This document shows, one piece after another, positions 1 through 43,698 of a stretch of 43,698 bases of DNA. The notes below the pieces were generated by a model, which was given only the letters and a program-made list of their open reading frames with translations, ran no database searches and was not told where the DNA came from. Positions within the stretch are counted from its first letter, which is position 1; each line of letters begins with the position of its first letter. Source of the stretch: Arenicellales bacterium. Its GTDB lineage: Bacteria; Pseudomonadota; Gammaproteobacteria; BMS3Bbin11. The stretch lies in assembly GCA_029287915.1 (NCBI GenBank), contig JARFQE010000091.1:1-43698 (forward strand). Reading direction: 5' to 3'. Both the position numbers and the translations under genes were made by a program.

Positions 1-84
1 GTAGATGATATTGTGAATGATAAACTGGGAAAAATGGATCAGATCAGACAGCTTCTTGTTAGCGGTGAACTGCTTGTTTACTAA
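1..84 (+). CDS. C-terminal end of an unidentified gene (partial)
   Basis: Frame 1 is open from the window edge to a TAA at 82-84 and encodes 27 residues ending in LLVSGELLVY. The fragment is hydrophilic and looks helical, with alternating charged residues. It is too short to assign to a family, and I do not recognise it. It lies on the same strand as recQ, about 220 bases upstream. It could be a chance open frame, though its regular amino-acid composition makes a real gene end plausible. Confidence 0.4.
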   Translation, partial: VDDIVNDKLGKMDQIRQLLVSGELLVY

Positions 85-306
85 CAGGTTTTAAAGATCA
101 GGTATTGTTATCCGCGAGGTATGAAATTCGAATAAAATAACAAAGGTCTTTTCACCCCTGTCATTGTGACCGATAGCGTTGAAGCGAACAAGCTTCGATC
201 CATAGCGTTGGAATAGAGGGTTTTGCAAGCAATACATTTCAAAATAGGTAGTTTTTGTAAAAAACAGACTTGCAACCCTCATCGCCAAGCGGCATTCTCC
301 ACCGCC
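85..306. other. Gap upstream of recQ
   Basis: No supportable gene is seen in these 222 bases. A 65-codon open frame on the minus strand (91-288) has no recognisable protein features and no good ribosome binding site. The stretch presumably holds the recQ promoter. I did not find a convincing -35/-10 pair. Confidence 0.3.
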
Positions 307-2115
307 ATGAAAAGGGCTGTCGAGATTTTACGAAACATCTTTGGTTATAATGAATTCCGCCATAATCAGGCTGATATCATTCAAACTCTACTGGATGGCA
401 ATGATGTCCTGGCTTTGATGCCTACGGGTGGTGGTAAGTCACTGTGCTATCAGATCCCGGCAATCTGCCGATATGGCACAGGAATCATAATTTCACCGCT
501 GATTGCGCTGATGCAGGATCAGGTTGATGCACTGAAACAGCTGGGCATTTCGAGTGCCTTCATAAATTCAACACTTGATCGGGATAGCCAGAGAGAAATT
601 GAAAGGGCTTTGTTAGATGGCGAACTGGATCTACTGTACATCGCACCCGAACGCCTGCTCAACGAGTATACACTGAATCTGCTGGGGCGCTGCCATATCG
701 CGCTATTTGCCATTGATGAAGCCCACTGTGTGTCGCAATGGGGGCATGATTTTCGACCCGAATATCAACGATTGTCAATCCTGCATGAACGTTTTTGTGA
801 TGTGCCTCGTATCGCTCTCACTGCTACCGCTGATGTAGCGACACGTAGTGAAATTAAGAGCCAGCTTGATCTTCATCATGCCAGTACCTACATCAGCAGT
901 TTTGACCGTAAGAATATCCGTTACCAGATTGATGAAGGTCAGAATGGTTTGCATCGATTGTGGCGTTTTCTGCAGCAGGAGCATCCACATGATTCCGGCA
1001 TCGTCTATTGTCTATCGCGTAAAAAGGTCGAGAAAACAGCGGAGTGGCTGACGGCAAAGGGCCGCATTGCATTGCCTTATCATGCCGGCCTCAGTAATAG
1101 CACGCGTCAGCAGCATCATAACCGCTTTTTACGTGACGAAGAGGTGATTATCGTTGCTACAATTGCATTTGGTATGGGGATCGATAAGCCCGATGTACGC
1201 TTTGTTGCTCATCTCAGTCTGCCAAAGAGTATAGAAGCCTATTATCAGGAAACTGGTCGTGCTGGAAGAGATGGCCTGCCGGCTAATACCTGGATGAACT
1301 ATGGATTACAGGACGTTATCATGCTGCGGCAGATGGTGACTTCCAGTGAAGCGGCTGAAAATTACAAGCGTGTTTCAATCCACAAGCTGGAAGTGATGCT
1401 GGGATTGTGTGAATCAGGACAGTGCCGACGCCAGACCCTGCTTGCCTATTTTGGTGAAGTCCTGAATGAACCCTGTGGGAACTGTGATAATTGCCTGAGC
1501 CCACCAGAGCTTTGGAATGCCAGCGAGGCTGCACGCATGGCACTATCATGCGTCTATCGCTGTGGTCAGAAATTTGGTGTCAACTATCTGATTAAAGTGT
1601 TGCGTGGCAAGCATGATGACCGTATTCAGCACAATGGTCATGATCAGCAATCTACTTTTGGTATAGGAGCAAAAGACAGAGTTTCGCAGTGGCGAACTTT
1701 ATTTAGACAATTGATTGCGCTGGGGTATCTTGAGGTTGATCACGAAGGTTTTGGTGTATTACGTCTGACCGAGAAATGCCGGCCGCTGCTCCGTAATGAA
1801 AGCATACTGGAACTGCGTCGCCAACGAGAGCCGGATAAGGACAGCAAAAAGAGAGAAAGACGTCTGCCGATAGAAGTGCTGGATGAGGATAGACAGCTAT
1901 ATAATGACTTACGCGCGTTGCGCAAACAACTTGCTGAAATCCAGGGAGTACCTCCATATGTTATTTTTCATGACACGACACTGGCTGCCATTTCACAACT
2001 ACGTCCTGGTAATGTCGACTCCCTGCTGGAAGTCCCGGGCATTGGTCAACACAAACTGGATCACTATGGTGAAAAGGTGATTGAAGTAGTGCGCGCACAT
2101 ATAATGTCTTTGTAA
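307..2115 (+). CDS. recQ: ATP-dependent DNA helicase RecQ
   Basis: RecQ is a 3'-5' superfamily 2 helicase that acts in the cytoplasm on stalled forks and in RecF-pathway recombination. Numbered from the ATG at 307, the 602-residue product has Walker A PTGGGKS near residues 39-45, the DEAH box followed by the RecQ signature [13 protein letters not shown], and motif [13 protein letters not shown] four-cysteine zinc site lies at CESGQC...CGNCDNC. The winged helix and a C-terminal HRDC domain follow. E. coli RecQ is about 610 residues, so this is a full-length copy. The frame is open back to a TTG at 223, but those 28 extra residues do not look like RecQ, so the ATG is preferred. Neither start has a strong Shine-Dalgarno. 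The gene stands alone, about 100 bases before the polysaccharide cassette. Confidence 0.96.
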
Positions 2116-2215
2116 GGGTCTCTCCATCGTATACGGAATGTCTCAACAGGTATCCGCTATAGTCGTTCTTTATGTTATTGTTCTGCGATTCTAAATTATT
2201 ACACCGACAAGCAAT

Positions 2216-3577
2216 ATGAAATCAGTCAGTCAACGCCTGCTGCGCGGTGGCATTATCGCTGTTCTGGGCCGCACGTTTGTTGCTGTTGGTGTGGTTCTAG
2301 TAAATGCTCTCGTGGCACGCTTACTGTCGCCTGCGGAGACTGGATTGTTTCTACTGGCACTAAGCATTGTTACCGTAGGAGCAGTTATCGCAGACTTTGG
2401 ATTTGGTAAAACGTTGCTACGCGTTATCCCTGATGCTGTTATCAGTGGCGAACAGGCACGTGCAGTGTCCCATATTAAACATGTTTTCGCTGCAGTGTCT
2501 CTGACTGCTATGGCAACTACACTGGTTCTTGTCAGTCCTGCTGGAATCTGGCTTGCAGGAAAGCTTTCACATGGACATTTGCTTGCAGAACTTATGCCAC
2601 TGATAGCTTTGTGGCTAATAGTGACCGTCGTAACCAGCTTGCTGGCAGAAACCTGTCGTGGCTTCCATTATATTGCGGCGGCAATATTTTATGGCGGTGC
2701 CCTGACAGGTCTGGGCAATATTCTAATCGTTTCAATAACACTAACTACTGCCTGGTACGTTTCTGTCGCAATAACACTGAAACAACTGATCGTAATATTT
2801 ATCCTTGCAGGTCTGCTTCTGTCACTTCTGGCGACACTCAAGATTCGTCAACGATTACAAAATTGCTCTGAAGGGGAGAGCAATGGCTCAATAAAAACGC
2901 TCTTCATCATGGCCTGGCCTTTCTGGTTTTCAAGTATGGCTCTTATCCTGATGACTCATGCAGAAATCTGGATACTGGGTTATCTACGACCACCGGAGGA
3001 AGTTGCAGCGTTTGGTCTGGTTGCTAGAGTTGCACTGCTGGTCAGTTTTCCGCTGGTCATTGTTAATAGCGTACTGCCACCATTAATATCCGAGCTGTAC
3101 GCAAATGATGATATAAGGAAAATGGAGCGAATGCTGCAGGTTTCTGCAGGTTTAACTACGCTATGTTCGCTGGGTGTTTTTCTGGTCTTGCTGGTTCTTG
3201 GTGACTGGTTGCCGCAGTTCCTGTTTGGCGATATTTATTCTGGCAACTGGAAAGTCATGATGATACTGGCGGTCGGCTGGTTATTTCATGTTTGGGCCGG
3301 CTCAGGAGGATTTGTTCTTAACATGACTGATAATCAGAAAAGTGCAATGATTATCAATATTGCTGTAGGCGGACTTACAATACTTATGGGAGTCTGGCTG
3401 ACGGATCTGTATGGCGGGCTTGGTATGGCAATAGCATCATCGTCTGGCATTGTCCTGGTGAACATTCTTATGCTGCTAGTAATAAGATATAAACTTGGTA
3501 TTCATATCTATGCAGGACTCTCAGGTCTACGGGATATCAAGAGCGAAGTGACCAGGCGCATGCAGGCTCTGCAGTAG
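2216..3577 (+). CDS. Polysaccharide flippase, Wzx/MOP-type membrane protein
   Basis: This is a 453-residue integral membrane protein with hydrophobic helices along its whole length. The N-terminus (basic RLLRGG followed by a long hydrophobic stretch) and the alternating helix/short-loop pattern fit the Polysacc_synt/MATE-like (MOP) exporters. These flip undecaprenyl-linked oligosaccharides across the inner membrane. It is the first gene of a co-directional set with a sulfotransferase, two FkbM methyltransferases and a family 2 glycosyltransferase, which supports a role in surface-glycan export. The gap to the next gene is only 19 bases. No Wzy polymerase or initiating glycosyl-1-phosphate transferase is seen nearby, so the substrate must be completed elsewhere or the flippase serves another pathway. 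The family call is firm; the substrate is unknown. Confidence 0.85.
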   Translation: MKSVSQRLLRGGIIAVLGRTFVAVGVVLVNALVARLLSPAETGLFLLALSIVTVGAVIADFGFGKTLLRVIPDAVISGEQARAVSHIKHVFAAVSLTAMATTLVLVSPAGIWLAGKLSHGHLLAELMPLIALWLIVTVVTSLLAETCRGFHYIAAAIFYGGALTGLGNILIVSITLTTAWYVSVAITLKQLIVIFILAGLLLSLLATLKIRQRLQNCSEGESNGSIKTLFIMAWPFWFSSMALILMTHAEIWILGYLRPPEEVAAFGLVARVALLVSFPLVIVNSVLPPLISELYANDDIRKMERMLQVSAGLTTLCSLGVFLVLLVLGDWLPQFLFGDIYSGNWKVMMILAVGWLFHVWAGSGGFVLNMTDNQKSAMIINIAVGGLTILMGVWLTDLYGGLGMAIASSSGIVLVNILMLLVIRYKLGIHIYAGLSGLRDIKSEVTRRMQALQ

Positions 3578-3596
3578 AACATGACAGATTAGGGTT

Positions 3597-4313
3597 ATGA
3601 AAAATTTTGTAAGATGGCTCAGAAACAGGCGTTTTCGGGTCAGACAGTTTACTGCCAGATATCCGTGGATGTTTTTTAGCCTCTACAAGTTAAGTTCGTA
3701 TAACAGAAAACTGATGGTTACCCGTCGTACACGGATCACCATAGAGGGTTATCCGCGTTCTGCAAATACTTATGCAGTCTATGCCTTCAAGCATGTTAAT
3801 GAAATTCAGTGGAATGAGGTGGGTCATCATTTGCATGTTCAGGCACAGATCATTCGTTCTGTAAAATATCAGATACCGGTTATTCTGTTAATACGCCACC
3901 CATTAGAGGCTGTTCGTTCCCTCGTTGTCAGGCATGACTTTATCCCGGTTGCTGATGCGCTAGAGGATTACACACGTTTTTATTCTGATCTGTACAAATT
4001 AAGAGACAGCTTTGTTGTTGCAAATTTTGACGATGTCACTGAGCACTTTGGTAAGATTATTGAGCGGGTAAATAAACGCTTCAGCACCAAATTTAATCTG
4101 TTCCCGGATCATGATGAGCAGGCGAAAGCTGCTGTATTTGATGAAATTGATAGACGAAACAGGAGTCTGGACAATGGGAAGGTGACCCACCTTTATCGCC
4201 CTGATAAGAATAAAGATAATATGAAGGATGCAGTTGAATTACAGGAGGATAATGAGCTCTATCTAAATGCACTTGGTATTTATAAAAAATATATACTGCT
4301 TGCCGAAAAGTAA
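3597..4313 (+). CDS. Sulfotransferase-domain protein (PAPS-dependent)
   Basis: The 238-residue product has the two hallmarks of the PAPS-binding sulfotransferase fold. A 5'-phosphosulfate loop, GYPRSANTY, lies at residues 51-59, and a 3'-phosphate motif, RHPLEAVRS, at about 100-108. Between them is HH (about 77-78), where family members carry catalytic or substrate-contacting residues; that assignment is inference. Such enzymes transfer sulfate from PAPS to hydroxyl or amino groups of glycans or small molecules. Its place between a flippase and a FkbM methyltransferase suggests sulfation of a surface saccharide. The 3' part is strikingly AT-rich: I count 38 G+C in 120 bases over 4201-4320, against 33 in 60 in a gatB stretch at 21421-21480. 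This is consistent with horizontal acquisition of the cassette. Confidence 0.78.
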   Translation: MKNFVRWLRNRRFRVRQFTARYPWMFFSLYKLSSYNRKLMVTRRTRITIEGYPRSANTYAVYAFKHVNEIQWNEVGHHLHVQAQIIRSVKYQIPVILLIRHPLEAVRSLVVRHDFIPVADALEDYTRFYSDLYKLRDSFVVANFDDVTEHFGKIIERVNKRFSTKFNLFPDHDEQAKAAVFDEIDRRNRSLDNGKVTHLYRPDKNKDNMKDAVELQEDNELYLNALGIYKKYILLAEK

Positions 4314-4343
4314 GCCTGTTGCAGACCATGACAATAAAGATTT

Positions 4344-5159
4344 ATGAGTAGAAAGATACATAAGTTTGAAAACGGTGTCTGTGTCTATGACGACCATCTG
4401 ATGCCGGCACAGCGCCAGCGCTACAAGACTAGAAATGTTCATGAAGCTGATGAAGAAGACCTGTTTATAGAGATAGTAACTTCACTGCCCGAACATTCAT
4501 GCTTCGTCAATATTGGTACTGCCATCGGTTACTATGTGATACTGGCTAAGAAACTATCACCAAAACTACGTATCCATGCAGTGGAACCTCTGGAATTATT
4601 TCGAAACTACTTAAACGAAAATATTCTGCTTAATAATCTAAAAGCACAGGATTTCGTTATTCATAAATACGCTGTTGGTGCTACCGAAGGCCGTGCCGGT
4701 TTTCTTGAAAAAGGTTATGAGAGCCAATTGCTGGTAAATAAGGAAGGTTTTGGAATGCTCCATCTGTTTATATTGCAGCTGAAGAACCTGACAAAAGGGC
4801 TACTTGGTAGCATTGGTGTAAAGCGATATGCAGCAGGTGCCGGCAGGAAATCAGATATTGATACAGTCTCGCTGGAAACGCTGGTGAATCAGGTCGGCCG
4901 GCAAATCGATTTGTTATCAATGGATGTGCAGGGGCTGGAGCTAGATATTCTATCAGGAGGTCAGGCTGTTCTTGAATCGGGAAAAGTGAAGACGTTTATT
5001 ATCGGCACACATGGAAAGGTGATTCATCAGCAATGTATAAATATGTTAACAAGTAACGACTATTCAATTGAATACGAAAAGGAAGATACACGGCACCAGC
5101 CAGACGGTATTATTATCGCGAGCAAGGGTGTTCAGCGGCTTGCCTCACAGGCTGGCTGA
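4344..5159 (+). CDS. FkbM family methyltransferase (first copy)
   Basis: The 271-residue product has the FkbM-type Rossmann fold. The SAM-binding motif I is CFVNIGTAIGYY (about 53-64), with Asn where most family members have Asp. An acidic ribose-binding AVEP follows at about 79-82. The family's C-terminal LLSMDVQGLELDIL block lies at about 190-203, where the Asp and Glu are typical conserved residues. FkbM enzymes O-methylate sugars or polyketides. In this cassette a glycan is the likely acceptor. The gene starts 31 bases after the sulfotransferase and ends 6 bases before the glycosyltransferase, so the set is probably cotranscribed. A second FkbM gene lies at 5958-6737, and the two differ enough that a recent duplication is unlikely. 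Confidence 0.83.
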   Translation: MSRKIHKFENGVCVYDDHLMPAQRQRYKTRNVHEADEEDLFIEIVTSLPEHSCFVNIGTAIGYYVILAKKLSPKLRIHAVEPLELFRNYLNENILLNNLKAQDFVIHKYAVGATEGRAGFLEKGYESQLLVNKEGFGMLHLFILQLKNLTKGLLGSIGVKRYAAGAGRKSDIDTVSLETLVNQVGRQIDLLSMDVQGLELDILSGGQAVLESGKVKTFIIGTHGKVIHQQCINMLTSNDYSIEYEKEDTRHQPDGIIIASKGVQRLASQAG

Positions 5160-5164
5160 TAGTT

Positions 5165-5920
5165 ATGAAAGTCTCAGTCATAACCGTTGTCTATAATGCT
5201 GCTGATACCATAGAAGATACGATAAAATCAGTCATTGAACAGGATTATGACAATATAGAGTATATAGTAATCGATGGTGGCTCGACAGATGGCACGCTGG
5301 ATGTTGTAAACAGATATCGAGAGCACCTGTCAGCAGTCGTGTCTGAACCGGACGATGGTATCTATGATGCGATGAACAAGGGTATAGATATCGCAACTGG
5401 TGATGTTGTCGGTACACTCAATGCGGATGACTGGTACGTGGATAACGGTGTCATAAGCAAAGTTGTTAGTGCTTTCAATGAAGACAATAAACTTGATGCA
5501 GTGTATGGCGATATCGTCTTTGTGACAAGGGAAAAACCTTACAGGATTGTTCGCTACTGGGAATCCCGATCCTATCATGATGGGATGTTTAACAAAGGAT
5601 GGATGCCGCCTCACCCAACTTTTTTCGTAAAGCGGGAAATATATCTCCGCTATGGCATGTATGATGTTGATCTGAAAATACAGTCAGATTTTGATTTGAC
5701 GATGCGTTTTCTGGCAGTGAACAGGATTAGAACTCAGTATCTGCCAGGAGTTATGGTGAACATGCGTATGGGAGGTGTGACAAGTAATAATCTCAGTAAT
5801 GTGATTAAAGGTAATCTTGAGGCATACAGGGCCTGCAGAAAAAATGGTCTCGCTGTAACTCCAGTTTTTATGGTGAGAAAGGTATTGTCGCGCATACCTC
5901 AATTCTTCCGCAAACCGTGA
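5165..5920 (+). CDS. Family 2 glycosyltransferase
   Basis: This is a GT-A fold, inverting glycosyltransferase of 251 residues. The N-terminus MKVSVITVVYNAADTI is the classic nucleotide-binding strand. DGGSTDGT lies at about 37-44 and the metal-binding DXD equivalent NADDW at about 87-91. The acceptor-side segment MPPHPTFF (about 147-154), followed by a YDVDLKIQSDFDL stretch, resembles WcaE-like transferases that add a sugar to a lipid-linked glycan. It has no membrane helices, so it probably acts at the cytoplasmic face of the inner membrane. It sits between two FkbM methyltransferases in the polysaccharide cassette. The donor sugar and linkage cannot be read from the sequence. Confidence 0.9.
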   Translation: MKVSVITVVYNAADTIEDTIKSVIEQDYDNIEYIVIDGGSTDGTLDVVNRYREHLSAVVSEPDDGIYDAMNKGIDIATGDVVGTLNADDWYVDNGVISKVVSAFNEDNKLDAVYGDIVFVTREKPYRIVRYWESRSYHDGMFNKGWMPPHPTFFVKREIYLRYGMYDVDLKIQSDFDLTMRFLAVNRIRTQYLPGVMVNMRMGGVTSNNLSNVIKGNLEAYRACRKNGLAVTPVFMVRKVLSRIPQFFRKP

Positions 5921-5957
5921 ATTTCGAATTGATTGGAAGTAACGCCTGGATCGGGAT

Positions 5958-6737
5958 ATGAAATCATTGATTAAAACCTTGCTGGCCTCTATTGGACTCG
6001 AACTGCGAAGAACCCGGCCCACGATAGGAACATTTCCTCTGGACCCGTACTTTGCACAGAAAGAGTTTATCGAAAAGCTGGGCGTAAGTGATCCGGTTAT
6101 TTTTGATATTGGTGCCCATATGGGAGAGACTGTGAATCGTTATAAAGGCCTGTTCAAGGATTCAAGTGTCTACTGTTTCGAACCTTTCCCTGATAATGTG
6201 AGGTTTCTCCGGTCAAGGTATTCCTCCGACCCGACAATACATGTTTTTGATCAGGCAGTTTCAGATAGCTGTGGGATGAAAACCTTTTACGTAAATGAAA
6301 ACGATGCGACAAATTCATTGCTACCTCGGGATAAATCTGGCCGCAGGTATTACAGTAAAGCCGCCGCTGCGAAAACGCAACTGGATATAGAGACGATTAC
6401 CATAGATGAGGTAATGAAACAGCATGGCATTGAAAGCGTTGATATACTGAAACTTGATATTCAGGGCGGCGAACTGATGGCATTACAGGGTGCTGAAAAG
6501 GCTCTGCATCAACAGAGAATATCAATTCTCTATAGCGAAGCCCTGTTTGTTCCACACTATGAAAATAATCCTTTATTACGTGATTTATGGAATTATCTGC
6601 AGCAATTTGGGTACACTATATTCAATATCTACGATCTGTACCGAGCGGCAAATGGACAACTGCGTTTTGCCGATGTGATATTTGTCAGTAAACAGGTTCG
6701 AAGTAATGTCCTGGACCGCTATAAAGCGGAACCATGA
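5958..6737 (+). CDS. FkbM family methyltransferase (second copy)
   Basis: The 259-residue product has a canonical motif I, FDIGAHMGE (about 49-57), an acidic CFEPFP (about 73-78), and the FkbM C-terminal block VDILKLDIQGGELMAL (about 161-176). It is the last gene of the polysaccharide cassette. The 37-base gap from the glycosyltransferase is the widest inside the set. Like the first copy, it should transfer a methyl group from SAM to a sugar hydroxyl. Two methyltransferases and a sulfotransferase around one glycosyltransferase suggest a heavily capped or decorated saccharide. No terminator was recognised in the 129 bases before rsd. Confidence 0.86.
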   Translation: MKSLIKTLLASIGLELRRTRPTIGTFPLDPYFAQKEFIEKLGVSDPVIFDIGAHMGETVNRYKGLFKDSSVYCFEPFPDNVRFLRSRYSSDPTIHVFDQAVSDSCGMKTFYVNENDATNSLLPRDKSGRRYYSKAAAAKTQLDIETITIDEVMKQHGIESVDILKLDIQGGELMALQGAEKALHQQRISILYSEALFVPHYENNPLLRDLWNYLQQFGYTIFNIYDLYRAANGQLRFADVIFVSKQVRSNVLDRYKAEP

Positions 6738-6866
6738 TCATTCTGATGTTTCACCAGTAAGTCCCGGGTGACTGGCTGAGGTGACACGAAATTTTACGCT
6801 GAATGCTATTAGTGCGATGATGTAAAAGATAATAAAAACTTGGAGAAAACTTGCAGGTGATAAAAG

Positions 6867-7301
6867 ATGGCTAAATCTGTGAATAAAAGGGAATATACCA
6901 GAGAGCAAATATTAAAACTGGTTGCTGAGAGACAGGAAATGCTGGTGCTGTTCTGTCAGTTGGCAGGGCTTGATCCATATAATACAAATGAGCCTGTTGA
7001 TTTGAAACTGAAAGCCTTTTGCCAGAAGATGATCGATTATATAGCTGCCGGGCATTTTGCTATTTATGATCGTCTATCAAATGGTGGTGAACGGCGTCAA
7101 CAGGTACTGGAAGTAGCGGCACACGTATATTCCTGCATAGAAGATACAACTGATGTCGCCCTCGCCTTTAATGACAAGTACGATGAACATGATCATGTCA
7201 TCGATTACAGTAACCTTACGAATGATCTTGCCATGCTCGGTGAGGTAATGAGTAATCGTGCAGATTACGAAGACCGACTGATAGATGCATTAGTTTCTTG
7301 A
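6867..7301 (+). CDS. rsd: Rsd/AlgQ-family anti-sigma-70 regulator
   Basis: The 144-residue, all-helical product matches the Rsd/AlgQ family. The recognisable blocks are ERQEMLVLFCQLAGLDP (about 21-37) and FCQKMIDYIAAGHFAIYDRL (about 51-70). The latter is the family signature found in E. coli Rsd and Pseudomonas AlgQ. Rsd binds region 4 of the housekeeping sigma factor RpoD and shifts RNA polymerase toward alternative sigma factors. In Pseudomonas AlgQ also affects alginate and siderophore genes. A GAGAAAACT stretch lies some 17 bases upstream of the start, rather far for a ribosome site. The stop codon overlaps the TTG start of the next gene, so anti-sigma factor and glycosyltransferase are probably translationally coupled. 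Length is slightly below that of E. coli Rsd (158). Confidence 0.85.
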   Translation: MAKSVNKREYTREQILKLVAERQEMLVLFCQLAGLDPYNTNEPVDLKLKAFCQKMIDYIAAGHFAIYDRLSNGGERRQQVLEVAAHVYSCIEDTTDVALAFNDKYDEHDHVIDYSNLTNDLAMLGEVMSNRADYEDRLIDALVS

Positions 7302-8974
7302 CACTCCCCAGACCATTCATACTTGCGCTAATTCTATTCCTACTGGCAGTTGCAGTTCTTTTACCGGGAATTTCTGACGTTACAGGAATAACCGGTAAAG
7401 ACGAGTATTTGCTTGGCCTGCGCACACCTATGCATATGATTGAGGGCGGGCATGGCTGGTTGCCCTGGCTGGATGGTGAACCACGGCTGAAAAAACCTCC
7501 TCTAATTTACTGGTTGGGCAAGATTTCATATGAAACCTTTGGCGTTTCTCTGTTCTCCGGACGTATCATCGGTGTATTTTTCGCTGCATTATTTTCAGTG
7601 GCCTGCAGCCTGATAGCGTGGTGTTTATTCAGAGACAGGAAAGCAATGCTTTTTGCAGGACTCATAGTGCTTGGAAGTATTGGAATCATGATTGATGGCC
7701 GTCGCCTGATGCTTGATATTCCCGTCGCTGCATTATCGGCACTGGCTGTGCTGTTTCTGCTGAACTGGCTAAAAAGCGAAAGTACTATCTATATCATCGG
7801 ATCAGGGCTTTCACTCGGTCTTGCTTTTTTGGTCAAGGGGCCGGTGGCATTTTTCTTTTATTTTTCGGCAATGCTGGCTTTATTAATCGCCGCTCCAGGT
7901 ATACATGCATTTTTCAGGCGATCGTGGCATGCGGGTCTGACAGGTTTACTAGCATTTCTCCTGTTAGTCGTGCCCTGGTTTGTCTTTATCTATTTACAGT
8001 ATCCTGATCTACTCGCGAAAACTTTTTCATCCGAAGTGGCTGAGCGGGAACTGTTCAATTTCTCACTTAGTCCAATATTCAGTTTGCTTGTATTGGCATT
8101 GCCGTGGTCTCCTGCGGGCCTGGCGTTTATGTTACGTAAGCAAACACAGCCATTAACAACTGATCACAAAATCAGTCAGGTCATCAGCACGAAAAAGTTT
8201 CTTGTCATCTGGCTGATCGTAGCGATTCTGCCATTTTTCTTTTTTAAAAGTTTCAGTCGCTACCTTTATGGCTGCATGATCCCTTTATCATTGCTGGTGA
8301 CTATGCTGATCCTTGAAAAAGACAGGCTCGCCGAGTATCGAATCTGGTTAAAGACTGGTGCGGCACTGTCGTTGCTAATAGGTGGCCTGCTATGTTTTTT
8401 TCTGATCTGGTTCAGAGGCTGGCAAGCGATACTTATTGTTCCTCTATTTTTTATGTTTGTATTTGGTTTCAGCTGGTGGCGAGCAAAGGATCTTTTGCAA
8501 ATGGCTGTTATATCAATTGTTTACTGGCTAGGTATCATCAGCATGATTTATCCAGCATTGGGGATTAACAGAATACCTGATGGTGTGGTAGAGAAAGTCA
8601 AGGGCGAGTATGTGGTGCTGTTTGCCGGTCCGCAGCCTGCCATGCTGCCAATCGTAGCCGGGGTCGGTATGCGAGATACATCACGCCTGTGGACATTGCC
8701 ACAGGAGAAACGTGATAGCTGTAAAGGTATCCTGATTTTTAGCCCGGTCAAACACTTTATTACAGCCAGAATGCAGCTGGATAAATTAAACCATAGCTGG
8801 TCAGAACTTGGCCGTTATCGTGTTTTATCTTCAAGGGGTTCATGGTTGAACATTGCACATGAAGATGCCAGTTCAGATGACTGGAAACAGGCTTTCATGG
8901 AACGAGATCTTGATTTACTGGGCACAGAGCTCATTCTTGTTCGGTCAACGGCAAAGCAATGCATAGCACAATGA
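7298..8974 (+). CDS. ArnT-like glycosyltransferase family 39 protein
   Basis: This is a 558-residue polytopic inner-membrane protein of the GT39/GT83 type, which uses polyprenyl-phosphate sugars as donors in the periplasm. The first periplasmic loop carries an acidic GKDEYLLG (about 33-40), the catalytic acidic position in ArnT/PMT enzymes. It is followed by KKPPLIYWLG (about 65-74), the well-known ArnT loop motif. About a dozen hydrophobic helices follow, then a roughly 120-residue soluble C-terminal domain. The start is a TTG overlapping the rsd stop (TTGA). It is preferred because the next in-frame Met would remove the first helix and the catalytic loop. The gene overlaps the sialidase-like gene at ATGA. 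The target could be lipid A, a glycan or a protein; the sequence does not say. Confidence 0.84.
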   Translation: MTLPRPFILALILFLLAVAVLLPGISDVTGITGKDEYLLGLRTPMHMIEGGHGWLPWLDGEPRLKKPPLIYWLGKISYETFGVSLFSGRIIGVFFAALFSVACSLIAWCLFRDRKAMLFAGLIVLGSIGIMIDGRRLMLDIPVAALSALAVLFLLNWLKSESTIYIIGSGLSLGLAFLVKGPVAFFFYFSAMLALLIAAPGIHAFFRRSWHAGLTGLLAFLLLVVPWFVFIYLQYPDLLAKTFSSEVAERELFNFSLSPIFSLLVLALPWSPAGLAFMLRKQTQPLTTDHKISQVISTKKFLVIWLIVAILPFFFFKSFSRYLYGCMIPLSLLVTMLILEKDRLAEYRIWLKTGAALSLLIGGLLCFFLIWFRGWQAILIVPLFFMFVFGFSWWRAKDLLQMAVISIVYWLGIISMIYPALGINRIPDGVVEKVKGEYVVLFAGPQPAMLPIVAGVGMRDTSRLWTLPQEKRDSCKGILIFSPVKHFITARMQLDKLNHSWSELGRYRVLSSRGSWLNIAHEDASSDDWKQAFMERDLDLLGTELILVRSTAKQCIAQ

Positions 8975-10104
8975 AATTACTGGTTTTTATTTCTGCAGTG
9001 GTCGTGCTTGCCACGGTTGCACTATGGCAATCGTCTAACAGAACAGTGAGTTGGAATATACAGTCTGAAAAACAATCTGCTAGTACCGAACAGCAGCCTG
9101 TATTCCAGAAGTCATTTATTTTTCAACAGGGCCCAACCGATAGCGTCCATTCATCGTCAATAGTTTCCCTGGCTGATAATGAGTTGCTGGCTGTCTGGTA
9201 TGGCGGTTCACGTGAGGGGGCATCGGATGTGGCAATATACAGCTCACGCAAGGGAGCCGATGAGACAGACTGGAGTGAGCCTGAAGTGCTGTTAGATCAC
9301 GATCGGGTAGCAAACGACCTTGGGCGTTATATCAGAAAGCTCGGCAATCCGGTGTTATTGTCTGATGGAACAAAGACGGTATGGATGTTTTTTGTTTCAA
9401 CCACAATCGGAGGTTGGTCAACCAGCACCATCAATATGGTAGTGTCGCACGATGCTGGTCGTAGCTGGGGCAGTACAAAACGCCTGATTTCATCGCCATT
9501 TTTAAATCTCAGTACGCTGGTAAAAGGTCGCCCTTTTTTCTATCAGGATGGCACTATTGGTTTGCCTGCATACCATGAGCTGGCGGGTAAGTTTGCTGAG
9601 CTATTACGCGTGACGCAAGATGGCGAAGTAGTAAATAAAGTTCGTATCACGCATGGACGATACACCATCCAGCCATCTATCGCGAAGCTGGAGAATGATC
9701 GTCTACTTGCGCTGATGCGAAATACTGATGCGACCAGAAACGTAGTCCGCGCGTACGCGGAAAAGGGCGGCCAAAAGTGGTCCGACGCTGAATACATAGA
9801 CCTTAATAACCCGGATGCAGCGATATCGGTAGTCGGTAATAAATCCGCTCTGGTGCTGGCCTACAATGACGCGAAGTGGGATCGTTACCATCTTGCACTA
9901 TCTGTTTCAGTGAATGCCGGTATGAACTGGGAAAAAAGATTGATACTCGAATCTGCTGAGCTGGATAAGCAAGGTAATAAGTTAGAGTTTTCCTACCCGT
10001 TTCTTATTAAAACAGCAAAGGGTGAATACCATCTGGTCTACACATGGCAGCGAAAACGCATTGCCTATGTGCATTTTAATCAGGCCTGGCTGGAGCAACA
10101 GTAA
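8971..10104 (+). CDS. Sialidase-like BNR/Asp-box protein, membrane-anchored or secreted
   Basis: The 377-residue product has an N-terminal hydrophobic segment (MKLLVFISAVVVLATVALW) that is a signal peptide or anchor. A six-bladed sialidase-like propeller follows. It starts with HSSSIVSLADNELLAVWYGG, where sialidases have their first arginine motif; no clear RIP is present. An Asp box, SHDAGRSW, lies at about 159-166 and a degenerate one, VNAGMNW, in the C-terminal third. The stretch YGGSREGASDVAIYSSR is typical of uncharacterised BNR_2 sialidase-family proteins. True sialidase activity is therefore not established, and another glycosidase or lyase is possible. The ATG at 8971 overlaps the upstream stop as ATGA. 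An ATG at 8959 is an alternative start. Confidence 0.75.
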   Translation: MKLLVFISAVVVLATVALWQSSNRTVSWNIQSEKQSASTEQQPVFQKSFIFQQGPTDSVHSSSIVSLADNELLAVWYGGSREGASDVAIYSSRKGADETDWSEPEVLLDHDRVANDLGRYIRKLGNPVLLSDGTKTVWMFFVSTTIGGWSTSTINMVVSHDAGRSWGSTKRLISSPFLNLSTLVKGRPFFYQDGTIGLPAYHELAGKFAELLRVTQDGEVVNKVRITHGRYTIQPSIAKLENDRLLALMRNTDATRNVVRAYAEKGGQKWSDAEYIDLNNPDAAISVVGNKSALVLAYNDAKWDRYHLALSVSVNAGMNWEKRLILESAELDKQGNKLEFSYPFLIKTAKGEYHLVYTWQRKRIAYVHFNQAWLEQQ

Positions 10105-10688
10105 TGAGTCACTTAATGATGAATATCGGTACATTGTTAATAGTGGCTGCATTTGGTGTCCAGCTCAGCTTGCTGTTGAAACCGCCATATCGGTGGCTCG
10201 CTATGGCCTGCCTTGTTTTGCTGTCAGTTATTTTACCCGTAGCAGGAACTAAGCCATGGCTATGGATCAATGGCGCGGTTGGTGAATTAAGCGTAGTGAC
10301 CATGATATTGCTGACAGGTTTTATTCTACGCAACCTGACTGGCTTCAGTCTTACTGGATCGTATACGAGGGTCCATATTTACCTTGTTATCTTCATCGCG
10401 GGGCTGCTGTTATTTCCCGCGACACTGGGGCTGACACAGTTTGACCCCTATTCGTTGGGATATAGTTTTGAACTGTCTTTGCTTCTACTCGCGCTTTCAA
10501 TTTTTTACTGGTTGTTTCAGCAGCGACATCTTGCTGTCATTCTGTTGATTGTTGTCGCTGCAGATGAAATCGGCATCCTGTCTTCAAACAATTCCTGGGA
10601 CTACCTGATCGATCCTTTGTTGTGGATAATTTCACCTGTCATGTTGGTCATTATGTATGCAGCTAGGAGAACATCGACAACTAAATAA
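10104..10688 (+). CDS. Integral membrane protein of unknown function
   Basis: I do not recognise this 194-residue protein. It is mostly hydrophobic, with about five to six predicted membrane helices and short, weakly charged loops. A DPYSLGY segment lies in one loop. There is no signal peptide distinct from the first helix and no catalytic motif. Its ATG overlaps the TAA of the sialidase-like gene (TAATG), so it is almost certainly translated with it and with the upstream GT39 gene. A partner role with the GT39 enzyme or the sialidase-like protein is inference from context only. Confidence 0.7.
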   Translation: MSHLMMNIGTLLIVAAFGVQLSLLLKPPYRWLAMACLVLLSVILPVAGTKPWLWINGAVGELSVVTMILLTGFILRNLTGFSLTGSYTRVHIYLVIFIAGLLLFPATLGLTQFDPYSLGYSFELSLLLLALSIFYWLFQQRHLAVILLIVVAADEIGILSSNNSWDYLIDPLLWIISPVMLVIMYAARRTSTTK

Positions 10689-10713
10689 ACCAAATGATTG
10701 CTGATATAGCCAG

Positions 10714-11010
10714 CTATAAAAGTTGTTCTATTTTACTGGCCAGCTGAAAATCCAGCTCTGATATTCCACCTGCTTCATGTGTGCTGAGATCGATAAGCAC
10801 TTTTTTATAGACATTAAACCATTCCGGGTGGTGGTTCATCTCTTCAGCGATGATCGCTACTCGGGTCATGAAGCCAAACGCCTCGATAAAATTATCAAAG
10901 ACAAATTCCTTGTGTAGTTTGTCGTCTTTAATTACCCAGGGATCCGCCTTACTGTCTTCATTGAGCTTACCTAGATACCGCTGTATTGCTGCAAGGTTGA
11001 GAGCTTCCAT
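10714..11010 (-). CDS. phhB: Pterin-4a-carbinolamine dehydratase
   Basis: The 98-residue product carries the family signature [16 protein letters not shown] (about 56-71), with the catalytic pair His60-His61 followed by Pro. The downstream His78 and Asp87 fit the PCD/DCoH pattern. The enzyme dehydrates 4a-hydroxytetrahydrobiopterin, recycling the cofactor of phenylalanine hydroxylase, and in bacteria may support other pterin-dependent steps. No phenylalanine hydroxylase gene is in the window. A good ribosome site (AAGGA) precedes the ATG. The gene converges on the membrane-protein gene ending at 10688. Confidence 0.92.
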
Positions 11011-11202
11011 ATGTTTTCCTTAAAAATTAATATCAAACATGACCCGCATTCAACGAAAAGCCAGTGCCTGGTGCATGGCAAGGGGTTTCATTAAGAATAC
11101 GGGTATGCATATTGTTTATATTGTCTTTGCTGTGCTGCTTGAAGCAAGTCTATTGTAATTTTAACTTCGAGTTACTATCGTAACTATAACCAGGAAAAGC
11201 CA
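11011..11202. other. Gap between lpxL-type gene end and phhB start
   Basis: No gene is seen here. The stretch should hold the phhB promoter (minus strand) and the end of the acyltransferase transcript. It contains a perfect 6-base inverted repeat at 11170-11185 and a small TGCTT-G-AAGCA hairpin near 11140. Neither is followed by a run of T, so neither is a clear intrinsic terminator. Confidence 0.4.
11170..11185. repeat. Inverted repeat AGTTAC-N4-GTAACT
   Basis: The 16 bases read agttac tatc gtaact, a perfect 6-base inverted repeat with a four-base centre. It lies just downstream of the lpxL-type gene stop on the minus strand and about 160 bases upstream of phhB. It could be a protein-binding operator or a weak hairpin at the transcript end. 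There is no adjacent T-tract. Confidence 0.35.
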
Positions 11203-12084
11203 TTATTTATCATAAAATTTTTCACCATTTTTCTGAAAACGCTTATACACCCATAGATACTGATCCGGTGCCATGCGTATACATTTCTCTACCTGAGCGT
11301 TAATGCGCGCCGCAGATTCTTCTACTGAAGTAGTTGTGATAAGTTCATCAGGCGGAAGAAAATGCAGGCGAAAACCGCGCGACCACGGGAGCCGTTCTGC
11401 AAAGCCGAAGATAACCGTGGCATTTGTTTTGATCGCAAGGCTGCTCAATAAATTCATGGTCAAAGCCGGCTTACCAAAAAAGGGTGCTATAACACCACCC
11501 TGCGAGGGAACCTGATCAGGCAGGATGCCTATCAATTCACCTTTGCGCAGAGCTTTTAGCAGGGCACGGATGCCGCTGCTATCTGTTGGCACATAGCGTC
11601 CTCCACTACCTTCACGTCCGTCTTTTATAAGCTTGTTCAGTCCTTTTAAAGGTGGTTTTCGAAACATACTGGTAAGCGGATATTCAGACGAGCAATAACT
11701 ACCAAAGAGCTCCCATGAACCCAGGTGTGGGGTTGCCAGGATTACTCCTTTTCCATTTTTAAGACAGTGGCGGACATATTCTTCACCGCTGACCGATCTT
11801 ATCAGGGCCAGATTTTTTTCAGCGGGCTGTAGCCAGAATTTGCCAACCTCCATTAGATTGCATGCGGTCTGGCGAAAATTTTTTCTTAGCAGCCGCCTTT
11901 GTTCAATGTCTGAAAGCTCAGGAAAACATGCCTCGATATTAGTATGACAGGTAAGTACCCGCTTGCTCGGAATGATTGCCAGTAGGCTACCGATGAAATT
12001 GCCAATGACGTGAAGTACGGGTAATGGTAGATGGGCATTGGTTCTCAGTACCCATTCGGCTATTCTTTCTATTTTAGTTCCCAT
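11203..12084 (-). CDS. Lipid A / lysophospholipid acyltransferase, LpxL (HtrB) family
   Basis: The 293-residue product matches the LpxL/LpxM late acyltransferases of lipid A. The catalytic HX4E motif is TPHLGSWELFG, with His120 and Glu125. Further blocks are DGREGSGGRYVP, the GILPDQVPSQGG segment with FFGKPA, and a C-terminal YLWVYKRF. These enzymes transfer an acyl chain from acyl-ACP to Kdo2-lipid IVA at the cytoplasmic face of the inner membrane. The frame extends upstream to 12222, but the Met at 12084 matches the family N-terminus (IERIAEWVLR) and avoids overlap with the divergent gene at 12116. Whether it adds laurate (LpxL) or myristate (LpxM), or is a related ornithine-lipid or WaaM-type enzyme, cannot be decided here. 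Confidence 0.85.
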   Translation of the reverse strand: MGTKIERIAEWVLRTNAHLPLPVLHVIGNFIGSLLAIIPSKRVLTCHTNIEACFPELSDIEQRRLLRKNFRQTACNLMEVGKFWLQPAEKNLALIRSVSGEEYVRHCLKNGKGVILATPHLGSWELFGSYCSSEYPLTSMFRKPPLKGLNKLIKDGREGSGGRYVPTDSSGIRALLKALRKGELIGILPDQVPSQGGVIAPFFGKPALTMNLLSSLAIKTNATVIFGFAERLPWSRGFRLHFLPPDELITTTSVEESAARINAQVEKCIRMAPDQYLWVYKRFQKNGEKFYDK

Positions 12085-12115
12085 AATCTGATTTTGAAGC
12101 AGCGGGGTGTAGTTG

Positions 12116-12802
12116 ATGGCAGTTTCACAGCTTATCAGTACCATCAGCGACCATATCGTTCTGATTATACTGTGGTTGCTGTATTTTTTTGTCCATTCGC
12201 TTTTTGCCTCCTTACAATTCAAGCAGTTAATATTACAGTATTATCCGCGCATCATGCCCTGGTACCGACTGATATTTAATTTTCTATCCATATTGTTACT
12301 ATTGCCACCGGTTTTTGTTATGTTTTTGTTTCCGGGTGATGTCGTCTGGCAGTGGTCCGGGAACTGGCGTAATTTAGCGAATATACTGACGCTAATGGCG
12401 GTAGCAGGTTTTCTCTGGTCATTGAGATCCTATGATAATGCTGAATTCCTCGGCACCCGTCAGCTGAAAGAGAGCAGGGTAGATATTACAGAAGAGGGAT
12501 CATTAAAGCTTTCAGTGTTGCATCGATATGTTCGCCACCCCTGGTATGCTCTGGCCCTGGTATTAATCTGGACCAGAGATATGAATACTTCATTTTTGAT
12601 TTCAGCTATCTTGATCAGTCTGTATTTAATTATCGGTTCTCGTCTCGAGGAAGGTAAGTTGATCGCTTTCCACGGCGACCAGTATCGAATGTACCGAAAA
12701 TATGTAGCGGCATTGATTCCATTACCCTGGCGTGTACTGAGCAAGGAAAAAGCAGTAGAAATTCAAAATTTTGGGAAAAAGAATGACGCAGTCAAAAAAT
12801 AA
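12116..12802 (+). CDS. ICMT/PEMT-like membrane methyltransferase-family protein
   Basis: The product is about 228 residues with five hydrophobic helices. The C-terminal half has the signature of isoprenylcysteine carboxyl methyltransferase-like proteins: RHPWYALALVLIW, then EEGKLIAFHGDQYRMYRKYVAALIP, that is RHP...EE...GxxYxxY...P. Members methylate small thiols, phospholipids or unknown lipids using SAM. NnrU- and MddA-like proteins share this fold, and I cannot separate these options. The ATG at 12116 is preferred over a TTG at 12113, with a GGGGTG ribosome site 7 bases upstream. It is divergent from the acyltransferase with a 31-base gap, so the two promoters must overlap each other's coding region. 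It overlaps the VOC gene by 20 bases. Confidence 0.72.
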   Translation: MAVSQLISTISDHIVLIILWLLYFFVHSLFASLQFKQLILQYYPRIMPWYRLIFNFLSILLLLPPVFVMFLFPGDVVWQWSGNWRNLANILTLMAVAGFLWSLRSYDNAEFLGTRQLKESRVDITEEGSLKLSVLHRYVRHPWYALALVLIWTRDMNTSFLISAILISLYLIIGSRLEEGKLIAFHGDQYRMYRKYVAALIPLPWRVLSKEKAVEIQNFGKKNDAVKK

Positions 12803-13172
12803 TTTTTCAGGTTTACATCATGTCAGCCTGCTCGTGTCAGATCTGCAAAGATCAAGTAATTTTTATATCGATGTGCTGGGGCTGGAACAGGATGACAGTC
12901 GGCCGAAGCTCCCTTTTCCGGGTATATGGCTTAAAATAGGGGCACAGCAAATCCATCTGCTTTGTCTTGATAAAATAACAACAGGCACCGGCGCGGAGCA
13001 TCCGGGACGTGATTCACATTGTGCTTTCTCCGTGTCCGATATAAATATGATCGGAGAAGCGTTAAAACAGCAAGGTATACCGTATCATATGAGCAAGTCC
13101 GGGCGACGCGCGCTATTTTGTCGTGATCCTGACGGTAATGGCCTTGAATTTGTTGAGCTGCAAACTGAATAA
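12783..13172 (+). CDS. VOC (glyoxalase/fosfomycin-resistance fold) family protein
   Basis: The 129-residue product has a vicinal-oxygen-chelate domain. GLHHVSLLVSDLQRSSNFYIDVLGL is at the N-terminus, with the first metal His in HHVS. A second potential ligand His lies in DSHCAFSV. The terminal DPDGNGLEFVEL contains the Glu ligand typical of the family. It could be a metalloenzyme such as a lactoylglutathione-lyase-like or dioxygenase-like protein; the substrate is unknown. The ATG at 12783 is chosen over an in-frame TTG at 12771. It overlaps the end of the ICMT-like gene, suggesting cotranslation. Confidence 0.85.
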   Translation: MTQSKNNFSGLHHVSLLVSDLQRSSNFYIDVLGLEQDDSRPKLPFPGIWLKIGAQQIHLLCLDKITTGTGAEHPGRDSHCAFSVSDINMIGEALKQQGIPYHMSKSGRRALFCRDPDGNGLEFVELQTE

Positions 13173-13194
13173 AGTCAGCCAGGTGACGTAATAT

Positions 13195-13224
13195 TTGATT
13201 GCCAATATAAGAGAATAGTAATAT
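13195..13224 (+). promoter_or_regulatory. Candidate sigma-70 promoter of the sulfur-globule-like gene
   Basis: TTGATT at 13195-13200 and TAATAT at 13219-13224 are separated by 18 bases; each matches consensus at four of six positions. A TATACT at 13222-13227 is a better -10 but lies too far from this -35. The strong ribosome site ACGGAGG follows, seven bases before the ATG at 13257. Confidence 0.35.
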
Positions 13225-13256
13225 ACTATTTCGACAACATTTTAACGGAGGTTGCT

Positions 13257-13625
13257 ATGAAAAAGTCTTTATCTGTATCTATAGGTGCTTTACTGCTGGC
13301 AGCATCACTGAGTGCCAGTGGCTGGTGGGGTGGTGATCGCTGGGGCGGTTACGGCTACAATGACTGGCCCGTCTGGACGCCAATGTACTGGATGGAAGAA
13401 ATGTCCGACTCCTGGGATGATGACTACTATGATGGCTATTATGGTGGTGGACCATGGGGCGGTGGACCATGGGGTGGCCCATATGGTGGTCCTGGATACT
13501 ACGGCGCTCCTTACGGAGGCGGATACTACGGCGCTCCATACGGAGGTGGATACTACGGCGCACCATATGGTGGTGGCTATGCCCCAGCTTATCCTGCAGC
13601 ACCAGTTCCTGCACCCGCGGAGTAA
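13257..13625 (+). CDS. Secreted Gly/Tyr/Pro-rich protein, sulfur globule protein-like
   Basis: The 122-residue precursor has a clear signal peptide (MKKSLSVSIGALLLAASLSAS). The mature part is dominated by Gly, Tyr, Pro and Trp: WWGGDRWGGYGYNDWP, an acidic DDDYYDGYY patch, then GGGPWGG repeats. Three 9-residue repeats GYYGAPYGG follow, encoded by 27-base units at 13494-13574, and the tail is Ala/Pro-rich. Size, export signal and composition resemble the structural proteins (CV1-CV3, SgpA-C) that coat periplasmic sulfur globules in Allochromatium and other sulfur oxidisers. Low complexity makes this a resemblance in type rather than a proven orthology. Another periplasmic or cell-surface Gly-rich protein is possible. 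A strong ribosome site and a strong terminator suggest abundant, monocistronic expression. Confidence 0.65.
   Translation: MKKSLSVSIGALLLAASLSASGWWGGDRWGGYGYNDWPVWTPMYWMEEMSDSWDDDYYDGYYGGGPWGGGPWGGPYGGPGYYGAPYGGGYYGAPYGGGYYGAPYGGGYAPAYPAAPVPAPAE
13494..13574 (+). repeat. Three in-frame 27-base repeats inside the Gly/Tyr-rich gene
   Basis: Three consecutive 27-base units start with ggatactacggcgc and encode GYYGAPYGG three times. Units one and two differ at only two positions, while unit three has drifted at third codon positions. This pattern fits expansion by slippage or unequal crossing-over under protein-level selection. Confidence 0.9.
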
Positions 13626-13656
13626 AGCAGTTCTTAACGCAGAATTGCTTCTGCAT

Positions 13657-13690
13657 AAAAAGGGGAGGCCGGTGGCCTCCTTTTTTTTGT
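13657..13690. terminator. Strong bidirectional intrinsic terminator
   Basis: A perfect GGAGGCC/GGCCTCC stem with a three-base loop (13664-13680) is followed by eight T on the plus strand. It is preceded by a run of A (aaaaagg) that gives a T-tract on the minus strand. It can end both the sulfur-globule-like transcript and the RND operon arriving from the right. Confidence 0.92.
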
Positions 13691-13869
13691 TTTATTTTGT
13701 TGCACGGCTGATGGTATAGCCCTTCCTATCTCAGTTTTTCATTATTATTGTGCTAGCGCACAGCTTGATGCTTCGCCCATGAAGGACGAAAACGCACCTC
13801 AATACTAGAAATCTAAAGAAATAAGAAAAACCGACCGACATGGCAATCCACAGCCTTGTGCAGGCATCA

Positions 13870-16185
13870 TCAATAACGCTTGCGGTAAAACAATGCTGCC
13901 AGTGCGGGAAGGACAGTAATCGAGGCAATCATATTCAGCAGGAACATGAATGTTAGAACGATACCCATGTCTACCTGGAACTGCAGATCAGAAAATATCC
14001 AGGTAAATACGCCGATAGCCAGGGTAAGTCCGGTAAACAGAACCGCGTTTCCCGTCATATTCAGAGTGAGTTCATAGGCATCACGCAGAGACTTTCCTTC
14101 ATCCAGTAGTTCATGTAGACGACTAAAGATATAGATTCCATAATCAACGCCAATACCCACACCAAGCGCGACCACAGGCAGAGTAGAAACTTTAAGACCG
14201 ATGTCCAGTAAGGTCATCAGGGCATAGGCCAATACAGATACCAGTCCTAGAGGCAGTACTATGCATAATGTTGCCCGCAATGAACGAAAAGTGATCAGGC
14301 ACAGAGTGATAATTGCAGCATAGACATAGATCAGCATTGGGAACTGGGCGGCATCCACCGCTTCGTTGGTTGCTGCCATGACGCCAACATTTGCGCTGGC
14401 CAGCTTAAAATGTACTGCATCAGTGTTGTTCTCATTTTCAAATGCTTTTACTGCATCGACTATCCTTGATATCGTTTTTGCCTTATGGTCTGAGGTGAAT
14501 ATCAGTACTGGCATAGCACTGCAATCCTCATTCAACAAACCCGTAGACGTGTCGACCGGCGTTATGGCCTGCACAAGTACCTGCTGATTACGTGGCAGTA
14601 CCTGCCATTTTGGATTGCCTTCATTCCAGCCGGCATTGTATAGCCTTGCCAGTGTCGGCAAGGAAATGACTGACTGTACACCATTCACATTCTGCATATG
14701 CCAGTTAAACCGATCGATGGTGGACATGATATCGTGATCGATGCATCCATCTGCACGCGTCTCTGCAATCACCTTCAGGATATCAACGCCAATGGAAAAA
14801 CGTTCAGTAATGATCGCACTATCAATATTGTAGCGGGAGTCACTACGCAGTTCGGGTACCCCCTGTTCAAGGTCACCGATTTCAATATCTGAAGCTTTCC
14901 AGAGTCCAGAGCCGAACAGTGTCAGACTGACAATTATTGTAAGTGTTGCCAGAGGATTAACGGAAAATGCTGATAGTCGGTGCCAGAATGTTTTTAGACG
15001 TTCGCTGCGAGCAATCAGTCGCTGCTGCAGCTGGCTTTCAGCTTCGGGCAGGTACGATAACAATACCGGTAGTAGAAACAGATTGGTCAGGATGATTACT
15101 GCAACACCTATACTCGCGGTTATAGCCATCTCCTGAATAATTTCTATCTTGATCAGCAGTATGGTCAAAAAGCCTATCGTATCACTGGCCAGGGCTATGC
15201 CACCTGGTATCAATAAACGCTGAAAACTGGCCTTTGCTGCTTTTTTTGGCGATATACCATTAAAGATTTCTGATCGCATGGAATTGATCATCTGTACACC
15301 GTGACTGACGCCAATGGCGAAAATCAGAAAGGGAACCAGTATTGACATTGGATCGATGCCAAAGCCAAGTATAGGCAGCAGACCCAGCTGCCAGCTAACA
15401 GCAGTCAGGGAGGCGAACAAAGGGAGTACTGTCAACCACATGGACAGGGAATACAGATAAACAAGCAGGCCAGTGATAAGGAAGGAAATAGCAAAGAACA
15501 GCAGAACATTCTCGGCACCTTCAGTAATATCACCGACGACCTTGGCAAATCCAATGATATGGATGTTACTGGTTTCATGTTTCTGACGTATTTCTTCAAG
15601 GCGTTTTGCAACTTCCTGATAGTCGATGCGTTTTCCGCTTGTCGGATCTTTTTCCAGCAGACCAGCTGTGACCATGGCCCCGTTAAAATTATTTGCAACC
15701 AGTCTACCCACCTGTCCTGATTTGATGATGTTCTTTCTTACCTGCACAAGGTCCTCTTCAGTGCCCTGGAATTCAGCCGGTATGACATTACCGCCGGCGA
15801 AGCCATCTTCGACAATTTCGATGAATCGTACATTTGGTGTGAATAGAGACTTGACCTGTGCGCGGTCGACGCCGGGAATAAAAAAAACTTCATCGGTGAT
15901 ATTTTTCAGCGTGTTGAAAAATTCTGCAGTAAAGATGTCGTCTTTGTTGACAGTAATGGCGATTAGTATGCGGTTAGCGCCACCAAATTCTGTCTGGTAT
16001 TTAACAAAGGTTTTCATGTAGGGGTGCTCAAGCGGCAGAAGCTTGTTGAAACCCGCGTCGACCCTGAGTGCTGTTGCGCTCCATAGCATGAACAGGGTGA
16101 TAACCATGAAGAGCAGCAGTACCAGGGGCCTGACGCTGAAGATTATTTCACTAATACGCCGAACCAGACTCGATTTAGTACCCAT
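13870..16185 (-). CDS. RND superfamily exporter, MMPL type
   Basis: The 771-residue inner-membrane protein has the duplicated RND topology. One helix is followed by a roughly 170-residue periplasmic loop (VDAGFNKLLPLEHPYMKTF...), five helices, a second loop and five or six helices. Helix-4 motifs are recognisable in each half: FAIGVSHGVQMINSM and GVGIGVDYGIYIFSRLHE, the latter carrying the Asp typical of proton relay. It belongs to the predicted exporter group related to MmpL and HpnN, not to the tripartite AcrB drug pumps, which are over 1000 residues. It is the last gene of the DUF1302-DUF1329-YCF48 set, two bases after the YCF48-like gene, so they are cotranscribed. The substrate is probably hydrophobic; that is inference from the family and from the DUF1329 partner. 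Confidence 0.86.
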   Translation of the reverse strand: MGTKSSLVRRISEIIFSVRPLVLLLFMVITLFMLWSATALRVDAGFNKLLPLEHPYMKTFVKYQTEFGGANRILIAITVNKDDIFTAEFFNTLKNITDEVFFIPGVDRAQVKSLFTPNVRFIEIVEDGFAGGNVIPAEFQGTEEDLVQVRKNIIKSGQVGRLVANNFNGAMVTAGLLEKDPTSGKRIDYQEVAKRLEEIRQKHETSNIHIIGFAKVVGDITEGAENVLLFFAISFLITGLLVYLYSLSMWLTVLPLFASLTAVSWQLGLLPILGFGIDPMSILVPFLIFAIGVSHGVQMINSMRSEIFNGISPKKAAKASFQRLLIPGGIALASDTIGFLTILLIKIEIIQEMAITASIGVAVIILTNLFLLPVLLSYLPEAESQLQQRLIARSERLKTFWHRLSAFSVNPLATLTIIVSLTLFGSGLWKASDIEIGDLEQGVPELRSDSRYNIDSAIITERFSIGVDILKVIAETRADGCIDHDIMSTIDRFNWHMQNVNGVQSVISLPTLARLYNAGWNEGNPKWQVLPRNQQVLVQAITPVDTSTGLLNEDCSAMPVLIFTSDHKAKTISRIVDAVKAFENENNTDAVHFKLASANVGVMAATNEAVDAAQFPMLIYVYAAIITLCLITFRSLRATLCIVLPLGLVSVLAYALMTLLDIGLKVSTLPVVALGVGIGVDYGIYIFSRLHELLDEGKSLRDAYELTLNMTGNAVLFTGLTLAIGVFTWIFSDLQFQVDMGIVLTFMFLLNMIASITVLPALAALFYRKRY

Positions 16186-16187
16186 TT

Positions 16188-17135
16188 CTAGTCTCCAGGC
16201 CCTATTGTGATGCCAGCGCTGCCACTCATGATCAGTTGTCCACTGACTGTCTCGGAAATTGCAGTCAGCGTTTTACGGTCTTTACGAGTTTTCAGTACAA
16301 AGGTTTTACCGTGATCTGAGCTTTTCAGTATGTTTCCACCGAGTCCCACGATATATATCGAACCATTTTTCAGAACGGTCGCATCCATCAACGAGGCCTC
16401 AGTCTCCGTTTCGATTTTTTGCCAGCTTTCCCCTTTGTCAGTCGAACGGTACAGGTTTCCTCGCAGGCCATAGACTAGCAAACTAGCTTCATCGATTGCC
16501 GTGATGCCAAAGAATGATCCTGTATAAGGTGATCGTAGCTCAGACCAGCTATATCCGCTATCGATAGAACGATACAAATGACCCTGTTCTGCTGCGATGA
16601 TAAGTACATCATGGTTTAGCGAAGTGATCGCATTTAAATGAAAGTCATCATCACTGATTTGTCGACGATCCCAGCTTTTACCACCGTCATTGGTGGATAG
16701 AAATAAACCATAGGCGCCAATTGCGAAGCCGTTGTTCCGGTCTTTGAACCAGACATCCAGTAACGGATCGTCATACTGTTTATCGTGGTGTTGATGAGAC
16801 CAGGTTTCTCCACCATCAATGGTGGATAAAATGACGGCGTTGTGGCCGACTGCCCAACCATGGTTGACATCCAGGAAAAATACTGCGGTCAGCTGGCTGC
16901 GTGTCGGTACCAGTATCTGTTTCCAGGACTGACCATTGTCATCAGATATCAGTACATGTCCTCTTTCACCAACAGTGATGAAGCGGGTATTTGCACGGGT
17001 TATATCAAGAAGTAGAGAATGGCTGGCCAGCCTTGCCTGCTCAGATTGCTCCTGTGCTGTCGAAGGGTTTGCACAAAGCAGTGAGGCAATCAGAAAGGCT
17101 GCGGTTATCGCTATCAAATTGCAACGGCGAGACAC
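16188..17135 (-). CDS. YCF48-like beta-propeller protein, periplasmic
   Basis: The 315-residue product has a signal peptide (RRCNLIAITAAFLIASLLCANPSTAQ). A repeated propeller follows with Asp-box-like turns such as SDDNGQSWKQ, TIDGGETWS, TNDGGKSWDR, SIDSGYSWSE, STDKGESWQK and SSDHGKTFV, that is six or seven blades. This is the photosystem II assembly factor-like (YCF48) fold, which in non-photosynthetic bacteria accompanies RND/MMPL and DUF1302/1329 genes. The frame is open to 17336, but the upstream part lacks a signal-like start and overlaps the DUF1329 gene. The GTG at 17135 places the signal peptide at the N-terminus, with GGGGC about 11 bases upstream. It probably scaffolds the exporter in the periplasm. 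Confidence 0.8.
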   Translation of the reverse strand: MSRRCNLIAITAAFLIASLLCANPSTAQEQSEQARLASHSLLLDITRANTRFITVGERGHVLISDDNGQSWKQILVPTRSQLTAVFFLDVNHGWAVGHNAVILSTIDGGETWSHQHHDKQYDDPLLDVWFKDRNNGFAIGAYGLFLSTNDGGKSWDRRQISDDDFHLNAITSLNHDVLIIAAEQGHLYRSIDSGYSWSELRSPYTGSFFGITAIDEASLLVYGLRGNLYRSTDKGESWQKIETETEASLMDATVLKNGSIYIVGLGGNILKSSDHGKTFVLKTRKDRKTLTAISETVSGQLIMSGSAGITIGPGD

Positions 17136-17169
17136 TATATCATCTGCCCCGTAATATATCCTGATCAGG

Positions 17170-18534
17170 CTATCGCAGGCCCTCACGTCGTAGTGCGGCC
17201 GGCGTATAGTCTTTCGCTGTTCTCTTAAGATTGAAGTCGTACATGCGACTTTCATTGTCCAGTCCAATGACCAGATATCGACCTGCCTGTAAATCGGTAT
17301 GGACTTCCAGGGTCGTCCACAATGTCGGTACATCATAATAGTTTATTGGGAAACCCTCCGAGACACGCCACAGGTTGCCACGACGATCATACTGATCGAC
17401 AGCCAGGATCTGCCAGCTGTCTTCATCGATATAGAAAGTACGTCGAGAATAGATATGGCTGGTGCCTTCTCTGAGCGTGGCATCAACGACCCAGACTCGA
17501 TGTAGTTCATAGCGTGCGAGGTCCGGATTGATATGCTTAGGGGTCAGTATTTCCTTGTATTGAACCTCGTCGCTATGCAACTTGTAGGCATTGTACGGTA
17601 CTATCATTTCCTTTCTGCCAACCAGCTTCCAGTTGTAACGATCAGGTGCACCATTAAACATATCAAACTGGTCCGAGGTGCGCATGCCATCAGAGGCGGT
17701 ACCTGGATTGTCGTAGGCGACATTCGGTGCGCGGCGAACACGGCGCTGACCGGTGTTGTAGGTCCAGGCCGCGCGAGGTTGTGTTACCTGGTTAAGGGTC
17801 TCGTGTGCCAGAAGGATGAAGCCGGCCAGACGAGCGGGTGCAATGACCTTCTGCTTGAAATAGACGATGACGTTGTTCAAGTCTTCAAACTTCGCCCCGG
17901 GCTTGCTGTATAACATGTCAAACTCGTCTTCGAACTTGACCAGAGTATATTTACCACTACGAGTTGGAACGGCCTGCGCTATCCAGCGTCCTACATTCTC
18001 CCCACGATAACGTAGCAGGTGGTTCCATATTACTTCTCCACCACTGGATGGGATTGGAAACGGGATGCCAATGATGGCATCACTGACCCCATTGCCGTCA
18101 GCGACCAGTTTTGCTTTTGTTGCATTGACCAGGGTTGCATCATAAATACGTTGTGGAAATGCTGCACTGCGCCGGCTTGGATAAACATTAAGCTTGAAAC
18201 TGTCCGGGTAGGTGTCAAACATTGCCAGATGGCCTGCAGTCAATTTATCCTTGTACTGGTCCTTGTTCTGCGCATTAATTGTATAAAGAATCTGATCAGA
18301 TGCGAATGGATCTGGATGATGGTCACCTGGCTTGTAATCTGCTGGCGGAGTAGTAATACCACCATCCCATGCTGGAATAGTACCATCGCTATTACCTGCT
18401 CTGATGGCGCCCATTGGTGTCAGATCCTTGCCAAGTCGGGCAGCATCAGCTTCTGAGACTGCTGCCGGTGAAGGTGTGCCAAGTAGTGTCAGCGCCACGC
18501 CTGCAAACAGAGGTAAAGATTTCTTTAATTTCAT
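17170..18534 (-). CDS. DUF1329 family periplasmic protein
   Basis: The 454-residue product has a signal peptide (MKLKKSLPLFAGVALTLLGTPSPAA). The DUF1329 hallmark follows: AARLGKDLTPMGAIRAGN and GTIPAWDGGITTPP near the mature N-terminus, with WDATLREGTSHIYSRRTFYIDED-type strands toward the C-terminus. The family is found with DUF1302 proteins. As I recall, members in Pseudomonas putida affect use of fatty esters. I recall it as LolA/LolB-like in fold, which would suit a lipid carrier, but I cannot verify either point here. The Met at 18534 has GGAG about eight bases upstream and is preferred over 18558. Confidence 0.86.
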   Translation of the reverse strand: MKLKKSLPLFAGVALTLLGTPSPAAVSEADAARLGKDLTPMGAIRAGNSDGTIPAWDGGITTPPADYKPGDHHPDPFASDQILYTINAQNKDQYKDKLTAGHLAMFDTYPDSFKLNVYPSRRSAAFPQRIYDATLVNATKAKLVADGNGVSDAIIGIPFPIPSSGGEVIWNHLLRYRGENVGRWIAQAVPTRSGKYTLVKFEDEFDMLYSKPGAKFEDLNNVIVYFKQKVIAPARLAGFILLAHETLNQVTQPRAAWTYNTGQRRVRRAPNVAYDNPGTASDGMRTSDQFDMFNGAPDRYNWKLVGRKEMIVPYNAYKLHSDEVQYKEILTPKHINPDLARYELHRVWVVDATLREGTSHIYSRRTFYIDEDSWQILAVDQYDRRGNLWRVSEGFPINYYDVPTLWTTLEVHTDLQAGRYLVIGLDNESRMYDFNLKRTAKDYTPAALRREGLR

Positions 18535-18559
18535 CACGCTATCTCCAAACTTTCGCATC

Positions 18560-20308
18560 TCAGAATGATGTTTTTATATTAAAAGAGACGAAGTCCCTGT
18601 CATTGATAAGATTGTACCTGCCGGCTCCCATGTAACGCGTATAAGCAATATCAGCAGACCAGGTCTGCTGGTAAACGCCTGTCAGGCCGAAAGACAATGC
18701 CTTGCGCCCTTCAATAAAGTTGCCTCCGGGGCCTGGTGTGGTGCCGGCCACGTCATGTGCCCAGGCAATACGCGGTTGCAGATTGATCGAACTGAAGGCA
18801 TTGTCATATGCCCAACGGCCGAGCAGCCGATAGCCCCACGATGTGGCAGTTGCAAACCCTGATGGATCTTCTGTTGCTGGCTGCACGCCTGCTGCTGTCG
18901 GCAAAGGACTGCCTGATGTATAGGTTCCGGGTCCCTCAAAGCGTAGTTCCTGGTAGCTGGGCATGTTCATGACATGGGTGAAGCCAAGCTCACCAACCAC
19001 GGCCAGCTGATTTGCACCCATAATGTTTGGGAATACCTGGGTCATGGTTGATTGTATTTGCGCTACATCCAGTTTCCTGTAGCCGGATATTTCCTCTTCG
19101 AAACCAAAGGTACCGACCTGGTTTATGGCGCCGAGTTCAGGGATTACAGGGGTTAGTGCTGCATACAATAATTCGGTGTCATCGATCTGCAATGGTGCAT
19201 CGATCTTGTATGTCAGTTCACCCTGCCAGGAAATTCCGGTGGTGCCGATTTCAGTATTGAAGCTGGTACCGAGGATTTTGATGTCTTCAGGGTATTCAAG
19301 AAAGTAATTGGCGCTGGCTGGGTAATCACCGCCCAACGCCCCGGCAACATCGCCCGTCACTGCACTGATGATTGGCAGGCGGCTATGATAATTGACGAAA
19401 TAAAAACCAAATTCCGAAGCATTCTCTGTTAGGTAGTTAAGCATAATGCCGTATTCACCGCCATCCTTCGCTTCTCTATCATCACCTCGTGGCACGGCCG
19501 TGCCTGGAAGGGCAGGATTGTCTGGAGCACTACCGAAACCGAGCACCACTTTTTCAGCTCCTTCGACGGCGAGATCGGTGGTGCTGAAGTAGGTCCCCAC
19601 CGGGTCAATAATAGTTTCCTGCCAGTGGGTCTGATAAAAACCTTCAACAGAAATTTTTCCGGTAGCACCGAGGTTTGCCCAGATTCTTGGTACCGGTTTC
19701 AACGCCTCTCTTATTTCAGCGCCTGGTACACGAAGATTGTTAACATTAACCGGGTTGATACTGTTCATGCCGCCCTGGATAAATGTGCTTTCACCCCAGT
19801 TGATGACCTGGTTGCCGATACGTACATCAAGTGGTTTATCACCGGGATTCCAGCTGCCCCAGACGTAGGCATCAAGTATTTCACCTTTCTCACCGACTTC
19901 ATCCAGTGCATCCTGACTTAGCGGTGTTCTTGCCGTGTCGTTGTTCTTGACTTCAAAATCATAAAAATAGGTGGCACGGATAAAGGCACCATAGTTTCTG
20001 TAGTTTAGTTCCAGTTCTGGTGTGATCTTGATGACATTGGATACTAGTCCCGTGTCGTAGTTCAGGTTGCCGTCATCACCATTGACCGAATTGGCTGTCC
20101 CACCATTGGCTTTACCAATTATTGACTGGTCACGATCCTGTACGCGCCAGCGGGCACCGTAGGAAATAGTTGTATCAAGGCTGCCCTCAAGCTCGCCACT
20201 ACTAAATGTGAAAGCACTGGCCGGATCTGCTGTTAATACCGTGATGGCAATGGATAAAAGTGATAGCCTGAGTGGCTTGTGGCAGTTTACGCAGTGGATA
20301 CCGTTCAT
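18560..20308 (-). CDS. DUF1302 family outer-membrane beta-barrel protein
   Basis: The 582-residue product has a signal peptide ending near ADPASAFTF, then GELEGSLDTTISYGARWRVQDRD, the usual start of DUF1302 barrels. Alternating amphipathic strands run to a terminal aromatic residue (FVSFNIKTSF), the C-terminal signature recognised by the BAM complex. It includes RIGNQVINWGESTFIQGGMNSINPVN, a block highly typical of the family. It is the first gene of the four-gene operon, with an AAGGAG ribosome site before the ATG. It would provide the outer-membrane step for whatever the DUF1329, YCF48 and RND partners move. Two Cys (C7, C9) lie in the N-region of the signal peptide; their pairing is unlikely to matter. 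Confidence 0.88.
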   Translation of the reverse strand: MNGIHCVNCHKPLRLSLLSIAITVLTADPASAFTFSSGELEGSLDTTISYGARWRVQDRDQSIIGKANGGTANSVNGDDGNLNYDTGLVSNVIKITPELELNYRNYGAFIRATYFYDFEVKNNDTARTPLSQDALDEVGEKGEILDAYVWGSWNPGDKPLDVRIGNQVINWGESTFIQGGMNSINPVNVNNLRVPGAEIREALKPVPRIWANLGATGKISVEGFYQTHWQETIIDPVGTYFSTTDLAVEGAEKVVLGFGSAPDNPALPGTAVPRGDDREAKDGGEYGIMLNYLTENASEFGFYFVNYHSRLPIISAVTGDVAGALGGDYPASANYFLEYPEDIKILGTSFNTEIGTTGISWQGELTYKIDAPLQIDDTELLYAALTPVIPELGAINQVGTFGFEEEISGYRKLDVAQIQSTMTQVFPNIMGANQLAVVGELGFTHVMNMPSYQELRFEGPGTYTSGSPLPTAAGVQPATEDPSGFATATSWGYRLLGRWAYDNAFSSINLQPRIAWAHDVAGTTPGPGGNFIEGRKALSFGLTGVYQQTWSADIAYTRYMGAGRYNLINDRDFVSFNIKTSF

Positions 20309-20435
20309 CCTGTTGAGTCTCCTTTGCAGAATATCAGCGGGCTTATAAACACCCTTTTTACTATGTTTTATTATTCTAAATTCTTGATAGTTTGTATTTT
20401 TTTATTGGTAAACACAATAAGAGTGTGCTTATATT

Positions 20436-21060
20436 TCACATTAAGTGCTCTTTAGCGCTTTTTTCTGTTGCTATGATGAGAAAATCGAGACCATCAATGC
20501 CCCAGAAACATTTGTGTCCTGCCGACAACTCGAAGAAAAAATGTGGGAGCACCAAAGGCACCTGGCTTATGTAGAGCTGCTGTTTTGCTCTTGACCTTAT
20601 CCAATTGCTGCGAATAACTATCAAATAGAATCCATTCAACAGGTAAGTTCGCCTCACTAAGCGTTTTGTCTAACCAGTCCGCTTCGCGATAATCAATGAC
20701 ATCCACCCACAGTGCTTTGAATATTGCAGTGGCGAGTGTTTCTCTATCCTGATCGTCAAGTGCATGAGTAGTGGCAAGTGCAAGTCGGCTGTCGAAGCTC
20801 ACTGGCATGATCATGCGGAGTGGGATATCGAGATGGTGTGACCACCGTTTTAGATCACGCAACAGATATCTGGCTTTATTTAGAATAGTGGCGGGCGCAA
20901 TGTTGCCTGAAAGCCTGATCAGGCGTGGTGGATCAAAAGGTTGTCAGAGGGTCGGGATGCCCAGTCGCTCGCACAGTGCCGGCATCTGAGTTGCCGCGAT
21001 GTAACTGTACCGGCTTATGTAATCAAAGCAGAACTCTACATATGGCGAAGTGTCAATCAA
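20436..21060 (-). pseudogene. Broken 2-hydroxychromene-2-carboxylate isomerase-like gene (DsbA fold)
   Basis: Reading leftward from a TTG at 21060, the first 38 codons give VEFCFDYISRYSYIAATQMP then ALCERLGIP, the N-terminus of HCCA isomerase-like proteins. An in-frame TGA at 20944-20946 stops it. The same frame continues with PPRLIRLSGNIAPATILNKA, then RYLLRDLKRW and GAFGAPTFF, all expected family blocks. It then runs into MFLGH and a stop. One base removed in the ATGTTTCTGG stretch (near 20506-20515) restores MFWGIDGLDFL, the conserved C-terminal motif, and the restored frame ends at 20436. So there are two separate lesions, a nonsense codon and a +1 frameshift. It lies ten bases downstream of gatB on the same strand. 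Such enzymes act in naphthalene or glutathione-linked catabolism; the original substrate is unknown. Confidence 0.85.
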
Positions 21061-21069
21061 TTTTTACGA

Positions 21070-22503
21070 TTAGTCACCAAGTTTCCTGCGCAGCAGCTCA
21101 TTGACCTGCTTCGGATTCGCCTTGCCCTGGGTTGCCTTCATTACCTGCCCGACAAAGAAGCCAAGTAGCTTGGTATTTCCACCTTTGTACTGTTCAATCT
21201 GGGTTGGGTTACTGGCAAGGATTTCATCAACAATAGGCTCGATAGCACTATCATCCGAGATTTGTTTTAATCCTCTTTTTTCAATAATCTCATCAGCTGT
21301 ACCTTCACCATTCCAGATTGCCTCAAAGACTTCCTTGGCGATTTTACCCGAGATGGTATTGTCATCAATACGTGCCACCAGTTCTCCAAGCATGGTGGCA
21401 GTGACAGGGCTGTCAGCGATGCTGGTATTGTCTCGGTTCAGGTGCGCAGCCAGTTCACCGTTTACCCAGTTGGCAATCAGTTTGGGTTGAGCGGGCAGGG
21501 CAGCCACTGCCTGTTCATAGAAGTCAGCCAGTTCCCTGTTGGCTGTCAGCGTCCCGGCATCGTAATCGGACAGACCATACTCGGTAATAAAGCGCTGACA
21601 CCTTGCATCAGGTAATTCTGGAAGTTCGGCACGGATTGATTCGATGAACGAATCTTCGAGCACCATCTGTGGCAGGTCAGGATCCGGAAAGTAGCGGTAA
21701 TCATTGGCTTCTTCCTTGCTGCGCATTGATCTTGTCTGATTTTTGTCTGAATCATAGAGGCGGGTCTCCTGTACAACCCGACCACCTGATTCAAGGATAT
21801 CAATCTGACGCTCAACTTCGATGTCGATGGCTTTTTCCACGAAGCGAAATGAATTAATGTTTTTTAACTCAGTCCGAGTGCCAAATTCCTGCTGCCCTCG
21901 TGGGCGCACAGAGACGTTCGCATCGCACCGAAATGAGCCTTCCTGCATATTGCCATCACAGATATCGAGATAGCGAACCAGCGAGTGGATAGACTTAAGA
22001 TAAGCAACGGCCTCGGCTGCTGAGCGCATGTCTGGTTCTGAAACAATTTCAATCAGAGGGGTGCCAGCACGATTTAGATCGATACCTGTCATGCCATGAT
22101 AATCCTCATGCAGAGACTTGCCGGCATCTTCCTCGAGATGTGCACGAGTTATGCCTATGACCTTTTTTTTGCCGTCGATATCAATTGTTATGGATCCCTT
22201 CCCAACGATGGGAAGGTGCAGCTGCGATATCTGATAACCTTTCGGTAGATCGGGATAAAAGTAATTTTTACGATCAAAGATAGATGTCTGATTTATTTTT
22301 GCACCGATAGCGAGACCAAACTTTACCGCCATCCGCGCAGCATCCCGGTTCATTACTGGCAGTGCACCCGGTAGAGCAATATCAACAGCACAGACCTGGG
22401 TATTGGGTTCTGCGCCATAGGTGGTGGAAGCACCGGAGAATATTTTACTTTTTGTTCTGAGCTGGGTGTGGATTTCTAGCCCGATAACAGTTTCCCATTC
22501 CAT
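21070..22503 (-). CDS. gatB: Aspartyl/glutamyl-tRNA(Asn/Gln) amidotransferase subunit B
   Basis: The 477-residue product starts with [13 protein letters not shown], the diagnostic GatB N-terminus, followed by [20 protein letters not shown]. It continues with [19 protein letters not shown] and [11 protein letters not shown], and ends with a YqeY-like tail domain ([18 protein letters not shown]...). GatB activates the misacylated Glu-tRNA(Gln) or Asp-tRNA(Asn) carboxylate and takes ammonia from GatA. It is full length. It follows gatA by 43 bases in the gatCAB operon. The presence of GatCAB implies indirect charging of tRNA(Gln) or tRNA(Asn) in this organism. Confidence 0.98.
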
Positions 22504-22546
22504 TGTTAATTTACCTGGTGATTGGTTCTAGGTATCTATCTTTTTG

Positions 22547-23998
22547 TTAAAATCCGTCCGGCCTACGCTTGTGCCAGTCGGTAGCCAGCTGATAGCGATG
22601 AGCTGCATTGAGTAGCCTGGACTCATCGAAATACTGGCCAATCAGTTGCAGGCCGACTGGCAGTTTATGGCTGTCCATCCCCGCAGGGAGTGACATTCCC
22701 GGCAGACCGGCGAGATTAACCGAGATGGTATAAATATCATTTAAATACATTGCCACAGGATCATCACTTTTCTCGCCGAAGCGAAAAGCTGTGCCCGGTG
22801 CAGTAGGGCCGGCGATGACATCACATTTTTCAAAAGCACGGGAGAAATCTTGCGAGATTAAGCGACGTATTTTTTGTGCCTTTAGATAATAAGCATCATA
22901 ATAGCCGGCTGAAAGGGCATAGGTGCCAATCATTATGCGGCGTTTGACCTCCTGGCCGAAACCTTCCGCTCGAGTTTTATTGTACATATCCAGCAGGTCA
23001 TCGTATTCTGCAGTGCGATAGCCATAGCGGGCACCATCAAAACGAGACAGGTTTGATGATGCCTCGGCCGGTGCCAGCACATAGTAGCAGGGAACGGATA
23101 AGTGGCTGTTCGGTAAGCTGATTTCGACCAGTTCGGCACCTAGTTTTTCATATTCATGCAGTGCATCCATGACAATGGAGGCAATTTCAGCATCCAGATC
23201 TTCATTGAAAAATTCAACTGGCATGCCAATCTTCAGCCCCTTCAGGTCCTGTTCAAGTTTTGATGAAAAATCAGGGACCGCTATATCTACAGAGGTTGAG
23301 TCTCGCTCGTCAAATCCGGACATGGCCTGTAGCAGTATTGCGGCATCTTCGGCACTTTGTGTCATCGGCCCGCCCTGGTCAAGCGATGATGCAAAAGCGA
23401 TCATGCCATAACGGGATACCCGACCATAGCTGGGTTTCAGGCCGGTGACACCGCAAAATGAGGCAGGTTGCCTTATTGATCCGCCAGTATCCGTGCCAGT
23501 AGCCGCTGGAGCCAGTCGGGCTGCTACGGCAGCAGCCGACCCTCCGGAACTGCCTCCGGGTACTCTGTTTTTATCCCATGGGTTCAGCACGCGACCGTAA
23601 TACGAGGTTTCATTTGACGATCCCATTGCGAATTCATCCATGTTGGTTTTGCCCAGAGTGACGCTACCGGCCTGGCGAAGCTTGTGAATAACTGTGGCAT
23701 CGTATGGTGCGATGAAATTATCGAGCATCTTCGAGCCACAGCTGGTACGCATTCCATCTGTACAGAAGATATCTTTCTGCGCCAGTGGAATGCCGGTTAA
23801 TGGATGACTGTTATCAGATGAGAGCATGTTGTCGGCTTCGGCAGCCTGCTGCAGACTGACATCCTTATTCACTGTTATGAAGGCGTTAATATCCTTGTGC
23901 GCTGCTATGCGATCAAGAAAATATTGCGTTAGTTCGACACTTGAAAAATCGTTGTTTCTCAGGCCCAGGGCCAGCTCTCGTAGGGATTTATTATGCAT
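22547..23998 (-). CDS. gatA: Aspartyl/glutamyl-tRNA(Asn/Gln) amidotransferase subunit A
   Basis: The 483-residue amidase-signature protein has the Ser-cisSer-Lys triad blocks. The Lys is in [11 protein letters not shown], the cis-Ser in [15 protein letters not shown] and the nucleophile Ser in [16 protein letters not shown]. It hydrolyses glutamine and channels ammonia to GatB. Length matches the usual 480-490 residues. The gene lies between gatC and gatB on the minus strand, 53 bases after gatC, as in most Gammaproteobacteria that keep the complex. Confidence 0.98.
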
Positions 23999-24051
23999 GG
24001 AATACGGTTCTTTTACTTCTGTAAGGATGTTGTCGGTTTATAGTGACTGTT

Positions 24052-24339
24052 TCAATCAAGAACTTTCGGCACCAGGAACAGTCCATTTTCACTTGCCGGG
24101 GCCAGGCCAGTGAACTTGTCACGTTGATTTTCTTCTGTCACCGCGTCGTCTCGCAGGCGCAGTTTTGTCTCACGTGGGTGTGCCATGGCCTCTACACCAT
24201 CGGTATTCACCTCGTTCATTTGTTCAACCAGGTCAAGGATTTGAGACAGATTTCTCGTGTAATTATCGAGCTCTTCCGGTCCGACAGCCAGCCTTGCCAG
24301 ATGGGCAATTTTCTGCACATCTTCGTTGTTTATTGACAT
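24052..24339 (-). CDS. gatC: Aspartyl/glutamyl-tRNA(Asn/Gln) amidotransferase subunit C
   Basis: The 95-residue product begins MSINNEDVQKIAHLARLAV, the conserved GatC helix. It continues with LDLVEQMNEVNTDGVEAMAHP and ends in the expected FLVPKVL segment. GatC wraps around the GatA-GatB interface and stabilises the complex. The Met at 24339, with GGAGA immediately upstream, is chosen over 24363. It is the first gene of gatCAB and is divergent from mreB, sharing a 250-base regulatory gap. Confidence 0.96.
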   Translation of the reverse strand: MSINNEDVQKIAHLARLAVGPEELDNYTRNLSQILDLVEQMNEVNTDGVEAMAHPRETKLRLRDDAVTEENQRDKFTGLAPASENGLFLVPKVLD

Positions 24340-24408
24340 CTTTTCTCCTACATTTGATAGCAACGGTTTTTCAGTGGGCGAAAGGTAGCATAATCATCAA
24401 TGGTTGAA

Positions 24409-24437
24409 TAGAAATAGCACCATTACTAGAGTACAAT
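24409..24437 (+). promoter_or_regulatory. Candidate mreB promoter
   Basis: TAGAAA at 24409-24414 (four of six consensus bases) and TACAAT at 24432-24437 (five of six) are separated by 17 bases and point toward mreB. The resulting leader would be about 145 bases. It includes a small hairpin, AGGAGA-GCTCG-TCTCCT, at 24458-24474. Confidence 0.45.
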
Positions 24438-24583
24438 CCTCGCGTTAAATGTGTCGGAGGAGAGCTCGTCTCCTACGATTGTTGATATTCGGATTACTGG
24501 CCTGTCTCAGTTGCAGAAGATAGTGCATCCTTATAGATATTTATTTTCGATCAGGGATCAGGCTGTTACTAAAAGGTATTTAG

Positions 24584-25639
<1,056 letters not shown>

Positions 25640-25872
25640 ACGTTATTTCTAGCAATAATGTATTCAGGGATGCCGTGCTACGTGTTCCAGTGATGTACCT
25701 CAAGTAACTCATGATGAAAATCCTGAGTCCAAAATCTCCAGTAGCTGAATTTCCAGGTACAGCAAAAGAACCACAGAAACGATTGTTTAGCTCCTTACTT
25801 GTGTAAAGAACGATTCCAATATGGCATATCCACGATTAATAGAGGTGCCCAGGTGTTTTTAAGTTCTCCTCC
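25640..25872. other. Gap between mreB and mreC
   Basis: No gene or clear hairpin terminator was recognised in these 233 bases. The length suggests a secondary promoter for mreCD and downstream genes or a processed leader. I found no confident -35/-10 pair. Confidence 0.3.
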
Positions 25873-25890
25873 TTGCCGGTCTGCTCACAA

Positions 25891-26766
25891 ATGAGAGAAC
25901 TCATTAGGCGCTTGGGTGGGGTTACACCGGCAACCGTTCGCATCCTGGTTCTTGTTGCTTTGTCGATAGCATTGATGCTGATAGACCATCGTACTCAGCA
26001 ATTGGAAAAATTTCGCAATATAGTGCAAACCGTGGTCTACCCGATAATGTACATTTCGACCATGCCACGTGAAATGGTCCGTGGGTTCACTGAATCTATA
26101 GAGACAAGTAGCAACTTACAGACAGTTAATGAATCATTGCGTCAGGAGAACCTTCTGCTGCATAGCCGTCTCGAAAAACTGCATTCGTTGGAAGCTGACA
26201 ACCTGCGTCTGAAGCACCTGCTGGGGCAATCGGAACAGATTGCAGAGCAAGTATTGCTGGCTGAGCTGGTGGAGGTCAGTCTTGAGCCATATACCCAGCA
26301 GATCAGCCTGAACAAGGGAAGCCGCGATGATGTTTATGTCGGCCAGCCGGTGATAAATGGTGACGGTGTCGTTGGTCAGGTGGTTCATACCAGCCAGTTC
26401 CAGAGTACAGTAACTTTGCTGACGGATCCGGGCAGTGCTATACCTGTCATGGTAATGCGAAATGGTCTAAGAGGTGTATTGTTTGGTACCGGCGTACGTA
26501 ATAAACTTGCTATGCCCTACATGACAGCTGATGCAGATATTCGAATTGGTGATCTACTGATCAGTTCCGGGATGGGGGGGCGTTTTCCGACGGGCTATCC
26601 TGTAGCTACGGTTACTGAAATCAGGCAGGATCCCAGTGATGAATTCCTGACCATTAATACTCTGCCGGTAACCCAGCTGGATCATGGGCGCGAGGTGCTG
26701 CTTATATGGCCTGAAACGATCAAAGACCAGAATAACCCATTGCAGCAGGAGTTCATTGATGAATAA
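25891..26766 (+). CDS. mreC: Rod shape-determining protein MreC
   Basis: The product is about 291 residues. A single N-terminal membrane helix (TVRILVLVALSIALMLIDHR) is followed by a coiled coil at about 70-110 (LQTVNESLRQENLLLHSRLEKL). The periplasmic beta domain follows, with VYVGQPVINGDGVVGQVV and ISSGMGGRFPTGYPVATV, both typical. MreC links MreB filaments to PBP2. The start is uncertain: ATG at 25891 is used here and a TTG at 25873 is possible, but neither has a good ribosome site. A different reading frame from a GTG at 25854 runs into the same place, so an indel or unusual initiation could be involved. Confidence 0.93.
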   Translation: MRELIRRLGGVTPATVRILVLVALSIALMLIDHRTQQLEKFRNIVQTVVYPIMYISTMPREMVRGFTESIETSSNLQTVNESLRQENLLLHSRLEKLHSLEADNLRLKHLLGQSEQIAEQVLLAELVEVSLEPYTQQISLNKGSRDDVYVGQPVINGDGVVGQVVHTSQFQSTVTLLTDPGSAIPVMVMRNGLRGVLFGTGVRNKLAMPYMTADADIRIGDLLISSGMGGRFPTGYPVATVTEIRQDPSDEFLTINTLPVTQLDHGREVLLIWPETIKDQNNPLQQEFIDE

Positions 26767-27229
26767 TTTGCCGGTCATGGTGTCCTTTCTGCTGGCATTG
26801 TTATTGACCAGTCTGCCAATTCCTGAAACTGCAGTCATGTTTCGACCTGAATGGCTCGTACTGGTACTTATCTACTGGTGTATGGCGACACCTGAGAGGA
26901 TTGGTATTTTTACTGGCTGGTTAATGGGCCTGTTACTGGACGTCATGTATGGAAGTATGCTGGGGCAAAATGCCATGTCTTTGTCAGTAATCGCCTACCT
27001 GGTAGGTATTTTGCATCTGCGTGTACGTATGTTTCCACTATGGCAGCAATCAGTCATGGTTTTCGTACTGGTTCTTGTGCATTTGGGGATCAACGCCTGG
27101 ATCAGAGGTATAACGGGACAGTTTACCATCGTCTGGACATACTGGACGCCTGCTCTGACAAGCGCATTAGTCTGGCCATTTTTGTTTATTTTATTGCGAG
27201 ATCTGGGACGACAGCGAATAAAGCGCTAA
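26759..27229 (+). CDS. mreD: Rod shape-determining protein MreD
   Basis: This is a 156-residue polytopic inner-membrane protein with five to six helices. It contains FRPEWLVLVLIYWCMATPERIGIFTGWLMGLLLDVMYGSMLGQNA, whose RPxW, P and LLLDVxxGSxLGxxA positions are the MreD signature. It bridges MreC and the elongasome in the membrane. The ATG at 26759 overlaps the end of mreC by eight bases; an upstream frame extension to 26684 lies inside mreC and is not used. Confidence 0.95.
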   Translation: MNNLPVMVSFLLALLLTSLPIPETAVMFRPEWLVLVLIYWCMATPERIGIFTGWLMGLLLDVMYGSMLGQNAMSLSVIAYLVGILHLRVRMFPLWQQSVMVFVLVLVHLGINAWIRGITGQFTIVWTYWTPALTSALVWPFLFILLRDLGRQRIKR

Positions 27230-27230
27230 C

Positions 27231-29093
27231 ATGCCTGACTTTGAAATCAAGGATGTCTTTCGCGAAACGCGAGTATTTACCTCACGATCCATAGTGATCG
27301 GTATCTTCATGCTGATCCTGGTCGGAATATTGCTAGTCCGTCTGTTTTATCTTCAGCTTATTGAATACGACCGTTACAGCACCCTGTCTAAAAATAATCG
27401 AATCAGTGTTGTGCCGAAGCCACCAGTTCGCGGGCTTATTTTTGATCGAAATGGTGTACCTCTGGCACGCAATGTTCCTTCCTATACCCTTGAAGTTATC
27501 CCAGATCAGGTCAGCAATATGGAAGAATTACTGCATGAGCTGGGTAAGTTGGTGACGTTGACAGAATATGACCTCAAGTTATTTCACCGAGATGTCGAAC
27601 GTCACGCTAGTTTCGATGCGACGGTATTGCGGAGTCAGCTAACGGATGAGGAGGCAGCGCGCTTTGCTGTTAATCGATATCGTTTTCAGGGAGTGGAGCT
27701 GCATGCCAGGCTGGAACGAAATTACCCAAACAGGGAAAGTGCTGCACATGTCGTTGGCTATGTCGGTCATATTAGTCCCAATGATCTCGAAAAGATTGAC
27801 AAGTCACAATATCGAGGTATCAATTTTCTTGGCAAAACGGGTATTGAATCCTACTACGAAGAGATACTTAGGGGGACCAGTGGTTTTGACCAGGTTGAAA
27901 CCAATGCACATGGTCGGGTAGTCCGCACCATCTCAAGTACTCCATCAATACCGGGTAAAAATATCTATCTGACCATCGATAGTAAATTGCAGTTGATCGC
28001 TGAACAGGCGCTGGAGGATTACCGCGGAGCGGTAGTAGCCATCAAGCCCAGTACCGGTGAGATTCTGGCCTTTGCCAGCACACCGTCATATGACCCCAAT
28101 GCCTTTGTCAATGGCATCAGCACTGCTGACTATGCCGAATTACGTGATTCACCCGATACGCCTTTGCTTAATCGTGCCCTGCGAGGACGCTATGCACCGG
28201 GTTCTACAATCAAGCCATTTATGGGACTTATAGGCTTGAAGGCCAATAGAAGTGTTGACAAAAAGACATTCTGTCCTGGCTATTACACTCTTAAAAAGGG
28301 CGGACGTCGATTTCGTTGCTGGAAGCATAGTGGCCATGGCGCCGTAGATCTTCATGATGCAGTTGTACAGTCGTGTGATGTCTATTTTTATGATCTGGCT
28401 CACAGTCTGGGAATCGATATGATGCATGATTCTTTATCTTTGTTTGGTTTCGGCAGCAAAACAGGTATAGATCTTTCTGGTGAGTCTGCTGCACTGATGC
28501 CATCGCGACAGTGGAAACGTGGATCCAGGGACGAGCCATGGTACCCTGGTGAGACTGTCATCGCCGGTATAGGTCAGGGATATGTACTGGCAACGCCCTT
28601 GCAGCTTGCGTCAGCCACATCGGCGCTGGCTAATAAAGGGCGGCGTTTGAAGCCACATTTATTACTGGCAGAAGAAGACACATTGTCTACTGAAAAGGTA
28701 AGCAAAGCACCTGAACTGCTGAACAGTGGTATCTGGGATGCTGAAAACCTTGAAATTATCCAGCAGGCAATGGTTGATGTAACAGACTCCCCTCGTGGAA
28801 CTGCGAGACGGGTTGGCGCTGGAAGTCCATATAAAATTGCGGCCAAAACAGGGACAGCCCAGGTCATCGGGATAAAACAAAATGAACGCTATATTGAATC
28901 CGAAGTCGCTCCCAGGCACCGCGACCATGCACTATTTATTGCTTATGCACCAGCAGAGAATCCGGAAATCGCGGTTGCTGTGATTGCGGAGAACGGTGGT
29001 CATGGCGGATCAACTGCAGGTCCTGTTGCGAAAAAGGTCATGGACTATTTTCTGCTCGGCAAACAACCCGAACAGGAAAAGGAACCGTCATGA
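27231..29093 (+). CDS. mrdA: Penicillin-binding protein 2, elongasome transpeptidase
   Basis: The 620-residue class B PBP has an N-terminal helix at about 20-43 and a dimerisation/pedestal domain with PPVRGLIFDRNGVPLA. The transpeptidase domain carries SxxK at Ser325-Lys328 (APGSTIKPF), an SxD motif in QSCDVYFYDLAH and KTG in AAKTGTAQV. PBP2 cross-links new side-wall peptidoglycan in the periplasm with RodA and MreC. It starts one base after the mreD stop and overlaps rodA by four bases (ATGA). Length matches E. coli PBP2 (633). Confidence 0.97.
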   Translation: MPDFEIKDVFRETRVFTSRSIVIGIFMLILVGILLVRLFYLQLIEYDRYSTLSKNNRISVVPKPPVRGLIFDRNGVPLARNVPSYTLEVIPDQVSNMEELLHELGKLVTLTEYDLKLFHRDVERHASFDATVLRSQLTDEEAARFAVNRYRFQGVELHARLERNYPNRESAAHVVGYVGHISPNDLEKIDKSQYRGINFLGKTGIESYYEEILRGTSGFDQVETNAHGRVVRTISSTPSIPGKNIYLTIDSKLQLIAEQALEDYRGAVVAIKPSTGEILAFASTPSYDPNAFVNGISTADYAELRDSPDTPLLNRALRGRYAPGSTIKPFMGLIGLKANRSVDKKTFCPGYYTLKKGGRRFRCWKHSGHGAVDLHDAVVQSCDVYFYDLAHSLGIDMMHDSLSLFGFGSKTGIDLSGESAALMPSRQWKRGSRDEPWYPGETVIAGIGQGYVLATPLQLASATSALANKGRRLKPHLLLAEEDTLSTEKVSKAPELLNSGIWDAENLEIIQQAMVDVTDSPRGTARRVGAGSPYKIAAKTGTAQVIGIKQNERYIESEVAPRHRDHALFIAYAPAENPEIAVAVIAENGGHGGSTAGPVAKKVMDYFLLGKQPEQEKEPS

Positions 29094-30169
29094 GAGAGCA
29101 AAAGCGCCTGTCCCTGGATTGGGCATTGCTAACAGGTTTATTACTTCTTTCAGTGGTCAGCTTGTTTGTACTGTACAGCGCCGGGGATCAGAATAGTGAT
29201 TTACTGTTTCGGCAATCCATTCGCATCACCCTGGCATTTATCGTAATGTTTGCTGTCGCACGAATCACACCGGAGCAACTGTTGCGCTGGACTCCTTATT
29301 TATACGCAATTGGACTGATAATGCTATTGATTGTGCTGGCTGCTGGAGTGATAGGAAAAGGTGCCCAGCGCTGGATAGATCTGGGATTTGTTCGATTCCA
29401 GCCGGCAGAAATGATGAAGCTCGCAGTACCAATGATGGTGGCCTGGGTAATGGTCAAAAAGCCACTTCCTGCCTCCTTGCCGACAGTTATACTTGGTACC
29501 ATTGTTGTCATTATTCCAACTGCACTGGTTATCAAACAACCTGATTTGGGTACGGCTATTCTGATTGCTGGATCTGGTCTGGTGGTGATCTTTTTTGCCG
29601 GTATGTCCTGGCGAATTATCGCCATTCTGTCAGCGCTGTTGGCGGCGGCTGCACCGCTGGGCTGGTATTTGATTCATGACTATCAGCGCCAGCGCATCCT
29701 AACACTGTTCGACCCCTGGTCAGATCCGCTGGGTGCCGGTTACCATACCATTCAGTCAGCGATTGCTGTAGGTTCAGGTGGTTTGTATGGTAAAGGCTGG
29801 CTCAACGGCAGTCAGAGTCAGCTGGATTTTATTCCAGAGAGATCGACAGATTTCATTTTTGCTGTCTTTTCCGAGGAATTTGGTTTTATCGGATCACTAT
29901 TATTGTTACTGGCCTATCTTTTTGTCTTCGGCAGAAGTCTGTATATTGCGATTGAAGCCAAGGATTCATTCACACGACTTCTGTGTGGTTCACTGGCGGT
30001 CACTTTTGCTATATATGTATTTGTTAATATTGGTATGGTGACCGGCATATTACCGATAGTCGGCGTGCCGTTGCCCCTGATAAGTTATGGTGGTACATCA
30101 ATGGTCTCCATGATGGCTGGCTTTGGCATTTTGATGTCTGCTTATTCTAACCGTTGGTTTATGCATTAA
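29090..30169 (+). CDS. rodA: Peptidoglycan glycosyltransferase RodA (SEDS)
   Basis: The 359-residue polytopic protein of the SEDS family shows the diagnostic blocks GKGAQRWIDLGFVRFQPAEMMKLA, KQPDLGTAILI and DFIPERSTDFIFAVFSEEFGF. It ends in GVPLPLISYGGTSMV. RodA polymerises lipid II into glycan strands, paired with PBP2. It overlaps mrdA (ATGA) and mltB (TAATG), so these three are translationally coupled. About ten membrane helices are visible. Confidence 0.97.
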   Translation: MREQKRLSLDWALLTGLLLLSVVSLFVLYSAGDQNSDLLFRQSIRITLAFIVMFAVARITPEQLLRWTPYLYAIGLIMLLIVLAAGVIGKGAQRWIDLGFVRFQPAEMMKLAVPMMVAWVMVKKPLPASLPTVILGTIVVIIPTALVIKQPDLGTAILIAGSGLVVIFFAGMSWRIIAILSALLAAAAPLGWYLIHDYQRQRILTLFDPWSDPLGAGYHTIQSAIAVGSGGLYGKGWLNGSQSQLDFIPERSTDFIFAVFSEEFGFIGSLLLLLAYLFVFGRSLYIAIEAKDSFTRLLCGSLAVTFAIYVFVNIGMVTGILPIVGVPLPLISYGGTSMVSMMAGFGILMSAYSNRWFMH

Positions 30170-31167
30170 TGATTATTAAAAATTTTACTCTCACTTTACT
30201 CTCTCTGCTTTTAATCTCCGTTAGCCCGTGCGTAACTGCTCTGCAAATCAGCGACTACAAACAACTTGAAACTTTATTCAAGGAGGTTGCAAGTAATACG
30301 GATTACACAGTACCGCAACTACAGGCGCTATTCGAACAGGTGGAGATAAAACCACGTATTATAGAAACTATGGACAGACCGGCTGAGTCCACCATGACCT
30401 GGACGCGGTACCGGAAAATATTCCTTACGGAAAAAAATATCAGCAATGGGGCTGAGTTCTGGAGAACAAATGCCGATACACTTGCACGAGCAGAGGAAAA
30501 ATATGGTGTGCCACCAGAAATCATTGTCGCAACTCTGGGCGTTGAAACGCGTTATGGCAGTAACACTGGAAATTTCCGCGTCATCGATGCACTTGCTACC
30601 CTGGCGTTGGAGTATCCCCGTCGCAGTAAATATTTTTCCAGAGAATTGAAGAATTTTCTGTTACTGACAGACGAGCACAAACTGGATCCACTGGCTGTAA
30701 CCGGTTCCTATGCAGGTGCGATTGGATTACCCCAGTTTATGCCCAGCAGTTACCGCGTCTATGCTGTTGACTTCAGCAACGATGGTTATAGCGACCTGGT
30801 GAACAGCATTGATGATGCTATTGGTAGTATAGCAAGCTACTATCATGAGCATGGATGGAAATCCGGTCAACCGGTTTCCTGGTTAGCCACTGATGTAAAA
30901 AGTTCAGCCAATAAACTACTGGTAAAGAAGCGCAAGACTGACCGCCCATTGAATGAACTGTTACAGAAAGGTTTTACATTGCAGGAAAAGGTTGATCCAA
31001 ATACCCGGGTAGGGTTAATAAAACTGGAAGGTGACGAGAGCCCTGAATATCGTGTGGCTTTTGATAATTTCTTTGTCATTACCCGCTACAATACCTCAAT
31101 GCTTTATGCTACAGCGGTTCAACTACTCGGTGAAGAAATTAAATCTAGCGTCCAGGCAATAAAATGA
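30169..31167 (+). CDS. mltB: Membrane-bound lytic murein transglycosylase B
   Basis: The 332-residue precursor has an N-terminal hydrophobic signal. The SLT-like domain contains catalytic Glu126 within ATLGVETRYGSNTGNFRV, and FMPSSYRVYAVDFSNDG-type family blocks preceded by GSYAGAIGLPQ. MltB cleaves the MurNAc-GlcNAc bond to form 1,6-anhydroMurNAc. The E. coli protein is a lipoprotein. Here the signal region (ISVSPCVTALQ) lacks a good lipobox, so this one may be soluble in the periplasm. The ATG at 30169 overlaps the rodA stop. Confidence 0.94.
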   Translation: MIIKNFTLTLLSLLLISVSPCVTALQISDYKQLETLFKEVASNTDYTVPQLQALFEQVEIKPRIIETMDRPAESTMTWTRYRKIFLTEKNISNGAEFWRTNADTLARAEEKYGVPPEIIVATLGVETRYGSNTGNFRVIDALATLALEYPRRSKYFSRELKNFLLLTDEHKLDPLAVTGSYAGAIGLPQFMPSSYRVYAVDFSNDGYSDLVNSIDDAIGSIASYYHEHGWKSGQPVSWLATDVKSSANKLLVKKRKTDRPLNELLQKGFTLQEKVDPNTRVGLIKLEGDESPEYRVAFDNFFVITRYNTSMLYATAVQLLGEEIKSSVQAIK

Positions 31168-31976
31168 AATGGCAGTCTGTATTTTGCTGGCTACTGATCA
31201 TAATGCTTTCAGCATGTAGTTCTACACCGACTTCTTCAAAAAAGGGTGCTTATTATCTGGATGATGGTCCACCAGAATCTAGCGTAGACCTGGCTCGAGT
31301 TAAAGATGCCATACCACGTTCTGAACCTTTAAGTAGCACCGGAAATAAGCCCTATGTTGTCTTTGGCAAGCACTACGTGCCACTAAAAACCAACAAGGGA
31401 TTCCGCCAGAAAGGAGTTGCATCCTGGTATGGTAAAAAGTTTCATGGCAAACGCACTTCCAGTGGTGAGCCCTATGATATGTACAAGATGACAGCTGCGC
31501 ATACTGTTCTGCCAATACCCAGTTATGCAAAAGTGACAAATATCAGCAATGGCCGCAGTGTCATCGTCAGGGTTAATGATCGAGGTCCATTCAAACATAA
31601 TCGAGCAATGGATCTTTCCTATGCTGCGGCACTCAAACTGGACGTGGTGGAAACAGGTACTGCACCGGTTGAAATTATTGCCGTCGGTGAAAATGCACCC
31701 GTAAGCAAAAATAAAACTCTTACGTCAGCTGAACAACGGGTTTTCATTCAGCTTGGCGCGTATAGCAATCAGCATGCAGCTTACAGTATTCAACAACGTC
31801 TACTGGCGGATGGTTATACAGATATAGTCGTTAACCGTGTAGAGCAGGGTAATCATAGTATATACAGAGTACGACTGGGGCCGTTGAAGAATCAGGGTGA
31901 TCTCGATTTTTTACTCGCTGATTTGCATCACGCGGGTTATAGCGATGCGCATATCATCGTCGAAACAACGAAATAG
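31164..31976 (+). CDS. rlpA: RlpA septal/lytic lipoprotein with SPOR domain
   Basis: The 270-residue precursor has lipobox LSAC (Cys18), so it is predicted to be lipid-anchored. A double-psi beta-barrel follows: GVASWYGKKFHGKRTSSGE..., then RVNDRGPF with the conserved Asp of RlpA lytic transglycosylases. A C-terminal SPOR domain (FIQLGAYSNQHAAYSIQQRL...) binds denuded glycan strands at division sites. It overlaps the mltB stop by four bases and precedes dacA, the usual order in Gammaproteobacteria. Confidence 0.95.
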   Translation: MKWQSVFCWLLIIMLSACSSTPTSSKKGAYYLDDGPPESSVDLARVKDAIPRSEPLSSTGNKPYVVFGKHYVPLKTNKGFRQKGVASWYGKKFHGKRTSSGEPYDMYKMTAAHTVLPIPSYAKVTNISNGRSVIVRVNDRGPFKHNRAMDLSYAAALKLDVVETGTAPVEIIAVGENAPVSKNKTLTSAEQRVFIQLGAYSNQHAAYSIQQRLLADGYTDIVVNRVEQGNHSIYRVRLGPLKNQGDLDFLLADLHHAGYSDAHIIVETTK

Positions 31977-31988
31977 GATACGAAAAGA

Positions 31989-33152
31989 ATGAAAAAACTA
32001 CCAGTCATCATGGGTCTGTTTGTGTTGCTGTTTTCTCTCTATTCATATGCCATGGATCAGCAGAAAATAGCCAATGCGAATGTGGCTCCTCCTGTTATTG
32101 AGGGAAAATCCTGGTTACTTATTGATCATGATAGTGGTGCCACCTTAAGTGCTGGCGATCCTGATATGCAAATTGAACCCGCCAGCCTGACAAAATTGAT
32201 GACGGCCTACATTGTGTTTAGAGAGATTGCTGAAGGCCGGCAAAGTCTCGATGATATGGTTTTCGTTAGTGAAAAAGCATGGCGCATGGAAGGCTCTCGA
32301 ATGTTCATAAAGGTCAACACTAAAGTGAAAATGGAAGACCTGATTAAAGGAATGATTATACAGTCAGGAAATGATGCCACTGTCGCACTGGCAGAACATG
32401 TTGCAGGTACCGAGGAATCATTCGTAGGCATGATGAACAAGGTTGCAGCAGAGCTAGGAATGAAAGGGACAAATTTCGCCAATAGCACTGGAATGCCTGC
32501 TGAGGGGCATCTAACGACAGCGACAGACCTGGCTATTCTTACAAGATCGTTGATTAATCAGTATCCCCAATATTACAAGTATTATTCAGTCAAAGAATTT
32601 ACCTGGAACAACATAAAACAGGGTAACAGGAATTTATTACTTTACCGGGACCCTTCTGTCGATGGCGTCAAAACAGGCCATACTGAATCAGCCGGCTACT
32701 GTCTGATTGGTTCTGCACAGCGTGATGATATGAGATTGATTGCCGTTGTCACAGGCACTGATAGTAAACTGATACGTGCAGATATGGTTCAGAATCTGCT
32801 CAATTACGGCTTCAGAAATTACAAAACTCAAGAAGTTTATCCGGCAGGGAAACTGATCCAGAATGTAGATGTCTATAAGACCGCAAGTAATACCGTTGCC
32901 GTTGAGTCGGTTGAAAAAATTTCACTAACTGTTCCGCGGCGCGGTGGTGCGGAGATCACCCAGACAGTTACCATTCCTGACTATGTCGTTGCGCCTGTTG
33001 AACGGGGACAGGAGCTGGGAAATATTGAATTTAGCGTGAGTGGAAGTTCTCTGGGGAAATATCCTTTAACTGCAGTAACGAGCATACCGGAAGGTGGCAT
33101 TATCGATCAGATAATTGGTACCGTAATGTTGTGGTGGGTGGAAACATTCTAG
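31989..33152 (+). CDS. dacA: D-alanyl-D-alanine carboxypeptidase (PBP5/6 type)
   Basis: The 387-residue precursor has a signal peptide (MKKLPVIMGLFVLLFSLYSYA). SxxK is at Ser66-Lys69 (ASLTKLMT), SGN at 126-128 and KTG at 228-230. A C-terminal beta domain follows, and an amphipathic tail (GGIIDQIIGTVMLWWVETF) anchors the protein to the outer face of the inner membrane. The enzyme trims the terminal D-Ala from pentapeptides, limiting cross-linking. It starts 12 bases after rlpA and precedes a D-amino acid transaminase gene. Confidence 0.96.
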   Translation: MKKLPVIMGLFVLLFSLYSYAMDQQKIANANVAPPVIEGKSWLLIDHDSGATLSAGDPDMQIEPASLTKLMTAYIVFREIAEGRQSLDDMVFVSEKAWRMEGSRMFIKVNTKVKMEDLIKGMIIQSGNDATVALAEHVAGTEESFVGMMNKVAAELGMKGTNFANSTGMPAEGHLTTATDLAILTRSLINQYPQYYKYYSVKEFTWNNIKQGNRNLLLYRDPSVDGVKTGHTESAGYCLIGSAQRDDMRLIAVVTGTDSKLIRADMVQNLLNYGFRNYKTQEVYPAGKLIQNVDVYKTASNTVAVESVEKISLTVPRRGGAEITQTVTIPDYVVAPVERGQELGNIEFSVSGSSLGKYPLTAVTSIPEGGIIDQIIGTVMLWWVETF

Positions 33153-33167
33153 GCAGGATGTATTCAT

Positions 33168-34031
33168 ATGGTAGTTGAAGAAGTCTATATAAATGGGTCA
33201 TATGTGCCTGCTGCAGAGGCCTCAATTTCTGTTTTTGATCGTGGTTTCCTGTTTGCTGATGGCGTCTATGAGGTTATTCCAGTTTATGGCGGCAGGCTTT
33301 TTCGTTTGCAGCATCACCTTGATCGTTTAAGATACTCTCTTGCACAAATTCACCTCTCACATCCCATGAGCGATGCAGCGATAACATCAGTTTTTCAACG
33401 CCTGCTCAATGGAAGAAGTGATGATGCCTCTATTTACCTGCAAATTACTCGTGGAATTGCCCCCCGTAATCATGCTTTTCCCGATAATATAACGCCGACT
33501 GTCGTCGCCTATGCGCAGAACCTGGTATACCCGGATCAGGCTCATCGAGATGCAGGCGTAAGGGCGGTCACTTATCCTGATCAGCGCTGGGAGCGTTGCG
33601 ATATTAAGTCTATTTCATTGCTGGCAAATGTGCTGGCACGGCAGTTTGCTCATGAGCATGATGCTGCAGAAGCAGTTCTATTTAGAGATGGAATACTAAC
33701 AGAAGGGGCAGCAAGTACTCTTTTTGTTGTTCACGATGGACAACTGCTGACGTCAGCCTCCGGGCACAGCATTTTACCAGGTATAACTCGAGAACTGGTG
33801 CTGGAGCTTGCATGTAACCACGGTTTACAGTGTCAGCAAACCAATATCTCACAGCGACAGGTTAGAGAGGCAGATGAATTATGGCTCAGTAGTTCAACAA
33901 AAGAGATACTGCCAATCGTGATGCTGGACGGTAAACCTGTAGGTGAAGGCATGCCGGGGCCACATTACCATCAGATTATAAAACTCTATGATGACTTCAA
34001 ACTAAGGTTCAGAAATGGCGAAGTATCGTGA
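33168..34031 (+). CDS. dat: D-amino acid aminotransferase (class IV PLP)
   Basis: The 287-residue product fits class IV aminotransferases. It has YINGSYVPAAEASISVFDRGFLFADGVYEVIPVY at the N-terminus, a Lys in CDIKSISLLANVLA that should bind PLP, EGAASTLFVV and ILPGITRELVLELA. The FDRGFLFADGVYE block plus the absence of branched-chain hallmarks favours a D-amino acid transaminase over IlvE, though the two are close. It would interconvert D-Ala and D-Glu pools, which fits its place between dacA and the lipoate genes and links released D-Ala to wall precursors. It lies 15 bases after dacA. Confidence 0.88.
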   Translation: MVVEEVYINGSYVPAAEASISVFDRGFLFADGVYEVIPVYGGRLFRLQHHLDRLRYSLAQIHLSHPMSDAAITSVFQRLLNGRSDDASIYLQITRGIAPRNHAFPDNITPTVVAYAQNLVYPDQAHRDAGVRAVTYPDQRWERCDIKSISLLANVLARQFAHEHDAAEAVLFRDGILTEGAASTLFVVHDGQLLTSASGHSILPGITRELVLELACNHGLQCQQTNISQRQVREADELWLSSSTKEILPIVMLDGKPVGEGMPGPHYHQIIKLYDDFKLRFRNGEVS

Positions 34032-34081
34032 AATAACAATCAAATGATAAAAGCTTATCAACTTATATCTCTGGGTAAATC

Positions 34082-34360
34082 ATGACTGACAAGAATGATG
34101 AAGAACTCGGGAAACTTTCGTTTCCGTGCACGATTGGCATCAAGGCGATGGGACGTCAGGCAGACGATTTTGAGCATAAAGTTAAAGACATTGTTGCCAG
34201 TCATACAGAACCGGGTGCAATTGTCGAAGTGAGGTGCAGAGAGAGTGGCAGTGGTAATTATCATTCAGTTACCTGTCAGGTAAAACTGCAGAACAGGGAA
34301 CAGATGGAGGCGATCTATCAGACCATGCACGATCACCCGGATATCCTGTTAACGTTATAG
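34082..34360 (+). CDS. ybeD: YbeD-like DUF493 protein
   Basis: The 92-residue product has a ferredoxin-like ACT-type fold typical of DUF493: LSFPCTIGIKAMG at the start and VTCQVKLQNREQMEAIYQTMHDHPDILLTL at the end. E. coli YbeD lies between dacA and lipB, as here. Its biochemical role is not settled, though regulation of neighbouring lipoate synthesis has been proposed. A 50-base gap separates it from the aminotransferase gene and 16 bases from lipB. Confidence 0.93.
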   Translation: MTDKNDEELGKLSFPCTIGIKAMGRQADDFEHKVKDIVASHTEPGAIVEVRCRESGSGNYHSVTCQVKLQNREQMEAIYQTMHDHPDILLTL

Positions 34361-34376
34361 GGACACTATAGCAGCT

Positions 34377-35045
34377 ATGGGTAAAGGCGCAGCAACAAGA
34401 CCTCTGGTGATTCGTCAATTTCTAGAGCCGCAGGCTTATACCAGCTGCTGGCAGTTGATGAAAGAGCTGACCCAAAACAGGAACAAGCAGGCACTGGATG
34501 AATTATGGCTGCTCGAGCACGAACCGGTGTTTACCCTTGGCATAAGAGAGAGGGCGGAAGATACTATCGATACTGGCGATATTCCTGTCGTTAAAAGTGA
34601 TCGGGGCGGCTTGATTACCTATCATGGACCGGGTCAATTGATCATTTATCTGTTGCTCGATCTGATCAGGTTAAGCACAGGCCTGAAGGCGCTTATCAGT
34701 ACCCTGGAGCAAATTACTATTGATGTACTGGCAGAATATGGAATTCATGCAACAAGAATGGAAAATGCCCCTGGTGTTTATGTCGAAGGCAGGAAGATTG
34801 CGTCCCTTGGTCTGCGTGTCCAGCGCGGATGTACGTACCATGGAATCAGTCTAAATGTGGACATGGATCTGGCTCCGTTTGACAGAATAGTCCCATGCGG
34901 GCTGGCTGGAATGAAAATGACTGATATGAAGTCGCTGGGTGTGGCCGCAGATATCGATTTAATAGGCAGACAGTTCATACAGGTGTTCTCGATCACCATG
35001 GGATATACTCCTGCTTTAGAGAATCACAGAAATAATCTAATCTGA
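34377..35045 (+). CDS. lipB: Octanoyl-[acyl carrier protein]:protein octanoyltransferase
   Basis: The 222-residue product carries the LipB blocks [42 protein letters not shown] (with the catalytic-site Lys) and [11 protein letters not shown] with the acyl-accepting Cys. It moves octanoate from ACP to the lipoyl domains of E2 subunits in the cytoplasm. LipA then inserts sulfur. It starts 16 bases after ybeD and ends four bases before lipA. Length matches the family. Confidence 0.96.
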
Positions 35046-35049
35046 AAAA

Positions 35050-36027
35050 ATGACAACGAGCAGCAAACAGACTGGTGGTTTGTCAGCGCCGCTGCCAGCG
35101 GGTGCAGAGAAAGGGCAGGCTAAAACGGCACGTATACCAGTGAAAATAGAGCCCACCAGTGAGTTTTTACGAAAACCGGACTGGATTCGCGTTAAAGCGC
35201 CATCTACACCAGAGGTTATTCGCCTGAAAAAAGCTTTGCGCAGGCAGAGTCTGCATACTGTCTGCGAGGAGGCGAACTGCCCCAATCTTGGTGAATGCTT
35301 TAGCAAAGGGACTGCCACGTTTATGATTCTCGGTAATGTCTGTACCCGTCGTTGTCCTTTTTGCGATGTAGCTCATGGACGACCCGAGCCTGTTGATGAA
35401 AAAGAGCCTGAAAAACTGGCGTCGACAGTTGCATCGATGGATCTGCACTATGTAGTCATTACTTCGGTAGATCGTGATGATCTCAGAGATGGAGGTGCAG
35501 GACATTATGTTGATTGTATTGCAGCAATAAGGCAGAGGTCCCCACAAACAAAAATTGAAGTGCTGGTGCCTGATTTTCGTGGACGCATGGAAATCGCGCT
35601 GAATATCCTGTCAACATCGCCACCAGATGTCATGAACCATAACCTCGAGACCGTACCGAGACTGTACCGGGAGGTCAGGCCGGGTGCAGATTATGACTGG
35701 TCATTGAAATTGTTGAAAAAGTTTAAGCAATCTCATGCAGACGTACCGACCAAATCTGGCTTGATGTTAGGGCTTGGAGAAAGCTATGAGGAAGTCGTTG
35801 ATGTCATGCAGGACCTGCGCAAGCATGATTGTGAGATGCTCACTATTGGTCAATATCTTCAGCCATCGCGCCACCATCTGCCGGTGAGTCGCTACGTATA
35901 CCCGGAAGAATTTCAGCAATATAGAACGCTTGGCGAAGAAATGGGCTTTATCAATGTCGCCAGTGGCCCATTAGTCCGTTCTTCCTATCATGCCGATCTA
36001 CAGGCAGATGGTCAGGTGTTTGTCTAA
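35050..36027 (+). CDS. lipA: Lipoyl synthase (radical SAM)
   Basis: The 325-residue product has both iron-sulfur cluster sets: the auxiliary cluster [12 protein letters not shown] (Cys72, 77, 83) and the radical SAM motif CTRRCPFC (Cys98, 102, 105). The C-terminal RSSYHADLQ contains the Ser that ligates the auxiliary cluster. It adds two sulfur atoms to octanoyl-E2. The N-terminal 35 residues are an extension rich in Gly, Ala and Lys, as in several Gammaproteobacteria. It ends the long plus-strand wall and lipoate series. Confidence 0.97.
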
Positions 36028-36353
36028 ATACCGAAGTGTTTAAATCTTCTGCTTACTATTATCCGGCCTTGTATCCCATGCAGAAGATCTCTAGATAGAT
36101 ATTCTATTATTATCAATTAAATCATATATATAAATAAATATTCTAATGTATAACTTGATCACAATTGATCATTCTCGCTGTTGTACGAAAAATCAGAGTC
36201 GGGGACTCTTGGCTATACGGAGTCAGTGTAAGTCTGCGATAAGGGGTATGATGAACAGACGACTCAGTCTGGTAGCAGGATACTGGTAACAGAAATCAAC
36301 ATCATGACAGGTAGAGGTGCCCACAGGCTAGATATACAATCGCATAATAAGCA
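36028..36353. other. AT-rich gap between lipA and murU
   Basis: No gene is supportable in these 326 bases; the two flanking genes converge here. Two hairpins are visible. One is ATCTTCTGC at 36044-36052 pairing with GCAGAAGAT at 36080-36088 (27-base loop). The other is AGAGTC-GGG-GACTCT at 36195-36209. Between them lies a very AT-rich block at about 36095-36160. Neither hairpin has a T-tract, so factor-dependent termination or a small RNA are possibilities. A decayed element cannot be excluded. Confidence 0.4.
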
Positions 36354-37028
36354 TTATTGGGCTGCCAGCAACAATTTATTCAACTCATCTAGCCTCTCCC
36401 TGGTTCCGATATCAAACCACAGACCATGATGTATCTGGCCTGTGATCTGACCTGCCGAGATATATTTCCTTAACAATGGTGCAAGAGGGAATCGTTCTTT
36501 TTTACATTGATCAAAAAGCCCATGGCTGTAGATCCCGACACCGCTGAATGTCCATGTCAGCTGATGATTTTTCTTTTCCTTTACCCGCCTGTCTTCAAGC
36601 GAAAAGTCACCCAGGGGGTTATGGGGCGGGTTTTTTACAAGTATAAGATGGGCAAGGTTATTGATTTTCTGCGGCAGTAAGGAAAAATTAATATCGGTCC
36701 AGATATCACCATTAATGACCAGAAAAGGATCTGATTTTAGTAAAGGCAATGCTCTGACTATGCCACCTCCAGTTTCAAGTATTGCCCCACTCTCATCAGA
36801 GTAATGAATTTTCAGCTGGTAGCGTGAGCCATCACCGAGTTGGTCAATGATCTGTTGTCCAAGATGGCCTACGTTAATCACAATATCACGAAAACCTGCT
36901 ACGGAAAGAGCATGCAGATGGTGCTCAATCAGCAGGCTGTCTCCGGCCTGCAAAAGTGGTTTTGGTGTACAGTCAGTAAGTGGGCGTAATCGTTCACCAC
37001 GACCAGCTGCAAGAATCATCGCATACAT
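36354..37028 (-). CDS. murU: N-acetylmuramate alpha-1-phosphate uridylyltransferase
   Basis: The 224-residue nucleotidyltransferase starts MYAMILAAGRGERLRPLT and continues TPKPLL, the sugar-nucleotide pyrophosphorylase motif. VINGDIW contains the metal-binding Asp. In Pseudomonas, MurU makes UDP-MurNAc from MurNAc-1-phosphate, a wall-recycling route that bypasses fosfomycin-sensitive MurA. Its ATG overlaps the stop of the amgK gene, so the pair is translationally coupled. An alternative call is a mannose-1-phosphate guanylyltransferase-like enzyme, but the amgK partner and the divergent lptD support MurU. Confidence 0.9.
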   Translation of the reverse strand: MYAMILAAGRGERLRPLTDCTPKPLLQAGDSLLIEHHLHALSVAGFRDIVINVGHLGQQIIDQLGDGSRYQLKIHYSDESGAILETGGGIVRALPLLKSDPFLVINGDIWTDINFSLLPQKINNLAHLILVKNPPHNPLGDFSLEDRRVKEKKNHQLTWTFSGVGIYSHGLFDQCKKERFPLAPLLRKYISAGQITGQIHHGLWFDIGTRERLDELNKLLLAAQ

Positions 37029-38008
37029 TATTGCGGCACCGTTGATGCGACCAGGTTGTATAAGTCCTTCAAATCCTTGTCATTTTTCAGGGCTGATAAC
37101 AAATACCTCAGGGTCAGAGGGATATCATTCAAATATCTGTCTTTACCATCGCGGTGCGATAAGCGTGCGAAGATACCGGCAACTTTCAGATGACGCTGTA
37201 TGCCCATACGATGGAACCAGCGCAGGAATTGCTGTTCATCCTTCTGCTCAAGCAGGCCTGACTGTAAAGCCAGATCATGGTAAGCGAGTACCCAGTCTTC
37301 GACACGTTCAATAGGCCATTCAATGTAACAATCTTTCAATAGCGAAACCAGGTCATAGGTAATTGGTCCTGTTACAGCATCCTGAAAATCTATAACGCCT
37401 GGGTTATTAATATCAGTGATCATCAGATTGCGAGAATGAAAATCGCGGTGTACCCATAGTTGGGGTTGTTGCAGTGCCGAGTCGATCAGCAGCTGCCAGG
37501 CTTGATCCATTATTTTATTTTCTTCGTCTGTGATCTCTAGACCAAGATGAGTTGTCAGGTACCATTGCCGAAATAGATCCATTTCACCGTACAGCAGCTC
37601 AGCGGAATACGGTGGAAGGAAGTCGGGGTCATCAAAGGTGCCTGTTTGCAGGATGACCAGGCTAGCAAGAGCATCACCATAGAGGCGGTCTGCAGTGTGT
37701 TCATCCAAATGATCAAGATAGTGCTCACTTCCCAGATCAGACATCAACACAAGACCCAGTCCATATTCAGTGTGCAGTATTTCCGGCACGTTGATACCGA
37801 GCTTTCGAAAACGTCTGGCCAGCCGGCAGAATGTTGTGATTTCTTCATTCTCGGGTGGTGCATCCATAATAATCAGGCTGCTGTTGGCTATTAATAGCCT
37901 GAAATATCTGCGGAAGCTTGCGTCACTGGATGCCAGGTCAAGGCTGTATTCCTGGTCTGGGTAAAGCGTTCCAATCCAGTTTCGAATTATTTGTTTTCTT
38001 TTATCCAA
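37028..38008 (-). CDS. amgK: Anomeric MurNAc/GlcNAc kinase (phosphotransferase)
   Basis: The 326-residue APH-fold kinase has LASSDASFRRYFRL near the N-terminus, catalytic loop HRDFHSRN at 187-194 and IDFQDAVTGP with metal-binding Asp207. AmgK phosphorylates MurNAc and GlcNAc at the anomeric position, feeding MurU. The only possible start in the extended frame is a TTG at 38008: an in-frame TAA lies three codons upstream and the next Met would remove conserved sequence. An AAGGAG stands too far upstream (about 27 bases) to serve it, so initiation is probably weak. It is divergent from lptD with a 130-base gap. Confidence 0.92.
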   Translation of the reverse strand: MDKRKQIIRNWIGTLYPDQEYSLDLASSDASFRRYFRLLIANSSLIIMDAPPENEEITTFCRLARRFRKLGINVPEILHTEYGLGLVLMSDLGSEHYLDHLDEHTADRLYGDALASLVILQTGTFDDPDFLPPYSAELLYGEMDLFRQWYLTTHLGLEITDEENKIMDQAWQLLIDSALQQPQLWVHRDFHSRNLMITDINNPGVIDFQDAVTGPITYDLVSLLKDCYIEWPIERVEDWVLAYHDLALQSGLLEQKDEQQFLRWFHRMGIQRHLKVAGIFARLSHRDGKDRYLNDIPLTLRYLLSALKNDKDLKDLYNLVASTVPQ

Positions 38009-38138
38009 TAGTCTTTAATCCATCTGTATAATAATCTCCTTCAGATATATTAGAAGGCTTGAAGGGGTATTCATTCTATGCGATTTTACACAACCCATAA
38101 CATACATTTTTAAGCCTGCATAAGGGATATTTAATCGA

Positions 38139-40385
38139 ATGCATATAAAAATAACTCTCTCTGTCTCTATTTTTCTTTCTTCACTTTCACCAATTGTCAC
38201 ACATGCGTTCAGTATTGATGAATACACAAAGTACCTGCTGGATGCCTACCATGAAGCCTTCACCGGTGTTTGTGAGGCTGATACGGTAGATTTAAGGGCA
38301 TCCGATAGTGAATTGAAGCCTGGAGCTGTTGCCATTGAAGCAGATCAAACAGAACTGATTGGAAACAAATTGATATTTACCGGCAATGCAGAAATTGAAC
38401 GTGACGGGATGATGGTTAATGCCGATAAACTGTCCTATGACAAGGAAGGGGATACCTTTACAGGTCAGGGCGATATCCGCATTCAGGATCCATCAGGTAA
38501 CGTTTTCCAGGCACAGTCTATGGAAATGGAGGTAGAGACTGTAATTGGTACTGCAGAGGATGTTCAATATAGTCTGACATCAAACCTGCAGGACGGAAAA
38601 ATTGAAGGAACTAACTATATTCGCGCCCATGGCGTAGCGAAACGTATCGATTTTGAAGGTCATGATCTGGTGACATTGCATGATGCGACTTATTCGACCT
38701 GCAGAAAAGACAAGGAAATTGCCGTTCTCAATGCGGGTAAAATAGAACTGGATAAATCGGCCGGTGTTGGCAAGGCCAGAAACATGAAACTACGTCTGTA
38801 CGATGTGCCCGTTTTCTGGTTCCCCTATGTCAGTTTTTCCCTGAATGATGACCGTAAAAGTGGCTTCCTGATGCCGTCATTTGGTTCATCTGACCGTTCG
38901 GGAACATTCATTAAAGTGCCTTATTACTTCAATATTGCACCCAGTATGGATGCCACCCTCAGCGGCAACTATTACAGTAAGCGAGGCGCCCAGCTACAGG
39001 GAGAATACCGCTATCTCAATAAAGGGGGTAAAGGCAACATTAATGGCGCCTATCTGGCAGATGACAAGGAGACAGGTGAAAACAGATATGGATACCGCGT
39101 TGATTTACGCCAGCAATTTGCACGCAGCTGGTCAGCTGCGGTCAATTATTCAGAAGTTTCTGACGAAGACTATTTCGAGGATTTCTCCGGTAACCTGCTG
39201 TTGACCTCTACCACCTATTTGAGACAGGAGGGTCGGATAGATTACTCAGGACGCTACTTCCGCGCCGATGCGTTGTACTCGAAGTTTCAAACTATCGATG
39301 ATGATATTCCAGAAGCAAGTCGACCTTATAAACGTGAACCGGCGATCAGCTTTTCAACAAATATCCCGAAATTTAATGATTTTAAGTTTGACGCCTACGG
39401 CAGTTACACAGATTTCCAGAGAACTGACAGGATTAGCGGACCGCGTTCGGACCTGGGAGCCAGTGTTGCCTATGACTTCAGGAAGATTTACGGCTTCTTT
39501 AAACCAAAAGCGACCTTTCGCTACACTGCTTATGATCTGACCAATATTGCAGCTGATGAGACCAGTGATCCGGATCGTAGCCTGGGGATATTCTCTGTTG
39601 ATGGTGGACTCTATTTTGATAAGGCATCATTTATCAAGGGTAAGGATTTTACTACCACCCTGGAGCCTCGACTTTTTTATCTGTATGTGCCGTTTGAGGA
39701 TCAAACCGATATTCCGGTGTTTGACACCGGCGAAAACACATTTAGTATGGGCACTATGTTCAGAGAAAATCGCTTTACTGGTCCTGATCGAATTGGTGAT
39801 GCGAATCAGCTGACAGTGGCGTTGACCTCGAGGTTTCTTGATGAGAGCAGTGGCGAAGAATTGCTTAGAGGGACACTGGGGCAGATCTACTATTTTGCCG
39901 ATAGAAAGGTGAGCCTGTCTACCGACCCTACAGCTCCTCAAACATTCAACCGCTCTGATTTTGTTGGAGAGTTATATACCCGACTGGCTAATAAATTCTA
40001 TATGTATAACTTTTTCCAATATGATTCTGACGAGAGTCAAGTAGCTGTTTTCAATACCGACCTGAGGTATACAAAAGATGCACGTCGAGCAGTGAAGATT
40101 GGATATTACTATAATAATTTCGATTCAAATAATCCCCCTTCAGAGCAAGTGAATGCCGATGTGATCTGGGCACTGGCTCCACGCTGGCAGGCCGCTGCAA
40201 ATGCTCGCTATGATATTGAACAGGGTGATTTCCTGCGCGGTGGGTTTGATATTGGTTACAGTGCATGCTGCTGGGGTATTAAACTCGGCGCTCAACGACG
40301 AATTGACAACAATAGTGAATATGTCAATTCGTTCCTGGTGACCTTTGAATTGAACGGTTTGACCAAAATAAGTAGTAATTTTTAG
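38139..40385 (+). CDS. lptD: LPS-assembly protein LptD
   Basis: The 748-residue precursor has a signal peptide (MHIKITLSVSIFLSSLSPIVTHA). A periplasmic OstA jellyroll domain (about 65-180) and a beta-barrel to the C-terminus follow. The cysteine pattern needed for LptD maturation is kept: Cys45 near the N-terminus, Cys188 at the end of the jellyroll and the adjacent pair Cys710-Cys711. This matches the E. coli C31, C173, C724, C725 arrangement. With LptE it inserts lipopolysaccharide in the outer leaflet. The C-terminal FELNGLTKISSNF ends in Phe, as expected for BAM recognition. It lies next to surA, a typical pairing. Confidence 0.97.
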   Translation: MHIKITLSVSIFLSSLSPIVTHAFSIDEYTKYLLDAYHEAFTGVCEADTVDLRASDSELKPGAVAIEADQTELIGNKLIFTGNAEIERDGMMVNADKLSYDKEGDTFTGQGDIRIQDPSGNVFQAQSMEMEVETVIGTAEDVQYSLTSNLQDGKIEGTNYIRAHGVAKRIDFEGHDLVTLHDATYSTCRKDKEIAVLNAGKIELDKSAGVGKARNMKLRLYDVPVFWFPYVSFSLNDDRKSGFLMPSFGSSDRSGTFIKVPYYFNIAPSMDATLSGNYYSKRGAQLQGEYRYLNKGGKGNINGAYLADDKETGENRYGYRVDLRQQFARSWSAAVNYSEVSDEDYFEDFSGNLLLTSTTYLRQEGRIDYSGRYFRADALYSKFQTIDDDIPEASRPYKREPAISFSTNIPKFNDFKFDAYGSYTDFQRTDRISGPRSDLGASVAYDFRKIYGFFKPKATFRYTAYDLTNIAADETSDPDRSLGIFSVDGGLYFDKASFIKGKDFTTTLEPRLFYLYVPFEDQTDIPVFDTGENTFSMGTMFRENRFTGPDRIGDANQLTVALTSRFLDESSGEELLRGTLGQIYYFADRKVSLSTDPTAPQTFNRSDFVGELYTRLANKFYMYNFFQYDSDESQVAVFNTDLRYTKDARRAVKIGYYYNNFDSNNPPSEQVNADVIWALAPRWQAAANARYDIEQGDFLRGGFDIGYSACCWGIKLGAQRRIDNNSEYVNSFLVTFELNGLTKISSNF

Positions 40386-40435
40386 CCACTAGTTACATTG
40401 GGACAAGTCTCTCTGATAACACTGGACATGATCAT

Positions 40436-41749
40436 ATGTTGAAAAATCTTTCTGGCCTGCTTGCCGGAATACTTCTGTTATTTATCTCTTTACCCGGAGG
40501 AGCTCAGGCCGCACAGGCTACAATGCTGGACCGTGTACTGGTTGTTGTCAATGACGACATCATCACCCTTGGTGAATTTGAGGCAGCCCTCAATGGCATG
40601 CGTAAACAACTTGTATCTGCTGGCAAAGAAATGCCTCCGGAAAAATTACTGAAAGAAAAAGTACTCGAACAGCTGGTATTTGAAAAGCTGCTGCAATTAC
40701 ATGCTGTTGAAACAGGGATAAACGTTACCGATGTTATGCTTGACAGGGCTATGGAAAACCTGGCTAAGAAGAATAACATGAGTGTGCCACAAGTATTGGC
40801 TCAACTAAAAGAAGATGGTATCAGTGAGGCTGTGTTTAAAGAAAACCTCAGGAATCAGCTACTTGTACAGCGAGTTATTGACCGTGATGTTAAGGGCTCC
40901 GTTTCTGTGCTGGATAGTGAAGTGGATGGCATTTTACGCAATATGTCCCAAGCTCAGCCTGATCGAGTCTATAATGTTTCGCATATACAGCTGCCTGTAA
41001 GTGAAGAAGCATCGCCAGCGGAAATAGAAAATGGGGTGCAGAAAGGACGTGAACTACGCCAGCGTATTCTTGCAGGGAATATCAGTTTTGAAGAGGCTGC
41101 AAGAAATTATTCCGTGGCAGGAAATGCAGAAGATGGCGGAGCACTGGGATGGAAAACAGTAGATAAACTGCCTGCGCTTTTTGCTGATGCTTTAAAAGAA
41201 ATGAATGAAGGCGATATTAGTAGTCCGCTTGTAAGTCCCGGTGGCATCTTTCTGTTGCGGCTGAACCAGCTTAAAGGGGATCAGAACCAACAAATAGTGA
41301 GCCAGAGTCGGGCGAGGCATATTTTACTAAAGGCAACGAATAAGGTTGATATTCAGCACGCAATGACAGAGCTTGAGAAAATTCGACAGAAGGTTCTCGC
41401 CGGTGAAGATTTTGGTATTCTTGCTGCAGAAATATCCCAGGATCCCGGCAGTGCCATAAAAGGTGGAGAACTGGGATGGCTCAATAAGGGGGATACCGTG
41501 CCGGAATTTGAAAAAGCCATGGATAATCTGCAAGTCGGTGAAATTTCACAACCGATAGTTAGTCAATTCGGGGTTCACCTGATCCAGCTCGAGGAAAGAC
41601 GAGAGGTCGACATCACTGAGCAAAAGCGCCGAGATGCAATCAGGCAGCAGATTGGTAAGCGAAAAGTTGCCGAAAAATACGACCAGTTCCTGAAACAGTT
41701 AAAAAGCAGGGCATATATAGACTATCGTACACCGCTGGATGAGATATGA
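40436..41749 (+). CDS. surA: Periplasmic chaperone / peptidyl-prolyl isomerase SurA
   Basis: The 437-residue precursor has a signal peptide ending near GGAQAAQA. A SurA N-domain follows (MLDRVLVVVNDDIITLGEFEAAL). Two parvulin domains are visible, starting about RVYNVSHIQLPV and about SRARHILLKA, each with the GG(A/E)LGW block. A C-terminal helix completes the chaperone core. SurA escorts unfolded outer-membrane proteins, including LptD, to the BAM complex, and E. coli has the same lptD-surA order. It starts 50 bases after lptD. The usual pdxA and ksgA are absent downstream; amtB lies there in the opposite direction. Confidence 0.97.
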   Translation: MLKNLSGLLAGILLLFISLPGGAQAAQATMLDRVLVVVNDDIITLGEFEAALNGMRKQLVSAGKEMPPEKLLKEKVLEQLVFEKLLQLHAVETGINVTDVMLDRAMENLAKKNNMSVPQVLAQLKEDGISEAVFKENLRNQLLVQRVIDRDVKGSVSVLDSEVDGILRNMSQAQPDRVYNVSHIQLPVSEEASPAEIENGVQKGRELRQRILAGNISFEEAARNYSVAGNAEDGGALGWKTVDKLPALFADALKEMNEGDISSPLVSPGGIFLLRLNQLKGDQNQQIVSQSRARHILLKATNKVDIQHAMTELEKIRQKVLAGEDFGILAAEISQDPGSAIKGGELGWLNKGDTVPEFEKAMDNLQVGEISQPIVSQFGVHLIQLEERREVDITEQKRRDAIRQQIGKRKVAEKYDQFLKQLKSRAYIDYRTPLDEI

Positions 41750-42043
41750 ATGCCAGGAGGAAACAGGTAAGGTAAAAGGGGAAAGTTAAAATAAATGTTG
41801 ACACCTGATGTGATGGATTTTATTTCTTCCTCTGCATTGATCGGACAATCGGAAATAGGGTCGGGTTACTGAAGCTGAGCAGATACCAGACATTCGCAAA
41901 ACAGGCTAAATGTCTCAGTTCGGCCAGGTGCGGTCATTAAGTTTTCAAGTACTCTGACCCCTTGATCGCCTTGATCGAAAAAAATAAAAGAATGCCGGAA
42001 CCGGTTTCCTTACCTCTTTTACCTTTCCTCCTTTCCCCTGCTT
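41750..42043. other. Non-coding gap between surA and amtB ends, possible decayed repeat element
   Basis: No gene is seen in this 294-base convergent gap. It holds an imperfect inverted pair, AGGGTCGGGTTACTGAA at 41857-41873 versus TTCAAGTACTCTGACCCCT at 41944-41962. The latter reads AGGGGTCAGAGTACTTGAA on the other strand. Purine-rich sequence at 41756-41787 is partly complementary to the pyrimidine-rich 42003-42040. A direct TTGATCGCC/TTGATCG repeat lies at 41962-41977. A worn REP- or MITE-like element is possible. Confidence 0.35.
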
Positions 42044-43345
42044 TTAAAGGTCATACCCCCGTTCTTCATGCATATGAATATCGAGCCCCTGAATTTCCTG
42101 CTCTTCAGAAACGCGTAAGCCTTTTGTCAACAAGCTGACGACTTTAAGGATGATATAGCTGACAAAAGCGGTATAGGTAACCGTTGCAATAACACCAATG
42201 AGCTGTACTTTCATTTGACCCGCCATGGTTTCGATACCATCGGCGAAACCAAAACCGCTGAAGATGCCAAGGCTAGTTGCAGAAAATACACCAGCGAGGA
42301 GAGTGCCGAGGATTCCGCCGACACCATGAACCGGAAATACATCTAGCGAATCATCAATTTTCATCACAGTTTTCAGCCATGTGGTTACACTGAAGCAAAT
42401 CGCACCTGCAAAAAACCCTATCACCAGGGCACCAGCTGGGCCAACAAATCCTGAAGCACCTGTAATTGTTCCAAGACCAGCAACCATTCCGGTTACAGTG
42501 CCCAGTGCACTGGGCTTGCCATAGCGTATCCACTCGATAAACATCCATGTCAGGGCACCTGTAGCGGCAGCTATATGCGTGACCAGCATGGCCATGCCTG
42601 CATCGCCATTTGCTGCCAGTGCGCTGCCGCCATTGAAACCAAACCAGCCAACCCATAACATGCCTGCGCCACCAACGGTCATGGTCATGTTATGAGGCAT
42701 CATCGCTGCTGTTCCAAAGCCCCTGCGAGGACCCAGAACCAATGCAGCAACAAGGGCAGCTACGCCGGCTGTTATATGTACGACGGTCCCGCCTGCAAAA
42801 TCATACAGCCCCATACTTGCCAGCCAGCCACCACCCCAGACCCAGTGTGTTATAGGGACGTAAACAGCCAGCAACCAGATAGCACTGAATAGTAGTACAG
42901 AACTAAATTTCATACGTTCAGCGAAGCCCCCGATAATCAGGGCAGGGGTGATGATGGCGAATGTCATCTGGAACATTGCAAAAAGACTTTCGGGAATGTC
43001 GCCTGCCAAGGTGTCTTTGCCGATACCGGTCATGAATGCCTTGTCAAAATCGCCAATAAAGGAATTGCCTTCTGAAAACGCCAGGCTATAGCCAAAGCTA
43101 AACCACAAAATAGATGAAATGCCAGCTATTGCAAAGCATTGCATCAGTATCGACAGAACATTCTTGGAGCGAACCAGTCCACCGTAAAACAGGGCCAGGC
43201 CGGGCAGGGTCATAAACAAAACCAATGCCGTAGAGGCAAGGATCCATGCAGAGTTACCGGTGTCCAGTGCAACATCTTCTGCGAATGCTGGCAAGCTGAT
43301 ACAAATCATTATCAGGCCTGCAAGACCTGTTTTAAATTGATTCAT
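42044..43345 (-). CDS. amtB: Ammonium transporter, Amt/MEP/Rh family
   Basis: The 433-residue precursor has a signal peptide (FKTGLAGLIMICISLPAFA). Eleven helices of the Amt fold follow, with the family signature DFAGGTVVHITAGVAALVAALVLGPRRG and a FGFNGGSALAANG block; SWMFIEW-like and VHGVGGILGTLLAGVF segments carry the twin-His and pore Phe neighbourhood. It conducts ammonium across the inner membrane. The Met at 43345 has GGAGAAG just upstream and is preferred over 43357, whose AAGGA is directly adjacent. The C-terminal tail (EEQEIQGLDIHMHEERGYDL) is the normal P-II-responsive end, although the upstream P-II gene is broken. Confidence 0.96.
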   Translation of the reverse strand: MNQFKTGLAGLIMICISLPAFAEDVALDTGNSAWILASTALVLFMTLPGLALFYGGLVRSKNVLSILMQCFAIAGISSILWFSFGYSLAFSEGNSFIGDFDKAFMTGIGKDTLAGDIPESLFAMFQMTFAIITPALIIGGFAERMKFSSVLLFSAIWLLAVYVPITHWVWGGGWLASMGLYDFAGGTVVHITAGVAALVAALVLGPRRGFGTAAMMPHNMTMTVGGAGMLWVGWFGFNGGSALAANGDAGMAMLVTHIAAATGALTWMFIEWIRYGKPSALGTVTGMVAGLGTITGASGFVGPAGALVIGFFAGAICFSVTTWLKTVMKIDDSLDVFPVHGVGGILGTLLAGVFSATSLGIFSGFGFADGIETMAGQMKVQLIGVIATVTYTAFVSYIILKVVSLLTKGLRVSEEQEIQGLDIHMHEERGYDL

Positions 43346-43458
43346 GAACTTCTCCATTCCTTAACAAAAAAGGTATACATCCAGGCAGGATATCTTATAA
43401 CGGGTGCTTGTTATTTTTTTACTATGCTAACAGAGCGTTGATCAGCTAGAGACAAAAG

Positions 43459-43506
43459 AATTAATCGTTTAATTAATCATTTAATTAATCATTTAATTAA
43501 TCATTT
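43459..43506. repeat. Four tandem copies of a 12-base AT-rich unit
   Basis: AATTAATCATTT is repeated four times; only the first copy has G in place of A at position nine. Each unit contains the palindrome TTAATTAA at its junction. The array sits between the stop of the P-II pseudogene and the amtB start, on the upstream side of amtB. A role in amtB expression or simple slippage are both possible. Confidence 0.9.
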
Positions 43507-43517
43507 GTGCTTATTTG

Positions 43518-43698
43518 CTATATCGCATCAGGGCCGGTTTCTCCGGTACGAATTCGAATAACATTTTCAAGATCATGTATAAATATTTTTCCATCACCGA
43601 TTTTTCAAGTCACAGCAGAGTTGACTATCGCATAAATCACCGAATATACATGGTCTGCAGCAATGGCGATCTAATGCTTTACCTTGGGCAGGAAATCT
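43518..43698 (-). pseudogene. P-II nitrogen regulatory protein pseudogene (glnK/glnB-like), 5' part beyond the window
   Basis: Reading leftward from the right edge in one frame gives DFLPKVKH, stop, IAIAADHVYSVIYAIVNSAVT, stop, then KIGDGKIFIHDLENVIRIRT and GETGPDAI to a TAG at 43518-43520. These are the ordered C-terminal blocks of a P-II protein. The first stop (TAG, 43671-43673) stands where family members have Glu after KVK-L. The second (TGA, 43605-43607) stands where they have Gly in TGKIGDGKIF. Both are single-base nonsense changes (for example GGA to TGA), without frameshift. Position upstream of amtB identifies it as the usual glnK partner. The T-loop and N-terminus lie outside the window. 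Confidence 0.88.

Follow-up and report, generated by a model that had tools for sequence, protein, structure and literature searches.

The window analysed here, by which we mean the whole stretch of 43,698 nucleotides from an Arenicellales bacterium (contig JARFQE010000091.1, assembly GCA_029287915.1), carries four overlapping open reading frames between positions 6867 and 10688, all of them on the forward strand. They encode an Rsd-like anti-sigma factor, a glycosyltransferase of the GT39 type, a BNR protein with a sialidase fold and a small membrane protein, with the following features:

6867..7301, + strand: rsd/algQ-like anti-sigma-70 gene (PF04353, 3.7e-36); a local neighbour, outside the recurrent module
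7298..7301, + strand: TTGA overlap of rsd and GT39, 4 bp, read from the sequence; not kept in relatives
7298..8974, + strand: polytopic glycosyltransferase, GT39 (PMT/ArnT superfamily, GT-C type), TTG start (PF13231, 4.7e-14; PF02366, 1.3e-8)
8959..8974, + strand: overlap of the GT39 and KdoH1-like genes, 16 bp, conserved (also in the relatives G001, G003 and G007)
8959..10104, + strand: BNR_2 protein of sialidase fold with one N-terminal membrane helix, putative KdoH1-like subunit (PF13088, 1.1e-73; AlphaFold model, pLDDT 82.6; PDB 1eus, E 2.4e-16, TM 0.70)
8962..9036, + strand: codons 2-26 of the KdoH1-like gene, single N-terminal membrane helix (helix in the model; hydrophobic sequence)
10104..10688, + strand: small polytopic membrane protein of about 7 helices, putatively KdoH2-like, with the motif N-x-W-[DN]-Y-[LF]-x-D (no Pfam hit; 7 helices in a low-confidence model, pLDDT 47; directly 3' of the BNR gene in 32 of 33 loci)

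Two of the junctions lie just as the initial annotation described them, namely the TTGA between rsd and the GT39 gene and the TAATG at 10102-10106, within which the BNR and membrane genes share a single base pair (10104). The overlap between the GT39 and BNR genes is real as well, but the ATGA at 8971 that had been taken for the BNR start is not the conserved one. The three relatives have an ATG...TGA overlap of identical length, and G007 reads CTG where the window has the internal ATG. Since relatives keep the start at 8959 but not the ATGA start, the upstream ATG appears likelier, and position 8971 is a less likely, possibly internal start. The TTG start of the GT39 gene is credible because its product begins with MTLPRP, which two congeners match with an aligned M(T/I)LPRP that starts from ATG. 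An overlap of the BNR and membrane genes, from a few to 25 bp long, is also kept in relatives. No convincing internal promoter was found among the four genes (4 promoter-like sites vs a shuffle mean of 8.9), and they may be cotranscribed.

The GT39 product exceeds the gathering scores of both PMT_2 (PF13231; 53.3 bits vs 26.1) and PMT (35.1 vs 22.7), and its KDE, KPP and LDIP motifs are invariant in 6 homologues. With ArnT and FlmK it shares the PMT superfamily, the acidic and Lys-Pro-Pro motifs and a paralogue in a lipopolysaccharide (LPS) locus. ArnT is also its best named NCBIfam match (2.5e-12), but the score of 46.2 bits falls far short of the equivalog cut-off of 567, and a PDB search by sequence gave no ArnT match and nothing else of use. 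By that cut-off the protein does not count as ArnT proper, the lipid IVA 4-amino-4-deoxy-L-arabinosyltransferase. A GT39 paralogue in G003 (L060; E 1e-169) is located between two ligase-like genes (one Wzy_C by Pfam, the other recognised by inspection), with a GT4-like gene adjacent and waaA nearby. This waaA/O-antigen-ligase setting points to LPS as the acceptor of the GT39 enzyme. ArnT-type relatives transfer amino sugars onto lipid A phosphates, for instance glucosamine in Bordetella, according to Marr 2008 as cited in PMC10743493.

In the AlphaFold model of the BNR protein the N-terminal helix (residues 2-26) is followed by a poorly modelled linker (27-43) and then by a propeller, whose best PDB match is the Micromonospora sialidase 1eus. 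A single-sequence search of the PDB reached only E about 0.6, and a profile was needed. Profile alignments match R254 to R276 of 1eus, R309 to R342 and Y346 to the nucleophile Y370; by extension, Q238 falls on E260. Nearer the N-terminus, Glu86 lines up with the Asp of a GGTHD stretch in the intramolecular trans-sialidase 1sli, and H64 falls on the first Arg of 1sli by extension of that alignment. The corresponding codons are:

9148..9150, + strand: His64, where sialidases have the first Arg of their triad
9214..9216, + strand: Glu86, near-invariant, aligned with the THD aspartate of 1sli; candidate acid/base
9718..9720, + strand: Arg254, equivalent to Arg276 of the Micromonospora sialidase
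9883..9885, + strand: Arg309, equivalent to Arg342 of the Micromonospora sialidase
9994..9996, + strand: Tyr346, equivalent to the nucleophile Tyr370 of the Micromonospora sialidase

The protein thus resembles the GH33 exo-sialidases (1eus) in its six-bladed propeller, two of the three arginines and the nucleophilic tyrosine, whereas it differs from them by His in place of the first Arg, Gln in place of the Glu that partners the nucleophile, a membrane anchor and a conserved membrane partner. The canonical GH33 set of Arg triad, Tyr and Glu, which the initial annotation had named as a check, is accordingly incomplete, and with the first Arg and the catalytic Glu replaced we rejected a canonical sialidase function. 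Kdo, like sialic acid, is a 2-keto sugar acid, and such arginines would bind the carboxylate of either. However, H64, E86, Q238, R254, R309 and Y346 are also found in related BNR_2 proteins that have no membrane partner (L058, L059), and the active-site set is for this reason no indicator of Kdo by itself.

The membrane protein has no Pfam family, and a PDB search with it returned nothing useful. Its model is too poor for a fold search, and the protein matches TIGR03662 only weakly (E 0.0055). Its distribution is more informative. Among 369 genomes of the same class, the BNR protein found matches in 16 and the membrane protein in 14, mostly the same genomes and with the two genes adjacent; the GT39 protein at E <= 1e-30 found matches in only 4. 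A profile of the membrane protein matched 20 of 398 genomes of the phylum and reached another class. We fetched the surroundings of the inspected matches, and in 32 of the 33 membrane-protein loci, from 13 families and more than one class of Pseudomonadota, the BNR gene lies directly 5' of the membrane gene on the same strand. The one exception is G004: its GT39 gene runs into the membrane gene, and its BNR gene sits on another contig beside a prfB-like gene. This pairing indicates that the unit consists of the BNR protein and the membrane protein.

One locus links this unit to a characterised enzyme. In G298 (L055; a single contig of 2.1 Mb, 31% GC) the order is slt (1977 bp, minus strand), BNR (plus), membrane protein (plus), a second slt (minus), an mtn-like phosphorylase gene (minus) and a gyrA/parC-type gene (minus). 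In Francisella novicida, mtn (FTN_0493) is followed by a 'hypothetical membrane protein' (FTN_0494) and a 'BNR/Asp-box repeat protein' (FTN_0495) (PMC2928790), and then by slt (FTN_0496), which measures 1,977 bp and lies on the strand opposite FTN_0495 (PMC6587636). FTN_0495 and FTN_0494 are the inner-membrane proteins KdoH1 and KdoH2, encoded by kdoH1 and kdoH2 (PMC4688374), and KdoH1 and KdoH2 of Helicobacter pylori act in concert on the periplasmic side (PMC3245313). Because the slt-BNR-membrane-mtn order and the 1977-bp slt match those of F. novicida, we conclude from gene order and GC content, by which G298 is taken as Francisella-like, that its pair is KdoH1/KdoH2. The comparison of the window with FTN_0495/FTN_0494 is made through these G298 homologues.

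Both window proteins are homologous to the G298 pair, and hence, through that locus, to the F. novicida pair. The window BNR protein matched that of G298 at 1.6e-41 in the 369-genome search, with only about 24-32% identity, and a membrane-protein profile built without G298 recovered the G298 membrane protein at 3.8e-12, all its other matches being true family members. In the BNR tree a branch with 100/100 support separates G298 and the window from the partnerless BNR_2 proteins; G298 itself sits on a long branch, and support for the inner branches is weak (the L056 row was omitted from the later alignments and from this tree). The G298 protein itself shows the substitutions Asp90 to Asn and Arg309 to Lys. 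KdoH1 is said, after work by Zhao and Raetz in 2010, to have a single N-terminal membrane segment, and KdoH2 is a polytopic partner with about 7 membrane segments. The window pair has the same features: a BNR subunit, a single N-terminal helix and an adjacent polytopic partner. WaaA, the Kdo transferase, is encoded in the source genome, which should therefore produce Kdo-lipid A.

Given the 32/33 pairing and a G298 pair in the Francisella kdoH1-kdoH2 order, the window pair looks like a KdoH1/KdoH2-type hydrolase, with a predicted activity of removing the outer Kdo of LPS. The initial annotation had suggested an undescribed system; in our reading the BNR and membrane proteins correspond instead to the known two-component KdoH1/KdoH2 (KdhAB; FTN_0495/FTN_0494 in F. 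novicida, HP0579/HP0580 in H. pylori), with which the window shares adjacent BNR and polytopic genes and an inner-membrane setting. As a candidate hydrolase, the window pair differs from that system by the coupled GT39 gene and by low identity to the Francisella-type copy; the slt and mtn flanks are a feature of the ~31% GC relative G298, as in F. novicida.

The genes that accompany the pair differ among families. A GT39-type gene adjoins it in f1, the family of the window (G000, G001, G003 and G007), in f189 (G506, G557, G645 and G734), where it is upstream and overlapping, in f202 (G717), and in f49 (G055 and G297), where it is located about 0.4 kb downstream. In f127 (G246) the GT39 and BNR genes both run to contig ends in the right orientation, and are likely adjacent across the contig break. 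In 23 of these genomes there are 39 PMT-domain matches, about 1.7 per genome, and with an assumed complement of about 2500 genes a GT39 neighbour by chance would be expected in roughly one genome per thousand. Moreover, GT39 proteins from different families share only remote homology (hhalign E 2.8e-10 and 9.9e-18), an indication that association with the pair arose repeatedly; the sample tree requires 9 changes of partner label, its deep branches being weak. In 8 of the 10 loci of f207 and in both loci of f160 the pair is accompanied instead by a membrane protein that carries a sulfatase-fold domain (PF00884), most like the LtaS/OpgB-type models, although far below their cut-offs. Transferases of this type hold the partner place in these two families and are absent from the window. 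Neither a GT39 nor a sulfatase-fold gene was found beside the pair in f34, f43, f98, f4, f50 and f192.

The GT39, BNR and membrane genes hence do form a recurrent neighbourhood, as the initial annotation proposed, in f1, f189 (4 genomes), f202 and f49, and probably in f127. Its division of labour, with one protein to attach a sugar and a second to trim it, also fits; its triad, however, has to be redrawn around a core of BNR and membrane proteins acting together. GT39 is an optional partner, in the place of which other lineages use the membrane sulfatase-fold protein or neither.

The strongest rival to Kdo removal, though an unlikely one, is that the pair is a KdoH-like hydrolase acting on an envelope 2-keto sugar acid other than Kdo (Ko, legionaminic, pseudaminic or sialic acid), possibly one from the glycan that the upstream cluster makes. 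The active-site set would suit ulosonic acids as a class, the Francisella-type protein has diverged, and a Wzx-like flippase gene, a GT2 gene and two FkbM methyltransferase genes are situated upstream of the module in the window. However, the same pair is found within the Francisella Kdo hydrolase gene order and occurs in many lineages with presumably different surface glycans, among which Kdo is the shared sugar. The f207 loci are moreover of LPS-core type, with the pair among glycosyltransferase genes of heptosyltransferase (by inspection), GT4 and GT2 type. A lipid A acyltransferase-like gene adjoins the module in the window, G001, G003 and G004.

It is less probable still that the BNR protein is a non-catalytic propeller, glycan-binding or regulatory, with the membrane protein as its anchor. 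The replacement of the first Arg and the catalytic Glu of sialidases would agree with such a role, as would the lineage of G010 (L051), which has lost nearly the whole active-site set and kept the gene pair. Against it, nearly every member retains Arg254, Arg309, Tyr346 and Glu86, and the Francisella-type homologue belongs to a characterised hydrolase.

The rsd gene encodes a clear Rsd_AlgQ domain (124.8 bits vs a gathering score of 35), which misses the NCBIfam equivalog cut-off (113.9 vs 139), and is the sole copy in the genome. A dedicated operon of the four genes, in which Rsd would link sigma-70 availability to envelope modification, is highly improbable: rsd lies directly 5' of GT39 in four genomes and overlaps it by 4 bp in the window, but all four belong to f1, a gap of 11 to 55 bp replaces the overlap in the three relatives, no other family inspected has rsd near the module, and Rsd is elsewhere a general regulator. 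The coupling of an RpoD-sequestering regulator to the other three genes, as first annotated, is hence not upheld, and we rejected a dedicated Rsd-regulated system. We regard rsd as a chromosomal neighbour in the family of the window, cotranscribed at most.

Kdo removal is therefore our preferred reading, and we think it fairly probable that a KdoH1/KdoH2-type pair at the inner membrane, facing the periplasm, trims the outer Kdo and that the upstream GT39 enzyme adds a sugar to lipid A or the inner core. The KdoH1-like protein, anchored by its one N-terminal helix on the periplasmic face of the inner membrane, and the polytopic KdoH2-like protein would together cut the outer Kdo from Kdo2-lipid A or the core. 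On the same membrane face, GT39 would act as an ArnT/FlmK-like transferase, moving a sugar from a polyprenyl-phosphate donor to lipid A or the inner core, and the gene overlaps would coordinate trimming with decoration. The cluster is thus probably a trim-and-decorate kit for the cell surface.

Kdo hydrolases are described from a few host-associated bacteria, where the loss of one Kdo affects how lipid A is modified, how sensitive the cells are to polymyxin and how they are recognised by the immune system (PMC3245313, PMC5371381, PMC10653695). In the literature searched, with subscription journals mostly outside it, no description was found of a Kdo hydrolase gene linked to an ArnT-like gene. 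We tentatively raise the possibility, which we hold to be rather unlikely, of an LPS trim-and-cap module extending well beyond Francisella and Helicobacter, in which the KdoH-type pair would remove the outer Kdo and a partner coupled to it by gene position, a polyprenol-dependent GT39 transferase in some lineages and an LtaS/OpgB-like phospho-transferase in others, would modify the newly exposed position. The spread of the pair over many families of Pseudomonadota, time and again with a GT39 or membrane sulfatase-fold gene beside it, would provide a function for a widespread 'sialidase-like' family and for a membrane protein family that has no Pfam entry, and would name candidate partner enzymes, the substrate of which would probably be the trimmed inner core.

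The module of GT39, BNR sialidase-fold and membrane-protein genes is accompanied in the window by the following genes:

2216-6737: Wzx-like flippase, GT2 and two FkbM methyltransferase genes, a cluster upstream of the module
11203-12222, - strand: lipid A acyltransferase-like gene (LpxL family), convergent to the module

The FkbM-GT2-FkbM portion of the upstream cluster is conserved in two relatives of the same family, G001 and G003, and the acyltransferase-like gene is also found beside the module, convergent to it, in both of these and in genome G004. In G003, GT39 has a paralogue that shares about 48% identity with the GT39 of the window and is located among waaA, O-antigen-ligase-like and GT4-like genes (L060:3607-11318); the waaA locus of the window's genome (G000:C10) resembles this arrangement, apparently without the paralogue.

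The BNR gene is also found apart from the other two. In G004, the membrane gene lies directly 3' of GT39 with no BNR gene in between (L105:2076-4362), and the BNR gene adjoins a prfB-like gene on a separate contig (L047:1257-2414), a position shared by G002.

Other flanks were observed for the KdoH1/KdoH2-like pair of BNR and membrane-protein genes. Two slt-type lytic transglycosylase genes flank it in the Francisella-like genome G298 (L055:5026-11591), whereas one is described for F. novicida. Two different membrane sulfatase-fold genes stand in tandem 3' of the pair in G535 (L093:3945-7891), with a third nearby.

In G010, a 1.5 Mb genome, the BNR protein (L051:8493-9785) no longer has the active-site His, Glu, Tyr and Arg254 that are otherwise kept, and its gene still adjoins the membrane-partner gene. 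This BNR protein is likely a pseudoenzyme, yet one that is paired with a membrane partner.
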